A DNA stretch of 64,000 nt, from contig CAMLSX010000008.1 of assembly GCA_946484175.1 (NCBI GenBank), positions 1 through 64,000 on the forward strand. Reading direction: 5' to 3'. The DNA is from an uncultured Clostridia bacterium. Its GTDB lineage: Bacteria > Bacillota > Clostridia > Oscillospirales > Acutalibacteraceae. The translations under genes were made by a program, and so were the position numbers. The notes below the pieces were generated by a model. The model worked only from the letters and a program-made list of their open reading frames with translations, made no database searches and was not told the DNA's origin. Shown piece by piece: positions 1-64,000 of this stretch (positions within the stretch are counted from its first letter, which is position 1; the number at the start of each line of letters is the position of its first letter).

Positions 1-85
1 ATATTTCCTACATAGGGGCTTTTTTGTACTGTCCGCATAAATTGGGGCAGTTCAGATTGGCAGGGGGGCTTTTTCATTTAAATTT

Positions 86-439
86 TCAAGTGCTTTGTTG
101 CATCTGTTCTGATGAAAAAAGCCGGCGATCGAGTGTTACATAGTCAGGATATTCTCTCGAAAGCATCGCAAAGCCATTCTCAAAAGCTTTCAGCAGTAAA
201 TCAACTCTCTCTACAGATAGCGAAAAAAATTCCAACTCCAACCGTCCGCCATCACGCAAAACAGAAAGGCCGCGTATACCTGCACGATTTTCTTCCTGCC
301 GCAATGCTTCCAATAGTGCTGAGCCAAGCATAGAAGCTGCCGCACAGACAATATCCTTTCCCAGTGGTGCATATCCCGCATGTCCACGGATACTTACCTT
401 TTCTTTTCCGGATTCGCGAAAAAAACACACGTGAATCAT
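86..439 (-). CDS. Prp-like (YsxB) cysteine protease, phage-associated copy
   Basis: RGHAGYAPLGKDIVCAAASML matches the Prp-family GHA...G.DIVCAA.S pattern (His and Cys); ATGA overlap with the portal-like gene stop at 436. Confidence 0.75.
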   Translation of the reverse strand: MIHVCFFRESGKEKVSIRGHAGYAPLGKDIVCAAASMLGSALLEALRQEENRAGIRGLSVLRDGGRLELEFFSLSVERVDLLLKAFENGFAMLSREYPDYVTLDRRLFSSEQMQQST

Positions 440-2223
440 GCAGATACCTCATTTTGATTATTTTCTTCCTGCGATTCACGCTCTTCACTCTCTGCTGCGG
501 GAACTACAGAGGAAGCTGCCGCTTGCGCCAGCTGTGTCAACTGCTGCTGCATTTGTGCAAGCTGTTTTTGCATTTGCAGATTTTCAGACACACTCTTTTT
601 CACCATTTCGCGCCCTTCAAAATCCATCATATCCAACGCAGCCATTGCCTGCTCTCCCTGATCGGGGCGGAAAAATCCCAAACTATACAACTCTTTTGCC
701 AGTTCGTTTTGCACCACCTTGCTAAAAGGCGAAGATTTCTGTGCAGTGACACGAATATCAAAAATCGGCACACGGCTGCCAAGTTCCAGTCCAAAAAAGG
801 CCCCTTGCTGCTGTGGTAAAAGCATACGGTTGTCAATACTGCGGAATTGTTCTCCGTTCTGTCCAGCAATACGGAAACAGCGCGGCTCGGTATAAAACTG
901 CCGAAGCAGCTCGATACACAGATATCCAACTTCTGCAAATGCATAGTAGCTTCCTTTAATCATATCACGGGAAAGTTTATTTCCTGCCTCCTGCAAGGCT
1001 GCAATGGCACTGGCTGCCGTCACCCCGCCGTTAGTACCCCCTTGTGAAAAATCACGGTTGCCGCTGATTTCCTTCAATTCATCAATTTTCTGGCTGAGCA
1101 TGGTGGTTACCAGGCTATCCATTGAACCGATATCCACTTCTCGGATGCTGTCTTCTCCCAGCCCGGAGCCCGCTACATGGATAAAATCACGGTCCCAGTC
1201 TGCAAATTCCTTTTCGTTAACTGCGCCATTATCCCGGATAAAATAACGCTTGCGTGAGGCCATCAGCGCATGACGCATCAAGGCCTGGTTCAGACGGTCA
1301 ATATACATCTGGCAGTCTTTCATCACATCCACATAGCCAAATCCCGCCGGCGTTCCCTCATCCGGGAAAAGCACATCCGCTATAAACGGGTATTTCCCAT
1401 GGGAATACCAGCCTGTTTCACGCAAAACCGGGTCATTTTCACTGGCAAACAGCACTGTATCATTGACAAACTTACAGTAATGAAGCAGTCCGTCCCTCTT
1501 ATAATACCAGTCTACCACCGCCGATTTTTCGCTGGTATCCACACTGTCATCATACAGGTACTGTCCTACCTCCAATGCAGAAGAATGAAGCTTGCCTCGA
1601 AGCTGCGGATACTGCTCCTCCAGTACTTCGTTATCTGTCAGCTCTACGGTAAACAGGTTCCGGCTATCCTGCAAATCCCGGATTCCAGGCTCCCAGAACA
1701 GGTTCAATACATCTACTGGTCGGATATCGATATCCCCCAGACCGTTTTCCAGCTGTGGATTCCAGAAAACACCATAGACACCGGTACCGCTTTTCAGCTT
1801 CTTCCACCAAATATCGGAATAGGTACGCTCAAAGCGGCAGCGTTCCAAAATTGCAGGAAGGACTGCCCCCAATACTTCCGCGGATTGCCGGTCACTTTCT
1901 TCTCGCGGAAGCACATTGGGTTCCGGATAGTTATCCATCGCATCTGCATGCTTATTGGCAATTGAGTTAAACAGCCATCCTGAAGCCGGTTCGGGATCTC
2001 CGGGACGAGCCGTTTTGCGGAACTGCTGCCAATGACGCATTTTAAACCACTGTTCATTTTCGATTACCCGTTTTTCCAGGTTGGCTTTTCCCTGCCGATA
2101 TTTTTTCAGCAGCGCTGCTGCTTCACGCACCTGTTCTGCGCCAATTACCGGTTCCGCAAGCACTTGTGGAAAAATGGGAGTTTCCTTCATTTGCATTTGC
2201 TTTGTGTTCTCCATTTTTTTCAT
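436..2223 (-). CDS. phage portal protein-like
   Basis: About 600 aa with N-terminal ENEQWFKMRHWQQF..., SGWLFNSIANKHADAMDNYPEPNVLPRE, GYVDVMKDCQMYIDRLNQAL and a Q-rich C-terminus, like long portal proteins; start chosen at MKKMENTKQ (ORF extends to 2286). Confidence 0.7.
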   Translation of the reverse strand: MKKMENTKQMQMKETPIFPQVLAEPVIGAEQVREAAALLKKYRQGKANLEKRVIENEQWFKMRHWQQFRKTARPGDPEPASGWLFNSIANKHADAMDNYPEPNVLPREESDRQSAEVLGAVLPAILERCRFERTYSDIWWKKLKSGTGVYGVFWNPQLENGLGDIDIRPVDVLNLFWEPGIRDLQDSRNLFTVELTDNEVLEEQYPQLRGKLHSSALEVGQYLYDDSVDTSEKSAVVDWYYKRDGLLHYCKFVNDTVLFASENDPVLRETGWYSHGKYPFIADVLFPDEGTPAGFGYVDVMKDCQMYIDRLNQALMRHALMASRKRYFIRDNGAVNEKEFADWDRDFIHVAGSGLGEDSIREVDIGSMDSLVTTMLSQKIDELKEISGNRDFSQGGTNGGVTAASAIAALQEAGNKLSRDMIKGSYYAFAEVGYLCIELLRQFYTEPRCFRIAGQNGEQFRSIDNRMLLPQQQGAFFGLELGSRVPIFDIRVTAQKSSPFSKVVQNELAKELYSLGFFRPDQGEQAMAALDMMDFEGREMVKKSVSENLQMQKQLAQMQQQLTQLAQAAASSVVPAAESEERESQEENNQNEVSA

Positions 2224-2286
2224 CCTTTCCCGCCCATTTCTTTCCTCGCGGGAAAGGTGGGCGCAGGCATATTGTAACGGAGACAC

Positions 2287-2328
2287 AAAAACCGCGCTCC
2301 CCTCTTTTCAGGAGAGGAACGCGGTTTT
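2287..2328. terminator. bidirectional hairpin terminator between the GH1 and portal genes
   Basis: AAAACCGCGctCCCCTCTTTTCAGGAGAGGaacGCGGTTTT. Confidence 0.75.
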
Positions 2329-2351
2329 GATTCAGAATTATGCAAAATATT

Positions 2352-3713
2352 TTACAGAGAGCGTCCGTTCTCGCGGATCATGTCGCGATACCAGTAACCG
2401 GAATCCTTGATAATTCTCTTCTGGGTTGCGTAATCCACATAGATCAAACCAAAGCGCTCGTTATATCCATTAGCCCACTCAAAATTATCCATCAGAGACC
2501 AATGAAAATATCCGCGAATGTCTGCTCCTCTTTCGCTGGCGAGCTTCAATTCATGCAGATAACGGCTGGTAAAATCAATACGGTTGGGGTCATGCACTTT
2601 GCCATCAAGAGAAACCGTATCATGACAGGACATGCCGTTCTCGGTGATGTAAAGCGGCTTCTGATAGCGTTTATACAGGAAATAGGCGCCCCAGCCCAAA
2701 GCTTCCGGCGTAACCGGCCAGCCTGTTGCTGTTTTCGGGAATCCATCCGGGCGCTTGACCACTTCAGGCCGTCCATCTGCACCCATGCGAATGCGGTTGC
2801 CATTATAAATATTCTGGCCATAAATATCAATTGGCTGTGCAATCAGCTGCATATCCTCGCGGCTGAATTCGGGCAGATATTCCCGATAAATGCGCTGCCC
2901 ATCTTCGGGATACTGGGCAAAGAAAACCGGGTCGCTCCACCAAGGGGTATTCCAGGTCCAGTTGCCCAGATTCGGCACCATATGCATCATATGCTGACGG
3001 GCAGCCTCAATATCTTCCGGCTTATCGCTGTCCGGGTAGCTCATGGAACCTGTCGGGGCAATGCCAATCAGGATATCCTGCCTGGCAGCTTCACGCATTT
3101 TCTTCACTGCCATACCGTGCGCCATCAAAGCATGGTGTGCCATCAGGAAGGTGTCACGAATCGGGACTTTCAATCCTGGAGCATGGACGCCACTGAGATA
3201 GCCAAGACCAATAAAACACTGCGGCTCATTGAGTGTGAAATATTTTGTCACGCGGTCAGAAAATGCGCGGACAATATAGGCGGCATAATCAGAGAACCAC
3301 TCCACGATTTCGCGGTTCATCCAGCCACCCTTTTTATAAATTTCATAGGGCATTTCCCAGTGATACAGGGTAATATACGGCTCGATTCCTGCTGCTAGAA
3401 GCTCATCGACCAGTTCATTGTAAAAATGTACGCCCTGCTCGTTCACCTTTCCGGTACCATTGGGGAATACACGCGACCAATTGATGGAAAAACGGTATGC
3501 CTGAATCCCCAGCTCTTTCATCAGGGCAACATCTTCACGAAAACGGTGGTAATGATCGCAGGCAACATCACCGTTCTGGTCTTCATATATCCGACCTTTT
3601 TCTTTACAGAAAACATCCCAGATATCCCAGCCCTTTCCGTCCTGAAAAGCAGCACCCTCAATCTGATACGACGAGGTAGCGGCACCCCACACGAAATCTT
3701 CTCTGAAACCCAT
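2352..3713 (-). CDS. glycoside hydrolase family 1 beta-glucosidase / 6-phospho-beta-glucosidase
   Basis: FVWGAATSSYQIEGA N-terminus, TLNEP acid/base motif, YITENG nucleophile motif. Confidence 0.93.
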   Translation of the reverse strand: MGFREDFVWGAATSSYQIEGAAFQDGKGWDIWDVFCKEKGRIYEDQNGDVACDHYHRFREDVALMKELGIQAYRFSINWSRVFPNGTGKVNEQGVHFYNELVDELLAAGIEPYITLYHWEMPYEIYKKGGWMNREIVEWFSDYAAYIVRAFSDRVTKYFTLNEPQCFIGLGYLSGVHAPGLKVPIRDTFLMAHHALMAHGMAVKKMREAARQDILIGIAPTGSMSYPDSDKPEDIEAARQHMMHMVPNLGNWTWNTPWWSDPVFFAQYPEDGQRIYREYLPEFSREDMQLIAQPIDIYGQNIYNGNRIRMGADGRPEVVKRPDGFPKTATGWPVTPEALGWGAYFLYKRYQKPLYITENGMSCHDTVSLDGKVHDPNRIDFTSRYLHELKLASERGADIRGYFHWSLMDNFEWANGYNERFGLIYVDYATQKRIIKDSGYWYRDMIRENGRSL

Positions 3714-3894
3714 ATGATCCCTTCCTTACTTTTTTATCTCTGTCAAAAAGGCTCCTTTTTCCCGAAAATTTTGGGCGGCAAATTTTGAGCAAAGCTTTTT
3801 CGACAGTTAACTCTGTTTTTTAATAATATCACAAAACCACAAAATAAGGAAGAGATTCTTTTAATTTTTCCCTCAATATGGAGCAAAAATCTTT

Positions 3895-4743
3895 TTACTT
3901 TTGCTGTGTGGGGTCAAAATGCTCGAAAATCCCCATAGAATCATCTGCCTTGACAGACCACAGCAATTGCGGGGTTCGAATCGTCCAGTTGACCTCCTGT
4001 GCATGAAACAGTCCGCAGGCTGTACGCAGGCTCCAGTTTTTGCGCCCCTTGACATCATATGCAATAAAGTCAGGACGCCCCATCACGTTCACAAACAAAT
4101 TTCTCGCCAGAAATGCAGTAATCAGATTGAACGAATCATCTTTATGCGTAAATTTGGCCATCAACTGGCCGCGAACCACTTCCGGACGATTTTTGCGGAA
4201 CCACTGGACAACACTGGGAGAAAAAGATTCAATGCACCAAAGGCCTTTATAGCCAATCAGCAAATCACAGACTTTTTGGCACAGCTCATCCGTATTGTTG
4301 TAAGGCTTCAGCTCAATAATCATCGGGGTTTTGCCTGCCATCACTTTGAGCACCTGTGTGAAAAGCGGAATATTTTCCCCGGTACCCGCCAATGTATAGT
4401 GCTGAAGCTCCTGCCAAGTTACAGAACTGACGGGAATATCTACACCACACATGCGTTTGAGAGTATCATCGTGGAACACAACCACCTGTCCATCTGCGGT
4501 CAGCTGCAAATCCAACTCTACGCCAAAGCCTTTGGATACCGCGCGCTGAAAAGCCGGCAGGGAATTTTCGGGGATACTCTGATCTTTTTTGTAGAACCCA
4601 CGATGTGCGTAATCATATTTTTTGAATTCCGTTAAATCAGGGGCATCCAGCGAGGGGCGCGGACGAATACAGAAAAGCCACACGGCTACATAAATCACGA
4701 CAACCGCGAGCACAATGAGAAAAACAAGGGTAGGCAATGGCAT
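3895..4743 (-). CDS. glycerophosphodiester phosphodiesterase family protein, N-terminal TM
   Basis: YAHRGFYKKDQSIPENSLPAFQRAVSKGFGVELDLQLTADGQVVVFHDDTLKR; AAGGAG upstream of the chosen start. Confidence 0.88.
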   Translation of the reverse strand: MPLPTLVFLIVLAVVVIYVAVWLFCIRPRPSLDAPDLTEFKKYDYAHRGFYKKDQSIPENSLPAFQRAVSKGFGVELDLQLTADGQVVVFHDDTLKRMCGVDIPVSSVTWQELQHYTLAGTGENIPLFTQVLKVMAGKTPMIIELKPYNNTDELCQKVCDLLIGYKGLWCIESFSPSVVQWFRKNRPEVVRGQLMAKFTHKDDSFNLITAFLARNLFVNVMGRPDFIAYDVKGRKNWSLRTACGLFHAQEVNWTIRTPQLLWSVKADDSMGIFEHFDPTQQK

Positions 4744-4784
4744 GATGAAAAACTCCTTATCATAAAAAATTGCGTTTTCCGGAA

Positions 4785-6071
4785 TCAATCCGGTGTATCA
4801 AAAGCCTCCAGCTTACTTTTTGCTGGCAGAGGCTTACTGTCGCCATGACGGACAAACAGCATGGTCACAAACGCCAGGGCTGCAAACAGGGCGGCATATG
4901 GGAAGAGAGTCCAGTATCCTACATGCTCCAGCAAGGCACCGGAAAAAATCGGGGTAATGATCTGGGCTGCCATGGAAAAAGTATAGTAGTATCCGGTAAA
5001 CTTACCCACATTGCTGCCCCGGCTCATTTCTACTACCATCGGATAGGAATTCACATTGATGGCAGCCCATGAAATTCCAACCAGTGCAAAAACAATATTC
5101 ACCGCCGGATGATAGGTTGGGAACAGTGCACCGGAGAAAAAGCACAACGCCAAGGCCGCCACACCAATCAGAATCGTCTTTTTTCGGCCAATGCGTGTGG
5201 CCACCATACCTACTGGAATGTAGGAAAGAATCGCTGCGCCAGTAGCCACCAGCAGACTGGAAGCAAAGCTGCCGCCGGTCATTCCCCACTGGATTTGCGC
5301 ATACTTTGAAAAGGCCGATGTGACTGCGTTATATCCCATAAACCAGAACGCCACCGAAAACAACAGGAAAATCAGGCTCTTTTTCACATTCGGCGGAAGG
5401 GAGGCTTTTTTGTCTTCCTTTGTATCTTCCACCTGCTCTTCTTCGGGCTCACTCAGTGCTGCCGTTTCCTCTGCCAGACGTTTTTCAGGAATGGTGAAGA
5501 CCAGCAGTACAACCGAAAGAAGCATAATAAACGCGACCGCTGCAAACAAAGGGAAATAATCCGGCTGGCTGGTGTGGCCCGGTACCAACACCTGAATCAG
5601 CACCAATGTAATCATTCCGCCGACTGCACCCATCAGATTGATAATCGCATTTCCTTTGGAACGCAGCGGCTTTGGCGTTAAATCGGGCATCAGCGCCACT
5701 GCCGGGGAACGATAAATACTCATGCTGACCAGTACCAACAGCAGAGCTGTAATAAACATCCAGAAAATTCCCAGCCGGTCAGCAAGCGGAATCAATAGCA
5801 TAAACAGACAGGATGCAGCCGTTCCGACCACAATGAATGGAGTACGCCTTCCAAATCGGGTACTGGTTTTGTCAGACAGGCTGCCAAACAAAGGAAGCAT
5901 GAACAAAGCCAGTACATTATCCAGCGCCATGATGACACCAGAGGCGGTGTCGTTTACGTGAAAGGTGTGCTTTAAAATCAGCGGAATTACCGCCTCGTAC
6001 ATCTGCCAGAAAGTACAGATGGAGAGAAATGCCATTCCCACCAGCACTGTCCGTTTGGTATTCAGTTTCAT
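4785..6071 (-). CDS. MFS / GPH-type sugar transporter
   Basis: 12-TM pattern; PLFGSLSDKTSTRFGRRTPFIVVG and GMVATRIGRKK loops. Confidence 0.8.
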   Translation of the reverse strand: MKLNTKRTVLVGMAFLSICTFWQMYEAVIPLILKHTFHVNDTASGVIMALDNVLALFMLPLFGSLSDKTSTRFGRRTPFIVVGTAASCLFMLLIPLADRLGIFWMFITALLLVLVSMSIYRSPAVALMPDLTPKPLRSKGNAIINLMGAVGGMITLVLIQVLVPGHTSQPDYFPLFAAVAFIMLLSVVLLVFTIPEKRLAEETAALSEPEEEQVEDTKEDKKASLPPNVKKSLIFLLFSVAFWFMGYNAVTSAFSKYAQIQWGMTGGSFASSLLVATGAAILSYIPVGMVATRIGRKKTILIGVAALALCFFSGALFPTYHPAVNIVFALVGISWAAINVNSYPMVVEMSRGSNVGKFTGYYYTFSMAAQIITPIFSGALLEHVGYWTLFPYAALFAALAFVTMLFVRHGDSKPLPAKSKLEAFDTPD

Positions 6072-6350
6072 ACAGTTCTCCTTTTTTCGTCATCAATGAT
6101 ATCACGGGTCTTTTAATCATAGCATGAAGAGGTAAGGAATTCAATTTGAAAGTGTAAAGTTTTCATAAAATTTGACAGAATATTGCCTTTTTCACGTCGA
6201 TACAGTACAATGTTTTTGTGATAACTTTCTTTTTTCTATCTGCCGTCAAGCCCCAACGCGACCGGATTCGCCCGGATAACAGCCGGAGAAGCGGTTTCAA
6301 AAATTGAACTTTTTTAAACGAAAACCGCCAAAATCCATCCAAACGGGATG

Positions 6351-6379
6351 TTGTGTTTTTATCCGATTTTCGGTATGAT
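6351..6379 (+). promoter_or_regulatory. sigma-A-type promoter for nfeD-flotillin
   Basis: TTGTGT-17 nt-TATGAT. Confidence 0.5.
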
Positions 6380-6416
6380 ACAGGCAACGGCCGTTGTTTC
6401 AGAAAGGAGGTTTCCC

Positions 6417-6995
6417 ATGGATTCTGTTTTGAGCACAGTTTATTACTGTTGTATGGGTGTGGGACTTTTGCTGCCTCTTCTGCATGTTGTATTAGATTTT
6501 CTCGATCTGGATTTTGATGCAGGAAGCAGCGATGCGCCTCTTCCTTTTAATGGAATGGCATTGGCATTTGGTGTGCTGGTGTTTGGTGCCTGCGGAAAAA
6601 TTGTGCTGGTATTGGGTGGAAGCTGGGTTTTTAGCCTGATCTTAGGTGCAATTCTGGGAATTCTTGCTTTCTGGGCTCTCACCCGGTATGTCATTCGGCC
6701 TTTAAAACGCAACCACACCGAAGCCCCCAGCATTCGTGATCTGCGCTGGAAAGAAGGCGTCATCCAACTGGCGGCACGGCCCGATTTTATCGGTACTGTG
6801 CGTGTGCTCAACAGCGCTGGAAGCTATGTTGCCTACAGTGCCAAAACGGCTTCCTGGGTGACGGAAGAACTCCCCGTTGGGATGGAAGTCCTGATTGTGG
6901 AAATCGACGAGGAGAAAAAACTCTGTACAGTCTGCCCTTTCGATTCCTATCGAAAGCAGCTTGAACAATTGAAACAATCTAAAGGAGGTTTGTGA
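6417..6995 (+). CDS. NfeD/YuaF-like membrane protein
   Basis: 4-TM N-terminus, OB-like C-terminal domain (EGVIQLAARPDFIGTVRVL...), immediately upstream of flotillin; GAAAGGAGG RBS. Confidence 0.7.
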   Translation: MDSVLSTVYYCCMGVGLLLPLLHVVLDFLDLDFDAGSSDAPLPFNGMALAFGVLVFGACGKIVLVLGGSWVFSLILGAILGILAFWALTRYVIRPLKRNHTEAPSIRDLRWKEGVIQLAARPDFIGTVRVLNSAGSYVAYSAKTASWVTEELPVGMEVLIVEIDEEKKLCTVCPFDSYRKQLEQLKQSKGGL

Positions 6996-6996
6996 A

Positions 6997-8607
6997 ATGC
7001 CCGAACAATTCACTTCTACCGCGATCCTCATCGGCGTAATTGTCGTGGGACTCATCATTGTCCTTGCCGCTATTTTTTCCACCTGGAAAAAAGTGCCGGC
7101 TGACAAAGCCGCTATTGTCACCGGCCTTGGTAAAGCCAAAGTCATTACCGGCGGCGGTGTGATGGTGCTGCCAGTCTTGCAGCGAATCGACTACATCACC
7201 CTGGAAAACATCAGCTTTGATGTCAACATGCAGGGCACTCTGACTGCGGATGCCGTACCGATTGAAGCCAATGGCACCGTAGTGGTAAAAATCAAAAATG
7301 ACGAGGCCATGATCCGTTCTGCCGTGGAACAGTTTAACTGCGGCAAAGAAAATGAAACAAAACAGCATATCATGGAAACCGCGCGTGACGTTTGTGAAGG
7401 CCGTTTGCGTGAAATTATCGCGGATATGACCGCCGAGCAGCTGTACAAAGACCGCAAAACCTTCTCTGAACGCGTAAAGGAAGTAGCTGAAGAACAGCTG
7501 TGCGAGCTGGGCCTGGAACTGAAATCCTTTACCATCAAGGGAATCGGCGACCAGAACGGTTATTTTGAAGCGCTGAGCAAGCCGCAGATTGCCGCTGTAA
7601 AGCGCGACGCGGAAATTGCCCAGGCAGAAGCTGTGAAAGAAAGCATGATTAAGACTTCTGAAGCCCGGCGTGCCGGTGAGCAAGCTCGTCTGGAAGCCGA
7701 AGCCCGTATGGCAGAAGCAAAGAAGGAAGCCGATATCAAAAAGCTGAACTTCGAAAAAGAGCGCCAGACCACACAGGCAATTTCTGATGCTGCATACAGC
7801 ATCCAGCAGAATGTGACGCAGAAAGATATCACGAACACGGAAATGGACGCCAACGTTTTGAAAGAACAGCGTGCCCGTGAAGTGCGTGAAGCTTCTATCC
7901 AGATTGAAATTGCCGCCGAACAGAAGAACATTGAACTGGCCAAAAAGAAAGCGGAGCGTAAAGAAGCCGAACTGCTGGAAACTGTGATCAAACCCTCTGA
8001 GGCTGAAAAGCTGCGTGCAGAATTGCAGGCAGAAGCACAAAAAATTGCGATGATTAAAAAAGCAGAAGCGCAGGCAGAAGCCAAAAAATTGGATGCTGCT
8101 GCTGACGCAGAAGCACAGAAACTTGACGCACAGGCACAGGCCGAGCGTATCAAGCAGGAAGGTATTGCACAGGCAGAAATCACTGAAAAACAGGGTGTTG
8201 CGCAGGCAGAAGCGATTCGCCGTCAGGGCCTTGCAGAAGCTGAAGCACTGGAAAAGAAAGCCGAAGCATTGGCAAAGATGGACGATGCCGGTAAGCTGCA
8301 AATGGTCATTGAAAAGCTGCCCGAAATTGCCCGTGCGATTGCAGAACCCATGTCCAAGATTGGCAACATTACAATCATCGATGGTTCCGGCAATGGAGAA
8401 AACGGTGGCGGCGCTGCGGATGTAGCCCGTTATATGACCGGTTCGCTGAAAGCCGTCAACGAAGCGCTGAAGGATACTATCGGTTTTGATATGACCGACG
8501 TGATGCGCTCGCAGACACTGGAAGCCAAAACCACTCGCAATATCAACGTGGAGGGACTGCCGCAAAACCTCCCTGCTGTTCCCGCTTCTGAGGAAAAAAC
8601 AGAATAA
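6997..8607 (+). CDS. floT: flotillin family (SPFH) protein
   Basis: N-terminal TM, SPFH domain, long Ala/Glu-rich coiled coil with AQAEA repeats; 536 aa. Confidence 0.92.
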   Translation: MPEQFTSTAILIGVIVVGLIIVLAAIFSTWKKVPADKAAIVTGLGKAKVITGGGVMVLPVLQRIDYITLENISFDVNMQGTLTADAVPIEANGTVVVKIKNDEAMIRSAVEQFNCGKENETKQHIMETARDVCEGRLREIIADMTAEQLYKDRKTFSERVKEVAEEQLCELGLELKSFTIKGIGDQNGYFEALSKPQIAAVKRDAEIAQAEAVKESMIKTSEARRAGEQARLEAEARMAEAKKEADIKKLNFEKERQTTQAISDAAYSIQQNVTQKDITNTEMDANVLKEQRAREVREASIQIEIAAEQKNIELAKKKAERKEAELLETVIKPSEAEKLRAELQAEAQKIAMIKKAEAQAEAKKLDAAADAEAQKLDAQAQAERIKQEGIAQAEITEKQGVAQAEAIRRQGLAEAEALEKKAEALAKMDDAGKLQMVIEKLPEIARAIAEPMSKIGNITIIDGSGNGENGGGAADVARYMTGSLKAVNEALKDTIGFDMTDVMRSQTLEAKTTRNINVEGLPQNLPAVPASEEKTE

Positions 8608-8613
8608 TCACTT

Positions 8614-8667
8614 AAATTGTAAAATGCCCTCTCCGCAAAAACGGAGGGGGCATTTTACAATTTTTTT
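8614..8667 (+). terminator. Rho-independent terminator after flotillin
   Basis: AAATTGTAAAATGCCCTCTCCGcaaaaaCGGAGGGGGCATTTTACAATTTTTT. Confidence 0.9.
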
Positions 8668-8687
8668 ACACTTTCCATGTGCGGACA

Positions 8688-8716
8688 TTGAACCAATTAA
8701 AAAAGTATGTTACAAT
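8688..8716 (+). promoter_or_regulatory. sigma-A-type promoter for the first MATE gene
   Basis: TTGAAC-17 nt-TACAAT. Confidence 0.6.
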
Positions 8717-8806
8717 ACATAAAAGTCATACTGAATTTGTTCGCTCGAATTCAGTCTTCTGCTGATTTTATTTGGCAGGAAATTTTCTGTAGAAGGTGAA
8801 AGAATC

Positions 8807-10150
8807 GTGGAAAATCAATCGGAAATGTGGGATCGAAAACGACTATTGCGTCTGATTATTCCACTGGTTATCGAGCAGATTCTGGCTGTCACGATCGGTA
8901 TGGCAGATACCGTAATGGTTTCCAGTGCAGGCGAAGCAGCTGTTTCAGGTATTTCATTGGTGGATTCCATCAATATCCTGTTAATCAATATTTTTTCTGC
9001 TTTGGCCACTGGTGGTGCTGTTATTGGCGCCCAATATCTTGGAAAGCGCGAGCGGGACAGTGCCTGCGAAGCAGCAAAACAGCTGGTTCTTTCAGTCGCC
9101 GCCCTTTCTCTGGTCATTGCTGCCTTCGTACTGGTTGCGAAGGATTGGCTGCTGCAAATCATTTTTGGACAAGTTGAACAGGCTGTTATGGCAAATGCAC
9201 AAGTCTATTTCTTCCTTTCGGCCCTCTCTTATCCATTTTTAGCGGTTTATAACGCGGGTGCTGCTTTGTTTCGCGCTATGGGCAACTCCAAAATTTCCAT
9301 GTTGATTTCCGCATTGATGAATTTTATCAATATTGTCGGCAACGCCATTTTGATTTTCGGGTTCCATCTGGATGTGGCAGGCGCCGGTATTGCATCTTTG
9401 ATCTCTCGAATGGTCGGCTGCGTGTTGATTATGCTGCTGTTGATCCGCCCCGTACACGAAATTTATGTTAAATCTCTGCTGCCGCTGAAAATCGAGTGGA
9501 ATATGATTCGAAACATCATGCGAATTGGCATTCCAAATGGATTGGAAAACGGCATGTTCCAGATCGGCAAAATTCTGGTGCAGGGGCTGATTTCTTCATT
9601 TGGTACAGCTGCCATTGCCGCCAATGCGGTTGCAGGCAATATTGCTTCCCTCGAAATTATTCCCGGTTCTGCCCTTGGTATGGCAATGATTACGGTAGTC
9701 GGTCAGTGCGTGGGGGCACGTGATTATGACGGAGCCAAACGATATGTCAAAAAGCTGATGATTATTACTTATATTTTCATGGCTATTTTGAATATCCCGC
9801 TGCTTTTTGTCATTCCCCAGCTGGTGGGCTTTTACAATCTTTCCGGCGAAGCTTTGGCAATGGCAACCGAAATTTTGATTCTGCATGGTACCTGCGCGAT
9901 CTTTATCTGGCCTGCTTCTTTCGCACTCCCCAACGCACTGCGCGCTGCCAACGACGTAAAATTCACTATGATTGTTGCAGTTCTCTCCATGTGGATTTGC
10001 CGAATTGGTATGAGCTATCTGTTGGCACAATACTTCAACATGGGTGTCATGGGTGTCTGGATCGCCATGATTATTGACTGGTGCGTCAGAGCCGTATTTC
10101 TGGTTGGCCGGTATCTCAGCGGAAAATGGAAAACCAAGCAATACATATAA
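8807..10150 (+). CDS. MATE family efflux transporter
   Basis: 12-TM MATE profile (MADTVMVSSAGEAAVSGISLVDSI, NAGAALFRAMGNSK). Confidence 0.9.
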   Translation: MENQSEMWDRKRLLRLIIPLVIEQILAVTIGMADTVMVSSAGEAAVSGISLVDSINILLINIFSALATGGAVIGAQYLGKRERDSACEAAKQLVLSVAALSLVIAAFVLVAKDWLLQIIFGQVEQAVMANAQVYFFLSALSYPFLAVYNAGAALFRAMGNSKISMLISALMNFINIVGNAILIFGFHLDVAGAGIASLISRMVGCVLIMLLLIRPVHEIYVKSLLPLKIEWNMIRNIMRIGIPNGLENGMFQIGKILVQGLISSFGTAAIAANAVAGNIASLEIIPGSALGMAMITVVGQCVGARDYDGAKRYVKKLMIITYIFMAILNIPLLFVIPQLVGFYNLSGEALAMATEILILHGTCAIFIWPASFALPNALRAANDVKFTMIVAVLSMWICRIGMSYLLAQYFNMGVMGVWIAMIIDWCVRAVFLVGRYLSGKWKTKQYI

Positions 10151-10161
10151 ATCCCAATTGC

Positions 10162-10192
10162 AACAGGGGCATCTTTCAGATGCCCCTGTTTT
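10162..10192 (+). terminator. Rho-independent terminator
   Basis: AACAGGGGCATctttcaGATGCCCCTGTTTT. Confidence 0.85.
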
Positions 10193-10416
10193 CTGATTTA
10201 CTCTACAGTTCCATTACTGCATATAAATTGGATAATTAACTGGTTTTATAAATCTGATATTTATCTTTTTACAGCACTTTGTAAAATCCTGTCAGCTTAT
10301 CTGCTTTTCTCTCTTTGCAGACAGGAAAGTATGCATTATAATAAACATGTAAAACAATTAAACAGGAAAACTGAGCCTTATGGTTGGCTCTGGAAAAACA
10401 GGAGTGTGAATGAATT

Positions 10417-11775
10417 TTGGAAAAAAGAAGCGATTTAAAAATGGGTACTGCTCCCATGCTGCCATTGATTATTTCTATGGCGTTGCCTGCCATGTTCTCC
10501 ATGTTGGTGCAGGCTCTTTACAATGTAGTAGACAGCTATTTCGTAGCGCAGATCAGTGAGGACGCACTGACCGCAGTTTCTCTGGCCTATCCCATCCAGA
10601 TGCTGCTGATTGCTTTCGGTATGGGTACAGCGGTCGGTATCAACTCTCTGATTTCCCGCCGTCTTGGAGAAGGAAATCAGGAAGCAGCCGATAGCGCCGC
10701 CAGCCATGGCGTACTGCTGGGAATTCTGAACTGGGTCATTTTTGCTCTGTTTGGCCTGTTTTTTACCCGCAGTTTTTTTGAGGCTTATACCTCTGCTGAA
10801 AATATCATTTCCATGGGCAGTGATTATCTGAGCATTGTATGTATATATTCTTTCGGCCTCTTTATTGAAGCAAACTTTGAAAAAACTTTACAGGCAACCG
10901 GCAATATGATCTGGCCAATGATTTTTCAGCTGACAGGCGCTGTTACCAATATTATACTAGACCCTATTTTTATTTTCACGCTGGATATGGGCGTAGCTGG
11001 CGCTGCAATTGCAACGGTAATTGGACAAATTGCTGCTCTGGTATTTTCTTCAATCATATTGCTGACGAGAGAACACGCCGTTAAAATTCATTTTCGCAGT
11101 TTTCGCTTTGATTGGCAGACCGTAAAGCAAATTTATATTGTAGGTATTCCGGCCATTATCATGCAGGCAATCGGTTCTGTCATGACGCTGGCTATGAATG
11201 CGATTCTGGTTGCTTTTTCGAAAACAGCCGTTGCGGTATTCGGGATTTACTTTAAACTGCAATCTTTTGTCTTTATGCCGGTGTTCGGCCTGACCCAAGG
11301 CCTGATGCCAATTATGGGATATAATTATGGAGCACGCAACCGCAAGCGGATGATTTCCAGTCTGAAAATCGGCTGCGTTATCGGTTTGCTGATTATGGCG
11401 GCAGGTACCGTGTTGTTCTGGGCAATTCCCGACCAGCTGCTGCTGATTTTTGAAGCTTCTGATGAAATGCTGCGCATTGGCCGTCCAGCACTGCAATACA
11501 TCAGCCTGTGCTTTATGCCTGCTGCACTTGGTATCCTCTCTTCTACCCTGTTCCAAGCCATGGGACGCGGTTTCTACAGCCTGATTGTTTCCATCCTGCG
11601 TCAGCTGGTCGTATTGATTCCCGCAGCTTGGCTTCTCTCTCATATCAGCCTGACTGCTGTCTGGTTTGCATTCCCCATTGCCGAAGTATTTTCTTTGATT
11701 ACCAGTATCCTTCTCTTCCTGAATTTGTATCGCAAAATTATTCGAAATTTATCAGTAACTCCTATAGAGGCCTAA
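10417..11775 (+). CDS. MATE family efflux transporter
   Basis: MALPAMFSMLVQALYNVVDSYFVAQISEDALTAVSLAYPIQ, GFTQ/YNYGARN-type MATE motifs. Confidence 0.9.
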   Translation: MEKRSDLKMGTAPMLPLIISMALPAMFSMLVQALYNVVDSYFVAQISEDALTAVSLAYPIQMLLIAFGMGTAVGINSLISRRLGEGNQEAADSAASHGVLLGILNWVIFALFGLFFTRSFFEAYTSAENIISMGSDYLSIVCIYSFGLFIEANFEKTLQATGNMIWPMIFQLTGAVTNIILDPIFIFTLDMGVAGAAIATVIGQIAALVFSSIILLTREHAVKIHFRSFRFDWQTVKQIYIVGIPAIIMQAIGSVMTLAMNAILVAFSKTAVAVFGIYFKLQSFVFMPVFGLTQGLMPIMGYNYGARNRKRMISSLKIGCVIGLLIMAAGTVLFWAIPDQLLLIFEASDEMLRIGRPALQYISLCFMPAALGILSSTLFQAMGRGFYSLIVSILRQLVVLIPAAWLLSHISLTAVWFAFPIAEVFSLITSILLFLNLYRKIIRNLSVTPIEA

Positions 11776-11779
11776 AAGT

Positions 11780-13336
11780 ATGGATAAATTCAGCGTACTC
11801 AAACAGGTATTTGGATATGATTCCTTTCGTCCCGGTCAGGAAGTGCTGGTGGAAAGCCTTCTTTCTGGACGTGATGTACTGGGGGTAATGCCTACCGGTG
11901 CAGGAAAATCCATTTGTTTTCAGGTGCCCGGCATTTTATTGCCGGGCATTTCACTGGTGATTTCTCCACTGATTTCTCTGATGAAAGATCAGGTAAATTC
12001 ACTGGTACAAGCGGGAATTCGAGGTGCTTTTCTCAACAGCTCACTGACACCAGCACAATATCGAAAAGCACTGTATAACGCCCGGCAAGGGATGTATAAA
12101 ATCATCTATGTGGCACCCGAACGGCTGCTGACACATGATTTTCTTGAATTTGCATTATCTGTACCGATTTCTATGGTATGTGTGGATGAGGCGCACTGCG
12201 TTTCACAGTGGGGGCAGGACTTTCGTCCAGGATATCTGAAAATCCGTCGATTTTTGGAAATGCTGCCAAAGCGGCCTGTAGTCGGAGCTTTTACGGCAAC
12301 GGCGACCGATCAGGTACGCAAGGATATTTTGTCTCTGCTGAATCTGCAATCGCCCAAAATCATAGTTACAGGATTTAATCGGAAAAATCTGTATTTCGGT
12401 GTGCGCAAGCCTCGGGATAAATTCAGCGAACTTCTGCATATTCTGCACGAAGAGGGGGAGAAAAGCGGAATTGTTTACTGCGCTACCCGCAAACTCGTAG
12501 AAGAGGTATGTGAAAAATTACAGCTGAAAGGTTTTTCGGCTGCGCGTTATCATGCTGGCCTGACAGATGAAGAACGGCAGCGCAGCCAGGAAGATTTTCT
12601 GTATGACCGCAGGACGATTATGGTAGCGACCAACGCGTTCGGTATGGGGATTGATAAATCCAACGTCTCATTTGTGATTCATTACAATATGCCGAAAGAT
12701 TTGGAAAGTTATTACCAGGAAGCAGGCCGTGCAGGGCGTGACGGTTCTCCTGCCAGATGTATTTTGTTGTACAGCGGTGCGGACGTCCGTCTGAACCATT
12801 TTCTGATTGAGAAAGACAAAGAAAATGAAGAACTGGACGAAGAAACCGCACGTGAGGTACGTGAAAAAGAACTGGAACGTTTAAAACTGATGACCTTTTA
12901 TGCCACCAGCAAACGTTGTTTGCGCCAATACCAGCTGCGTTACTTTGGAGAGACCAATATCCCGTCTTACTGTGGGAATTGTTCGGTGTGCTTGGGTGAA
13001 ACCCTGCAGGATAGCTGGAAATCCGTGTCCGCTCCTGTTGCGATTTCCAAGCCTTTGCCGGCTCGCCGTCCCTCAACTACAGAAAATCTTCCAGTGGACG
13101 AATCCCTTTTTCAGCGTTTGCGTCAACTGCGCCTGGATTTGTCCAAAAGTGCAGGCATTCCGCCTTATGCGGTATTTACCGATGCTACTTTACGGGAGAT
13201 GTGTATCAACAAGCCGAAAACAGAACGGGACATGCTTTTAATTTCGGGCGTTGGAGAGCGCAAACTGCAACGTTATGGCCGTTTATTCTTGGAAGAGATA
13301 TCCAGATATCAAAAAGAAAAAATGGCAAAAAAGTAA
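11780..13336 (+). CDS. recQ: ATP-dependent DNA helicase RecQ
   Basis: FRPGQ, GAGKS, DEAHC(V)SQWG, GRAGRDG, RQC zinc cysteines (CGNCSVC) and C-terminal HRDC-like segment. Confidence 0.95.
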   Translation: MDKFSVLKQVFGYDSFRPGQEVLVESLLSGRDVLGVMPTGAGKSICFQVPGILLPGISLVISPLISLMKDQVNSLVQAGIRGAFLNSSLTPAQYRKALYNARQGMYKIIYVAPERLLTHDFLEFALSVPISMVCVDEAHCVSQWGQDFRPGYLKIRRFLEMLPKRPVVGAFTATATDQVRKDILSLLNLQSPKIIVTGFNRKNLYFGVRKPRDKFSELLHILHEEGEKSGIVYCATRKLVEEVCEKLQLKGFSAARYHAGLTDEERQRSQEDFLYDRRTIMVATNAFGMGIDKSNVSFVIHYNMPKDLESYYQEAGRAGRDGSPARCILLYSGADVRLNHFLIEKDKENEELDEETAREVREKELERLKLMTFYATSKRCLRQYQLRYFGETNIPSYCGNCSVCLGETLQDSWKSVSAPVAISKPLPARRPSTTENLPVDESLFQRLRQLRLDLSKSAGIPPYAVFTDATLREMCINKPKTERDMLLISGVGERKLQRYGRLFLEEISRYQKEKMAKK

Positions 13337-13497
13337 CAAATCAATCTATAAAAGTTACGGACAGTATAAAAATTGTAACAAAACAAATACAATTTCACTC
13401 ATTTTCATTACAATCTTGTAAAAGCTGTTGTAATTCTCTTTTTACTGTGATACAGTATACCCACACCAAAAACCTGACAGACTTGTCAGAGAGGAGA

Positions 13498-13683
13498 ATG
13501 AACATGCTGGAATTTCTGAAAATGACAATGAATCAAATCCCTTATCCCTTTATGCTGTTTACAGCAGTAGCCGCCGCAGGAATTGCAGCAGCGTTTATTC
13601 GGGAACATCTTTGCCGCAAGCAGGAACTGGCTGTAGCCCCCGTTAAGCAGCTTGCACCTTTGGATGAATTGTATAACGAATAA
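13498..13683 (+). CDS. small single-TM protein of unknown function, 61 aa
   Basis: ATG preceded by GAGAGGAG; MNMLEFLKMTMNQIPYPFMLFTAVAAAGIAAAFIREHLCRKQ...; followed by a terminator. Confidence 0.6.
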   Translation: MNMLEFLKMTMNQIPYPFMLFTAVAAAGIAAAFIREHLCRKQELAVAPVKQLAPLDELYNE

Positions 13684-13743
13684 TGTTATAATACCTCCTG
13701 CAAAATATATTTCTCCTGGAGACTTTGTTCTCCCCCTTCTCTC

Positions 13744-13790
13744 AAAAAACGCTTCCAACCGGATGTATCCTTCCGGCAGGAAGCGTTTTT
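13744..13790 (+). terminator. Rho-independent terminator
   Basis: AAACGCTTCC...CCGGAtgtaTCCGG...GGAAGCGTTTTT. Confidence 0.85.
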
Positions 13791-13924
13791 ATATTTTTCT
13801 CACAGCTGTTTGAAAAGACAAAAAATATTTTTATCTCAATTTTTAATATAAAGAATTAAAAAATAAACAAATAACAAAATTTATGTTATAATAGTAACAA
13901 GAGTTTGACAGGTTTTCTGCACTT

Positions 13925-14812
13925 TTATATTATTTTGTGGGAAGACTCTTCCTGCTGGCGGTATGCTGTAGGGGTAGTGCCTACACTCTCTCGAAAAACG
14001 CCGATAAAATAGCTGAGAGAATTAAAGCCCGTATCAAGTGCAATATCCAGCACCTTTCGGTCTGTTTCCCGCAGCAATTCCATTGCTTTGGAAAGACGCA
14101 CCGTGTTGATATACTGTACCGGTGTTTTGGTGGTATATTGCTTGAACACCCGGCAAAAATGTCCCTGACTCATACTGCAAAGATCTGAAAGTTCCTTTAA
14201 TGTGATTGGCTTTGCGTAATTTTCTTGAATATAGGAAATGGCTCCTTTTACTCCGCTGACAGCTTCGTTTCTGCGTATAGTGGCCGGCATACGTTTGGCA
14301 TCTGCCAGCAAAAGAGCAAACAGGTGAAACATTTCTGACTTTAAAAGAAAAGGGAAAAGTTCAGGCTGTTTTTGAATCAAATGATACATTATGTCAAATG
14401 ATTGATGAATCTCTATGCCCTGCGTACAATCATCATGAATCATCCGCGGCAGAAGCAAGCCTCCATTCAGTACCGGTACAATATAGTCCAGCCGTACACA
14501 ATCACCATCTGAACCGCACAGGATATCTGGAGAGAAAACAATCGCGCGATAATCACAGATCTCCCCTTCCAGCGCAGCCGCCGCATGAAGTTCTTCGCTG
14601 TTAAAAAACAGAAGGTCTCCAGCGTGAGCTTCAAAAATCTCTTCGCCTGCCTGTACGCGCATAGTACCCTTCATAATTTTAAAAAGTTCCATTTCCTCGT
14701 GCCAGTGACATTCCAGCACATCGTAGCAATTCTGATTCAGCATTTCATAGCAGCCGATTGGCATAAGCAGCCCTCCATGCTGCCGGTTTTCGCGAAGATG
14801 TATGTTTTGCAA
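13925..14812 (-). CDS. AraC family regulator with N-terminal cupin sensor
   Basis: Cupin-like HWHEEMELFKI; AraC double HTH (LKELSDLCSMSQGHFCRVFKQYTTKTPVQYINTVRL...DIALDTGFNSLSYFIGVFRESVGTTPTAYR). Confidence 0.92.
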   Translation of the reverse strand: MQNIHLRENRQHGGLLMPIGCYEMLNQNCYDVLECHWHEEMELFKIMKGTMRVQAGEEIFEAHAGDLLFFNSEELHAAAALEGEICDYRAIVFSPDILCGSDGDCVRLDYIVPVLNGGLLLPRMIHDDCTQGIEIHQSFDIMYHLIQKQPELFPFLLKSEMFHLFALLLADAKRMPATIRRNEAVSGVKGAISYIQENYAKPITLKELSDLCSMSQGHFCRVFKQYTTKTPVQYINTVRLSKAMELLRETDRKVLDIALDTGFNSLSYFIGVFRESVGTTPTAYRQQEESSHKII

Positions 14813-15049
14813 TTCGGTTCCTCTCTTTCTTTCTTAAGCGCTCAATATCAAAATTCTGCATACAGTCGGCAGTTTTCCGATAGATTCCAGCCGTCAAAAA
14901 TGTTATATTTTATTCCAATCATAAACCAAATTGCTCTTTCGCTGCAAGGGTTTCTGTCGCTTTTTACACAAAATTTAAAATTTCAGTTGTAATCAGCGCT
15001 TTCCGAACGAAAGAGTGGAATATCAAAATAAGAAAAGGAGTTGTAACAC

Positions 15050-17377
15050 ATGAAATTTACCAACGGTTTCTGGCTCAAGAAGCCCGGCGTCACCATCTAC
15101 GACGCGAAAGACGTTCGCGAAGTAGAAGTTACAGACAGCGAGGTTACTCTGTACGCTGCTCCCTTTATCGTAATGGACCGCGGCCAGACACTGGCCGGCC
15201 CTCTGCTGACTATGACTGTTTCTTCCCCGCTGCCGGATATTCTTCGTGTACAGACCTGGCATTTCATGGGCAGTGCCAAAAAAGAACCCGCATTTGAACT
15301 GAATGACCAGAAATGCAGGCTGGAAGTTGCAGATACTGAAACGGAAGTTGTTATCACCAGCGGCAAGCTGACCCTTACCATCTGCAAACGCCCCTTCAAC
15401 ATGAGCTGGACATACGAAGGCCGCCTGCTCACTTCTCTGGGTGACCGTCAGCTGGGCTATGTAACTGCCCCCGATGGAAATTATATGCGTGCACAGCTCG
15501 ATGTGGCCGTGGGTGAAAAGCTGTACGGCCTTGGTGAGCGTTTCACACCTTATGTCAAAAACGGACAGATTGTCGATATGTGGAATGAGGATGGCGGTAC
15601 CTCTTCTGAAATTTCTTACAAGAATATCCCGTTCTATATCACCAATCGTGAATACGGCGTTTTCGTCAACAGCAGCGATAAAGTTTCTTATGAGCTGTGC
15701 TCCGAAGCTGTTTCCCGTGCACAGTTCAGCGTTCCCGGCGAGAAGCTTGATTTCATGATCGTGGGCGGCTCTTCCATGAAGAACGTTCTGGAAAACTATA
15801 CCAGCCTGACCGGCAAACCCGCTCTGCCTCCGGCATGGACTTTCGGCCTGTGGCTGACTACTTCTTTCACCACTAGCTATGATGAGAACACCGTTAACAG
15901 CTTTGTGGATGGTATGATTGAGCGCAAAATCCCCCTACATGTATTCCATTTTGACTGCTTCTGGATGAAAGAATATGAATGGTGCAACTTCAAATGGGAT
16001 GAGGCCATGTTCAGCGACGTAGAGGGTATGCTCAAGCGTCTGAAGGCTAAGGGACTGAAAATCTGTGTATGGATTAACTCCTATATCGGCCAGAAATCCC
16101 CTCTGTTCAAGGAAGGTATGGAGCATGGCTATCTGCTCAAGCGCCCCAACGGCGATGTTTGGCAGTGGGATCTGTGGCAGCCCGGCATGGCTCTGGTAGA
16201 CTTCACCAATCCTGCCGCCTGCGAATGGTATTGCGGTTATCTGCGCCGTCTGCTGGATATGGGCGTTGACTGCTTCAAAACCGACTTCGGCGAGAGAATT
16301 CCTACTGATGTTGTCTACTATGATGGCAGCGACCCCGAGCTGATGCATAACTATTATACCTATCTGTATAACAAGACCGTGTTTGACCTGCTGGAAGAAT
16401 ACAAGGGTCACAATGAAGCTGTCCTGTTTGCACGTTCTGCAACCGTTGGCGGCCAAAAGTTCCCTGTACACTGGGGTGGCGATTGCAGCTCTAACTTCCC
16501 ATCTATGGCAGAATCTCTGCGCGGCGGTCTTTCTCTGACCCAGAGCGGCTTTGGCTTCTGGAGCCACGATATGAGTGGTTTTGAGAGCACTGCAACTCCG
16601 GCTGTCTACAAGCGTTGGACTGCATTTGGTCTGCTGTCTACCCACAGCCGTCTGCATGGCTCCCGTTCTTATCGTGTGCCGTGGCTGTTTGACGAAGAGG
16701 GCAGCACCGAGTGTGTGGATGTGTGCCGTTATTTCTCCGAATTCAAGTGCCGCCTGATGCCGTATCTGTTCAGCTCCGCAGTGAACACGCACAAGACTGG
16801 TATTCCCACCATGCGTGCAATGGTGCTGGAGTTCAACGACGACCATTCCTGCGATGACCTGGATCGTCAGTACATGCTGGGTGACAGCCTGCTGGTCGCT
16901 CCTATTTTCCGTGAAGACAGCTATGCTGACTACTATCTGCCAGCCGGCAAGTGGACCCATATGTTCAGCAACGAAGTGAAGGAAGGCGCACGCTGGTATT
17001 GCGAGCAGTACGATTATTTCAGCCTGCCGCTGTTTGTGCGTGAAAACTCCATTGTGGCACTGGGCGGCTGCGACCAGAAGCCGGATTACGACTATGGTAA
17101 GGATCTGAGCCTGCACCTGTTCGAGCTGGGCGAAGGCAAGACCGCTTCCACTGTGGTGTATGATTCCAAGGCTAACGAGATGCTGAAAGTTACTGCTGCC
17201 AAGAAGGATGGTAAAGTGACGATTTCCTTCTGCGGCAAAGCTGAAAATCTGAAGGTTGTTCTTCGCAACGTGAAGAATGTTTCTGACGTGACCGGTGCCT
17301 GCGTAGAAGAAAGCGATCTGGGCTGTGTACTGGCTGTCAACGCTGATCTGGGCGAAGTCAGCTACGTAGAAGCATAA
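15050..17377 (+). CDS. yicI: glycoside hydrolase family 31, YicI-like alpha-xylosidase
   Basis: MKFTNGFWLKKPGVTIYDAKDVREVEV, LYGLGERFTPYVKNGQ, DCFKTDFGERIPTDVVYYDGSDPELMHN. Confidence 0.92.
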   Translation: MKFTNGFWLKKPGVTIYDAKDVREVEVTDSEVTLYAAPFIVMDRGQTLAGPLLTMTVSSPLPDILRVQTWHFMGSAKKEPAFELNDQKCRLEVADTETEVVITSGKLTLTICKRPFNMSWTYEGRLLTSLGDRQLGYVTAPDGNYMRAQLDVAVGEKLYGLGERFTPYVKNGQIVDMWNEDGGTSSEISYKNIPFYITNREYGVFVNSSDKVSYELCSEAVSRAQFSVPGEKLDFMIVGGSSMKNVLENYTSLTGKPALPPAWTFGLWLTTSFTTSYDENTVNSFVDGMIERKIPLHVFHFDCFWMKEYEWCNFKWDEAMFSDVEGMLKRLKAKGLKICVWINSYIGQKSPLFKEGMEHGYLLKRPNGDVWQWDLWQPGMALVDFTNPAACEWYCGYLRRLLDMGVDCFKTDFGERIPTDVVYYDGSDPELMHNYYTYLYNKTVFDLLEEYKGHNEAVLFARSATVGGQKFPVHWGGDCSSNFPSMAESLRGGLSLTQSGFGFWSHDMSGFESTATPAVYKRWTAFGLLSTHSRLHGSRSYRVPWLFDEEGSTECVDVCRYFSEFKCRLMPYLFSSAVNTHKTGIPTMRAMVLEFNDDHSCDDLDRQYMLGDSLLVAPIFREDSYADYYLPAGKWTHMFSNEVKEGARWYCEQYDYFSLPLFVRENSIVALGGCDQKPDYDYGKDLSLHLFELGEGKTASTVVYDSKANEMLKVTAAKKDGKVTISFCGKAENLKVVLRNVKNVSDVTGACVEESDLGCVLAVNADLGEVSYVEA

Positions 17378-17390
17378 AATAGCACAAAAT

Positions 17391-17436
17391 AAAAATCCCC
17401 GAGCTACCCGATAAAATTGGGAAAGCTCGGGGATTT
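17391..17436. terminator. hairpin terminator between convergent genes
   Basis: AAAAATCCCCGAGCT...AGCTCGGGGATTT. Confidence 0.85.
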
Positions 17437-17448
17437 CTGTTTTAGAAA

Positions 17449-18102
17449 TCAGGCTTCTGGATACGGAACCAGAGACTGTTCAATTTTCAAAAGGTCATCT
17501 CCGCTGACAGTATATCCACCATCCGTCTCCTGCAAAGTAATGGTCATCGTGTAGGGTTCTCCCATCGGGATCTTGTCGTCCAGCTTTCCGTCCAGAAAGT
17601 TGAGCAGATCATTGCAGTACTGACAGTCGATTTCACGCTGTGTCTGCCCATCAAACTCACCTTCGCTGACACGCTTGGAAAATTGCAGTACACGCGCTTC
17701 GATTTCTGCCTCATATTCAACAAACAGATTAACCGGTGTGATTTCGATTTCTGCCTGATACCCCTTTTCTGTTGATTCGATCTTACTCACCGAAAACGCA
17801 CTGTAGCCATATACCCGCCTGAAAAAAGCCATGGTGCGGTACAAAGTATCATCTGACTGGATAAATCCAAGGCGGGAAGCAAAATACAGGGATTCTGATT
17901 GCAGACGGTCAAGATAAACATCCTCTGCTTCTTCCTGCGCAATATCGACAGATTCCATATAGCTTTCATGTTCTCCCAAATAAACCGACGATATCATCGA
18001 CTCCAGATATTCTGCGGTATCCGATCCGGAAGATGTACATCCCGAAAGTAATACGGCCGCTACCATCAGCAGGGCAGCCAACCGGTGTTTCCACTTGTTC
18101 AC
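17449..18102 (-). CDS. putative lipoprotein of unknown function
   Basis: GTG start after AAGGAG; signal peptide + lipobox MVAAVLLSGCTSS. Confidence 0.65.
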   Translation of the reverse strand: MNKWKHRLAALLMVAAVLLSGCTSSGSDTAEYLESMISSVYLGEHESYMESVDIAQEEAEDVYLDRLQSESLYFASRLGFIQSDDTLYRTMAFFRRVYGYSAFSVSKIESTEKGYQAEIEITPVNLFVEYEAEIEARVLQFSKRVSEGEFDGQTQREIDCQYCNDLLNFLDGKLDDKIPMGEPYTMTITLQETDGGYTVSGDDLLKIEQSLVPYPEA

Positions 18103-18130
18103 AGCAGCAACTCCTTTTTCGTTTTTGGCT

Positions 18131-18904
18131 TTATAGTATCTGCAAGCGCTGAATCCCGGTAGTTCGGCCGGTTTTCTCATCCACTTCAAACAGACAACAA
18201 TCCATCCGGCACTCACCGGAAGCAATTTCATGACGCACCGGCATTTTTGTGCGCAGTTTCTCAATGATGATTTCCGGTTTGACTCCAAGAACGGAATCAA
18301 TCGGCCCGGTCATGCCCAGATCAGTAATATAACCTGTCCCCTTTGGCAGCACAGTCTCATCTGCCGTGGGAACATGGGTATGTGTTCCGAAAAGCGCCGT
18401 CACACGCCCATCCAGGAAATACCCCATTGCGCGTTTTTCCCCAGTCGCTTCTGCGTGAAAATCAATCAGAACAATTTTGGGCAAATCCGGCGTTGCCAAC
18501 AGTTCTTCTATTGTTTCAAACGGGCACCGCAGATTTTCCATATAAGCAGTTCCCATCAGATTGATTACCGCAATTTGGCGGCGTCCCATATCATAAATGC
18601 AGATTCCCTTGCCTGGTGTAGTCCCTTTTGGATAATTCGCAGGACGCAAGAGCGTCTCATCACTCTCATACATTTCATAACTTTCGCGGCGCCGAAAGCT
18701 ATGGTTTCCGGTGGTGATAATATCCACCCCACTATCGTATAAATACCGCGCAGAAGTTGGAAGAATCCCATTGCCATCCGCGGAATTTTCCCCGTTGGCA
18801 ATCACCAGATCCACTGCATACTGCTTCTTGATTGCAGGAAGGCGTTTGCGTAAAAATTCGCATCCAATGCTTCCAACTACGTCTCCTATTGCCAATATAT
18901 TCAT
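18131..18904 (-). CDS. ymdB: YmdB family metallophosphoesterase
   Basis: MNILAIGDVVGSIGCEFLRKRLPAIK, IANGENSADGNGI, TGNHSF, FGTHTHVPTADE. Confidence 0.92.
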   Translation of the reverse strand: MNILAIGDVVGSIGCEFLRKRLPAIKKQYAVDLVIANGENSADGNGILPTSARYLYDSGVDIITTGNHSFRRRESYEMYESDETLLRPANYPKGTTPGKGICIYDMGRRQIAVINLMGTAYMENLRCPFETIEELLATPDLPKIVLIDFHAEATGEKRAMGYFLDGRVTALFGTHTHVPTADETVLPKGTGYITDLGMTGPIDSVLGVKPEIIIEKLRTKMPVRHEIASGECRMDCCLFEVDEKTGRTTGIQRLQIL

Positions 18905-18983
18905 AGTATACTCCCATCTATTTACCAAAACCAGTGGAAAAATTTTCTGTTTTATAATTGTCAGTTTTTATTATAAAGCAAAA

Positions 18984-19015
18984 CAGCAGAAAAGGAAATC
19001 CCTTTTCCGCTGTCG
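18984..19015 (-). terminator. terminator for the EamA gene
   Basis: minus strand CAGCGGAAAAGGgattTCCTTTTCTGCTGTTTTGCTTT. Confidence 0.65.
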
Positions 19016-19069
19016 TATGCGAAAAAAACTGCACGTAAGCAGGTTTTCTGCTGCGAATTCCGTTGAAAT

Positions 19070-19483
19070 TTATAATACCATCACCAATGTTCCGGCTGTA
19101 ATCAAAATTCCTCCCACAATGCTTTTCCAATCTACCGTTTCGTGCAGAATCAAAAATGCCAGAACCATGGCAATCACCACGCTGAATTTATCCACTGGAA
19201 CAACACGGCTGGCATTGCCAATCTGCAAAGCACGATAATAGAAAAGCCAGGATGCTCCAGTTGCCAATCCGGAAAGAACAAGAAAAATCCATCCGCGCAC
19301 GGAAATCGAGGAAATTCCTCCCAAACTTCCTGTAATCAGAACAATTCCCCAAGCCATCACCAGAACAACCACAGTCCGGATCGCTGTAGCCAGGTTGGAA
19401 TCTACACCTTCAATGCCAATTTTGGCTAAAATAGAAGTCAAAGCCGCGAAAACAGCGGACAACAGTGCAAAAACAAACCACAT
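19070..19483 (-). CDS. EamA-family small membrane transporter (4 TM)
   Basis: MWFVFALLSAVFAALTSILAKIGIEGVDSNLATAIRTVVV...PVDKFSVVIAMVLAFLILHE. Confidence 0.88.
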   Translation of the reverse strand: MWFVFALLSAVFAALTSILAKIGIEGVDSNLATAIRTVVVLVMAWGIVLITGSLGGISSISVRGWIFLVLSGLATGASWLFYYRALQIGNASRVVPVDKFSVVIAMVLAFLILHETVDWKSIVGGILITAGTLVMVL

Positions 19484-19554
19484 ATTCTTCCTTTCCCCTC
19501 TCTGCTTTTTCTTTACAGGCAACATTCCCATCCCTCCTCAGCAACAACATAAAA

Positions 19555-19583
19555 AAAGGATGCCACAAAGATTGCGGCATCCC
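19555..19583 (-). terminator. terminator for the cytidylate kinase-like gene
   Basis: minus strand GGATGCCGCAATctttGTGGCATCCTTTTTTT. Confidence 0.8.
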
Positions 19584-19636
19584 TCTATATTGACTCAATT
19601 CATCAGGTTTCAAAAACAGGTGCTCACACCTTTTGC

Positions 19637-20269
19637 TTATCCTTTGATAAAACCTGCTGCTTTCATAATCAGTTCTACTGCCTCATCAGGAGTAAAGACC
19701 GAGCTGTCAAGCGTCAGGTCATAATTTTGCAGGGCATCCCACTTTTTATTCGTGTAGAAATTATAGTAATTGGCACGCTGTTTGTCCTTTTTGGTCAGGA
19801 AGTCGGATGCTTTGGCCGGGTCGACGCCATATTTTTCTACAGCACGGCGCAGACGGCTGTCGCGATCCGCATGAATGAACACACGCAGGCAGTCTTTCCG
19901 TTCCCGCAGGACATAATCTGCACACCGCCCTACAATGACACATGGGCCTTCTTCCGCAGCTTTGCGGATAATATCTGCTTGAATCAGGAACAGCTTATCG
20001 TTAATCGGCATGTCGTTCATTCCGGCAACACCGCCGCCAAACCCATAGCTGCCCATTACCAGCGAATACAGCAGGCTGCTGGTAGCGCGTTCATCCGCCT
20101 GACGGAACACTTCTTCGCTCAAGCCGCTCTTTTTGGCAGCAATCGCGATCAGTTCCTTATCATAATAAGGGATACCCAACTTTTTGGCCAGCATTTCTCC
20201 AATTTCTCTTCCTCCGCTGCCATATTGGCGCGCAATGGTAATCACGGTACGGTTGCTCATAAACTTCAC
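19637..20269 (-). CDS. cytidylate kinase-like family protein
   Basis: TVITIARQYGSGGREIGEMLAKKLGIPYYDKELI P-loop; VIVGRCADYVL. Confidence 0.88.
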   Translation of the reverse strand: MKFMSNRTVITIARQYGSGGREIGEMLAKKLGIPYYDKELIAIAAKKSGLSEEVFRQADERATSSLLYSLVMGSYGFGGGVAGMNDMPINDKLFLIQADIIRKAAEEGPCVIVGRCADYVLRERKDCLRVFIHADRDSRLRRAVEKYGVDPAKASDFLTKKDKQRANYYNFYTNKKWDALQNYDLTLDSSVFTPDEAVELIMKAAGFIKG

Positions 20270-20337
20270 CCTTTCTTATGAGGAACATATCTGGCCCTGA
20301 AAAAACGCCAGAATCCAAAGCTACAATTTCTATTTTT

Positions 20338-20366
20338 ATGATACAACTATTTTTGTATAAAGTCAA
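20338..20366 (-). promoter_or_regulatory. sigma-A promoter of the cytidylate kinase-like gene
   Basis: minus strand TTGACT-17 nt-TATCAT. Confidence 0.65.
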
Positions 20367-20420
20367 TAGTTGTCGTTGACTATCTGTTTTGTTTTCTGTG
20401 GAATACCTTCACATTTAATT

Positions 20421-22475
20421 TTATGTAAATGCCCCATCTCCTACTTTTTCAAATAATCTGCGGGTTTCTGCGCGCAAACCTCGATGCTCCGGCTGTTCCA
20501 GCTCCGGATCTTCATGCAGCAGATGGCGTGCCTCTCTCTGCGCAAGCTTTAAAAGAGTAATGTCCTGTGCCATATCTGCAATGGAAAGCTGTGGTAAACC
20601 GTGTTGCCGGGAGCCAAAGAAATCGCCCGGGCCGCGCAGTTTCAGGTCTTCATCTGCAATACGAAACCCATCAGAAGTAGAACACATCACACGAAGTCTG
20701 GTAACCGCTTCTTCATTTTGTGCGTCAGAGATTAAAATACAGGTAGACTTCTCGTGGCCGCGCCCTACACGGCCCCGCAGCTGGTGCAACTGAGAAAGGC
20801 CATACCGCTCTGCATTTTCAATTACAATAATGACCGCATTGGGCACATCCACTCCTACCTCTACTACCGTCGTGGAGACGAGCAAGTCAAGCTCGCCGGA
20901 GGAAAACTGTGCCATCACAGCGTCTTTTTCCCGGGGCTTCATGCGGCCATGCAGGATGCCGATTCGGTACCCCGAAAAAGCCCCTTCTTCCAGCATATCA
21001 CGATATTGTGTGACGCTGGCCATGTCGCTCTGCCCTTCTTCAATCAACGGGCAGATCATATATCCCTGCAAGCCGCGGTCAAGATGTTTTTTCACATAAC
21101 CAAAAGCGCGTTCCCGCTTATCGCTGGTGATGGCAAAGGTTTCGATTTTCTGGCGTCCTGGCGGAAGTTCATCGAGTATAGAGATATCAAGGTCTCCAAA
21201 AATCATAAGGGCCAAAGTACGCGGAATGGGGGTCGCACTCATCACAAGCAGGTGAGGGTTTTCGCCCTTTTGTGCCAGTGCGGCACGCTGTGCAACACCA
21301 AAACGGTGCTGTTCATCGGTCACAACCAGCGCAAGCTTCTGAAATACCACGCCTTCTGTCAAGAGGGCATGCGTACCGATAATCAACTGGATTTCCCCGG
21401 ATGCAAGTTCCTGTGTAACCGTCCGTTTCTGCTTGGCTGTCATGGAACCAACCAACAAGGCGGTTCGAATCCCTGCCGGCTCGAGCATAGCGGAAAGCGT
21501 TTTCGCATGCTGGCGTGCCAGCACTTCTGTGGGAGCCATCAATGCCGCCTGCATCCCTTCCCGAATGACACAATAACAAAGTGCCGCTGCTACTGCTGTT
21601 TTACCGCTTCCAACATCGCCCTGAATCAAGCGGCTCATCGGAGTCTCACTCTGCATATCTGCCAGCGCTTCCGCAACTGCTCGCTTTTGCGCATTGGTTG
21701 GGGTAAAAGGCAGCAAACGGTAAAATTCTTCGCTCACATCCTGGATTAACCGCAAATGGTTTTCTACACGGGTGCGGCTTTTTAAAGACAGCAGCCCCAA
21801 TTGCAACACCAGCAGTTCCTCGAAGACAAGACGCCGACGGGCGATTTCCAGCAGCTCCATGGAACCAGGAAAATGGATGTTTTCCATGGCAAAGCGCAGC
21901 TGGCACAATTCCAGACGCTTACGCATTTCATCCGGCAGTGGATCGCGCAGCAATTCCGGCAAAAGCTGAAATGCCGCCTTCATCGCGTTTCCGATTTGCC
22001 GTGAAGAAAGCCCCTCTGTTTGCGGGTAGACAGGCACAATCGGAGCGCTGCCATCCGCGGGGGAAAAGTCAGGAGCCGTCATTTCGCGGCGCGTCAAATT
22101 CCCCTGCATTTTGCCGCGAAACAGGTATTCCTTTCCTTCCTGCAGCATGGACTGCACATAAGGATTATTAAAATAAGTCAGCGTCATGTCCCGCACACCG
22201 TCAGTCACTTCGGTTTTATACAGTGTCATTCCTTTACGGATATACTGTTGACGGGGACGTGCAAGCACCGTAGCCCGAATCACCGATATTTCATTGAGCG
22301 GTGCTTCTCCAATCGCCACCGGACTGCTCCAATCCTCATAGGTGCGCGGATATAAACGCAAAAGTTCGCCAACCGTCGGCGCACCAACCTTACGGAACAA
22401 AGCAGCGCGCTTTTCCCCCACCCCTTTCAGCATCTGGATATCCATTGCAAACAGCGACGCCAACAGTACCTCCAC
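20421..22475 (-). CDS. recG: ATP-dependent DNA helicase RecG (true start possibly TTG at 22463)
   Basis: GDVGSGKTAVA, DEQHRFGV, MSATPIPRTLAL, LRGRVGRG, LKLRGPGDFFGSRQHGLP. Confidence 0.95.
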   Translation of the reverse strand: MEVLLASLFAMDIQMLKGVGEKRAALFRKVGAPTVGELLRLYPRTYEDWSSPVAIGEAPLNEISVIRATVLARPRQQYIRKGMTLYKTEVTDGVRDMTLTYFNNPYVQSMLQEGKEYLFRGKMQGNLTRREMTAPDFSPADGSAPIVPVYPQTEGLSSRQIGNAMKAAFQLLPELLRDPLPDEMRKRLELCQLRFAMENIHFPGSMELLEIARRRLVFEELLVLQLGLLSLKSRTRVENHLRLIQDVSEEFYRLLPFTPTNAQKRAVAEALADMQSETPMSRLIQGDVGSGKTAVAAALCYCVIREGMQAALMAPTEVLARQHAKTLSAMLEPAGIRTALLVGSMTAKQKRTVTQELASGEIQLIIGTHALLTEGVVFQKLALVVTDEQHRFGVAQRAALAQKGENPHLLVMSATPIPRTLALMIFGDLDISILDELPPGRQKIETFAITSDKRERAFGYVKKHLDRGLQGYMICPLIEEGQSDMASVTQYRDMLEEGAFSGYRIGILHGRMKPREKDAVMAQFSSGELDLLVSTTVVEVGVDVPNAVIIVIENAERYGLSQLHQLRGRVGRGHEKSTCILISDAQNEEAVTRLRVMCSTSDGFRIADEDLKLRGPGDFFGSRQHGLPQLSIADMAQDITLLKLAQREARHLLHEDPELEQPEHRGLRAETRRLFEKVGDGAFT

Positions 22476-22555
22476 CTTTCACAAAAACAGAGGACTGTCA
22501 CCGGGCATTCCGCCCAGCAACAATCCCCTGAAAAATTTTCTAATCTGGCCGCGTC

Positions 22556-24241
22556 TTATTCCACCGAGACGATGAAATAGTAGACCGGCTGACCGCCATT
22601 TACCAGCGTGACTTCGATATCATCGCTGATTTTATTTTTAATGCGGCGGCAGGCATCCTCTGCCTGTGCTTCGGTTACATCACTACCGTAAATCAATGTG
22701 ATGAAAGAAGTTCCGCGATTGACCATAGAACGGGTCAGCTTGCTGCAGGTATGAATCGGGTCTTTCTCGATATACTCCAGCTTACCGTTGCGCAGTCCCA
22801 TAATATCACCCTGATGGATACGATGTCCACCAAATTCGGAATCACGGGCTGCAAAGGTCACCAAACCGGTTGCAACTGAGCCAGCTGCATCCATCATCAG
22901 CTGACGGTTCTCTTCCGGAGATGCATCGGGGTCAACAGCCAGCATAGCTGAAAGTCCCTGCGGGATGGTACGGGTAGGAAGTACAATCACTTCGCGGTCT
23001 GTTACCAGCGGAATGGTCTGTTCAGCTGCCATAATGATATTTTTATTGTTAGGCAGTACAAAAACCTTCTTGGCCGGTGTAGCCAGTACCGCTGCCAAAA
23101 TATCCTGTGTGCTGGGGTTCATGGTCTGGCCACCACTTACCACATGGCTGCATCCCAAATCAGTAAACAGCGTGCGCAAACCGTCGCCTGCTGCAACTGC
23201 CACAAAGCCAAACTCTTCTACAGGCTCTGCCGGCTCGAGCTGCTGCTGTACCGGAGGCTGTGCAGCGGCCTTTGCCTGCTCATTGGCCTCTGCGGCCTTG
23301 CGATGCTGTTCCTTCATATTTTCAATCTTTACAGTCAGCAGCTGTCCAAACGTCAGCGCTTCCTGCAGCGCATTACCCGGATTTTCGGTATGCACATGCA
23401 CCTTGATAATCTCTTCGTCATCTACTACTACGACGCAATCACCAATGGTTTCAAGATAAGCACGCAGTTCCATTGGATCGCGGGTAACTTCGGGATCACG
23501 CCCTACGATAAACTCTGTACAATAGGTAAAATTGATCTCCTGATCAAATTCAGCGGCAGCATTCCGGAAGAACTCAGCGGTTTCATCCGCCTTTTCTTCC
23601 TCCGTTTTCTCCATCTGAATCATAACGCCATCCTTCAGCACGCTCATCATGCCGTCAAAAATCAGGCAAAGTCCCTGTCCGCCAGCATCTACTACACCGG
23701 CTTTTTTCAGCACCGGCAGCAGTTCAGGGGTCTCTTCCAGTGCGGAAGCTGCGCCCATGCAGACTGCCGACCAGACATAGACCGGGTCGGAATCGATCGC
23801 AGCAGCGGCACGGCCTTTTTCAAAAGCAACACGCGCAACCGTCAGAATAGTTCCTTCAGTGGGGGTCATAACTGCTTTATAAGCAGCATCCACGCCCAAA
23901 CCCAGCGCCTCGGCCAAGTCCTGACCAGATACTACTGCTTTATCCTGCAATCCTTTCGAAAATCCACGGAACAGCAGGGACAAAATAACGCCTGAATTTC
24001 CGCGTGCTCCGCGCAGCATTGCAGAAGCTGCACGATGTGCGACACTTCCGGCCTCGTCATCCTCATTGTTCTCAAGTGCACGGATAGCAGCCGTCATGGT
24101 CATGGACATATTGGTTCCGGTATCGCCGTCCGGAACAGGGAAAATATTCAGCTCATCCACCGACTTTTTACTCTTGCAGATATTATTAGCGCCGGACAGG
24201 ATAGCATCACGCAAAGTGATTCCGTTAATCACAGCTTCCAC
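22556..24241 (-). CDS. fakA: DAK2 domain fatty acid kinase-like protein (FakA/YloV)
   Basis: ELNIFPVPDGDTGTNMSMTM, ARGNSGVILSLLFRGFSKGL, DAGGQGL; GTG start. Confidence 0.9.
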   Translation of the reverse strand: MEAVINGITLRDAILSGANNICKSKKSVDELNIFPVPDGDTGTNMSMTMTAAIRALENNEDDEAGSVAHRAASAMLRGARGNSGVILSLLFRGFSKGLQDKAVVSGQDLAEALGLGVDAAYKAVMTPTEGTILTVARVAFEKGRAAAAIDSDPVYVWSAVCMGAASALEETPELLPVLKKAGVVDAGGQGLCLIFDGMMSVLKDGVMIQMEKTEEEKADETAEFFRNAAAEFDQEINFTYCTEFIVGRDPEVTRDPMELRAYLETIGDCVVVVDDEEIIKVHVHTENPGNALQEALTFGQLLTVKIENMKEQHRKAAEANEQAKAAAQPPVQQQLEPAEPVEEFGFVAVAAGDGLRTLFTDLGCSHVVSGGQTMNPSTQDILAAVLATPAKKVFVLPNNKNIIMAAEQTIPLVTDREVIVLPTRTIPQGLSAMLAVDPDASPEENRQLMMDAAGSVATGLVTFAARDSEFGGHRIHQGDIMGLRNGKLEYIEKDPIHTCSKLTRSMVNRGTSFITLIYGSDVTEAQAEDACRRIKNKISDDIEVTLVNGGQPVYYFIVSVE

Positions 24242-24500
24242 TTCCTTATCAAAGATTTTCTCCGGAATGGCGGAGTACCGTTGCAGACAATCGGCAAAAT
24301 CGACCGTCTTTTTTCTGAGGAATTGTTAAAAGCATACAGCAATTCATAAATTGCTGAAATTTTTTATTATTATAACACATTGTTTCGTCTAATTCAATCA
24401 AAAGTCCTTATACAAAATCAAGAAAACGCGGAAGTAGCATATTGCACAAAAGATATTGCATTCTCAAGGAAATCTGACTGATTCCTTTTGTAGATTTTTG

Positions 24501-26981
24501 TCAATACAGGCAAAGAATCCACTTTCCGTACAAGCGCTTCCAGACAGGCAGAGAGTCCAGCACCAGAATTTGCAGTGATTTCTTCCACGAACGCGCAGCA
24601 GCACGATCGTTTCTGTCTGGCTCTTTTTTGGCAAACCGTGCGCGTTCTCCTGCCAGACAGGCGCGTTTCATTTGCTCTCCATCTAATTGTGGATAAAACT
24701 CACACAGACGCTGCACGTATGCAGTATCTTCTTCCCCGTTTCTGGGTAAAGGAGCACCTGCATAGCGAAGCAGCTCATAGCTCCACTTCCAGTATGCCCG
24801 AATCGCTTCGCGTACATCAGGGCTTGCCCATTTATACTTCCAGCGATTCAGCAGCAGGCGGTGACGAACCACCACAACAGCCAGTAACAGAAAAGCGCTT
24901 GCCAGCATAAATAGCGTTACACGCAGCCAGGCAGGTATCTCTCCAGACGTTTCTGGTATTGCAGTGGGACTCTCCGGCACGGGTGTGGAAACCTCTTCCG
25001 GCATCGGCGTAGGTTCTACAGTCTCTTCTGGTGAATCCGAAGGTGTAGGGCTTGGCTCCAACGTTTCTTCCGGTTCAGGCGTAGGCGTTGAAACGGGCTC
25101 TTCTGCCCCTCCTGGAGATTCCCAGAAAGAAGAAGCGGAAAAACCGGGCGTCATCTCTACGGGAATCCATGTATGCTGCGAAGGATCATAAACCTCCACC
25201 CAGGCATGTGCATGGGTATCAGGCACCTGTAAATATCCATCAGGAGTATAACTGCCGCTTGCATAGTCGTCTGCTGTCACAATATATCCTTCTGCATATC
25301 GTGTCGGAATCCCCATAGCACGCAGCAAAATCGCACCGGCCGTGGCAAAATGTACACAATAGCCTTCATCGGCATCGTTTAAAAACCATTCTGCAAAATT
25401 TCTACTCGTTGGACAGGTTTCTGGTGAATAGCTGTAGGAATAGTTTTCAGAAAACCACGTCTGCAAATATTCGCAGATTTCTCCTGGGGAAACATCACCT
25501 CGTTCAATATCCAAGAACGAATAAGCCTCTCTATCTTTCCACCACTCCTGTGCAGCTGCAAGCGCTTGATTTGGCAGCTGGACGCAGCTGTTATAGACAT
25601 AAGAGTCATACCATTTGGCAAGATCACGCATCGTTGTCGGACTGCCTACAGGTGCAGAAAATGCATCCGCTTCATAGGGCAAGAGAGAAACAATCGGTTC
25701 ATAAGCTTCCAGTGTATACTCCTTCAGTCCGAACAGCCAGCTGGTTTCTGCAAAGAGATCCTGCTGATACCACGCCCGATCAAACGAAGTAATCTCAGTA
25801 CTTAAATTGGTGGGAATAAAAATCGCCTCGCGGTTTGCAGAAATGTTTCGAATAGAAATTTCATAAGCCGAACTGGATCCACTGCTGAATCGTGCATAAA
25901 AATTGATTGGATTAATGGTTTCCCCTAAAAATTGCGTAAAATTCTGTGCCGAAAGTTCATAGCTGCTGCTTTCCGGCAGCTGCCATGAAGTCTCTGTAAA
26001 AACAGGAGCTGCATATCCGCGTAAATACACCGGCTGACGGGTGAAGCACTGAACCTCGAGTGCCGTTTCTCCCGAAAATTTCAAATCGGACAGAGAACGC
26101 AGATCGCCCCGCAAAAGTCCGCCTGTCTGGAAAAAGCCTTTCCCCTGAATCGTAAAAAGCAGCCGGTCTACCGATTCAGGCCGTACATACCCTTCCTGCG
26201 GCAAAAGAAAGGTGGCCGCAACTGCTGTAAAAAACACGCATCCTGCTGCCATCAGCGCCAGCTGACGGCGTACATTATACAGAGAAAACAGCCAGCGGTG
26301 GCCTTTATGCATTTTATCTTCCCATAAGATTTCTGTATGGCAGGTGAAGCACCACTGCATAACCCATGCAGCCAGCAGAGAAAAAAACGCCCACAGATCA
26401 GGAGTCAGTGTAAAAAATAAAGGAAATACTAGGAATGGAGCAGTTATCAGAAAAAAGATCGGAAAATTGGGTTTTCGCACCACTACCAATCCCAGAATGA
26501 GCGTTAACAGGCAAAACAGCAGTACCAGAAAAGAAATTCTCATTCCGGCAATCTTGCCTGCCTCTGCATTGACAACGTATTGCATAAATTGCCAAGGAGA
26601 GTTGGCTGTCATCGTTCGCAGAACATGATTTAACAGGCTGATAAAGCCAACTGTCAATTCATCAAAAGAAAAAAAAGCCCACAACACCAGTGGTACTCCC
26701 GGAATCAATACCAGTAATGGCCAGGAAGAAAAAGAATACACCGCCACAGACGCCAGAATATATAAAATCAAAAAAGCTGGGAGTGCAGAAGAATGCAACT
26801 CAATATCAAAAGCGGATAAAAACGAATACGCGCTTCCAAAGATCCCCAATGCCAATATGAGCAGTTGTGTCAGCACGCGCAGCAGAGGACGTTCTACCGC
26901 TTTGGAAAGTGTTGAAGGCGTCATTAAAAGATCTGGGAAAAGTGTTTTCTGATCATTTTGGTTTATATTTGAATGTTTCAC
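24501..26981 (-). CDS. membrane transglutaminase-like (TgpA-type) protein
   Basis: N-terminal TM bundle, YCVHFATAGAILLRAMGIPTRYAEGY + DTHAHAWVEVYDPSQHTWIPVEMTP, Pro/Ser/Thr linker, TM. Confidence 0.9.
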   Translation of the reverse strand: MKHSNINQNDQKTLFPDLLMTPSTLSKAVERPLLRVLTQLLILALGIFGSAYSFLSAFDIELHSSALPAFLILYILASVAVYSFSSWPLLVLIPGVPLVLWAFFSFDELTVGFISLLNHVLRTMTANSPWQFMQYVVNAEAGKIAGMRISFLVLLFCLLTLILGLVVVRKPNFPIFFLITAPFLVFPLFFTLTPDLWAFFSLLAAWVMQWCFTCHTEILWEDKMHKGHRWLFSLYNVRRQLALMAAGCVFFTAVAATFLLPQEGYVRPESVDRLLFTIQGKGFFQTGGLLRGDLRSLSDLKFSGETALEVQCFTRQPVYLRGYAAPVFTETSWQLPESSSYELSAQNFTQFLGETINPINFYARFSSGSSSAYEISIRNISANREAIFIPTNLSTEITSFDRAWYQQDLFAETSWLFGLKEYTLEAYEPIVSLLPYEADAFSAPVGSPTTMRDLAKWYDSYVYNSCVQLPNQALAAAQEWWKDREAYSFLDIERGDVSPGEICEYLQTWFSENYSYSYSPETCPTSRNFAEWFLNDADEGYCVHFATAGAILLRAMGIPTRYAEGYIVTADDYASGSYTPDGYLQVPDTHAHAWVEVYDPSQHTWIPVEMTPGFSASSFWESPGGAEEPVSTPTPEPEETLEPSPTPSDSPEETVEPTPMPEEVSTPVPESPTAIPETSGEIPAWLRVTLFMLASAFLLLAVVVVRHRLLLNRWKYKWASPDVREAIRAYWKWSYELLRYAGAPLPRNGEEDTAYVQRLCEFYPQLDGEQMKRACLAGERARFAKKEPDRNDRAAARSWKKSLQILVLDSLPVWKRLYGKWILCLY

Positions 26982-28162
26982 AGCACAAGTTCCTCCAAAT
27001 CCGTACCGTCTTCCCGCAATCGGATGATCGTACAGTCATCCATCGGCTCTTGGAAGCCATCGCCTGCCAAGAGGATGGTAACACGGCGGCAGCCTTTATC
27101 ACGACGAAGAATTTCCAGTCCACTCATAGCAATTTCTTCTTCCCCTGGTGTCGTAGCATATAACAAATGTGTACCGGGGCGCAGTACATCCTGCGAAAGA
27201 ACATACTGCAACCCCGGACGTCCGGAAGAAACAGACATGGACAGCATTTGAGACATTACAGCCTGCAATTCAGCACTTTCATTGATTTGTTCCCAGTGCA
27301 GCTGTTCTTTCTCCATCCATCCTACATGGTGTGAACAGCCCTGTTGTATCAGAGCTGAAGAAAAAGAAGCAAAAGTCCCCAACAATCTGTCCAGCTCTTC
27401 TGCCCCTCCTTCAGCGCCAGCTTCAATAAGGAAATACAGCGCATGATCAATCGGTAATGAAAAATCACGCACCATCAATTCTCCCATTCGCTGTGTCAGC
27501 TTCCAGTGTACCCGCCGCAGGGTATCACCCTCCCGAAATTCACGCACCTGGAAAACTTCCGAAGGGTCATTTCCAGGCCGATGCGGCGAAAAACGATCGG
27601 AATCCACTTCCATCATCTGTTGGTCAAGTACAATTTCCATTTCTTCAATATGCGGCAAAACATTGATATACTGCGGTGGAACCTTGACAAATACAGGCAG
27701 GCAGAACAATCCCAACAAATCCATTACCCGTACTTTTTCTACCTTGATTTCCAGTTTTCCACACCAACGGGAAGAAAGATTTTGAATGATACTGCTGGAA
27801 GAGCGAGCCCCTATCGGAAAGCGCCGCAATGTATATAGCGGCTGAAATTCCAGAGAAGTCTGCTGTTTTCCACCGAGCAGATTGCGGCAATTCAGGCGCA
27901 GAATCACTGCTGAACAGGGAAAAATCCAACGATTTTCAACATGCAGAAAAAAGGGGATCTTTTCCTTTTTTTCAACCGTCTGCGTAGGTACCCGTAAAAA
28001 AACTCTGGTACAAAAACAGGCCGGCAAAAGCAATAAAAACGACAGTACCGGAAACAAAAGCGCTATGATCAGCGTCAGGTGTGAAAGATACCCCTGAAAG
28101 AATATAAAAAACAATATGCAGACCAGCAGCAGCGCTGCATATACGACACGATATTTTGCCAT
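26978..28162 (-). CDS. DUF58 domain protein
   Basis: REFREGDTLRRVHWKLTQRMGELMVRDF, next to moxR and the transglutaminase gene. Confidence 0.9.
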   Translation of the reverse strand: MAKYRVVYAALLLVCILFFIFFQGYLSHLTLIIALLFPVLSFLLLLPACFCTRVFLRVPTQTVEKKEKIPFFLHVENRWIFPCSAVILRLNCRNLLGGKQQTSLEFQPLYTLRRFPIGARSSSSIIQNLSSRWCGKLEIKVEKVRVMDLLGLFCLPVFVKVPPQYINVLPHIEEMEIVLDQQMMEVDSDRFSPHRPGNDPSEVFQVREFREGDTLRRVHWKLTQRMGELMVRDFSLPIDHALYFLIEAGAEGGAEELDRLLGTFASFSSALIQQGCSHHVGWMEKEQLHWEQINESAELQAVMSQMLSMSVSSGRPGLQYVLSQDVLRPGTHLLYATTPGEEEIAMSGLEILRRDKGCRRVTILLAGDGFQEPMDDCTIIRLREDGTDLEELVL

Positions 28163-28186
28163 AATTTTATCCTCATTCCTGGCCGG

Positions 28187-29116
28187 TCAATCCAGCCCCG
28201 GCGCCGGAACCTGCTGTAAAGCGGCAGCCAGTACGGTTCTGGCAGACTGTCCTCCCACTCTGCTTTTGGGGCTCAAAAGCACACGATGCGCGCACACATC
28301 CAGAAAGACAGATTGAATATTACCGGGAACCACATAATCCTTCCCGCTCAGATAGGCAGCGGCCCGAGCCATACGAACCAGCGCCAGTGTACCGCGGGGG
28401 CTGACACCCAGACGCAATAAGTCCGTCGAACGGGTCCAGGCAGAAAGTGAAGCAGCATATTCGCACACTGCTTTGGAAGCATAAATCGCACTGACATCCC
28501 GCTGCATTTTCAAAATCTCTTCAGGGTTTACAACCGAATGTACCAGAGACAACGGGTTGGAGTCCTGACGGCTCTGCAAAATCTCCACTTCCTGCTGAAT
28601 ATCCGGGTAACCCATATTCAGGCAAATCATAAAACGATCCATCTGCGATTCCGGCAGCAGCTGTGTACCGGCGGAACCCACCGGGTTTTGGGTAGCAATC
28701 ACCCAGAACGGGCTGGGAACCGGACGCGTCACGCCGTCTACTGTGATACTGCCTTCCTCCATCACTTCCAGCAAGGCTGACTGTGTTTTACTGGAAGTGC
28801 GATTGATTTCGTCCGCCAGAAAAAGATTGCAAACTGCTGCACCGGGAATGTATTCAGTTTTCCCGGTTTCAGGATGGTACATCGAATATCCCGTCACATC
28901 TGACGGCATCACATCTGGTGTGAACTGCATTCTTTTAAACGAAAGATTCATCGCGCGCGCAAATGCCAGCGCCATTGTCGTCTTTCCCACACCGGGTATA
29001 TCATCCAGCAAAATATGGCCGCCTGCCAGCATCGCACACATCACACTGGCGATTGCGCGCTCCTTTCCCACGACCACTTTCTGTACTTCTTTCATGATTT
29101 CTACAGCTTTCTGCAC
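28187..29116 (-). CDS. MoxR family AAA ATPase
   Basis: GHILLDDIPGVGKTTMALAFARAMNLSFKRMQFTPDVMPSDVTG; LADEINRTSSKTQSALLEVMEE; ATQNPVG. Confidence 0.95.
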   Translation of the reverse strand: MQKAVEIMKEVQKVVVGKERAIASVMCAMLAGGHILLDDIPGVGKTTMALAFARAMNLSFKRMQFTPDVMPSDVTGYSMYHPETGKTEYIPGAAVCNLFLADEINRTSSKTQSALLEVMEEGSITVDGVTRPVPSPFWVIATQNPVGSAGTQLLPESQMDRFMICLNMGYPDIQQEVEILQSRQDSNPLSLVHSVVNPEEILKMQRDVSAIYASKAVCEYAASLSAWTRSTDLLRLGVSPRGTLALVRMARAAAYLSGKDYVVPGNIQSVFLDVCAHRVLLSPKSRVGGQSARTVLAAALQQVPAPGLD

Positions 29117-29387
29117 TTTTTTCCCTCCGATTTCATTTTATAAAAGTTTATATCCTGGTTCGAAAAATCAATTTTTAAAGTATTGGTCTTTATTTATTCT
29201 ACCTGATTTACCTTTCCTTTGCAATCGCCTGCACTTATGCTTTAAAATATTGTAATCATTGTATCTTTTTTGTCTCATAATCTCCGGAAAACAAACGATA
29301 TCCGCACTATTTTTATCGATTTGGGACTTTTTCAACGAATCTCACAATGGTTGTCAAAAATATCATTCTAAAAATACTGGAAAACAC

Positions 29388-29416
29388 TTGCAAAAAAGTA
29401 GTCTGTATTATATGAT
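29388..29416 (+). promoter_or_regulatory. sigma-A promoter of the GntR/AraR-like gene
   Basis: TTGCAA-17 nt-TATGAT. Confidence 0.65.
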
Positions 29417-29420
29417 AAAG

Positions 29421-29432
29421 TTGTATGTACAA
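29421..29432 (+). promoter_or_regulatory. candidate AraR operator
   Basis: TTGTATGTACAA at the predicted transcription start; resembles the B. subtilis AraR box core TTGTACGTACAA. Confidence 0.5.
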
Positions 29433-29460
29433 TTTGACAGAGGAGGTGTCCCGTTTTATA

Positions 29461-30564
29461 ATGGAAAAGAACCTGCCGAAATATGCCATCCTGGCAAATG
29501 CAATCCGGGAACAAATTGCTTCCGGCGCTTTTCAGGCGGGTGACCGCCTCGCTTCTGAAAACGAGCTTTCTGAGAAATATGGGTTCAGCCGCCAGACGGT
29601 ACGCCAGGCGCTGGGAACGCTGGAGCGCGAAGGAATTCTGGTACGAAGACGCGGCAGCGGCACCTACATTGCCCGGGGGATTTCTTCCTCGGCCAAAAGC
29701 GGAACCATCGGCGTTATCACTACCTATATCTCAGACTATATTTTCCCCGTCATTACCCGTGGCATCGAAGAAGTCCTCTCTGCACATGGATACCGGCTGA
29801 CGCTTGGCGTGACCAAAAACCGCGTGGAAACAGAGCGTCAGATTTTGCAGTCCATGCTGGAAAACGGCGTGGATGGTTTAATCGTAGAGGGAACTAAAAC
29901 CGCCTTGCCCAACCCCAATATTTCCCTGTATCAAAAGCTGGAAAGCATGGGGATTCCCTGTGTGTTTTTTAACGGCTATTATCGGGAACTGCCCAGTTCT
30001 GTTTATGTGGTTACGGATGACCGGCAGTGTGGAAACCTCGCTTCACGTGTCCTACTGCATGCCGGCTGTCGTAATCTGGGCGGAATTTTTAAATCTGACG
30101 ATATGCAGGGGCACCAGCGATATGCCGGCTTTGCACAGGGGTTGATGGACTGTGGACAGGAAATTAACGATGATGCAGTCATATGGTATTCTACCGGTGA
30201 TCGAGATACGTTATTCGACGGCGAGAGCCGTGAACGGATTTTCCGCACGCTCAGTCATTGTGATGGTGTGGTCTGCTATAATGATCAGATTGCCTACCGA
30301 TTGATTGAACTGCTGCAGCAAAAAGGGAAAAGGATTCCGGAAGAAATTTCGGTGATTTCCTTTGATAATTCCAGTATTTCACAGTACTCGCCCGTGAAAA
30401 TCACTTCGTTCCACCACCCAAAAGAGCAGATGGGACGTGAAGCCGCTGGGAAAATTATCCGAATGATTGAGCATCAATCTCGTGAAAAGCCGCTGACGAT
30501 GCCTATGAAGCTCGTTTGGAAGGAGTCTGTGCGGGGTGCGCCACTGCAAACACACTCTGACTGA
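29461..30564 (+). CDS. araR: GntR-HTH / LacI-type sensor regulator, AraR-like
   Basis: [65 protein letters not shown]; periplasmic-binding-like C-terminal domain; upstream of araD. Confidence 0.8.
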
Positions 30565-30590
30565 CATTCACTTTACAGGAGGATTTTTCA

Positions 30591-31286
30591 ATGCTAGAAG
30601 CACTTAAGGAACAGGTATGGAAGGCCAATTTGCAGCTGCCCGCTCATGGGCTGGTCGTTTTTACCTGGGGAAATGTCTCCGGAATCGACCGCGAATCCGG
30701 TTTGTTTGTCATCAAGCCCTCTGGCGTGGAGTATGACAAGCTTCGTCCGGAAGATATGGTCGTAATGGATTTGAACGGCAACAAGGTGGAAGGTGAACTG
30801 AATCCTTCTTCCGACACACCCACTCACTTGGAGCTGTACCGCAAGTTCCCTGACATTGGTGGTATTGTGCACACGCATTCCCGTTGGGCTACCATCTGGG
30901 CACAGAGCGGCCGCGATATTCCGGCTTATGGCACAACACACGGCGACTATTTCTATGGTGCTGTTCCCTGCACCCGTGCAATGACCCCCGATGAGATTCA
31001 CGGTGAATATGAGCTGGAAACCGGCAAGGTAATCGTCGAGACTTTCCAGGATAAAAAGCCCTCGGATATTCCGGCTGTATTGGTCAAATCCCATGGCCCC
31101 TTCACCTGGGGCAAGGACTGCTTTGAAGCGGTTCACAACTCCGTGGTGCTGGAAGAGCTGGCCATGATGGCTTGGCACACTGAAAACACCTTTGGCGTAC
31201 AGATGCAGCCCATGCAGCAGGAGCTTCTGGACAAGCACTTCCTGCGTAAGCACGGCGCAAACGCTTATTACGGACAGAAAAAATAA
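30591..31286 (+). CDS. araD: L-ribulose-5-phosphate 4-epimerase
   Basis: [52 protein letters not shown]. Confidence 0.92.
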
Positions 31287-31409
31287 ACGGATTTTCCAAA
31301 CAGCAGGGAAAACCGGTGGAAAATCTCCCGGTTTTTCTTGCTGTTTTTGTGTTTATGGTATATCATAGAAATAGAATTGACGGCCGAATGAGAGCCGGAA
31401 AGGAAGGTA

Positions 31410-32378
31410 TTGAAAAACATGAAGATGCTGAAACTGGAACCCGCATTTAAGGACTATCTGTGGGGAGGCACCCGCCTGAAGACTGAGTACAACAAAAAAA
31501 GCGACCTCGACATTGTGGCTGAAAGCTGGGAGCTTTCTACCCATCCTGCTGGACAGAGCGTGATTCGCGGCGGCGAATACGACGGCTTGACCCTGACAGA
31601 GTATATTGAGAAGGCCGGACGTCAGGTACTGGGCAAGAACGGCGAAGCATTCGAAAACTTCCCCGTGCTCATCAAGTTTATCGACGCCAAAAATCCCCTC
31701 TCCATTCAGGTGCACCCCAGCGATGAATATGCACTGCGCGTAGAGCATGAGTATGGCAAAACCGAAATGTGGTACATCCTCGACTGTGACGAGGGAGCTT
31801 CTCTGTATTTTGGTGTAAACCGTGAGATTTCCAAAGAGGAATTCCGCGCTAAGATCGAAGATAACACCCTGCTGGAAGTGCTGAACAAGGTTCCGGTACA
31901 TAAGGGCGACGTTTTCTTTATTGAAGCTGGTACCATTCACGCTATTGGTGCAGGCATCATCATCTGTGAGATTCAGCAGAACTCCAACACCACCTACCGC
32001 GTATATGACTATGGCCGTCGTGATAAGGACGGTAATCTGCGTGAGCTGCATGTGGATAAGGCCATTGAAGTTTCCAAGATGACCCCCTCTGACACTTCGG
32101 CTCACACATTTGCCCCCGAGCAGCTGGAAGCCGCTGTAAAGACCCGTCTGGCTACCTGCAAATATTTCACCACCGATAAATTTGTCGTCAACGGCACACA
32201 GGCTTTTGCGATTGACGACAGCAGCTTCCGTTCCTTCGTGATCGTAGACGGCGAAGGAACCATGGAAAGCGACGGAGAGACCCTGCCCGTGTGCAAGGGA
32301 GACAGCGTGTTTGTACCGGCAGGCAACGGCACCGTTACCGTTACCGGCGATTGCACTGTGATTCTGACTACCGTCTGA
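31410..32378 (+). CDS. manA: mannose-6-phosphate isomerase, class I
   Basis: FKDYLWGGTRLK, PLSIQVHPSDEYA, FIEAGTIHAIGAGIIICEIQQNSNTTYRVYDYGR. Confidence 0.92.
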   Translation: MKNMKMLKLEPAFKDYLWGGTRLKTEYNKKSDLDIVAESWELSTHPAGQSVIRGGEYDGLTLTEYIEKAGRQVLGKNGEAFENFPVLIKFIDAKNPLSIQVHPSDEYALRVEHEYGKTEMWYILDCDEGASLYFGVNREISKEEFRAKIEDNTLLEVLNKVPVHKGDVFFIEAGTIHAIGAGIIICEIQQNSNTTYRVYDYGRRDKDGNLRELHVDKAIEVSKMTPSDTSAHTFAPEQLEAAVKTRLATCKYFTTDKFVVNGTQAFAIDDSSFRSFVIVDGEGTMESDGETLPVCKGDSVFVPAGNGTVTVTGDCTVILTTV

Positions 32379-32400
32379 TTCGAAAACTTCAAAAAATGAG

Positions 32401-32441
32401 AAAGCCAGCCGCAAAGAGCAACTCTCTGCGGCTGGCTTTTG
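32401..32441. terminator. hairpin terminator between convergent genes
   Basis: AAAGCCAGCCGCAaagagcaactcTCTGCGGCTGGCTTTT. Confidence 0.85.
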
Positions 32442-32451
32442 TTATGTCAAT

Positions 32452-33444
32452 TCAGTTTTTCTCATCTGCCGGGAAGCGGATTCCACACAGCTTACGGATT
32501 TCATCCATCACGCGCATTTCCATGCCGGAATCTTCCTGTGCACGGAACAGTTCGCCCGGATCACGGACACCCAGAATCCAGTCCGCCCACTTGGCGGCCT
32601 CATATTCCATATTATTGCTGCATACCACAATCGGCAGCTCCTGCGGCTCTTCTCCCCGCAGATACAATGTCATCCGTTGGGTCTGTGAGAGTTTGTCGAT
32701 TACAATGGAGCCATTTTCACCCTGAATTTCGCTGGGCGCATGGCTATCGCAGATTTTGGAATAGAGCAATTGCACCTGCATATCTCCGTAACCGGCCAAC
32801 ACCGCACCAGCGCCGTCCACTCCATTTTCCAGAAAAACAGCGTCTGCATGCAGTGTTTTGGGAATTCCAAAAAGATGTACCATCGGATACACGCAATACA
32901 CGCCGATATCCATCAAAGAGCCATTGGAAAGCTCCGGTTTAAAGGCGTTTTCAATAATGCCATTTTTGAAGTTGTCATACCGGGAAGAGTACTGGCAAAA
33001 ACTAAATGAAGCCTGGCGGAGCTTTCCAAGTTTTGGAATCGCTTTTTCCAGCACCGCCATTTCCGGTGTAAATGCAGAGCGCATCGCTTCAAAAAAGATC
33101 ACACCGCAGCGCCTTGCCGTTTCCAGCATCTTTTCATATTCCTGCAAGTTAGAGGCCACCGGCTTTTCGCACAGCACATGCTTCCCCGCCTCCATCATAC
33201 GGATCGACTGCTCACAATGGCAGTAATTCGGGCTGGCAATATAGACCGCATCCACTTCCGGGTCAGCGGCCAGCGCTTCCAGCGAATCATAAAAACGCTC
33301 TGCGCCGAACTCCTGACCAAACTCCCGGGCTCTTTCCAGGCTGCGCGAATATACCGCAAACAGCTTGAGCTCCGGCACTTTTGCAGCAACCTCCAAAAAT
33401 GTGCGGACAATTTTCCCGCTTCCAATAATGGCATAACGTATCAC
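32452..33444 (-). CDS. Gfo/Idh/MocA family oxidoreductase
   Basis: YAIIGSGKIVRTF Rossmann; VDAVYIASPNYCHCEQSIRMMEAGKHVLCEKPVA. Confidence 0.92.
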   Translation of the reverse strand: MIRYAIIGSGKIVRTFLEVAAKVPELKLFAVYSRSLERAREFGQEFGAERFYDSLEALAADPEVDAVYIASPNYCHCEQSIRMMEAGKHVLCEKPVASNLQEYEKMLETARRCGVIFFEAMRSAFTPEMAVLEKAIPKLGKLRQASFSFCQYSSRYDNFKNGIIENAFKPELSNGSLMDIGVYCVYPMVHLFGIPKTLHADAVFLENGVDGAGAVLAGYGDMQVQLLYSKICDSHAPSEIQGENGSIVIDKLSQTQRMTLYLRGEEPQELPIVVCSNNMEYEAAKWADWILGVRDPGELFRAQEDSGMEMRVMDEIRKLCGIRFPADEKN

Positions 33445-33485
33445 GATGAAGCTCCTCTCTGTATGGTGTAAGCCCGAATTTCCCT

Positions 33486-36044
33486 TTATACTGCTTTGAA
33501 AATATCGAGCAGTGTTCCTGCAGTTCCCACGTTATAGTTGGCAAAAGCAAACAGACCCTTGCCATCCTTATCTACTGCTATAGCCAGCGGCAATCGCTCA
33601 TCGCCCACATGCAGCGCTTCACGGATCGGGCGCAGCGCAGCACGGTCACGGCACAGCATCACCTGTACTTCCGGCAGCGATTCCAGCGTCAAGTTCAGCT
33701 TGCGGTTTTCCAGCGCCTTTTCATTGAATACCACAAACCGTACCGGCAGCTTCGCCTGTACATAAGCATCCCGCAGTTCAATCAATTCATTGAGCAGATG
33801 TTCCGTCGGCTCTTTGCCCGGCTCCAGGAAAGCCAGCACATGCTGACGTCCTTCACACATCGGCAGATCGCCATTTACCAGCGGAAGGAGTTCCGGCATC
33901 GGAAGCTCTGCAAAATGCAGCTTTTCGCGAATACGGTCAGGACGCAGTGCGATGGGCAGCACGGTTTCTTTTCCGGCCTCTACCCGGACAAAATATGCGC
34001 GAACCAGAATGGAACCGTCAATCTGGCGGGCACTGGTGAGAACGCGGTACTCGCCCGGCTCTACAGACAGTGTCTGACGATCGCGCAGCACTTGCCCCCA
34101 CATCACCAGTGATTCATAGGCGCCGTTTGTCAGGCGTGCAACAGAATACTGCTGGAAGTAATTCATTTCGCGGCCGCTTTCGTTCACCAGTGTCAGAGAG
34201 CCCTGTTCACAGGCTCCCACGGTTTCTGCGTCACAGGTCAGGGTATAGCCGACAGGCAGCGGACGGAAAGCCCCCTCACAACCGTACTCCGGTACACCGG
34301 TGACAGGGTTCAGCCTTGCGGGGAAGCCCAGCGCACGGCAAGCTGCCACAAACAGTGTCTTCAGCGAAAGCGCAGCGCACACGCCGCAGCGCAGCACAGC
34401 GCGGGCATCCGCGACCAAGTCGCTGTATTCATATTCATCCAGCAGTGTAATATTTTCGCGCAGGTAATCCGCCACTGCACAGGCATCAGAGAACTCGATT
34501 CCCTTCTGCGCAAAGAAATCACAGATTCCGGGACGAACCGGCAGAATCATTTCATTATGAATCCGCGGTGCGAGAATTCCCTCTACATACAGGTCATGCG
34601 GGAACTTCTCCCGGAATACACGGGCACAGGTGAGATACTCTGTGAGCACCGCAGCAGGGGTATCTACAAAATCCTTTTCCCGCAGTGTGGAGAGCATTTC
34701 GGCTTTTTCTTCATCGGGGAAACGGCTGTCATCAATAAAGGACAGGATTTCCTCATAATTTCCGCGGGCATTTACCAAAGCGCGGACAAACTCCTCTTCA
34801 CCAGCACGGCCATTCATTTTTTCTTTGGCCGTCTCCGGGGTAAACCAGCTGGATTCGTGTTCCTGACGCTGTTTTTCTGCCTGTACAAGGCGCTCTTCGT
34901 GGCGTGCTTCCTGCTCCGGCGTCAAGGCAGCAGCGCCGGGAATTTTGCCTTCCGGCGGAACCATATCAAATTCCTCTACCCCTTCGCGCGCAGAAACAGC
35001 TTCCGCCATCTCAACCGTGACTTCTTCTTCTTCGCGCAAATCAACCAAGCGGTTGAGGTATTTCCCGTTCGCGCTGACATGCAGATACAGGGAACCCATT
35101 CCAGCCAGCAGCTGCACCGTGCCATCTTCTCCGGTTACACCGGTATACAGAGGGTACAACTCCGCATAATTTACCAGCTCAAAACGGACAACCGCACCAG
35201 CTAGCGGCTTTCCGTCCTGCAAAACATGCACATACAGGCGGCGCGGTTGGGCATATACGCGAATATTATTCACCGTTGTATAAACGGGTGTCTGCTCTAC
35301 AATCTCTTCACCCGGCACCATCTGTGAAAACGCGCGGGAATGTACCAGAATTGCACGGGAAGCTGCCGAAGTAAACCAGCCTTTATCCAGCACTGCTTCC
35401 GGCTCGCAGGCGCCCAGATAATGCCAGCCATCCTCTGCCCAGATTTCTACCCAGGCGTGGTTATCGTCACAATGCGCCCAGCGCGGTGCATAACACTGAC
35501 GAGCCGGGATTCCCACACTGCGCATGGCCTCTACTGTCAGAGTCGATTCCTCTCCGCAGCGTCCATATCCGCGGCGCAGGACTGTCACCGGGGAAGCAGT
35601 GCGCTCATCTGCTGCCTGGTAGGTCGCTTTTTCAAAGCACCAGTGGTTGACTTCCAGAGCTGCTTCCTGCATAGTCTTTCCCTGTACGCGCGGGGCAAGC
35701 TCCTGATAGAAATCTGCACGGTGCGGCTCGATATTCTCATTATTCACACGGTAAAACAGCACATAGTTGCGGAACAATCCGGCCGGTACAGAAGCTGCAT
35801 AAGAAAGCTCACGGCGTGCACGCAATGCATGGCAGACCTCCCCGCTAATCACAGTGAGGTCACCAGCTACCAGATCGCTCAGCGGCATATTTCCCACCAC
35901 AAAGCGCATAGCCTGCTGTTCTTCTTCTTCCAATGCTGCCAGAAATGCCTCGATTTCTTCCCGGCGGGCTGGGCAGCGTTCCAGCGCCTGCTGATATCGG
36001 ACTTCACTTTGCTGCAATTCCTGTTCAGTAAACAAAGGCTCCAT
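33486..36044 (-). CDS. transglutaminase-like protein with two candidate transglutaminase-core segments
   Basis: RGYGRCGEESTLTVEAMRSVGIPARQCYAPRWAHCDDNHAWVEIWAEDGWHYLGACEPE plus a second segment DARAVLRCGVCAALSLKTLFVAACRALGFPARL; start at MEPLFTEQEL. Confidence 0.75.
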   Translation of the reverse strand: MEPLFTEQELQQSEVRYQQALERCPARREEIEAFLAALEEEEQQAMRFVVGNMPLSDLVAGDLTVISGEVCHALRARRELSYAASVPAGLFRNYVLFYRVNNENIEPHRADFYQELAPRVQGKTMQEAALEVNHWCFEKATYQAADERTASPVTVLRRGYGRCGEESTLTVEAMRSVGIPARQCYAPRWAHCDDNHAWVEIWAEDGWHYLGACEPEAVLDKGWFTSAASRAILVHSRAFSQMVPGEEIVEQTPVYTTVNNIRVYAQPRRLYVHVLQDGKPLAGAVVRFELVNYAELYPLYTGVTGEDGTVQLLAGMGSLYLHVSANGKYLNRLVDLREEEEVTVEMAEAVSAREGVEEFDMVPPEGKIPGAAALTPEQEARHEERLVQAEKQRQEHESSWFTPETAKEKMNGRAGEEEFVRALVNARGNYEEILSFIDDSRFPDEEKAEMLSTLREKDFVDTPAAVLTEYLTCARVFREKFPHDLYVEGILAPRIHNEMILPVRPGICDFFAQKGIEFSDACAVADYLRENITLLDEYEYSDLVADARAVLRCGVCAALSLKTLFVAACRALGFPARLNPVTGVPEYGCEGAFRPLPVGYTLTCDAETVGACEQGSLTLVNESGREMNYFQQYSVARLTNGAYESLVMWGQVLRDRQTLSVEPGEYRVLTSARQIDGSILVRAYFVRVEAGKETVLPIALRPDRIREKLHFAELPMPELLPLVNGDLPMCEGRQHVLAFLEPGKEPTEHLLNELIELRDAYVQAKLPVRFVVFNEKALENRKLNLTLESLPEVQVMLCRDRAALRPIREALHVGDERLPLAIAVDKDGKGLFAFANYNVGTAGTLLDIFKAV

Positions 36045-36181
36045 TCTGATTCCTCCAAACTGCTGAAAAGGGTCTGATGCAGAACCGCATGAGAACCGGG
36101 GCCCCGGACTCACTGGCCTGCATCGGGCCCTTCTCCTTATGTAGGGGCTATCTGAAATTTTCTGCTTTCAGATACGCCTGT

Positions 36182-37486
36182 TTATTCACTCAATTCCACT
36201 TCCAGAACCGTATCCACCGGATCGGGCAATACCGGATTGGTACCCAGATCAGCGAACACCACGTCCGGATAATCGCTGTGCACCCAGCTGGTAGAAACCG
36301 GGACTTCATGGCCGGTTGCGAGCATGCGGATTTTCTTTACCTTATCCACCGGCAGTCCGGTCAGCGGCAGCGGGCCAATGCTGTTTTCGTACACATGGTA
36401 ATACAGCAGGTTGCCGTTGCGGGTCACACGTCCGCAATCAGGCTTGGGCATGTCAGCCATACCGCAGCCATAAATGGATTTGCTGTTTTTCTTCATCCAA
36501 CGGCCGATTTCGCCAAGGATTTTCATGGATTCCTCGGGGATATTTCCGCGTGCATCGGGGCCGACATTCAGCAGCATATTGCCGCCCTTGGAGACGCACT
36601 CCACCAGCTTTTTAATAAGCATGGGAGCAGGCTTAAACTCGGTATCTGTACCGCAGTAGCCCCAGTGGTTGTTCATGGTCACGCAGGACTCCCACGGAAT
36701 CAAACGGCCCTCTACGTCGCGGATGCCCTGCGGCGGGATCATCTGCTCGGGGCTGACAAAGTCGCCATGATACGGGGTAGGCTTGCAGGCAGCCAGAGAG
36801 CCGTATCCTTCGCCGCTGCACTCCAGACGGTTATCGATAATTACATCAGGCTGCAAAGAACGCACCATGGTGATCAGTTCTGTAGCTTTCCATGCTTCAC
36901 CGCGCAGATTGTCATAGGAGAAATCGAACCACAGCACATCGATCTTGCCGTAATTGGAGCACAGCTCGCGCACCTGCTCGTGCATATAGGTCAGGTAGCG
37001 GTTAAAATCACGGTTTTCATTGCTGTATTCGGGGCGGTTACGCATGGGGTGCTGCTTGTCTCCATAATGCGGGAAGTCCTCATGATACCAGTCAATAATG
37101 GAATAGTACAGGCCAACTTTCAAGCCCTCTGCACGAACAGCGTCCACATATTCACGGATCAGGTCACGGCCAGCTTTGGTATTGGGCGCTTTGAAGTCTG
37201 TGGTTTTCGTATCCCACAGGCAGAAACCATCGTGGTGCTTCGCAGTGAGGACCACATATTTCATGCCGGCCTCTTTTGCGGCTCTGGCCCATTTCTTGGG
37301 GTCATAATCTACCGGGTCAAACTCCTCGAAGTATTTCATGTAATCCTCTTTGGTGATCTCTTCGATGCTGCGAATCCATTCACCTCTGGCAGGAATTGAA
37401 TAAAGCCCCCAGTGGATAAACATACCAAAACGGTCATGCACATACCATTTCATACGATTTTCATAGGCTTGTCTGTCAAACATCAT
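36182..37486 (-). CDS. alpha-L-fucosidase (GH29)
   Basis: WYVHDRFGMFIHWGLYSIPARGEW, YVVLTAKHHDGFCLWDTKTTDF, DVLWFDF nucleophile region. Confidence 0.93.
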   Translation of the reverse strand: MMFDRQAYENRMKWYVHDRFGMFIHWGLYSIPARGEWIRSIEEITKEDYMKYFEEFDPVDYDPKKWARAAKEAGMKYVVLTAKHHDGFCLWDTKTTDFKAPNTKAGRDLIREYVDAVRAEGLKVGLYYSIIDWYHEDFPHYGDKQHPMRNRPEYSNENRDFNRYLTYMHEQVRELCSNYGKIDVLWFDFSYDNLRGEAWKATELITMVRSLQPDVIIDNRLECSGEGYGSLAACKPTPYHGDFVSPEQMIPPQGIRDVEGRLIPWESCVTMNNHWGYCGTDTEFKPAPMLIKKLVECVSKGGNMLLNVGPDARGNIPEESMKILGEIGRWMKKNSKSIYGCGMADMPKPDCGRVTRNGNLLYYHVYENSIGPLPLTGLPVDKVKKIRMLATGHEVPVSTSWVHSDYPDVVFADLGTNPVLPDPVDTVLEVELSE

Positions 37487-37503
37487 ACAACTCTCCTCTG
37501 TAT

Positions 37504-38256
37504 TTATTTCATCAGGCTGGAATATTTTGCAACAGCCTGACTGTCGGTGACGGAATACCGATCCTCCGGCGGATAGAGTGCACCGCCAAAGAAAATACCA
37601 TGGCTGTTTGCAGTAGAATTGTCGTAAGCCGTACCAGAAGCGGAAGAATGAAATTGATCACAACCGGTAAGGGCCAGCACCTTTTCCACATTGGCGGGAC
37701 GGATTCCCGCACCAGGCAGAATTTCAATCCGGCCTGCGGCATACTCACGCATTTCCTTAACCGTTTCCGCACCGGTGAGAACGTTGGCTTCCTGCCCACT
37801 GGTCAGAATCCGGGTCACGCCCAGCTCCATCAGCACATCCAGAGCAGCCTTCCAGTCGGGCACCACATCAATGGCGCGGTGGAAAACAGACTCCTTCTCC
37901 CCGATAACTTCCATCATCCGGGCACAGCGTTCTTTATCGATGGTGCCATCTTCGTACAAAAATCCGAACACAATGCCATCTGCCCCGTTTTCGATCATCA
38001 ACCGGGCATCATCGAGCATAGTTTCAAATTCAACCTCTGTGTAGCAGAACCCACCCTGACGGGGACGAATCATAACCATTACGGGAATATCCGTGTGGCG
38101 CTTTGCTGTACGAAGGGTACCCAGAGTGGGTGTCAATCCGCCATGAAAAAGGTCAGAATTCAGCTCTACCCGATCGGCACCGCCCCTGACTGCCTGAATC
38201 ACATCGTCGGCTGAACCGCAGCAGATTTCCATTATAATTTTTTTCTGGTTGTCCAT
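37504..38256 (-). CDS. cutC: CutC family protein
   Basis: MEICCGSADDVIQAVRGGADRVELNSDLFHGGLTPTLGTL, IPVMVMIRPRQGGFCYTE. Confidence 0.93.
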   Translation of the reverse strand: MDNQKKIIMEICCGSADDVIQAVRGGADRVELNSDLFHGGLTPTLGTLRTAKRHTDIPVMVMIRPRQGGFCYTEVEFETMLDDARLMIENGADGIVFGFLYEDGTIDKERCARMMEVIGEKESVFHRAIDVVPDWKAALDVLMELGVTRILTSGQEANVLTGAETVKEMREYAAGRIEILPGAGIRPANVEKVLALTGCDQFHSSASGTAYDNSTANSHGIFFGGALYPPEDRYSVTDSQAVAKYSSLMK

Positions 38257-38310
38257 TTCAGCACTTCTCCTCCTACCGTGTAGATTTTTTAATGCATAAG
38301 CCGGAACTAC

Positions 38311-38347
38311 AGAAAAAAAAGCGCCGCGGAAACTCTCCGCAGCGCCC
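38311..38347 (-). terminator. terminator downstream of ytaF
   Basis: minus strand GGCGCTGCGGAgagtTTCCGCGGCGCTTTTTTTT. Confidence 0.8.
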
Positions 38348-38409
38348 GTTTTCCGATACAATTCTATTATAATTTCCCACTGTTCAAATGTCAACGAAAA
38401 GAGAAAAAC

Positions 38410-39000
38410 TCACAGGAAAAGCTCTCCTGCTCCCAGCAAAATCATCAATATTCCAGAAAGGGCTTCCATTCCCCGGCCACTGTCTTTTTTTCGACGTTTT
38501 CTTCCCAGGAAATTCCCGCTGTACAACAGGCCGAAACTGACCATAAATACCGCTCCACTAGCGGGAAGCAATCCCAGTCCCACTGCACCAGCTCCCAGCC
38601 CTAAGCCTACATTATTCAAAGCCAATGCGCCGCCCAGCGCCAATGATTCCTTCCAGTCGATATGCCTAGAACCATCTTTATCGAACTGCTCCGGGTGACG
38701 GCTGGGCCACTGCTCCTCCTCGGTTGGTTCCTTGCGGTTTTTCCATACGTTCCACAAACATCCAAGCCCTAATCCCATCATGACAGCGCTGCCTAAAAAT
38801 CGGGCAAAATCCAGCGGCAGAAAGCAGAGAAGGCTTTGTCCCAGCACCATAGCCAGCGCTGTTCCTGCCATCACCAGCGAACTAATGAGAATGCCAGCTT
38901 CCAGCCGGATACAAATTCCCCGCATCCCATAAGAGAGGCCGATAACCAGGTTATCCAGATTGCCCGAGAGTGCAAACAGCAGCAAAGACAAAACCGCCAT
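38410..39000 (-). CDS. ytaF: YtaF-like sporulation membrane protein
   Basis: ALSGNLDNLVIGLSYGMRGICI; ALGGALALNNVGLGLGAGAVGL duplicated TM/D-N motif. Confidence 0.8.
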   Translation of the reverse strand: MAVLSLLLFALSGNLDNLVIGLSYGMRGICIRLEAGILISSLVMAGTALAMVLGQSLLCFLPLDFARFLGSAVMMGLGLGCLWNVWKNRKEPTEEEQWPSRHPEQFDKDGSRHIDWKESLALGGALALNNVGLGLGAGAVGLGLLPASGAVFMVSFGLLYSGNFLGRKRRKKDSGRGMEALSGILMILLGAGELFL

Positions 39001-39071
39001 GAGGCTCCCCCTTCCAGAACTCTTCTGGTATCAGGGTATTCCTCATGGCGGGAATACGTGAAAAACGGAAG

Positions 39072-40382
39072 TCAAAGTGACGTCCGGCGAAGACGCAAAA
39101 ATCCGAGCATAGCAAAAATCACAGCGATTCCACCCCATGCCAACAAAGAATATCCTTCAAAATGCGGCAGAATGGAAAACAAAAATTCTTTTTGTAAAAA
39201 TTTATCTGTATTTAAAAATAGACCAATAGGGCTGCCCATAATCAACAGAGAAGTTTGTTCTACAGGTGCTTTCACGATGAGACCCAACAATAGTAAAGAA
39301 AAACCAATAGAAATTGCCGAACCTGCATAAAAACTTTTTGTCAGCAGCGTTGCAGTCGAAAAGAGCAAAGCCATAATCAAGGTAGCTCCCAAACCTACCC
39401 CAAATTGGAACCTCCAATATCCTCCTACCGTAATGGGTATGCGGGGAATTACGGGGCCATCCCAACTTACCATAGAGGCCAGCGGGATATTCCAATATAA
39501 ATCAAGGCGTAAAAAAATCACATAGCCTGCTGTTAGCACCAACATTATAACGATATAGATGAAAGTGGAAACTGAGAGTACGGAAGCCATTTTGTGCAGG
39601 ACAATTTTCCGTCCTGGCTTTCCCGTATAAATCATTTCGGACATATGGTTCATAAAACTTCCGCCAAAACTTCTTCCAACAATAATCCCTGCCAGCACAA
39701 AAGCAACTGCCCACAAAAGCCCAAAGCCTGTCATACCAAACTGAATTTCAAACCAATCCGAATTTATTAAAGAAAAGTGGTACAACGGAAAAAACTGTAA
39801 ATTCTCTTTGTTTTTGACAATCTCATCTACGCGCCTATATAAACCGGAACTTGCTTCTATCAACATGTCCTCTTTCCACTGGGAAAAAGAAATTTCCTGT
39901 AGACTTTCCGATATTTGAGCCTTCAGATTTTTTTTCGTATTTGCAGCATTTGTCTGAGACTCTGTAATAGTTGTCAGATTATTCAAAATCTCAAGCTGAT
40001 ACATATAATTGTCGTAGTCTTCCTGATTATCTTCACGCAGTTTTTGCAGCTTTTCACTGATTTCGGCGGGTTCTCCAGTTTGTTTTGCCTCCAAAATTTC
40101 CTGAATGGATACTTCTCCTAACCCAGCTTGCTGAAAATATTCTTTTGTATTTTTGAAATTTTTACTATGTTCCAGATAATAGTTTTCGTATTTCTGTACG
40201 TCCTCCCGCGTAAAAGAAGTCCCATATTTTTGTACATATTCATGTGAAATCGCAAAATCCTCTCTGAAATGATCCCAGTTTGAAGCGCTAAAAAAAGCAC
40301 AGACAAAAACACCTATAATAAGTATTACCCACAAAAAACGGCTGCGCAAAATATGTTTGCACTCTTGCCAAAATACCAGCAT
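39072..40382 (-). CDS. ABC-2 type permease
   Basis: MLVFWQECKHILRSRFLWVI..., long extracytoplasmic loop, 6 TM pattern; next to an ABC ATPase. Confidence 0.75.
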   Translation of the reverse strand: MLVFWQECKHILRSRFLWVILIIGVFVCAFFSASNWDHFREDFAISHEYVQKYGTSFTREDVQKYENYYLEHSKNFKNTKEYFQQAGLGEVSIQEILEAKQTGEPAEISEKLQKLREDNQEDYDNYMYQLEILNNLTTITESQTNAANTKKNLKAQISESLQEISFSQWKEDMLIEASSGLYRRVDEIVKNKENLQFFPLYHFSLINSDWFEIQFGMTGFGLLWAVAFVLAGIIVGRSFGGSFMNHMSEMIYTGKPGRKIVLHKMASVLSVSTFIYIVIMLVLTAGYVIFLRLDLYWNIPLASMVSWDGPVIPRIPITVGGYWRFQFGVGLGATLIMALLFSTATLLTKSFYAGSAISIGFSLLLLGLIVKAPVEQTSLLIMGSPIGLFLNTDKFLQKEFLFSILPHFEGYSLLAWGGIAVIFAMLGFLRLRRTSL

Positions 40383-40451
40383 TGTTTTTTCTCCTTTCAC
40401 AAACAGACGCATAATACACGCCCCTATAAAAGCAATTACCCGCCCAACCTG

Positions 40452-40473
40452 TAGGGGCGGCTATCAGCCGCCC
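40452..40473. repeat. intergenic GC-rich palindrome (TAGGGGC family)
   Basis: GTAGGGGCGGCTatcAGCCGCCC. Confidence 0.6.
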
Positions 40474-40486
40474 GCGTACCAGTGAA

Positions 40487-41290
40487 TCACAACGCTGCTT
40501 TCCGGAACCGCACAAATCCCAATGTGGCCAATATGGCGGCGACGCCGCACCAAAACAGCAGAGCTCCTCCTTCAAACCATGGTAGGATGGGGAACACCCT
40601 CTCGCTTTTGGGGAAATACGGCGCATTTAAAAACAGGGTGATCGGGTCGCCATAGAACAGCAGAGAACTGCCTCCAAATAGAGGAAATAGTAGATACAAA
40701 GTCAGACACACCATAACAGCTGTACCTGCATAAAGTTTTTTCACCAACAGTATGACCGCAGAAAATAACACCGCCATGATGAGCACCGCAGCCAGTCCGA
40801 CTGCCAGCTGGAACCACCAGAACTGGCCCGCAGTAGCAGGGAACGCAGGAGCTGGAGTCTTAAAGAACTCGTCACTTCTTCTAAAGAAAGCGGAGCTCAA
40901 CGGGATATTCCAGTACAAATCCAGCCGAAAACTGGAAAGGGATAGCAGAGTAATAAACAAACCACCAGTCAGATAGGTTGCTCCTGAAACGATACAGACC
41001 GCAATAAGCTTATACAGGACTAGTTTTCTGCCGAATTTTCCAGTATATTGCATCTGCGGCATCTGCTCATGCAGACTTCCTCCTAAGCTGCGTCCCACAG
41101 CAATTCCTGTCAGAATCAAAAAGAGAATACCGCCCTGCCCCAGTGCATTCGGACTAAATTTAGTCATAAACAGGGAATTGCTGCCATTGGACAATGCGGA
41201 AAAAATCATAACCACCGCTGTTACTGCCACCGCTATACGAAAAGGCGCGCTTTGCAGGATATGTCTGCATTCCACCTTCAAAATCCACAT
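40487..41290 (-). CDS. ABC-2 type permease
   Basis: MWILKVECRHILQSAPFRI..., C-terminal FPILPWFEGGALLFWCGVAAILATLGFVRFRKAAL; RBS GAAGGGGAA. Confidence 0.75.
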   Translation of the reverse strand: MWILKVECRHILQSAPFRIAVAVTAVVMIFSALSNGSNSLFMTKFSPNALGQGGILFLILTGIAVGRSLGGSLHEQMPQMQYTGKFGRKLVLYKLIAVCIVSGATYLTGGLFITLLSLSSFRLDLYWNIPLSSAFFRRSDEFFKTPAPAFPATAGQFWWFQLAVGLAAVLIMAVLFSAVILLVKKLYAGTAVMVCLTLYLLFPLFGGSSLLFYGDPITLFLNAPYFPKSERVFPILPWFEGGALLFWCGVAAILATLGFVRFRKAAL

Positions 41291-41313
41291 AAATTCCCCT
41301 TCTTTCATAAACT

Positions 41314-41333
41314 GGGCGCACAACGGTGCGCCC
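41314..41333. repeat. intergenic GC-rich palindrome
   Basis: GGGCGCACaacgGTGCGCCC followed by CTAC. Confidence 0.6.
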
Positions 41334-41341
41334 CTACCCAT

Positions 41342-41663
41342 TCACAGTTCCGATTTTCGAAAGCGCACAAATCCCAATACAGCCAATGCGATGGCAAGCC
41401 CACCCCATATTAGCAGCATGATGCCCTCAAAGTGCGGCAGGATATAGAACCGGCAGAACCGATCCTGCAAAAGCTACTGCATCTTTTTCGGTAAAGGAAG
41501 TACCGTGCTCTTCGACAAACACATGGTTGATTGAATAGCTGTCCAACTCGGATCCCAGACTACTTGTAACTACAAATGCTGCGAACGCAAATCCCAGCAC
41601 CACTACGCACCAGAAAAATTTGCTGCGCAGGATATATTTGCACTCCTGCCAAAAAATCAACAT
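41342..41663 (-). pseudogene. internally deleted and frameshifted ABC-2 permease
   Basis: N-terminal MLIFWQECKYILRSKFFWC...HGTSFTEKDAVAFAG joins, in another frame, to DRFCRFYILPHFEGIMLLIWGGLAIALAVLGFVRFRKSEL*, matching the two ends of the intact permease at 39072-40382. Confidence 0.8.
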
Positions 41664-41687
41664 GACTCCAACCCCCTTGTATAAATT

Positions 41688-41724
41688 GGGCGCACATAAA
41701 GAACACTGCCTGTTCCGTGCGCCC
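41688..41724. repeat. intergenic GC-rich palindrome
   Basis: GGGCGCACataaaGAACActgccTGTTCcGTGCGCCC. Confidence 0.6.
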
Positions 41725-41730
41725 CTTCTT

Positions 41731-42600
41731 TTATTCTTTTTTCTCGTCCCGGTACAGATACAGGAATACATCTTCCAGATTAGGCTCTACCGGATTGTCG
41801 TACATCCCCGGTTCTCCGGCATAGCGCACCAGCACCTCGCCATGTTCCGGCTTTTCGCCCAGCACCAGATGCTCCGTCTGGAATTCGTCCCATTCCTTCT
41901 CGGAAATGCGTGTCTCATATACCCGGCCTTTCATCATCGAGCAGATGGTCTCCACAGGGTTGCAGCCGATAACCTGATGATCTTTCAGCAAAATCACCTG
42001 GTCGGCGATGCTCTCAATATCGGAAACGATGTGGGTAGAGAGGATCACTGTGCGGTCGCGGCCCAATGCCGAAATCATGTTACGGAACCGTACCCGCTCC
42101 TTGGGGTCCAGACCGGCGGTGGGTTCGTCCAGAATCAGCAGCTTGGGGTCGTTCAGCAATGCTTGAGCAATGCCCACCCGCTGGAGCATACCGCCGGAAA
42201 ACTTCCGCATCCGTTTTTTTGCGTCATTTTCCAGAGCTACCATTTTCAAGACCTCGTCAATCTTTGCTTTGGCGGTCTTTTTGTCCATACCCTTTAAAGC
42301 CGCCAGATACATCAGGTAGCTTTTTGGGGAATAGCTCTTATAGTAACCAAACTGTTGAGGCAAGTAGCCCAAAATTTCGCGGTACTTTGCGCCCAGTCGG
42401 TTGATTTCGGTACCATTCCAGAGGATTTCACCCTCGATGGGGAACAACAGTGTTGCCATCATCTTCATCAATGTTGTCTTGCCCGCGCCGTTGGGAGCCA
42501 AAAGGGCATATACCCCGTTGCCAAATTCCAGCGACACATCGGACAAAGCCGTAAAATTCCCATATTTTTTCGTTATATGACGCACACTCAACATTTCCAA
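41731..42600 (-). CDS. ABC transporter ATP-binding protein
   Basis: APNGAGKTTLMKMM Walker A, FSGGMLQRVGIAQALLNDPKLLILDEPTAGLDP. Confidence 0.95.
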   Translation of the reverse strand: MEMLSVRHITKKYGNFTALSDVSLEFGNGVYALLAPNGAGKTTLMKMMATLLFPIEGEILWNGTEINRLGAKYREILGYLPQQFGYYKSYSPKSYLMYLAALKGMDKKTAKAKIDEVLKMVALENDAKKRMRKFSGGMLQRVGIAQALLNDPKLLILDEPTAGLDPKERVRFRNMISALGRDRTVILSTHIVSDIESIADQVILLKDHQVIGCNPVETICSMMKGRVYETRISEKEWDEFQTEHLVLGEKPEHGEVLVRYAGEPGMYDNPVEPNLEDVFLYLYRDEKKE

Positions 42601-43352
42601 TAACCTCCCATTTTTTCATTAATTTTTGATAAAGCCAGCTGTCTGGTCTGCCAGAAATAAAAACCTGCGGTTCCCAGTGCGGCAAACAGCAAAACCGACA
42701 TAGGAACGCTGTTCATCCAATCCGTCATATTCGACCAATAACTTTTGGTCAACAGGAATAATCCCATCCCATACCAGACAACCAGTACCGGCCAGAACCA
42801 CTTTTCCGGCAGGAAACGCAGCGCTGCCATGAGCACTGCACCGCACAATAGATACGATGTGGATGACGCCAGAAAAACTTTCATCACCAGCGACCCTTCC
42901 ACATTGCCCATGGAAAGCAGGCTGAGCGCTACAGACACCATGCCCACAATGCCCATGAACAACATTCGGAATGCCAGCAAATATTTGTCATTGTATCGAC
43001 ATACCGCCCGCATTTCCCACATTCCCAAATGCTTTTCCATGATACATATCGCCAAACTGATACCGGTCAGAATCATGGGCTGGATAAATAGAGTGATCTG
43101 CAAACAGAAATTCAGGTTCATGGGAACCGTGGAGGAAAACTCTGCGGCAATGAGGCCCCAGCAGAAAAGTCCCACCAATACGCACAGTCCAGGCGCCCAG
43201 CCTACGCCCCGGAAACAGTTGATAAATCCCACATTTTTCAGCATTTTAGCCATCAAGGGCAAGAAGCGCCGTTCTTTCAAATCTGCTTTATCCAGAATCG
43301 CAGTAATTTCCCTTTGCCGCTCCAGACGGGTCGGGGGGTCAATAGGTCTCAT
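42588..43352 (-). CDS. multi-TM protein of unknown function, translationally coupled to the ECF sigma gene
   Basis: About 45-aa charged N-terminus then about 6 TM; TGATG overlap with the sigma stop. Confidence 0.6.
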   Translation of the reverse strand: MRPIDPPTRLERQREITAILDKADLKERRFLPLMAKMLKNVGFINCFRGVGWAPGLCVLVGLFCWGLIAAEFSSTVPMNLNFCLQITLFIQPMILTGISLAICIMEKHLGMWEMRAVCRYNDKYLLAFRMLFMGIVGMVSVALSLLSMGNVEGSLVMKVFLASSTSYLLCGAVLMAALRFLPEKWFWPVLVVWYGMGLFLLTKSYWSNMTDWMNSVPMSVLLFAALGTAGFYFWQTRQLALSKINEKMGGYWKC

Positions 43353-43891
43353 CAGTCCAGCTCCTTTCTGATTTTTTCTACTGCACGATAATACCGGGTT
43401 TTTACGGTAGAAGAGGGGAGCTCCATAACTTCTGCAATCGTATCAAAGGTTTGTTCCGCAAAAATATGCAACCGCAAAATTTCCTGCGTTTCTGTAGGAA
43501 GCGTTTCAATTTGAAGAAGGATTTCTTTTGCTGTTTCCCTGTCTTCCAGCGCATCAGAAAGATTAAGGGAATCAACCAGGCTTTCTTCTATCGGGAAACT
43601 GTCCCGTTGGAATCGATAGGCTTTGGAACGGTAACGATCCACAATTTTATTGGTTGCAATGCGGTACAACCAGGTTCGGAAAGTGGCCTTTTCGCTGTCA
43701 TATCCGGCAAGAGATGCCAGCATACTGACGAAAATATCCTGGGTCAAATCCAGCACGGTTTCGCGAATTTCGCCTGTCTGACGGGCTACCAGATAGAAAA
43801 TATCATCATAATATTTTTCAACAAGTTCATTTGCTGCTTTCCGGTCACCCTTTCGCAGGATTTTGCGGATCAGTTTTTCTTCCCGTTCCAT
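43352..43891 (-). CDS. ECF-type RNA polymerase sigma factor
   Basis: DLTQDIFVSMLASLAGYDSEKATFRTWLYRIATNKIVDRYR (region 2), LPSSTVKTRYYRAVEKIRKEL (region 4). Confidence 0.92.
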   Translation of the reverse strand: MEREEKLIRKILRKGDRKAANELVEKYYDDIFYLVARQTGEIRETVLDLTQDIFVSMLASLAGYDSEKATFRTWLYRIATNKIVDRYRSKAYRFQRDSFPIEESLVDSLNLSDALEDRETAKEILLQIETLPTETQEILRLHIFAEQTFDTIAEVMELPSSTVKTRYYRAVEKIRKELD

Positions 43892-43964
43892 GGTCTCCCT
43901 CCCTTCTCGTCTTTATATTCGTAATTGGTAGTAAAATAGTTTCAGCTTTTCGCAAAAAAATTTG

Positions 43965-43999
43965 AAAAAAGGCGCTGCCCGATACAGGACAGCGCCTAT
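43965..43999 (-). terminator. terminator downstream of prmA
   Basis: minus strand AGGCGCTGtcctgtatcggGCAGCGCCTTTTTT. Confidence 0.8.
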
Positions 44000-44033
44000 C
44001 AAACTAAATTTCAAGAAAATATGAGTGTACGAT

Positions 44034-44951
44034 TTATTTGCGCTTAGCGCTCAGGGCTACCCAGCCCTTTTCTTCTTTCCGGTCGATGATTTCAAAATGC
44101 TGCTCGACTGCTGCCAGTACATCCTGCTCTCGGGTGTCGATAATACCGCTCATCAGGTACACAGTATCCGGCTTCATGAACTGCTCGACATCCTTCGTAA
44201 GCATAATGATTACGTCTGCCACGATATTGGCTACCACGATGTCATATTTTCCTGTGACCTTATCTGTCAGGTTGCCGCAAATACCGGTAAAACGCTCCGC
44301 CACATGGTTGATTGCGGCATTCTCATCGGCAGTCTTTACAGCCAGTTCGTCAATGTCCACGCCAACGGCCTTTTCAGCGCCCAGCAGCAGTGCTGCCACT
44401 GACAAAATGCCGCTTCCGCAGCCTACGTCCAGCACGTCCATACCAGGCTGTACATATTTTTCCAGCAACTCCATGCACAGGCGGGTGGTTTCATGGGTAC
44501 CGGTACCGAAAGCCAAACCAGGATCCAAATCCAGTACAATGCGTCCACCGCTATCCTGTACTTCCTCCCAAGTAGGACGGATGAGCAGCTTCTCTCCTAC
44601 GGGGATGGGTTTGAAGTACTGTTTCCAGTTATTGATCCAATCCTCCTCTACGCAGGGATCCAGTGTGATCTCGTTTTCAATGCCCTCGGCGGTATAGCGT
44701 TCCCGCAGAAAAGCCACAGCCTCGGCCGGGCTTTCCTCAGGACTGATATAGATATGCACCAATGCCTTGGTACGGTCTTTTTGCAAGAGGTCTTCATCAA
44801 TCAAATCGATATGGGCGATCTCCCACGCTTCTTCCTCCAAGTTGGAGTAATCTTCAATATAAATACCATAGGGCACCACCATATTGGCGATATCCCCTGC
44901 CTTGTCCACATCTTTCGCATTAACAGTAATCGTTACTTCTGTCCAGTCCAT
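44034..44951 (-). CDS. prmA: ribosomal protein L11 methyltransferase
   Basis: DLDPGLAFGTGTHETTRLCMELLEKYVQPGMDVLDVGCGSGILSVAALLLGA. Confidence 0.95.
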   Translation of the reverse strand: MDWTEVTITVNAKDVDKAGDIANMVVPYGIYIEDYSNLEEEAWEIAHIDLIDEDLLQKDRTKALVHIYISPEESPAEAVAFLRERYTAEGIENEITLDPCVEEDWINNWKQYFKPIPVGEKLLIRPTWEEVQDSGGRIVLDLDPGLAFGTGTHETTRLCMELLEKYVQPGMDVLDVGCGSGILSVAALLLGAEKAVGVDIDELAVKTADENAAINHVAERFTGICGNLTDKVTGKYDIVVANIVADVIIMLTKDVEQFMKPDTVYLMSGIIDTREQDVLAAVEQHFEIIDRKEEKGWVALSAKRK

Positions 44952-45076
44952 GTATTTTCCTCCGTTCGGTTGTGTTTACCCGTATTATACAGGAATCCCG
45001 CAGAAAATACCAGTCCCGGGAATGTTTTCCCATCACGTGCTCATATAGTGATAGCAGCAAAAAGGAGGGAATCGGA

Positions 45077-46645
45077 TTGAAAAAAAAGGCATTTCTTGTC
45101 AACGGTATTATCCTCACCCTCTCGTCTTTGGCGGGAAGGTTTCTGTATATGGGATTTCGGGTATGGCTTTCCCAGATGATTGGCCCAGAAGGCATGGGGG
45201 CATATCAGCTCATTTTATCGGTATTCCTTCCGGCTGTTGCCATCTCCACTGCTGGAGTGAGCCTGACGGTTACCCGGCTGGTTACCAGCGCTATGGGGAA
45301 AAAACAGCCGGAGATCATTCCTTCAGCAGTGGCACGGTGCTGCGGCTTCAGCCTGATTATGAGCCTTACCGCATGCGTTGGCTTGTGGTGCAGTGCAGAT
45401 TTCCTCTCTGCAAAATTCCTGGGTGGAAATTCTGCCGAAGCATTACGGATGTTGATTCCCGGTCTTCCTTTTATGGCTCTCAGTGCCTGTATGCGAGGAT
45501 ATTTTCTGGCAGTGCGCGGCGTACTGCGTTCAGCAGCCAGTGAATTTGCGGAACAACTTGCCACCATTTCGCTGACTGTGTTTGTTTTTCTGACCTTTTC
45601 TCCTCGAACCATCGCCGATGCTTGTTTGCTGTCCATGCTGGGGGCGACAGTTGGTGAAGCGGTTTCCTGCGGATGCTCTTTTATACTGTACCGGCTCCAT
45701 GTGCGGCAGTTCAAAAATTTCAAAAATCGTCCATGCACCGGTGCAGGCAAAGCAATTCTCCATATCACTTTGCCCAGTACGCTGAGCCATGCTGCAAGGA
45801 GTGTCCTCTCTGCTGCGGAAAATCTGCTCATTCCTTTGGGCTTGCAAAAATGCGGGGCAACAGCTGCGGCGGCTCTGGCTCAATATGGAATGTTACAGGG
45901 CATGGTGATGCCCATGCTGTTTTTCCCTTCCTGCTTTCTGGGGGCTTTTGCTTCTCTACTGATTCCTGAAATGTCAGAATCACTGGCCGCTGGAAAAAAG
46001 CGTTCTATCTCCTCCGGGACAGAGCGTTCTCTGCGCATGACGCTGTTGTTTTCAATTTTTACTGCGTGCTTCTTTTTTACCTTTGGAGAAGATCTTGGCG
46101 TTTTATTTTATCGCAGTCAGGAAGCGGGACAGCTTCTGCGCATGCTGGCACCACTGGTACCTCTTCTTTATTTGGATATGGTAACGGATGGCCTGTTAAA
46201 AGGACTCGACCAACAAATCCGTTCTTTGCTCTACAACACGCTGGATGCTTCCCTGCGGGTATCTTTGATGGCAGTACTGCTGCCTGTTCTTGGCCTGAAA
46301 GGGTACTTCATTATTCTCTATTCCTGTGGCATTTTAAACGTAACATTGAGCCTTGCCCGATTGCTAAAAACTGCTCATGTACATTTTTCCATTTTCCAGT
46401 GGATTCTGTTCCCTCTACTTGCAGCGATTATCTGTCTGCTGACCTGGCAATCGTTTTCAATCACCATTTCGTCCTGCTGGTGGAAAATGATTTTGGCTTT
46501 GCTTTTCACAGGGAGTGGATACAGTATTTTTTTATGGCTATTCTTTCATTTCTTACAAAAACGAAAGGGGATGTTTTCCCGCAGTTCATTGACAAAAGAT
46601 GCATCACAGGTTTACACTGGAAACAGAAAAAGTGAGATGTTATAA
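45077..46645 (+). CDS. spoVB: SpoVB/MOP-type oligosaccharide flippase
   Basis: Probable TTG start 7 nt after AAAGGAGGGA; KKKAFLVNGIILTLSSLAGRFLYMGFRVWLSQMIGPEGMGAYQLILSV. Confidence 0.85.
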   Translation: MKKKAFLVNGIILTLSSLAGRFLYMGFRVWLSQMIGPEGMGAYQLILSVFLPAVAISTAGVSLTVTRLVTSAMGKKQPEIIPSAVARCCGFSLIMSLTACVGLWCSADFLSAKFLGGNSAEALRMLIPGLPFMALSACMRGYFLAVRGVLRSAASEFAEQLATISLTVFVFLTFSPRTIADACLLSMLGATVGEAVSCGCSFILYRLHVRQFKNFKNRPCTGAGKAILHITLPSTLSHAARSVLSAAENLLIPLGLQKCGATAAAALAQYGMLQGMVMPMLFFPSCFLGAFASLLIPEMSESLAAGKKRSISSGTERSLRMTLLFSIFTACFFFTFGEDLGVLFYRSQEAGQLLRMLAPLVPLLYLDMVTDGLLKGLDQQIRSLLYNTLDASLRVSLMAVLLPVLGLKGYFIILYSCGILNVTLSLARLLKTAHVHFSIFQWILFPLLAAIICLLTWQSFSITISSCWWKMILALLFTGSGYSIFLWLFFHFLQKRKGMFSRSSLTKDASQVYTGNRKSEML

Positions 46646-46690
46646 AGCGGTTTTTTCGAAAACCCTCGTTGTTGAGAAAGGATTTCTATC

Positions 46691-47491
46691 ATGCGTCCCC
46701 TGGAACAACTCTGTTTTCTATTTACAATATACAGCTTTTTAGGCTGGCTATGTGAAAGCATCTTCTGTTCATTTTTGTTCAAGAAGCTTACCAATCGCGG
46801 TTTTTTAAACGGCCCATTCTGTCCGGTATATGGTGTCGGAGGACTATTGATCACCAGTCTTCTGCATCCATTCACCGGTTATCCGCCATCTGTTGAAATT
46901 CCCCTTGTATTTGCTGCGGGAACGATTCTCACGACAACGCTTGAATTCATCACAGGCTGGCTGCTGGAGACCATGTTCCACACTACCTGGTGGGATTATT
47001 CCAACAATCGATTCAACTACAAAGGCCGTATCTGTCTACTGAATTCCATCCTGTTTGGACTTTTGTGTCTGGTGACGATGCTTTTGCTGCACCCCTTCTT
47101 GATTCGTGTTCTCCATATGATTCCCATTTTTTTAAGGCCATGGATACTGCTGGTGATTATTCTTTATTTTCTGATCGACACACTATTGACTCTGCACAGC
47201 ATCCTGACGCTGAACGGTAAGCTTCAGCAATTGCAGCAGCTACTGGACGAATGTAAAGCCACTGGTACGCCCCTGAAAGCGGCACACGCTGCTTTATCGG
47301 GTTATCTGACAGATAATCCCACTATTCAGAATTTCCGGGAACGTTTTTCCAAACTTGAAAAAATCTCTCCCTCTCAGCGGCGTCTGCTCCGGGCTTTTCC
47401 CACCATGCGCTCACTGCGAAATGCTGAACCGCTTCAATGGTTACAGCAGGAATGGCAACGACGCAAACCAGGAAAAAACATACATAAGTAA
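46691..47491 (+). CDS. CmpB-like putative ABC transporter permease family (COG4905)
   Basis: YSFLGWLCESIFCSFLFKKLTNRGFLNGPFCPVYGVGGLL; TWWDYSNNRFNYKGRICLLNSILFG. Confidence 0.85.
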   Translation: MRPLEQLCFLFTIYSFLGWLCESIFCSFLFKKLTNRGFLNGPFCPVYGVGGLLITSLLHPFTGYPPSVEIPLVFAAGTILTTTLEFITGWLLETMFHTTWWDYSNNRFNYKGRICLLNSILFGLLCLVTMLLLHPFLIRVLHMIPIFLRPWILLVIILYFLIDTLLTLHSILTLNGKLQQLQQLLDECKATGTPLKAAHAALSGYLTDNPTIQNFRERFSKLEKISPSQRRLLRAFPTMRSLRNAEPLQWLQQEWQRRKPGKNIHK

Positions 47492-47493
47492 AA

Positions 47494-47537
47494 CAAAAAA
47501 CATCCGCTCCCATATAAATGGGGACGGATGTTTTTTG
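47494..47537 (+). terminator. Rho-independent terminator
   Basis: AAAAAACATCCGctcccatataaatggggaCGGATGTTTTTT. Confidence 0.8.
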
Positions 47538-47609
47538 TTGCATATGGAAGAATCATGGAGTATTTAACCACGCAGAAAGTAAAAGGAGAATTATGATATG
47601 ATACGTAAG

Positions 47610-48062
47610 TTATGCATAAACCGATACCCAAGTGCCGGGCTGGCCCGCTGCACGAACCAAAGCTTCGCGGACTGCAATGACAGCAATCGTATCTCCATGA
47701 GACACTTTTGGAGTACCATTCAGGAAAAAGTCTGCCATCTCCCGCATAAACGCCATAAAATAATCAGACTGAATTTCTGTACGGAATGTGCCACCTGACT
47801 TTTTGTCAATGGTGACAGCAAATGGGCAATCCCAATCATGATGGGAAATAAAAGCTCTGCGTCCGTCTTCAAATTCAATTACACCCGCCGGATGTGCTGC
47901 GGTACCTGTATACAGAACACGGGAAGCCTTTGGCCCCATCAATGCAATGATCGGTTCAAGCTGATGAATGGAGTACTGCTCCAGAGGCCCAGGGCCTTCG
48001 CTGACAATCCCATCTACTTCTTCCGGCCTGATTTGCTCGTACTCCTGTGCAAATCGAATAGT
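47610..48062 (-). pseudogene. C-terminal remnant of a Gfo/Idh/MocA oxidoreductase
   Basis: KTIRFAQEYEQIRPEEVDGIVSEGPGPLEQYSIHQLEPIIALMGPKASRVLYTGTAAHPAGVIEFEDGRRAFISHHD...; open upstream of the first ATG to a TGA; no Rossmann N-terminus. Confidence 0.65.
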
Positions 48063-48322
48063 TTTTCAGCAGAAATTGAGCCTGAAGTCTTTTTTCAGAT
48101 TCGATTTCTGTTTTATTATAAACTAAAAAACAGAACGAAAATATATTTTTTTGTTTAACCTTTCTATATTATATCGTTTTCTCAATTGATTTGTCAATCA
48201 AAGGTTCCATACTTAAAGAAAATGGGGATTTATATATTCTGAAAAACAATCCTAATTATCCACAAATTTTAAGAATTGTTCTAATAATTTCGAAAATTAA
48301 GCAAATGTTTTGGTTATGATGA

Positions 48323-48350
48323 TTGACTGATCTCAAAAACTGTTTATAAT
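48323..48350 (+). promoter_or_regulatory. sigma-A promoter
   Basis: TTGACT-16 nt-TATAAT. Confidence 0.7.
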
Positions 48351-48475
48351 GTGAAGTGTAGTCGCTTTGACTATCTGGGAGGTGCAGTAAGACAAGATTC
48401 CCAAAAGTATTGAAATCTCCAGCAAAGTGCTGGTCTGTCTTTTAAAAGACAAAAAAGAAAGGATGGAAAATAATC

Positions 48476-49528
48476 ATGAAAGTTGCCGTAATCGGATGCG
48501 GAACTATTGCCAACGCGCAGCATATCCCCGCATACATGAATAATCCTGATGCAGAAATTGCCTATTTCTGCGATATCATTGAAGAACGTGCCCAAAAAGC
48601 TGTTGAAAAATATGGCTGTGGAAAAGCTGTTACGGATTATCACGACATTCTGGCTGATCCGGAAGTCGAAGCAGTTTCTGTGTGTACTCCCAATAATGTA
48701 CATGCCAGTATCTCTATCGACTGCCTGCACGCTGGAAAAAATGTTCTGTGTGAAAAGCCTGCCGCACGCATTTATTCCGAGGCACTGGAAATGCAGAAAG
48801 CACAGCACGAAACTGGAAAAGTTTTGAACATTGGCGTAGTAAACCGCTTTAACCGTAATGTCAATTTGATTAAACAAATGATCGACAATGGCGATCTCGG
48901 AGAGGTCTTCCATGTGTATGTCAGTTTCCGTTCTCATCGTTCCATCCCCGGTCTTGGCGGCCCCTTTACAGATAAATCGGTTGCTGGCGGCGGTGCTTTG
49001 ATCGATTGGGGTGTTCACTTCCTCGATATCGTAATGTATTGCTGCGGAGATCCTGTACCGCGTACCATTACCGGCGAGACTTTCTGCCGCTTGGGAAAAG
49101 ATATGGAAAAATATGCCTACCTAGATATGTGGGCTGGCCCGCCTAAATATGACGGCGTCTATACAGTAGAAGATTCCGTCACAGGCATCATCCGTACCGA
49201 TGGCCCCGTGATCACTTTGCAGGGCGCCTGGGCACAGAATATCGGTGAAAATGAAATGTACATTGATTTTATGGGTGATAAAGCCGGTATTCGTCTGCAA
49301 TATGGCGGAGATTTCAAGGTGTATGGCTCTAAAGACGGCATTCTGACAGAGCTCTCTCCCAAAGCTCCTGCCTGCAACATGTTCCAGAATGAGATTGACA
49401 GTTTCCTGCGCTGCATTAAAACCGGTGAGAAGCTGCCTTCGCATATTGATACAGCAGTGATTACCTCTCGCATTTTGCAAACGATTTATGACTCCGCAGA
49501 AGCTCATCGCGAGTTGACTCTGGACTAA
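48476..49528 (+). CDS. Gfo/Idh/MocA family oxidoreductase
   Basis: KVAVIGCGTIANAQHIPAYMNNPDAEIAYFCDI; VCTPNNVHASISIDCLHAGKNVLCEKPAA. Confidence 0.93.
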   Translation: MKVAVIGCGTIANAQHIPAYMNNPDAEIAYFCDIIEERAQKAVEKYGCGKAVTDYHDILADPEVEAVSVCTPNNVHASISIDCLHAGKNVLCEKPAARIYSEALEMQKAQHETGKVLNIGVVNRFNRNVNLIKQMIDNGDLGEVFHVYVSFRSHRSIPGLGGPFTDKSVAGGGALIDWGVHFLDIVMYCCGDPVPRTITGETFCRLGKDMEKYAYLDMWAGPPKYDGVYTVEDSVTGIIRTDGPVITLQGAWAQNIGENEMYIDFMGDKAGIRLQYGGDFKVYGSKDGILTELSPKAPACNMFQNEIDSFLRCIKTGEKLPSHIDTAVITSRILQTIYDSAEAHRELTLD

Positions 49529-49538
49529 TTCTACACAT

Positions 49539-49587
49539 AAAACAGCAGCCCTTACCTGTTCAACACGCAGGTAAGGGCTGCTGTTTT
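49539..49587. terminator. bidirectional terminator
   Basis: AAAACAGCAGCCCTTACCTGttcaacacgCAGGTAAGGGCTGCTGTTTT. Confidence 0.9.
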
Positions 49588-49591
49588 ATGT

Positions 49592-49744
49592 TCATCCCAA
49601 TTTTCTTTTGCGCAGCTTTTGACAGAGAAAGTGAATGCTTTTTTGATACTTTTTTTCTCGATACAATTGCAAAAAATGAGAAAAAGCGAATATCAATAGA
49701 ATTCCCAAAATAACGACTGCTATTGTCCAAATAAGATACTGCAT
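49592..49744 (-). CDS. small single-TM protein, about 50 aa
   Basis: MQYLIWTIAVVILGILLIFAFSHFLQLYREKKYQ...; GGGAGG upstream. Confidence 0.5.
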   Translation of the reverse strand: MQYLIWTIAVVILGILLIFAFSHFLQLYREKKYQKSIHFLCQKLRKRKLG

Positions 49745-49836
49745 AGTAACCTCCCTACTGCAAATCTGACAAATTTCATTATACTCATTGTCAGTAATAT
49801 TTTTTGTCAAAACAGAGGGAAATCAACGCAAATCCT

Positions 49837-50742
49837 TTACCGCAGCGCGTCCATCATCTGCAAAATCATTTCCTGTGACGCCAATCCATCAGAAAAAGCA
49901 GTTGCAGAACCTGCCGCTGCACCCATTCGATGTGCATAGGCATACTCGCCTGTTTTCAGCCAACCAGCCAGAAATCCTGCTACCATAGAATCTCCCGCTC
50001 CGACAGAATTGCGCACCACGCCTTTCGGTACGCCCAAACGATGGCAGGATCCGGTTTCATCTAACAATAGCGAGCCCTCTCCTGCCATGGAAACCAGCAC
50101 ATTGCGTGCACCGCGTTCCTGCAGTTTTGCTGCACATTCTCGAATTTCTTCATCAGAATACAGCTCACGTCCAAAAATTTCTCCCAGCTCCAAATGGTTG
50201 GGCTTGATAAGGAACGGATGATACGGCAATGCATTGCACAACAAATTGCGGGTGCTGTCTACCACAAAAGAAATTCCTTTACCCTGTAAACGCAGCAAAA
50301 TCTTTTCATATATATCCTGTGAAAGGGAAGAAGGCACCGAACCGGAAAGCACCAGCATATCGCCTTCTTTCATCTTGTCCAGTTTGGAATACAGCTGTTC
50401 CAGTTCTTCTTCTCCGATTGCCGGCCCATTGGCGTTGATCTCTGTCTCAATACCTGATTTAATCTTCACATTGATTCGGGTAAGTCCCTGCGGCAGTGTG
50501 ACAAAATCTGTATGAATCCCGGCGTCACGGAGTCCATCTTCCAGCGCTTTTCCTGTAAAACCGGCCACAAATCCAAGTGCAATGCTCTCTACTCCCAACG
50601 TTTTCAGTACAGCAGAGACATTAATCCCTTTTCCGCCATACTGGATTTCCTCACTTTCCGTGCGATTGATTTCTCCATCCCGGAATTTTCCCATCCTGAC
50701 AACATAATCCAGTGCTGGATTCAATGTTACCGTGTAAACCAT
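49837..50742 (-). CDS. fruK: 1-phosphofructokinase / PfkB family hexose kinase
   Basis: VYTVTLNPALDYVVRMGKFRDGEINRTESEEIQYGGKGINVSAVLKTLG; VRNSVGAGDSMVAGFLAG. Confidence 0.9.
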   Translation of the reverse strand: MVYTVTLNPALDYVVRMGKFRDGEINRTESEEIQYGGKGINVSAVLKTLGVESIALGFVAGFTGKALEDGLRDAGIHTDFVTLPQGLTRINVKIKSGIETEINANGPAIGEEELEQLYSKLDKMKEGDMLVLSGSVPSSLSQDIYEKILLRLQGKGISFVVDSTRNLLCNALPYHPFLIKPNHLELGEIFGRELYSDEEIRECAAKLQERGARNVLVSMAGEGSLLLDETGSCHRLGVPKGVVRNSVGAGDSMVAGFLAGWLKTGEYAYAHRMGAAAGSATAFSDGLASQEMILQMMDALR

Positions 50743-50990
50743 AAAAACGCCTCCTGAAAAGCCGTCTATTCTTAAAAATCTCGGCTTTTTTCCTTGTTTT
50801 TGATTTTTTCCTTCTCAATTTCAAAAAGAATGACAGAGAAGTTTCCCCTTGCATTGCAATAAACTTCACGATATACTTTTACCTTATTATAAAACACATT
50901 TCTTGTCAATCACTGTATCAAATAAAATCATTTCTCCAGCCTTTTCACACACAGCATCTCAGCTTGACAAGAAAAAATTTTTTTAATCCG

Positions 50991-51018
50991 TGAAACTTTT
51001 TGCTTTTGATAAGTATCT
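50991..51018 (+). promoter_or_regulatory. candidate ECF-sigma promoter upstream of the SGNH-DUF4358-sigma-anti-sigma operon
   Basis: TGAAACTTTTT-like -35 and GTATCT about 16 nt downstream. Confidence 0.4.
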
Positions 51019-51074
51019 GTAAATATGTAGCAATTCAAAGAAGAAATTTCAATTTGGCAAAAAGAGGAGACGCT

Positions 51075-52013
51075 ATGAATGCAAGGCAAAGAAAAAAAGA
51101 ACGTGAAAGGCAGTACCGTCGATACCGTCTGAAAAAAAGACTCCAACTGATTGGCGGAGCCTTGAGTATCATCGTTATCGTTTTCTCTCTCATTTCAATG
51201 ATCCACACCATTTTACTCTCTAAAACCATACCAGCTTACGAAACAGATACCGGTGTACAGCCCACTTCTCCCCCATCCAGTATATCCTCAGAATCGGAAA
51301 AACCGGTTGAAGAAAGTGAGACTCCACAACCTACAATCACCCTTGTACCGGAAGAAGTATCCAGTTCAGATATGAGTTCCGCATCGGAAAAGACCCCTTC
51401 CGATTACGACTATTCCAAACCAATTGATGAAAACATCAAAGTTGATTTAGACTATTTTGATGACGCGGTTTTTATTGGAGATTCCCGAACCGAAGGCTTT
51501 ATTATGAATACGGGACTCTCAAATACAACTTCTTATACACATAAAGGGCTGACGGTCGATACTGTTTTTACCAGCCCCGTCATCACCCTAAACGGAGAAA
51601 AGCTATCCGTGACAGAAGCACTGGCACAAACAGGTTTTTCGAAAGTTTATCTGATGTTTGGCATCAACGAAGCTGGTTGGGTATACAGTGAGGTGTTTGT
51701 TGAAAAGTACGCAGAACTAATCGATACTGTGCGTGAAATCAATCCACAAGCGCAAATTTACCTGCAATCCATTCTGCCTGTCAGCGAAAAAACTTCCAAA
51801 ACACATGAATTCGCCAAACAGGACAAGCTGAATGAATACAATCAGCTGCTTCGACAGCTCGCAGAAGAAAAAAAGGTGTTTTATGTAAATGCAGCAGAAT
51901 CAATGACAAATACAAAAGGTTTTTTACCCGAGGAAGCTGCATCTGATGGAATTCATCTGAAAAAGGAATACTGCCTGAAATGGCTGGATTACCTTTGTAC
52001 TCATACGATATAA
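51075..52013 (+). CDS. membrane-anchored SGNH/GDSL hydrolase
   Basis: N-terminal TM, Ser/Pro linker, AVFIGDSRTEGF (block I), FGINEAGW (block III-like), DGIHLKKEYCLKWLDYL. Confidence 0.85.
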   Translation: MNARQRKKERERQYRRYRLKKRLQLIGGALSIIVIVFSLISMIHTILLSKTIPAYETDTGVQPTSPPSSISSESEKPVEESETPQPTITLVPEEVSSSDMSSASEKTPSDYDYSKPIDENIKVDLDYFDDAVFIGDSRTEGFIMNTGLSNTTSYTHKGLTVDTVFTSPVITLNGEKLSVTEALAQTGFSKVYLMFGINEAGWVYSEVFVEKYAELIDTVREINPQAQIYLQSILPVSEKTSKTHEFAKQDKLNEYNQLLRQLAEEKKVFYVNAAESMTNTKGFLPEEAASDGIHLKKEYCLKWLDYLCTHTI

Positions 52014-52040
52014 TCAAATTTCTGAAAGAAGGTATTTCAA

Positions 52041-52490
52041 ATGAAAAAAGTATTCGCATTAACAGCCTGCCTGCTTCTATCCCTGACTGCCTGCTCTTCA
52101 CAGGGCAAAATCAATGACGGTGAAGCTCTGGCAAAAGATCTTTCTGAAAAAATCACCTATCAGGATGAACTAAATCTGATGGACGAAAGTCTTGCCAAAC
52201 AGTTATACGGTATTGATGATGCCAAGAACCTTTGGATATACACCGGAAGCGGTGCAACCGCCGAAGAAGTAGGCGTGATCCAGATGGCTGACGAAGCTTC
52301 TGCTAAAAATGCTTTAGAAAAAGCGCAGCAGCGGATAGAAACGCAAAAAGATGCTTTTACCTCTTATGTTCCGGAAGAAATCCCCAAGCTTGAGAAAGCT
52401 ATTACAGAACAGTATGGAGAATACGTGGTATTGTCTGTCAGCGACACGCCCGATCAGGCTAAAGAAGTGATACAGCAACATCTGAAGTGA
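52041..52490 (+). CDS. DUF4358 lipoprotein
   Basis: Lipobox LLLSLTACSS; LAKQLYGIDDAKNLWIYTGSGATAEEVGVIQ... Confidence 0.8.
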   Translation: MKKVFALTACLLLSLTACSSQGKINDGEALAKDLSEKITYQDELNLMDESLAKQLYGIDDAKNLWIYTGSGATAEEVGVIQMADEASAKNALEKAQQRIETQKDAFTSYVPEEIPKLEKAITEQYGEYVVLSVSDTPDQAKEVIQQHLK

Positions 52491-52506
52491 GCGGAGATGG
52501 AAAGCG

Positions 52507-53004
52507 TTGGCGCAATATCATGAGCAACTGGAATTGATTTCTTTTATCCGTGAAAACGAAGAAAAATTTTACCGAATCGCTTACAGCTATGTAAAAGAAC
52601 CGGAAACTGCATTGGATCTGGTTCAAGATGCTGTTGTATCAGCATTGCAGAAATACCATACCCTTCGAAACCATGACTGTATGAAAAACTGGTTTTATCG
52701 AATCCTTGTCAATCAATGTCTTGGCTACCTTAGAAGGGAAAAACGTCGTCAGCTTTTTTTCAAAAAATCACAGCAGCAGGTCTGTGCGGAACAGCAGGAT
52801 ACTGAAAGAATGGAAGCTTGCACAGACCTGTATGCTGCTTTGGACCAATTACCCCCAGATATGAAAACAGTCATTATTCTGCGCTTTTTTGAAGATATGA
52901 AGTTAGAAGAAATTTCAGAGGTGCTCAAAGTCAGCCCAAACACAGTGAAAAGTCGTCTATATCGGGCATTACGGCATCTTAAGCTTAACCTGGAGGTGAA
53001 TTGA
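52507..53004 (+). CDS. ECF sigma factor, SigV-like (TTG start)
   Basis: ETALDLVQDAVVSALQKYHTLRNHDCMKNWFYRILVNQCLGYLRREKR; MKLEEISEVLKVSPNTVKSRLYRALRHLK. Confidence 0.9.
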   Translation: MAQYHEQLELISFIRENEEKFYRIAYSYVKEPETALDLVQDAVVSALQKYHTLRNHDCMKNWFYRILVNQCLGYLRREKRRQLFFKKSQQQVCAEQQDTERMEACTDLYAALDQLPPDMKTVIILRFFEDMKLEEISEVLKVSPNTVKSRLYRALRHLKLNLEVN

Positions 53005-53868
53005 ATGACAGGAAAAAAAGACTATGAGCAGATCCCGATTCCAAAAGAACTTTCAGAAACCATAGAAGAAGCGATCTCTTACGGCGTGATCACAACTCCC
53101 CGTATTTCTCACAGAAATATGATACAAAGGACTTTTGCAGTAGTTCTGGTTCTCCTAACAACGATCACCTGCTTGATGAATTTTAATCCTGCTTTCGTTT
53201 CGGCGGTAGAACAGATTCCAGTTTTGGGACAGATGTTTCATATTTTTTCTTTTCGCGAGATTCACCAACAAGACTCTTACCGTTATATTGACGCTGTCAT
53301 TCCCAAAATCGAATATGAAGGTAATTCTGATATGGAAAATCGGGTAAACCTTGAGATCAGTCATTTGATTCAGGAAGAAATACAGCGCAGTGAAGAAGAC
53401 GCAAAAGAATATTATGACGCTTTTGTACAGACCGGCGGAGACCCAAAAGAGTTTCGCCCTATTTCAGTAACGATTGATTATGAAGTCAAATCGATTTTGG
53501 AAACGACCGCCTCTTTTATCATTTCAAAATATGAAACGCTTGCAAGTGCTTATAACATGCAGTATTTTTATAATATTGATCTTGAAACTGGTAATTACCT
53601 CTCTCTTCGGGATTGGCTCGGCCCAGAATATCGACAAATTGCGGCAAAAAGTATTCAGCAGCAAATTGACGAATGGCCTGAAGATCAGAAAGCAATGCTG
53701 TTTCCTGATATTGATTGGGTGAATCTCATCACTGAAAACAGGAACTTTTATATTGATAAAGACGGACGTGCCGTAGTGGTATTTGATAAATACGAAATCG
53801 CCGTAGGTGCTATGGGTGTTTTGGAATTCCCTGTTGAACCTTCTGCAAGTTATCATCCAGACAAATAA
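53005..53868 (+). CDS. RsiV-like anti-sigma factor (DUF3298-type C-terminus)
   Basis: Cytosolic N-terminus, one TM, then YNMQYFYNIDLETGNYLSLRDWLGPEYRQIAAKSIQQQIDE...NRNFYIDKDGRAVVVFDKYEIAVGAMGVLEFPV. Confidence 0.85.
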   Translation: MTGKKDYEQIPIPKELSETIEEAISYGVITTPRISHRNMIQRTFAVVLVLLTTITCLMNFNPAFVSAVEQIPVLGQMFHIFSFREIHQQDSYRYIDAVIPKIEYEGNSDMENRVNLEISHLIQEEIQRSEEDAKEYYDAFVQTGGDPKEFRPISVTIDYEVKSILETTASFIISKYETLASAYNMQYFYNIDLETGNYLSLRDWLGPEYRQIAAKSIQQQIDEWPEDQKAMLFPDIDWVNLITENRNFYIDKDGRAVVVFDKYEIAVGAMGVLEFPVEPSASYHPDK

Positions 53869-53869
53869 T

Positions 53870-53910
53870 AAAAATCCGTGCATATCTGCTGACAGGTATA
53901 CACGGTTTTT
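53870..53910 (+). terminator. Rho-independent terminator
   Basis: AAATCCGTGcatatctgctgacaggtataCACGGTTTTTT. Confidence 0.6.
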
Positions 53911-53976
53911 TATTACTTGTTCCTTTATAACACGCTTGTTATAATAGGATTGATAAAATATTTTGGGGGCATTTTT

Positions 53977-54219
53977 ATGAATATAGACAAACAAAATTCA
54001 TTCTCTGTTACTGATGCAGAAAATAATTTCTCAAAAGTTTTGCAAACAGTCGATAGAACCGGCTCTGCCGTTATTTTTAAAAATAACCATCCACGCTATA
54101 TCGTGATTGAATTTAGCGAGTCAGAAGCAGAAACGATTGCTGCTGACGAAGAAATCTTTGCATTTTCCAAACAGCTGGAGGAAAAAAATCAAATTGCGTA
54201 TGAGGAGCTGGCAAAATGA
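53977..54219 (+). CDS. Phd/YefM-family antitoxin
   Basis: FSVTDAENNFSKVLQTVDRTGSAVIFKNNHPRYIVIEF; ATGA overlap with the Doc-like toxin. Confidence 0.82.
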   Translation: MNIDKQNSFSVTDAENNFSKVLQTVDRTGSAVIFKNNHPRYIVIEFSESEAETIAADEEIFAFSKQLEEKNQIAYEELAK

Positions 54220-54593
54220 AACTTCTGACCAAACAACAGGTAATTTCACTGCATGAATCACTGGTAAAGGAATTCGGTGGAGGAAGCGGGATTCGAGAAG
54301 AAGGACTTCTGGAATCCGCACTTTTTGCCCCCATGCAGACTTTTGGCGGAGAAAAAATGTATCCATCCCTGCTCATGAAAGCAGCACAATTGGGGTTTGG
54401 ACTGATCTGCAATCACCCATTTGTAGACGGCAACAAACGAATTGGAGCCCATACCATGCTGGTATTTCTGGCAATTAACGGTGTCGAGCTGTGCTATCAG
54501 CAGACAGAACTGATTGATATTATTTTATCTGTTGCTTCAGGAAAAACCGATAATCACGGGCTTTTTGAGTGGATTTTGCAGCATCAGAAGTAA
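54216..54593 (+). CDS. doc: Doc/Fic-family toxin
   Basis: Catalytic HPFVDGNKRIGAH motif; HESLVKEFGGGSGIREEGLLESAL Doc N-terminus. Confidence 0.92.
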   Translation: MKLLTKQQVISLHESLVKEFGGGSGIREEGLLESALFAPMQTFGGEKMYPSLLMKAAQLGFGLICNHPFVDGNKRIGAHTMLVFLAINGVELCYQQTELIDIILSVASGKTDNHGLFEWILQHQK

Positions 54594-54692
54594 TCAAAGG
54601 ACAGCTCTTTATTTTTGAATAGCAATTTTAAATTCAAATACCCAGACAATCACAAAATGTTGGATAAAATAGATATCTATAAAAAGTATAAC

Positions 54693-55756
54693 CTAATGGC
54701 AGTGATTATATAAAAACACAATAATAATTATTATATTTTTAGTAAGTAATTCCTCTTTCTTTCTGTCGAATTCTTCATCAGTAATAACTCCAGCCTTTTG
54801 AAGATCCGATAATTTTGGGAGAGTTTCAAAAATATCGTTTGATTCTGTTTGGGAATCTTCAGCCTTTTTAGGAGTAAAGAATCCGAAGACATTTTCTGTC
54901 AACTTTTTTCCACCATCAAAAACTTGAGCCATAAAGTCTTTGTTTTCTGTTTTTTCAGGTATGTCATCGTTACTAATATTTTCGATTTCTTTCAAATCTT
55001 CTTCAAAGTCTTTTTCCGTATATCCAAAAGCCACACTATCCAACGTATTCTTCAAATTGTTAGCCATAGGCATCATAGATGCAAAATTCATTCCGCCTGA
55101 AAGCAGACCTCCAATTACTGGAATTACTTTAGAAACACCTTTTGCTACAGAAGATTTAGTTACCTTGACTCCAACTACTTTTGCGATTTTCTTAACAATG
55201 GGGTAGCAAAATGCTTTAGTTAAAGCTTTTTGAGGCAGCTTTTTCAAAGCAGTTTCTGCTATTCGGAAAGATAGCACACGAACTCCAGCTGCCGCACCAG
55301 ACACTCCAAACATCACACCGCAATATAATAAAAGTTCATTTCTGATTCTTTCATTATCAATTTGTCCATTCTGCCATAAATCCCCCCCACCATATAGATA
55401 AGATAATTCTTGAGCAAGTCTTAACGACATCCCGAAAAATTGAAGAACATCAGCTGGAACAGTGGCAGCCATAGCTAATCCACCGGGAATCCCCATAGCA
55501 AAAGAAGCCAATGAGGATTGGCTAGTCCTTACCCAAATAAGATTATTAGCAAGGGAATCCAGTTTTTTTGTGTAACATTAGCTTGAACAGGACCTAAATC
55601 AAAAATTTCCTTCATATCCACGTCTTCATGAGAAAAAATTTCAGACAAAAAAGCTTTTCGATCTACTTTTACGCCTGGAATTTGTACTGCGGAAGTAATA
55701 ATATTTTCTAAAACAAGCCCATTTTCTTCAGTTTCCGCCAGATGCTCTTTATCCAT
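54693..55756 (-). pseudogene. EcsC-like protein with C-terminal SHOCT motif, interrupted by a 1-nt frameshift
   Basis: 55529-55756 (...GPVQANVTQKN) and 54693-55511 (...MGIPGGLAMAATVPADVLQFFG...) become one ORF if read -1 at the A7 run at 55563-55569, giving NVTQK(N/K)LDSLANNLIWVRTSQSSLASFAMGIPGG; SHOCT-like LPKLSDLQKAGVITDEEFDRKKEELL. Confidence 0.75.
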
Positions 55757-55861
55757 CTTTATCTACCTCTTTTTATCATTTATATAATTTTCTACATTCA
55801 AACCACTATTTATATTTTAGTACAATTTGAATATAACGTAAAGAGTAATCTATAAATAAAA

Positions 55862-55895
55862 AGTGCCCCGAACGCGACCTGCGCGTCGAGGCACT
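55862..55895 (-). terminator. terminator downstream of the PhlG-like gene/operon
   Basis: minus strand AGTGCCTCGACGCGcaggTCGCGTTCGGGGCACTTTTTATTT. Confidence 0.65.
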
Positions 55896-56198
55896 CGACC
55901 TGGGAAGAGTTTATAAATTAGATGTCCATATAGACGCGAAGATCAGGTAAATGTTGTGTAGACTACTACCTGTCTTTCTTTGCTAAATGGATAAAAGAGA
56001 AAAGAAAAATCTCAGAGAACAACTGGATATACGATATGGATTTTGCGGGTCCATATGATGAATCCGCAAAATCTGCTGTGCGACCTCATGGCTACGCTGC
56101 ATAAGGCAGCCGGGACCGACAAAAAAGATCCCCAGCTCTTTGACATGGATAATTCCATATACTACGCATCCGATTCAAAATGCAGCTTTGTTGATGAA

Positions 56199-57059
56199 TC
56201 AAAGAGGCAGGTTTCCAAATTCCTTCCAGACCTCGGGCAGAATGGCTGCCAGATTGCTGAACTCCTTGATATTATGGGCAAAGAGTCCCTTGGGAACAAA
56301 ATCGGGAAGCCGGAACCCCTCTGGGAAAATCTTCTGATATTTACCGTCTGCCAGTCCAAAGCCAATCCAGAACCGGGAGGTAAAGAGTACACCGTCCCGA
56401 TAGGGCACCCACTTATGAGTCATCGCAGCAGGACATCCGCCTTCACCAATGGCACACACCATGGACTGACAGGCATCGGTTCCCACGATGGCCGGGTCAT
56501 AACCCAAATCTGCCGGACTCTTAAAACACAGCTTGAGAAAATCCGGGCCGGGGCCTACATCCTCCATGATGTAATGATTCACACCCCAAGTTTTCTGGTT
56601 CATGGGAACCGCCGGATCACACACATAATCCGCACGGTCAGCACGGGCAAAATAATGATCCTCCGGGTCCCAGATCTTATAGCGAAGATCAGAACCAACA
56701 CTGTGCCACGGAAACCACCAGTCCAGCATTTCCCCGGTAACACCGGGCATATAAGTCTGGTTGCACACAAAGCCGGTGCCGTCCTGCGCAATTCCATAAC
56801 CAATCTGGCAGTATTCCCCGTCTTTTCCGCTCAAAAACAGGTTCCGCTCTTCAAAGGGAACAGCGGGAATCTCCGACGGGCCGTTTTCCAGAATGGCCAG
56901 CTTTTCAGCCGGAATGGGAGCCAGCGGCTGCTCAAAAAATCGATAATAAGGAAGAGCTTTTTCTTCCTGGCTTACGCCTACTTTTTTGGCCATTACACAC
57001 ACCTCTTCTTTATGGTTTCTGACGCTTGGCCAGAAAAGCCAGCATCCGATTCCGCACAA
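56199..57059 (-). CDS. DAPG (PhlG)/phloretin hydrolase-like protein
   Basis: GEMLDWWFPWHSVGSDLRYKIWDPEDHYFARAD, NHYIMEDVGPGPDFLKLCFKSPADLG, C-terminal FAHNIKEFSNLA (HxxxE, candidate metal ligands). Confidence 0.8.
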   Translation of the reverse strand: MCGIGCWLFWPSVRNHKEEVCVMAKKVGVSQEEKALPYYRFFEQPLAPIPAEKLAILENGPSEIPAVPFEERNLFLSGKDGEYCQIGYGIAQDGTGFVCNQTYMPGVTGEMLDWWFPWHSVGSDLRYKIWDPEDHYFARADRADYVCDPAVPMNQKTWGVNHYIMEDVGPGPDFLKLCFKSPADLGYDPAIVGTDACQSMVCAIGEGGCPAAMTHKWVPYRDGVLFTSRFWIGFGLADGKYQKIFPEGFRLPDFVPKGLFAHNIKEFSNLAAILPEVWKEFGNLPL

Positions 57060-57528
57060 TATTCAAAAACACGCCTACATACCACACACCCACCAGCATA
57101 GCAGCGGCAATTTGCAAAGGCAGCGTTCCAACTGCGGAAAATCCTCCCGGCGCCATAATGGTCAGGCCAATGGCCCATCCGCACAGCCATGCCGGGCAGA
57201 AAATCCATTTGGGCGCCAAAGAGGAGAAAATCACCGCCAGGCCACCCATTACAAACAGCGTTCCAAACAGCTCTGCATCCGGGTTCCACGGCATGATATC
57301 CATCATCCAAACGGCCAGCCATGCCCAGAAATCTCCCAGCAGGAAGCCGATGGAAATCTTGACTGCATCCGCTGCCTTGTCACCATTGGCTGCGCACAAT
57401 CCGGCACAAATCAATGCGACTGCGCCAGTGGTTACATTCAAGTAGGGCGCCGCCACCGCCCAGATGGGCGGCAGCAGTGCGATACAAAGTGCCAGCGTCA
57501 GAGTTTCCGCTTTTTTCGTCATCCTCAT
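57010..57528 (-). CDS. DUF1097-like membrane protein
   Basis: About 6 TM; TLTLALCIALLPPIWAVAAPYLNVTTGAVALICAGLCAANGDKAADAVKISIGFLLGDFWAWLAVWMM. Confidence 0.7.
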   Translation of the reverse strand: MRMTKKAETLTLALCIALLPPIWAVAAPYLNVTTGAVALICAGLCAANGDKAADAVKISIGFLLGDFWAWLAVWMMDIMPWNPDAELFGTLFVMGGLAVIFSSLAPKWIFCPAWLCGWAIGLTIMAPGGFSAVGTLPLQIAAAMLVGVWYVGVFLNIVRNRMLAFLAKRQKP

Positions 57529-57532
57529 CACC

Positions 57533-60271
57533 TTACTGGCAGTCGGCAATATACTGGGCGATGCTCTCGCCGGCCATACGTCCGGTATTCACGGCAAAGC
57601 CCATGGAGTTTCCGGGCAGGGTGAAGTTGTAGCTGTCGCCGTAAATGGTGTTGGCGTCGGAACCGGCACTGTAAAGGCCTTCAATAGGCATCAGGTTCTT
57701 GTCCAGTACCTCGCAGTATTTATTGATACGGACACCGCCCACAGTGCCGTAAGCGCCCAGATAATATTTACCCACCAGATACTTACCCTTGCCGGTAATG
57801 GGGTGCAGGTACTTCTGGGGCTTGTGGAACTTGCTGTCCACGCCGCAGCGGCACATGGCGTTGTATTCGTCAATGGTGTCCTGAAGCTTTTCGGGGTCAA
57901 TGCCCAGTTTTCCGGCCAGCTCTTCCACAGTTTCTGCTTCAAAGTAGGCCTCATAGCCCTGCTCCACAGCCAGTGCAGCCTGTCCGTCAAAGGCCAGGAA
58001 GGCTTCAGCGGGATGAACGATATCCACGATGTCCGGGCCGTTCTTCTTATACTCTTTCAGGATGCCCTCGTCCATAATGCAGTAAGCATAGTTGCCGGGC
58101 TGTAAGGCAATGGCGTTACCGGCGTAGGTGGTATTGCCCAGATCGCCCTCGTTCATAAAGCGGTCGCCCAGCTGGTTGATAAGCAGGTTGGGCTGACGGA
58201 GCACGGCATCCAGCAGGAACCAGTTCAGGTTGTCGGGCAGCTGGTAAATGGCCTCGATGTTTGCGCCAAACTTAGCAGCGCCCACTTCCCACATCATGTT
58301 CAGACCGTCGCCGGTAATGCCGGGAATCCGGAAGGGGAAGTAGTCCTTGCCAATATGCAGGCCAAATTCTTTCTCAATCATTTCGGGGTTGTTGCCGAAA
58401 CCGCCGGTAGCTACAACCACGGCCTTACCGCGGACCTCAATACCGTTGCCGTCCTTATCCACAGCCACTGCGCCACAAACCTTGCCGCTCTCGGTAATCA
58501 GAGAAGTAGCGGCGGTTTCCAGCAGGATTTCACTGCCCAGTTCCTTGGCGCGCTGGGTCATGGCCTTCACCATGGCGCTGGCTGCACGAGGACCAATGAC
58601 GCCGTTTTCCGGCTTGACAATGTGCCAGGTAGCTTCGGATTCCTTGAAGTACCGGAAAGCACCGGCAAACTCCACGCCCATTTCCTCCAGCCATTCAATG
58701 GTATCGGCGCTCTTGTGGAAGTAGGTCTGCACCACGTCTTCATCCACATGATAATGGGTGTATTCCATGTGCATCTGGATGGCCTTGTCTACGCTCAGGT
58801 TGTTAAAGTTTGCCTTCTGAATCTTGGTGTCAATTCCCAGCGGGCCCATTCCCATATTGGCGGCGCCGCCGGTAGCGCTGGATTTTTCCAAAATTACGGA
58901 TTTCAGGCCATGCTCGCCAACGGTAATGGCAGCAGCCAGACCGGCAGGGCCGCCAGCCACAACAACGACATCAGTCTCGATGGTTTTCATAATCTTCACC
59001 TCAATATGTTTGGGCTGTTCCGTGGGAGCAGCCGTTTGTTTTTCTTCTACAGGAGCTGATTTTAACGGCTGAGCAAATACCCGCTTGCGTTTTATGGAGC
59101 GGTGGGTAGTTTCCTCTCCGATCACTTCTGCGGCAATCTTTGCACCCTTTACCGGAACGGGAGCGGAAGGGAGCTTGGGCAGACGGCCGGGAACGCACTT
59201 CACCGCGTCATGGGTACAGACTTCCAGACATTTTCCGCAGCGGGTGCAGTCAAAGGTATCAATGACAGATACCAGCTCTTTGCCGCCATCAATACACTTG
59301 GCGGGACAAACGGCAATACAGTCTCCGCAGCCGGTGCAGCGCTGGGGATCCACATAGAACTGGCTGAGAGCCAGACAGGCGTTAGCAGCGCACTCCTTAC
59401 GGCGGACATGGGCCATGGTTTCCCCTTCAAAGGCACTCATGGCAGAAAGAGCAGGCAAACCGGCTTCTTCGCCCAAGGTGCAATTACAGGAAACGGTCAT
59501 GGCTTCCCCGATTTCTTTTGCCAACTCCAAATCGGCGGGTTTTGCCCGGCCATTGGAGATATTCTCAAAAATTTCTGCCAGCTGGTACAAGCCTTCTCGG
59601 CAGAAAGTGCATTTGCCGCAGCTCTTTTGCCGCAGGGACAGGATTTCTCTTTTGGCGCCATCCACCGGGCAATCCTTTTCGGTCAGGCGGCGAATCACAC
59701 CGGAGCGGCTGTGAAGCTGTTCCAGGGACAGGCCTTCCAGCTCCTGAGCAGAATAGAAACGGTGGTCGATTAGAATTCCCTTGCACTCCCCTGCCAGCTC
59801 TTTCACCAAACGGGAAGGTTCTTCCTCCGTGGGGGTTTCGCCGTCCAAGGCAACCAACAGGCCGGGAGTATTCCCCATAAGCCGGTCAGCCATAGCGGCC
59901 AGTTCATCCAGACAGAATATCCGGTCATTTTTGTGGAGCATCTTATTTACCAATGCCGCCCGGGTAATGGTCAGGGGAAGCTCTACGATCCCCGCACTGG
60001 CTTCCAGCTCCTGCTGGTTGACCTCACAGTTGACCACCAGCTCGGCGCGTTCCGCTCCGGTGAGCAGGGCTGCAATCTTCAAACCGGCAATCACACCGGC
60101 AGGATTTGCGTGAAGCAGGATATTTTTCATACCCTCCGTGTCGGCATTGTACAGAGCGCCCACCACAGCGCCCGTTAGCGGCTCCATGGAGCCGAAAACC
60201 GCTTCCAATTCTTCTCTGGAGCAGCGGCGCAGCCGATTCAGTGCGTCGGTATTGTTCTGTAACAGACTCAT
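57533..60271 (-). CDS. fusion flavoprotein: NuoF-like FeS domain + 2x[4Fe-4S] ferredoxin + fumarate-reductase-type FAD domain
   Basis: KSCGKCTFCREGLYQLAEIFENI; CTGCGDCIAVCPAKCI, CTRCGKCLEVCTHDAV; VVVVAGGPAGLAAAITVGEHGLKSVILEKSSATGGAANMGMG...GGVRINKYCEVLD...GLYSAGSDANTIYGDSYNFTLPGNSMGFAVNTGRMAGESI. Confidence 0.9.
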   Translation of the reverse strand: MSLLQNNTDALNRLRRCSREELEAVFGSMEPLTGAVVGALYNADTEGMKNILLHANPAGVIAGLKIAALLTGAERAELVVNCEVNQQELEASAGIVELPLTITRAALVNKMLHKNDRIFCLDELAAMADRLMGNTPGLLVALDGETPTEEEPSRLVKELAGECKGILIDHRFYSAQELEGLSLEQLHSRSGVIRRLTEKDCPVDGAKREILSLRQKSCGKCTFCREGLYQLAEIFENISNGRAKPADLELAKEIGEAMTVSCNCTLGEEAGLPALSAMSAFEGETMAHVRRKECAANACLALSQFYVDPQRCTGCGDCIAVCPAKCIDGGKELVSVIDTFDCTRCGKCLEVCTHDAVKCVPGRLPKLPSAPVPVKGAKIAAEVIGEETTHRSIKRKRVFAQPLKSAPVEEKQTAAPTEQPKHIEVKIMKTIETDVVVVAGGPAGLAAAITVGEHGLKSVILEKSSATGGAANMGMGPLGIDTKIQKANFNNLSVDKAIQMHMEYTHYHVDEDVVQTYFHKSADTIEWLEEMGVEFAGAFRYFKESEATWHIVKPENGVIGPRAASAMVKAMTQRAKELGSEILLETAATSLITESGKVCGAVAVDKDGNGIEVRGKAVVVATGGFGNNPEMIEKEFGLHIGKDYFPFRIPGITGDGLNMMWEVGAAKFGANIEAIYQLPDNLNWFLLDAVLRQPNLLINQLGDRFMNEGDLGNTTYAGNAIALQPGNYAYCIMDEGILKEYKKNGPDIVDIVHPAEAFLAFDGQAALAVEQGYEAYFEAETVEELAGKLGIDPEKLQDTIDEYNAMCRCGVDSKFHKPQKYLHPITGKGKYLVGKYYLGAYGTVGGVRINKYCEVLDKNLMPIEGLYSAGSDANTIYGDSYNFTLPGNSMGFAVNTGRMAGESIAQYIADCQ

Positions 60272-62391
60272 TTTGCCGCCTCCTTTTCATCCTCCATATA
60301 ATCGCTCCAAATCCGATGCCCGGTAATCTGGAACCGCAGATCACATTGCAGGCAGCGGGAGGCTTCCTGACAAATCTCGTTGTCGGAAATACCGGCGCTC
60401 ACCTGACAGAAATCGCCGCAGCGGTCTCCGGCACAGCGGACGCACTCTTCTTTCCGCTCCAAGTCGCCAAAGCCCTCTACTTTTCCAATAAAGGAATCGG
60501 GGATTTCCACCGGAGCCAACACTTCGCTGATGTCTCCGTCACCGCCCAAAGCCCGGTCAATCTCACTGGCAGCAGCACGTCCGGCTGCCACGGCCTCAAT
60601 GACGGTATGGGTTCCGTACACGGCGTCGCCGCAGGCATAAATACCTTCCACACTGGTTTTCAGGCTGCCCGGCTGTACGGCAATGGAATTGCCCCGGCCC
60701 AGTTCCAGCCCAGATTCTGGGGTAATATCGGTACGCTGTCCCACCGCAAAAATGACAGTATCGGCAGCAATGGTATGTTCGGAATTTTCTTCTTTTTCAA
60801 TGATAGCACGACGGTTCTCATCAAAGGTAAAGGACTTGACATTGCAGAACCGTACACCCTCCACCTTGCCGTCGCCCACAATGGCCTCAAAGGTGTGGGC
60901 GGGATGGATGTGGATGCCCTCTTCCTGAGCCTGCTGGATTTCTTCCTCGTCGGCCAGCATTTTCTCCCGGGCTTCCAGACAGGCCAGATGGATTTCCTCT
61001 GCACCCAAACGGCGTGCTGTACGAGCACAGTCAAAGGCCACATTACCGCCGCCCAGCACGATGACACGCTTTCCCATTCCGGTAGGAGCACCCATGGAAG
61101 CATTCCGCAGGAAATCGGTGTTTACCAGCACCCCCGGCAGGTCGTTGCCCTCCATGGCAAGACGCACACCCTTATGGGTTCCCAGTGCCAGCAGCACCGC
61201 GTCATACTCTTTGGCAAGAGCGGTAAAGTCGCTGACCCGGCAATTGGTCTCCACAGTTACGCCGGCATCGCTGAGGTAGGCGGCTTCCCTGGCCACTACC
61301 TCACGGGGCAGACGATAGGCCGGGATACCATAGGACATCTGTCCGCCCAAGGTGGGATAGGCTTCCTTCAAAACGGTTTCATGACCCTGTTTCGCCAGAT
61401 AATAGGCGGCTGTCATACCGGCCGGGCCGCCGCCCACCACGCATACCCGCTTTCCGGTGGCGGGAAGGTGCTTGCTGTTCTTCTTCCAAAGCTCGTTGTC
61501 CGCGTGCTCGGCGGCATAGCGCTTGATGTTGCGAATGGAAACCGGATCGTTGACATCTCCACGGCGGCATTTGCTCTCGCAGGGATGGGCGCACACCCGA
61601 CCCAGACATTCCGGGAAGGGCAGCCGCTCATGCACCACGGCCAGCGCCTCACTGAACTTGCCCTCTTTGACAAAGCGCACATATCGCGGCACATCGGTGC
61701 GGGCCGGACAGGTGGCCTGACAGGGAATCAGGGTATCCTTTTTCTCGATGGGAGTGAACTCTGCCACATCCCGGATGGTGCCGGTGGGACATACCTCGGC
61801 GCAGGCACCGCAGAAGCGGCAGTTGGCGTCTTTCAGAAGCTTGTCATGGAGTGTTCCCACATAGGTTTCCAGCTCTTTTTTGTTGTACTGCAAAGCCCCT
61901 ACGCCCCGCAGATCGTTACAGGCTCGGACACACCGGCCGCACAACACACAGCGGTTCATATCGTGGATCAGCAGGGGATTCTGCTTGTTCTGGGGGAAAC
62001 CTTTGACCCGGGTATTCATCCGGGTGGCGGAAACGCCCATGTACTGAATCAAAGTTTGCAATTCGCAGCGGCCGTATTTGGGACAGGTGGAGCAGTCCTC
62101 GGGATGGGCTGCCAGCAGCAGCTCCATGGCCAACTTGCGCAGCGGGGCGATCTTCTCACTGTTGGTGGTGATTTTCATGCCCTCTTTTGCCTGCAATTTG
62201 CAGGAGGGATACACGCCCTCCATGCCCTCTACTTCCACAATGCACAGACGGCAGGAGCCAATATCCGGCAGGTCGGGGTGATGGCACAGATGGGGAATAT
62301 AAATCCCGTTCTGCAAAGCGGCTTCCAGAAGGTTTGTCCCCTCTTCCACCTGAAGCCGTTTGCTGTCAATTTCGATGGTAACGTTCATCAT
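60268..62391 (-). CDS. HydA/NuoG-like 2Fe-2S/4Fe-4S + GltD-like NAD(P)H:FAD oxidoreductase fusion
   Basis: HLCHHPDLPDIGSCRLCIVEV (2Fe-2S), HPEDCSTCPKYGRCELQ, CVLCGRCVRAC, CRFCGACAEVCPTGTI, CVVGGGPAGMTAAYYLAKQGHETVLKEAYPTLGGQMSYGIPAYRLP, VIVLGGGNVAFDCARTARRLGA, YACGDAVYGTHTVIEAVAAGR. Confidence 0.92.
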   Translation of the reverse strand: MMNVTIEIDSKRLQVEEGTNLLEAALQNGIYIPHLCHHPDLPDIGSCRLCIVEVEGMEGVYPSCKLQAKEGMKITTNSEKIAPLRKLAMELLLAAHPEDCSTCPKYGRCELQTLIQYMGVSATRMNTRVKGFPQNKQNPLLIHDMNRCVLCGRCVRACNDLRGVGALQYNKKELETYVGTLHDKLLKDANCRFCGACAEVCPTGTIRDVAEFTPIEKKDTLIPCQATCPARTDVPRYVRFVKEGKFSEALAVVHERLPFPECLGRVCAHPCESKCRRGDVNDPVSIRNIKRYAAEHADNELWKKNSKHLPATGKRVCVVGGGPAGMTAAYYLAKQGHETVLKEAYPTLGGQMSYGIPAYRLPREVVAREAAYLSDAGVTVETNCRVSDFTALAKEYDAVLLALGTHKGVRLAMEGNDLPGVLVNTDFLRNASMGAPTGMGKRVIVLGGGNVAFDCARTARRLGAEEIHLACLEAREKMLADEEEIQQAQEEGIHIHPAHTFEAIVGDGKVEGVRFCNVKSFTFDENRRAIIEKEENSEHTIAADTVIFAVGQRTDITPESGLELGRGNSIAVQPGSLKTSVEGIYACGDAVYGTHTVIEAVAAGRAAASEIDRALGGDGDISEVLAPVEIPDSFIGKVEGFGDLERKEECVRCAGDRCGDFCQVSAGISDNEICQEASRCLQCDLRFQITGHRIWSDYMEDEKEAAK

Positions 62392-62418
62392 CGCTTCTCC
62401 TTTCTAATGGGTAAAGGC

Positions 62419-63363
62419 TTATTCGATGCCCTTGAACGTCTTTTTCACGAACTGCTCTTTTCTTTCCTGTACCAGCTTGATTTTTTCCGGATCGGAGAAG
62501 AAACCGCCCTGCGTCTGGGCAATCTCTTCCAGATGCTTGGCCCGTCCGGCCACCGTAGTACGATCCTTCAGAAGGCCGTCTTCCTGAATGACAAACTTCC
62601 ACTTGCCGTCCTCAGTCTGCTCCAAAGTGCCGCCGGCACCGCAAACCTGACATTCCACCGGGTAATGGAGGCCGTCCCACTGCTTTTCACCCAGCACCAA
62701 AGCATTGCTGTGGCAGTTGGGACACCAGCCCATATCCTCTTCACCCAGCCACTTGCGCTCTTCGGCGGGGGTGTTCACGGCAGTCATGATGTTTTCGCCC
62801 AGCTTCCGGGCACGGGTCATCAGCTCATCGTCCAGCAGGCACTGTCCGGGAGCCGGCACCCGGGTAGCCAGAATCATATCCACCACTTTCATATCGGTGG
62901 TGAACATAGTAGCCTGCAATCCTTCCAGTGCCATAGACTGCCAGGAACGAGTGGAACCGCCCACGGAAATCAGTCCTGCTACCCGGTCACGATGCTGGAT
63001 TGCACCGATCGTCTCCAGGAAAGAGGTCTCATAGCTGAGGCTGCGGTGAGCAAAGGTCAGATAAACGGAGGCGGGCATCAGGTCGTAGGTGGGCACGGAA
63101 AAAATGACCGCATCCTGTTCCAGCATCACGTCCATGATCTTTTTCTTGTCGTCCTTTTTGTCCAGAACACAGCCTGCATATTTACCCATAGACATAGCCT
63201 TGGTACAGGCGGTGCATCCGGTGCAATCCTGAATGTGAAAATCTCGCAGATTAATCATGGTGACCTCTGCCCCGGCTTCCTCACAGGCCATCAGTGCCTG
63301 TTTCAGCAGAATTTCGCTGTTGCCGTTTTTGCGTCCGGCGGTGATTCCCATTACTTTTGCCAT
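62419..63363 (-). CDS. flavodoxin-fold NAD(P)H-dependent FMN reductase-like protein with C-terminal zinc ribbon
   Basis: MGITAGRKNGNSEILLKQALMACEEAGAEVTMINLRDFHIQDCTGCTAC; CPNCHSNALVLG...YPVECQVCGAGG. Confidence 0.85.
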   Translation of the reverse strand: MAKVMGITAGRKNGNSEILLKQALMACEEAGAEVTMINLRDFHIQDCTGCTACTKAMSMGKYAGCVLDKKDDKKKIMDVMLEQDAVIFSVPTYDLMPASVYLTFAHRSLSYETSFLETIGAIQHRDRVAGLISVGGSTRSWQSMALEGLQATMFTTDMKVVDMILATRVPAPGQCLLDDELMTRARKLGENIMTAVNTPAEERKWLGEEDMGWCPNCHSNALVLGEKQWDGLHYPVECQVCGAGGTLEQTEDGKWKFVIQEDGLLKDRTTVAGRAKHLEEIAQTQGGFFSDPEKIKLVQERKEQFVKKTFKGIE

Positions 63364-63524
63364 TGTAAAAACATCCCCTCTGTTAATCTTGTCGCTTTTG
63401 GTAATCAATCTGTGAAGACCAGGCGATTTTGTGTTATAATAAAAACAGAAAAAATAAATTCTTTGCTATTATTTTAACAATCCCGACCGGAAATGCCTAC
63501 CATCAACAATTGCGTTTTTGCTGT

Positions 63525-63557
63525 TTATCCAACACTCGCCGGCGATTTGTTGAATAA
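63525..63557. promoter_or_regulatory. candidate TetR-family operator (imperfect inverted repeat)
   Basis: TTATCCAACActCGCCGGCGattTGTTGAATAA. Confidence 0.4.
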
Positions 63558-63585
63558 AGAAGAAAATTTGGGGAGGTTGACCAAT

Positions 63586-64000
63586 ATGCCGCAAACCGAT
63601 CTTCGAGTGGTGAAAACGCTGAAACAGATTGATCAGGCATTACTGGAAAGTTTATCCGAAATGCCTTTTGAAAAAATCACCGTGGACCAACTGTGTCAGA
63701 CGGCTATCATCAACCGCTCCACTTTTTACAAATACTACAAAAGCAAATACGACTTGATGGAGCAGTATTTAAAACGGACGCTGACCGAATTTCAAAAACA
63801 GATGAATGTAGCGTTTATCAATGCTTCTCCGGAAAATATCCATCATCTGATTTATCAGAAAAACTTTGAAAAAGCCCTGCGGTTTATTTACAAGAATAAA
63901 AAAGAATACCAGATTCTGTGGACCATTCCCACGGAATACGGTGTATTCAGCGAGATGGTACAGGTTATCCACGATAATATTCTGGATAAACTCTGCACTG
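63586..64000 (+). CDS. TetR/AcrR family regulator (truncated by window end)
   Basis: LKQIDQALLESLSEMPFEKITVDQLCQTAIINRSTFYKYYKSKYDLMEQYL HTH; divergent from the redox operon. Confidence 0.88.
   Translation, partial: MPQTDLRVVKTLKQIDQALLESLSEMPFEKITVDQLCQTAIINRSTFYKYYKSKYDLMEQYLKRTLTEFQKQMNVAFINASPENIHHLIYQKNFEKALRFIYKNKKEYQILWTIPTEYGVFSEMVQVIHDNILDKLCT

Follow-up and report, generated by a model that had tools for sequence, protein, structure and literature searches.

The window, that is, the whole stretch of 64,000 nucleotides analyzed here, carries a set of genes in the order TetR regulator, FLR-like flavone reductase, 707-aa protein, 912-aa protein, DUF1097 protein and phloretin-hydrolase-family protein (PHY), the last five of them co-directional (Table 1). 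The sequence-only reading had stopped at the 707- and 912-aa proteins, to which three co-directional partners and the divergent TetR gene are now added. Its coordinates for these two minus-strand ORFs were exact, the ORFs overlap by four bases (60268-60271), and the domain architecture that it had described agrees with the Pfam matches given below. For the FLR-like gene, the mechanical ORF extends to 63408 and the ATG at 63363 was used. No noteworthy operator-like repeat was found in the TetR-FLR intergenic region, and the scans for promoters and terminators gave results near chance. The DUF1097 protein is possibly an uptake or efflux partner, perhaps a transporter of phenolics. A second DUF1097 gene is located near a weak DAPG_hydrolase match in another genome (G391, L049).

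Table 1. Features of the operon and of its two central proteins, in window coordinates.
Feature	Position	Strand	Basis
TetR-type regulator, divergent, running off the window end	63586..64000	+	PF00440; kept in relatives
FLR-like flavone reductase, flavodoxin/WrbA-like, 314 aa	62419..63363	-	PDB 7d38
707-aa subunit: NuoG-type [2Fe-2S]/[4Fe-4S] N-terminal domain and GltD-type FAD/NAD(P)H module; predicted to oxidize NADH	60268..62391	-	Pfam, PDB matches, motifs
707 aa, Fe-S relay (Fer2_4, NuoG 4Fe-4S, Fer4_Nqo3, Fer4_20)	61495..62385	-	Pfam
707 aa, FAD and NAD(P)H Rossmann folds (Pyr_redox_2, 315-604)	60580..61449	-	Pfam, motif comparison
912-aa subunit: truncated NuoF/HydB module fused to FAD_binding_2 reductase domain	57533..60271	-	Pfam
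912 aa, residues 1-190, shrunken NuoF core; Gly-rich FMN loop and EGDPG both missing	59702..60271	-	hhalign, Foldseek
912 aa, residues 190-356, clusters B1 (C218, C221, C224, C264), B2 (C201, S239, H288, C294, C299) and B3/B4 (C312-C352)	59204..59704	-	Pfam, ligand alignment
912 aa, residues 428-912, FAD_binding_2 domain, putatively substrate-reducing; Tyr (Y841, Y881) replacing fumarate-reductase His/Arg	57536..58990	-	Pfam, Fcc3 mapping
DUF1097 membrane protein	57010..57528	-	PF06496, E 2.5e-18; kept in slot among relatives
Phloretin-hydrolase-family C-C hydrolase (DAPG_hydrolase), 264 aa from ATG at 56993	56199..56993	-	PF18089, E 6e-66; PDB 5xe5

The 707-aa subunit is composed of Fer2_4 (residues 3-78), NADH-G_4Fe-4S_3 (85-123), Fer4_Nqo3 (139-205), Fer4_20 (223-299) and Pyr_redox_2 (315-604) domains. 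Its best PDB matches are 9bov_A, 9n5u_A and 8oh5_C (StnC), and the Cys ligands of the Fe-S relay are invariant in all 11 full-length homologues. In place of the NADPH-type YRR stands ...GGGNVAFDCARTARRLGAEEIHLACLE..., and since CLE occupies this position in 12/12 relatives, NADH is the predicted electron donor. In StnABC, the GltD-fold FAD of StnC is non-bifurcating and electrons pass via clusters to B1 of StnB (PMC10482914). K170 of StnC, a ligand position of the FAD-proximal cluster, is conserved in Stn and is Glu in Nfn. The 12 relatives of the 707-aa subunit all present Lys there, the Nfn-type Glu being absent, and they conserve an Arg near the FAD N5 that the non-bifurcating StnC has as well.

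In the 912-aa protein, Pfam recognized the NADH_4Fe-4S domain of NuoF (213-288), two Fer4 domains (306-356) and FAD_binding_2 (434-881, E 1e-50), and the motif SCGKCTFCREG is present. The lack of a NuoF glycine-rich site at the N-terminus, as had been reported before, was confirmed: the Pfam search of residues 1-189 gave zero family matches and the loop is absent. With hhalign, residues 40-86 were aligned to the NADEGDPG...EYP segment of NuoF (E 5e-4 to 4e-3 in a single comparison), and in the NuoF profile alignment both the FMN loop and the NAD loop (NADEGDPG) of NuoF/BfuB are missing. The top Foldseek matches of the AlphaFold model were HydB, StnB and NfnB. This model, obtained from a 13-row alignment, reached a pLDDT of 61 overall and of 80-95 over most of residues 1-300; as it is good over the latter region only, no active-site geometry was taken from it. 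Judged from the profile alignment and the model, residues 1-190 are a shrunken NuoF core, and NADH would have to enter at the GltD module because this subunit has neither the Gly-rich FMN loop nor EGDPG.

The ligands of B1 to B4 are retained, with a Ser (S239) at the Cys/Thr position of B2, and the B2 spacing (H288, C294, C299) is that published for NiFe-Bfu (H525, C531, C536). All B2 ligands, including the His, are kept in 16/16 relatives. The third Cys of B1, intact in the window, is Gly in five of the 16 (L094, L096, L016, L018 and L097), and C315 is Ser in L008, L010 and L063; this single-ligand variation suggests altered or 3-Cys clusters. Electrons would thus travel from NADH to the GltD-fold FAD, over two [4Fe-4S] clusters to the NuoG-type clusters including the [2Fe-2S], and from these through B1/B2/B3/B4 of the truncated HydB-like module to the FAD of the FAD_binding_2 domain, where a C=C or C-O bond of the substrate would be reduced. 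In other words, the module that in HydABC and Stn reduces ferredoxin would have lost its FMN site and would act as a wire, its B1-B4 clusters ending at the fused FAD domain and not at ferredoxin. Both N-termini are hydrophilic and, by eye, do not present a signal-peptide-like stretch, as had been stated. The soluble chain from NAD(P)H through GltD and Fe-S clusters to a flavin, distinct from the secreted FMN-linked reductases, is supported by our analysis, and so is the earlier suggestion of an ene-reductase.

A fumarate-reductase-type active site had also been proposed. The FAD_binding_2 family membership and the high rank of 1d4d and 6t85 in the PDB matches of the domain would favor such a carboxylate reductase, of the fumarate, urocanate or cinnamate type. 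However, when Fcc3 was mapped on the domain, H365, R381 and R402 fell on I675, L691 and T714, H504 on Y841, and R544 on Y881 or, with a different alignment program, on T884; the His and Arg of these five catalytic or substrate positions are all missing in 19/19 relatives, among which Y881 is invariant. The sequence-only reading had itself named the absence of such catalytic residues as an outcome that would refute it. The residues found exclude a fumarate-like mechanism, and we rejected the fumarate, urocanate and cinnamate reductases as candidates, leaving a carboxylate reductase of this type with hardly any probability. Since the carboxylate-binding Arg residues are missing, an uncharged phenolic substrate fits, and we infer a Tyr acid/base chemistry, which presumably recalls that of ketosteroid dehydrogenases. 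The best family model of the domain is the vinylphenol reductase VprA (NF053717), at 306.7 bits and below its curated cut-off of 600. An Oxidored_FMN barrel (PF00724) was not detected by Pfam in either subunit.

Regarding the partners, the sole PDB match of the FLR-like protein (FldX) at E<=1 is the crystallised FLR of F. plautii (7d38, E 1e-31, full length), to which it is about 30% identical. It keeps the FLR residues S147, W149, H271 and I275, the last three of which, as alanine mutants, cause a strong loss of activity, and we consider it a putative flavone reductase. PHY gives 222.6 bits with PF18089 (cut-off 22.7) and matches the phloretin hydrolase 5xe5 (E 8e-21) and also PhlG (3hwp), with about 30% identity to the characterised phloretin hydrolase. 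In the alignment with 5xe5, its H135, E166, H215 and H262 (numbered on the ORF) fall on the His/Glu positions of the metal site, taken to be metal ligands from what is known of PhlG. A DAPG hydrolase proper was discarded, with 75.8 of the 600 bits of the PhlG equivalog, and the protein was assigned to the broader phloretin-hydrolase family.

The locus search gave 11 related loci. Orthologues 60-94% identical and with the gene order kept are found in many genomes, and the two-protein arrangement is therefore not due to chance. The organization FLR-707-912-DUF1097-PHY is present in Gemmiger, Fournierella and uncultured Clostridia, in some cases with losses or contig ends, and relatives in Anaerofilum carry the unit as well, which spans several families. 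Whole-genome searches found the operon in G353, of another family and 99% complete, and in G533. In G843 (L094) and G827 (L096) the order is PHY-FLR-FAD-GltD-FeS and the counterpart of the 912-aa protein is formed by two genes, a split also observed in L016, L017 and L093; the Fe-S subunit of L016 and L018 has just 186-213 aa and does not contain the NuoF core. The split and fused forms, together with the four-base overlap, argue that the parts work as one complex, in which the two subunits would be in contact. In the tree of the FAD domain, two separate, well-supported clades are linked to FLR/PHY, which points to either two origins of this link or an old one.

Three-gene sets with GltD, FeS and FAD_binding_2 proteins are also found in other Clostridia (L093:6848-11167, L097:5448-10701 and L098:9007-13287), the one in L097 adjoining a cobalamin-binding protein. 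As these sets have no FLR/PHY neighbors, the scaffold is not specific for flavonoids, and they would represent a wider family of NADH-driven reductases. In a Clostridium MAG, the gene before the 707/912 pair encodes a divergent DAPG_hydrolase-family protein (L012:7067-7873, 26 bits), which may indicate that the substrate is another one in that genome. In Gemmiger An194 (G533), a deletion has left a hybrid gene to which DUF1097 contributes its beginning and PHY its C-terminal half (L013:12755-13203), so that the pathway of this strain may end with the dihydrochalcone.

Another aspect to mention is the slot between FLR and PHY. In three genomes of group g175, an FLR-like gene (68-69%) and PHY enclose a 663-aa protein made of Oxidored_FMN and Pyr_redox_2, that is, of the Fcr/enoate-reductase (OYE) type. 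By content these genomes are Flavonifractor-like, since two of them have a further FLR (58-60% identity with 7d38) adjoining a chalcone isomerase (CHI) that matches PDB 4d06; Flavonifractor-like genomes thus present two FLR types, one by CHI (L100, L101) and one by OYE and PHY (L060, L061). Three FLR-like genes (L063, L102, L103) were seen in G353. In C. butyricum, FLR, Fcr and Phy are reported to be consecutive, without CHI (PMC11868195). As both occupy the FLR-X-PHY slot, the complex stands where the OYE-type Fcr stands elsewhere. Eleven loci, not independent because those of Gemmiger and Fournierella are close relatives, have a FldX-type FLR near PHY: three carry the OYE protein (L057, L060, L061), eight the complex (the window, L008, L009, L011, L013/G533, L063/G353, L094/G843 and L096/G827), and none both or neither. 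L099 is a further weak case, with FLR-like (26%), FAD domain and PHY (38%). Judging from these sequences, the complex is most likely a non-orthologous replacement of Fcr/EnoR and probably an unrecognized enzyme of the middle step.

CHI was not found at E<=1e-5 in G353, G533, G843, G982-G987 or the window's own genome, the last being only 61% complete, while G827 has the complex plus a 31% CHI homologue. A close OYE orthologue was not found in the near-complete carriers G353, G533 and G843; slot-like OYE proteins (93-100%) are confined to the g175 genomes, and in the operon carriers OYE proteins are either absent or of <=35% identity. A CHI-free route implies either that the flavanone is cleaved directly, as described for Fcr, or that the spontaneously opened chalcone is used.

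In the G843 cluster (L094), PHY and FLR are separated by one gene, a spacing that may resemble the one reported for C. ljungdahlii CLJU_c30220/c30240; a literature search on the neighboring C. ljungdahlii locus tags returned nothing besides flr itself. The cluster opens with SDR, cyclase (PF04199), BKACE (PF05853), thiolase and CoA-transferase genes followed by PHY, so that phloroglucinol-degradation genes, PHY, FLR and the split reductase lie within 14 kb (L094:579-14032). The first three match PGR, DPGC and TAL, respectively, whose phloroglucinol pathway is proven in C. scatologenes (PMC10470551).

Taken together, we propose, with a probability of about 0.6, that the 707/912 proteins form a cytosolic NADH:flavonoid reductase complex within a flavonoid-degradation operon, acting as a flavanone-cleaving or as a chalcone reductase. 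This proposal is based on the FLR-like and PHY-family genes, which lie on either side of the complex and accompany it in relatives; on the slot replacement, with exactly one of the two reductases in 11/11 loci; on G353, G533 and G843 lacking CHI and a close OYE orthologue; on the two FLR/PHY-linked clades of the FAD domain; on the PGR-, DPGC- and TAL-like genes added in L094; and on the lost carboxylate-binding Arg together with the NADH and non-bifurcating signatures. FLR would convert a flavone or flavonol to the flavanone or flavanonol, the complex would then open the flavanone C-ring reductively or reduce the open-ring chalcone, giving the dihydrochalcone, and the PHY-family hydrolase would split the latter into phloroglucinol and hydroxyphenylpropionate. 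Against this proposal, the distant (<=35%) OYE-family proteins of the operon genomes could serve instead, and the substrates of the PHY family vary. The identity of just about 30% between FldX and the crystallised FLR, the relatives of the complex that lack FLR/PHY neighbors, the CHI homologue of G827 and the incompleteness of the window's own genome likewise speak against it. The searched literature held no assayed enzyme of the 707/912 kind, nor any paper in which 'phloretin hydrolase' and 'fumarate reductase' appear together.

The same NADH-driven Fe-S/FAD ene-reductase could act on another phenolic, such as a vinylphenol, a hydroxycinnamoyl compound or an acylphloroglucinol, with the FLR-like and PHY-like partners working on non-flavonoid phenolics. 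The VprA match at roughly half its cut-off, the identity of only about 30% of both partners to characterised members and the relatives unlinked to FLR/PHY point in that direction; however, each member of the trio of FLR, reductase and PHY corresponds to a step of the flavonoid route already known, and elsewhere the identical slot is taken by the OYE-type Fcr, so that we regard this alternative as unlikely. It could also be argued that the complex is FLR's electron donor, delivering NADH electrons to its FMN, the FAD_binding_2 domain being secondary: the two sets of genes are adjacent, and the published FLR assay relied on an FMNH2-generating system (PMC7862272), which leaves room for a different natural donor. 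Yet FLR occurs without the complex in the OYE-slot genomes and beside CHI, while the FAD reductase domain, complete and conserved, can do without FLR, as in L093 and L098, which makes the donor role very improbable.

The sequence-only reading had further considered electron bifurcation, in which NADH oxidation would be coupled to an exergonic reduction of the substrate and an endergonic one of ferredoxin. The parts are indeed homologous to those of the bifurcating Stn/Nfn-ABC/Hyd complexes, and among the B2 ligands kept in 16/16 is the His that has been described as characteristic of BfuB in bifurcating enzymes. Nevertheless, the Bfu core depends on FMN and on BfuC: the NuoF loops for FMN and for NAD are both lost, and Pfam found no BfuC/NuoE-type [2Fe-2S] subunit among the operon proteins. 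In addition, the GltD arm bears in 12/12 the Lys of StnC, whose FAD is non-bifurcating (PMC10482914), and not the Nfn Glu, and the clusters on the ferredoxin side form one polypeptide with the FAD reductase. We therefore did not retain this option, which appears quite improbable.

Returning to the NADH:flavonoid reductase, it may constitute a second, unrelated type of enzyme for anaerobic flavanone C-ring cleavage, in which a bifurcation-type NADH/Fe-S apparatus, stripped of FMN, is wired into an FAD_binding_2 reductase and flavanones are converted without CHI directly to dihydrochalcones. We advance this tentatively, at somewhat less than an even chance; if true, the GltD-FeS-FAD family at large would form a toolbox from which other phenolics, too, are served with cytosolic reductases driven by NADH. 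Gut flavonoid metabolism is surveyed with the sequences of OYE-type Fcr/EnoR and of CHI. Should the complex perform the middle step, Gemmiger, Fournierella, related Oscillospirales and the Clostridia with the split complex would have been missed as flavonoid degraders and as producers of phloroglucinol and phenylpropionate, and a ferredoxin-reducing bifurcation module would be convertible to a plain electron wire by loss of its flavin site.

Compared with known systems, the complex shares with Fcr/enoate reductase the FLR-PHY slot and, by prediction only, the overall reaction, but Fcr unites an OYE/FMN barrel (PF00724) and Pyr_redox_2 in one protein, whereas the complex is a two-subunit NADH-FeS-FAD_binding_2 chain. 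With the Stn/Nfn-ABC transhydrogenases (8oh5, 9bov, 9n5u) it has in common the GltD fold, the NuoG-type clusters that pass electrons to a HydB-like Fe-S module, and the K170-type ligand; it differs in having no FMN domain, StnA/BfuC or molybdopterin-like domain, in CLE replacing the NADPH YRR and in the added terminal FAD_binding_2. Furthermore, the NuoG part of the 707-aa subunit is contiguous and N-terminal, while in StnC and subunit A of Nfn-ABC it is split around GltD. The ligands and spacing of B1-B4 are common to the 912-aa protein and the Bfu/HydB module, but in the former the FMN/NAD loops are deleted and the ferredoxin-side clusters are fused to a reductase. The FAD_binding_2 fold is shared with flavocytochrome c3 fumarate reductase and urocanate reductase; in contrast to these, the complex is cytosolic, has no haem or FMN donor domain, and Tyr/Thr replace the catalytic His/Arg. 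VprA (NF053717), the best model of the FAD domain at half the curated cut-off, comes without an Fe-S/GltD partner. Finally, the operon partners, known here from their sequences, are homologues of F. plautii FLR (7d38) and of phloretin hydrolase (5xe5), each at about 30% identity and with the key residues kept.
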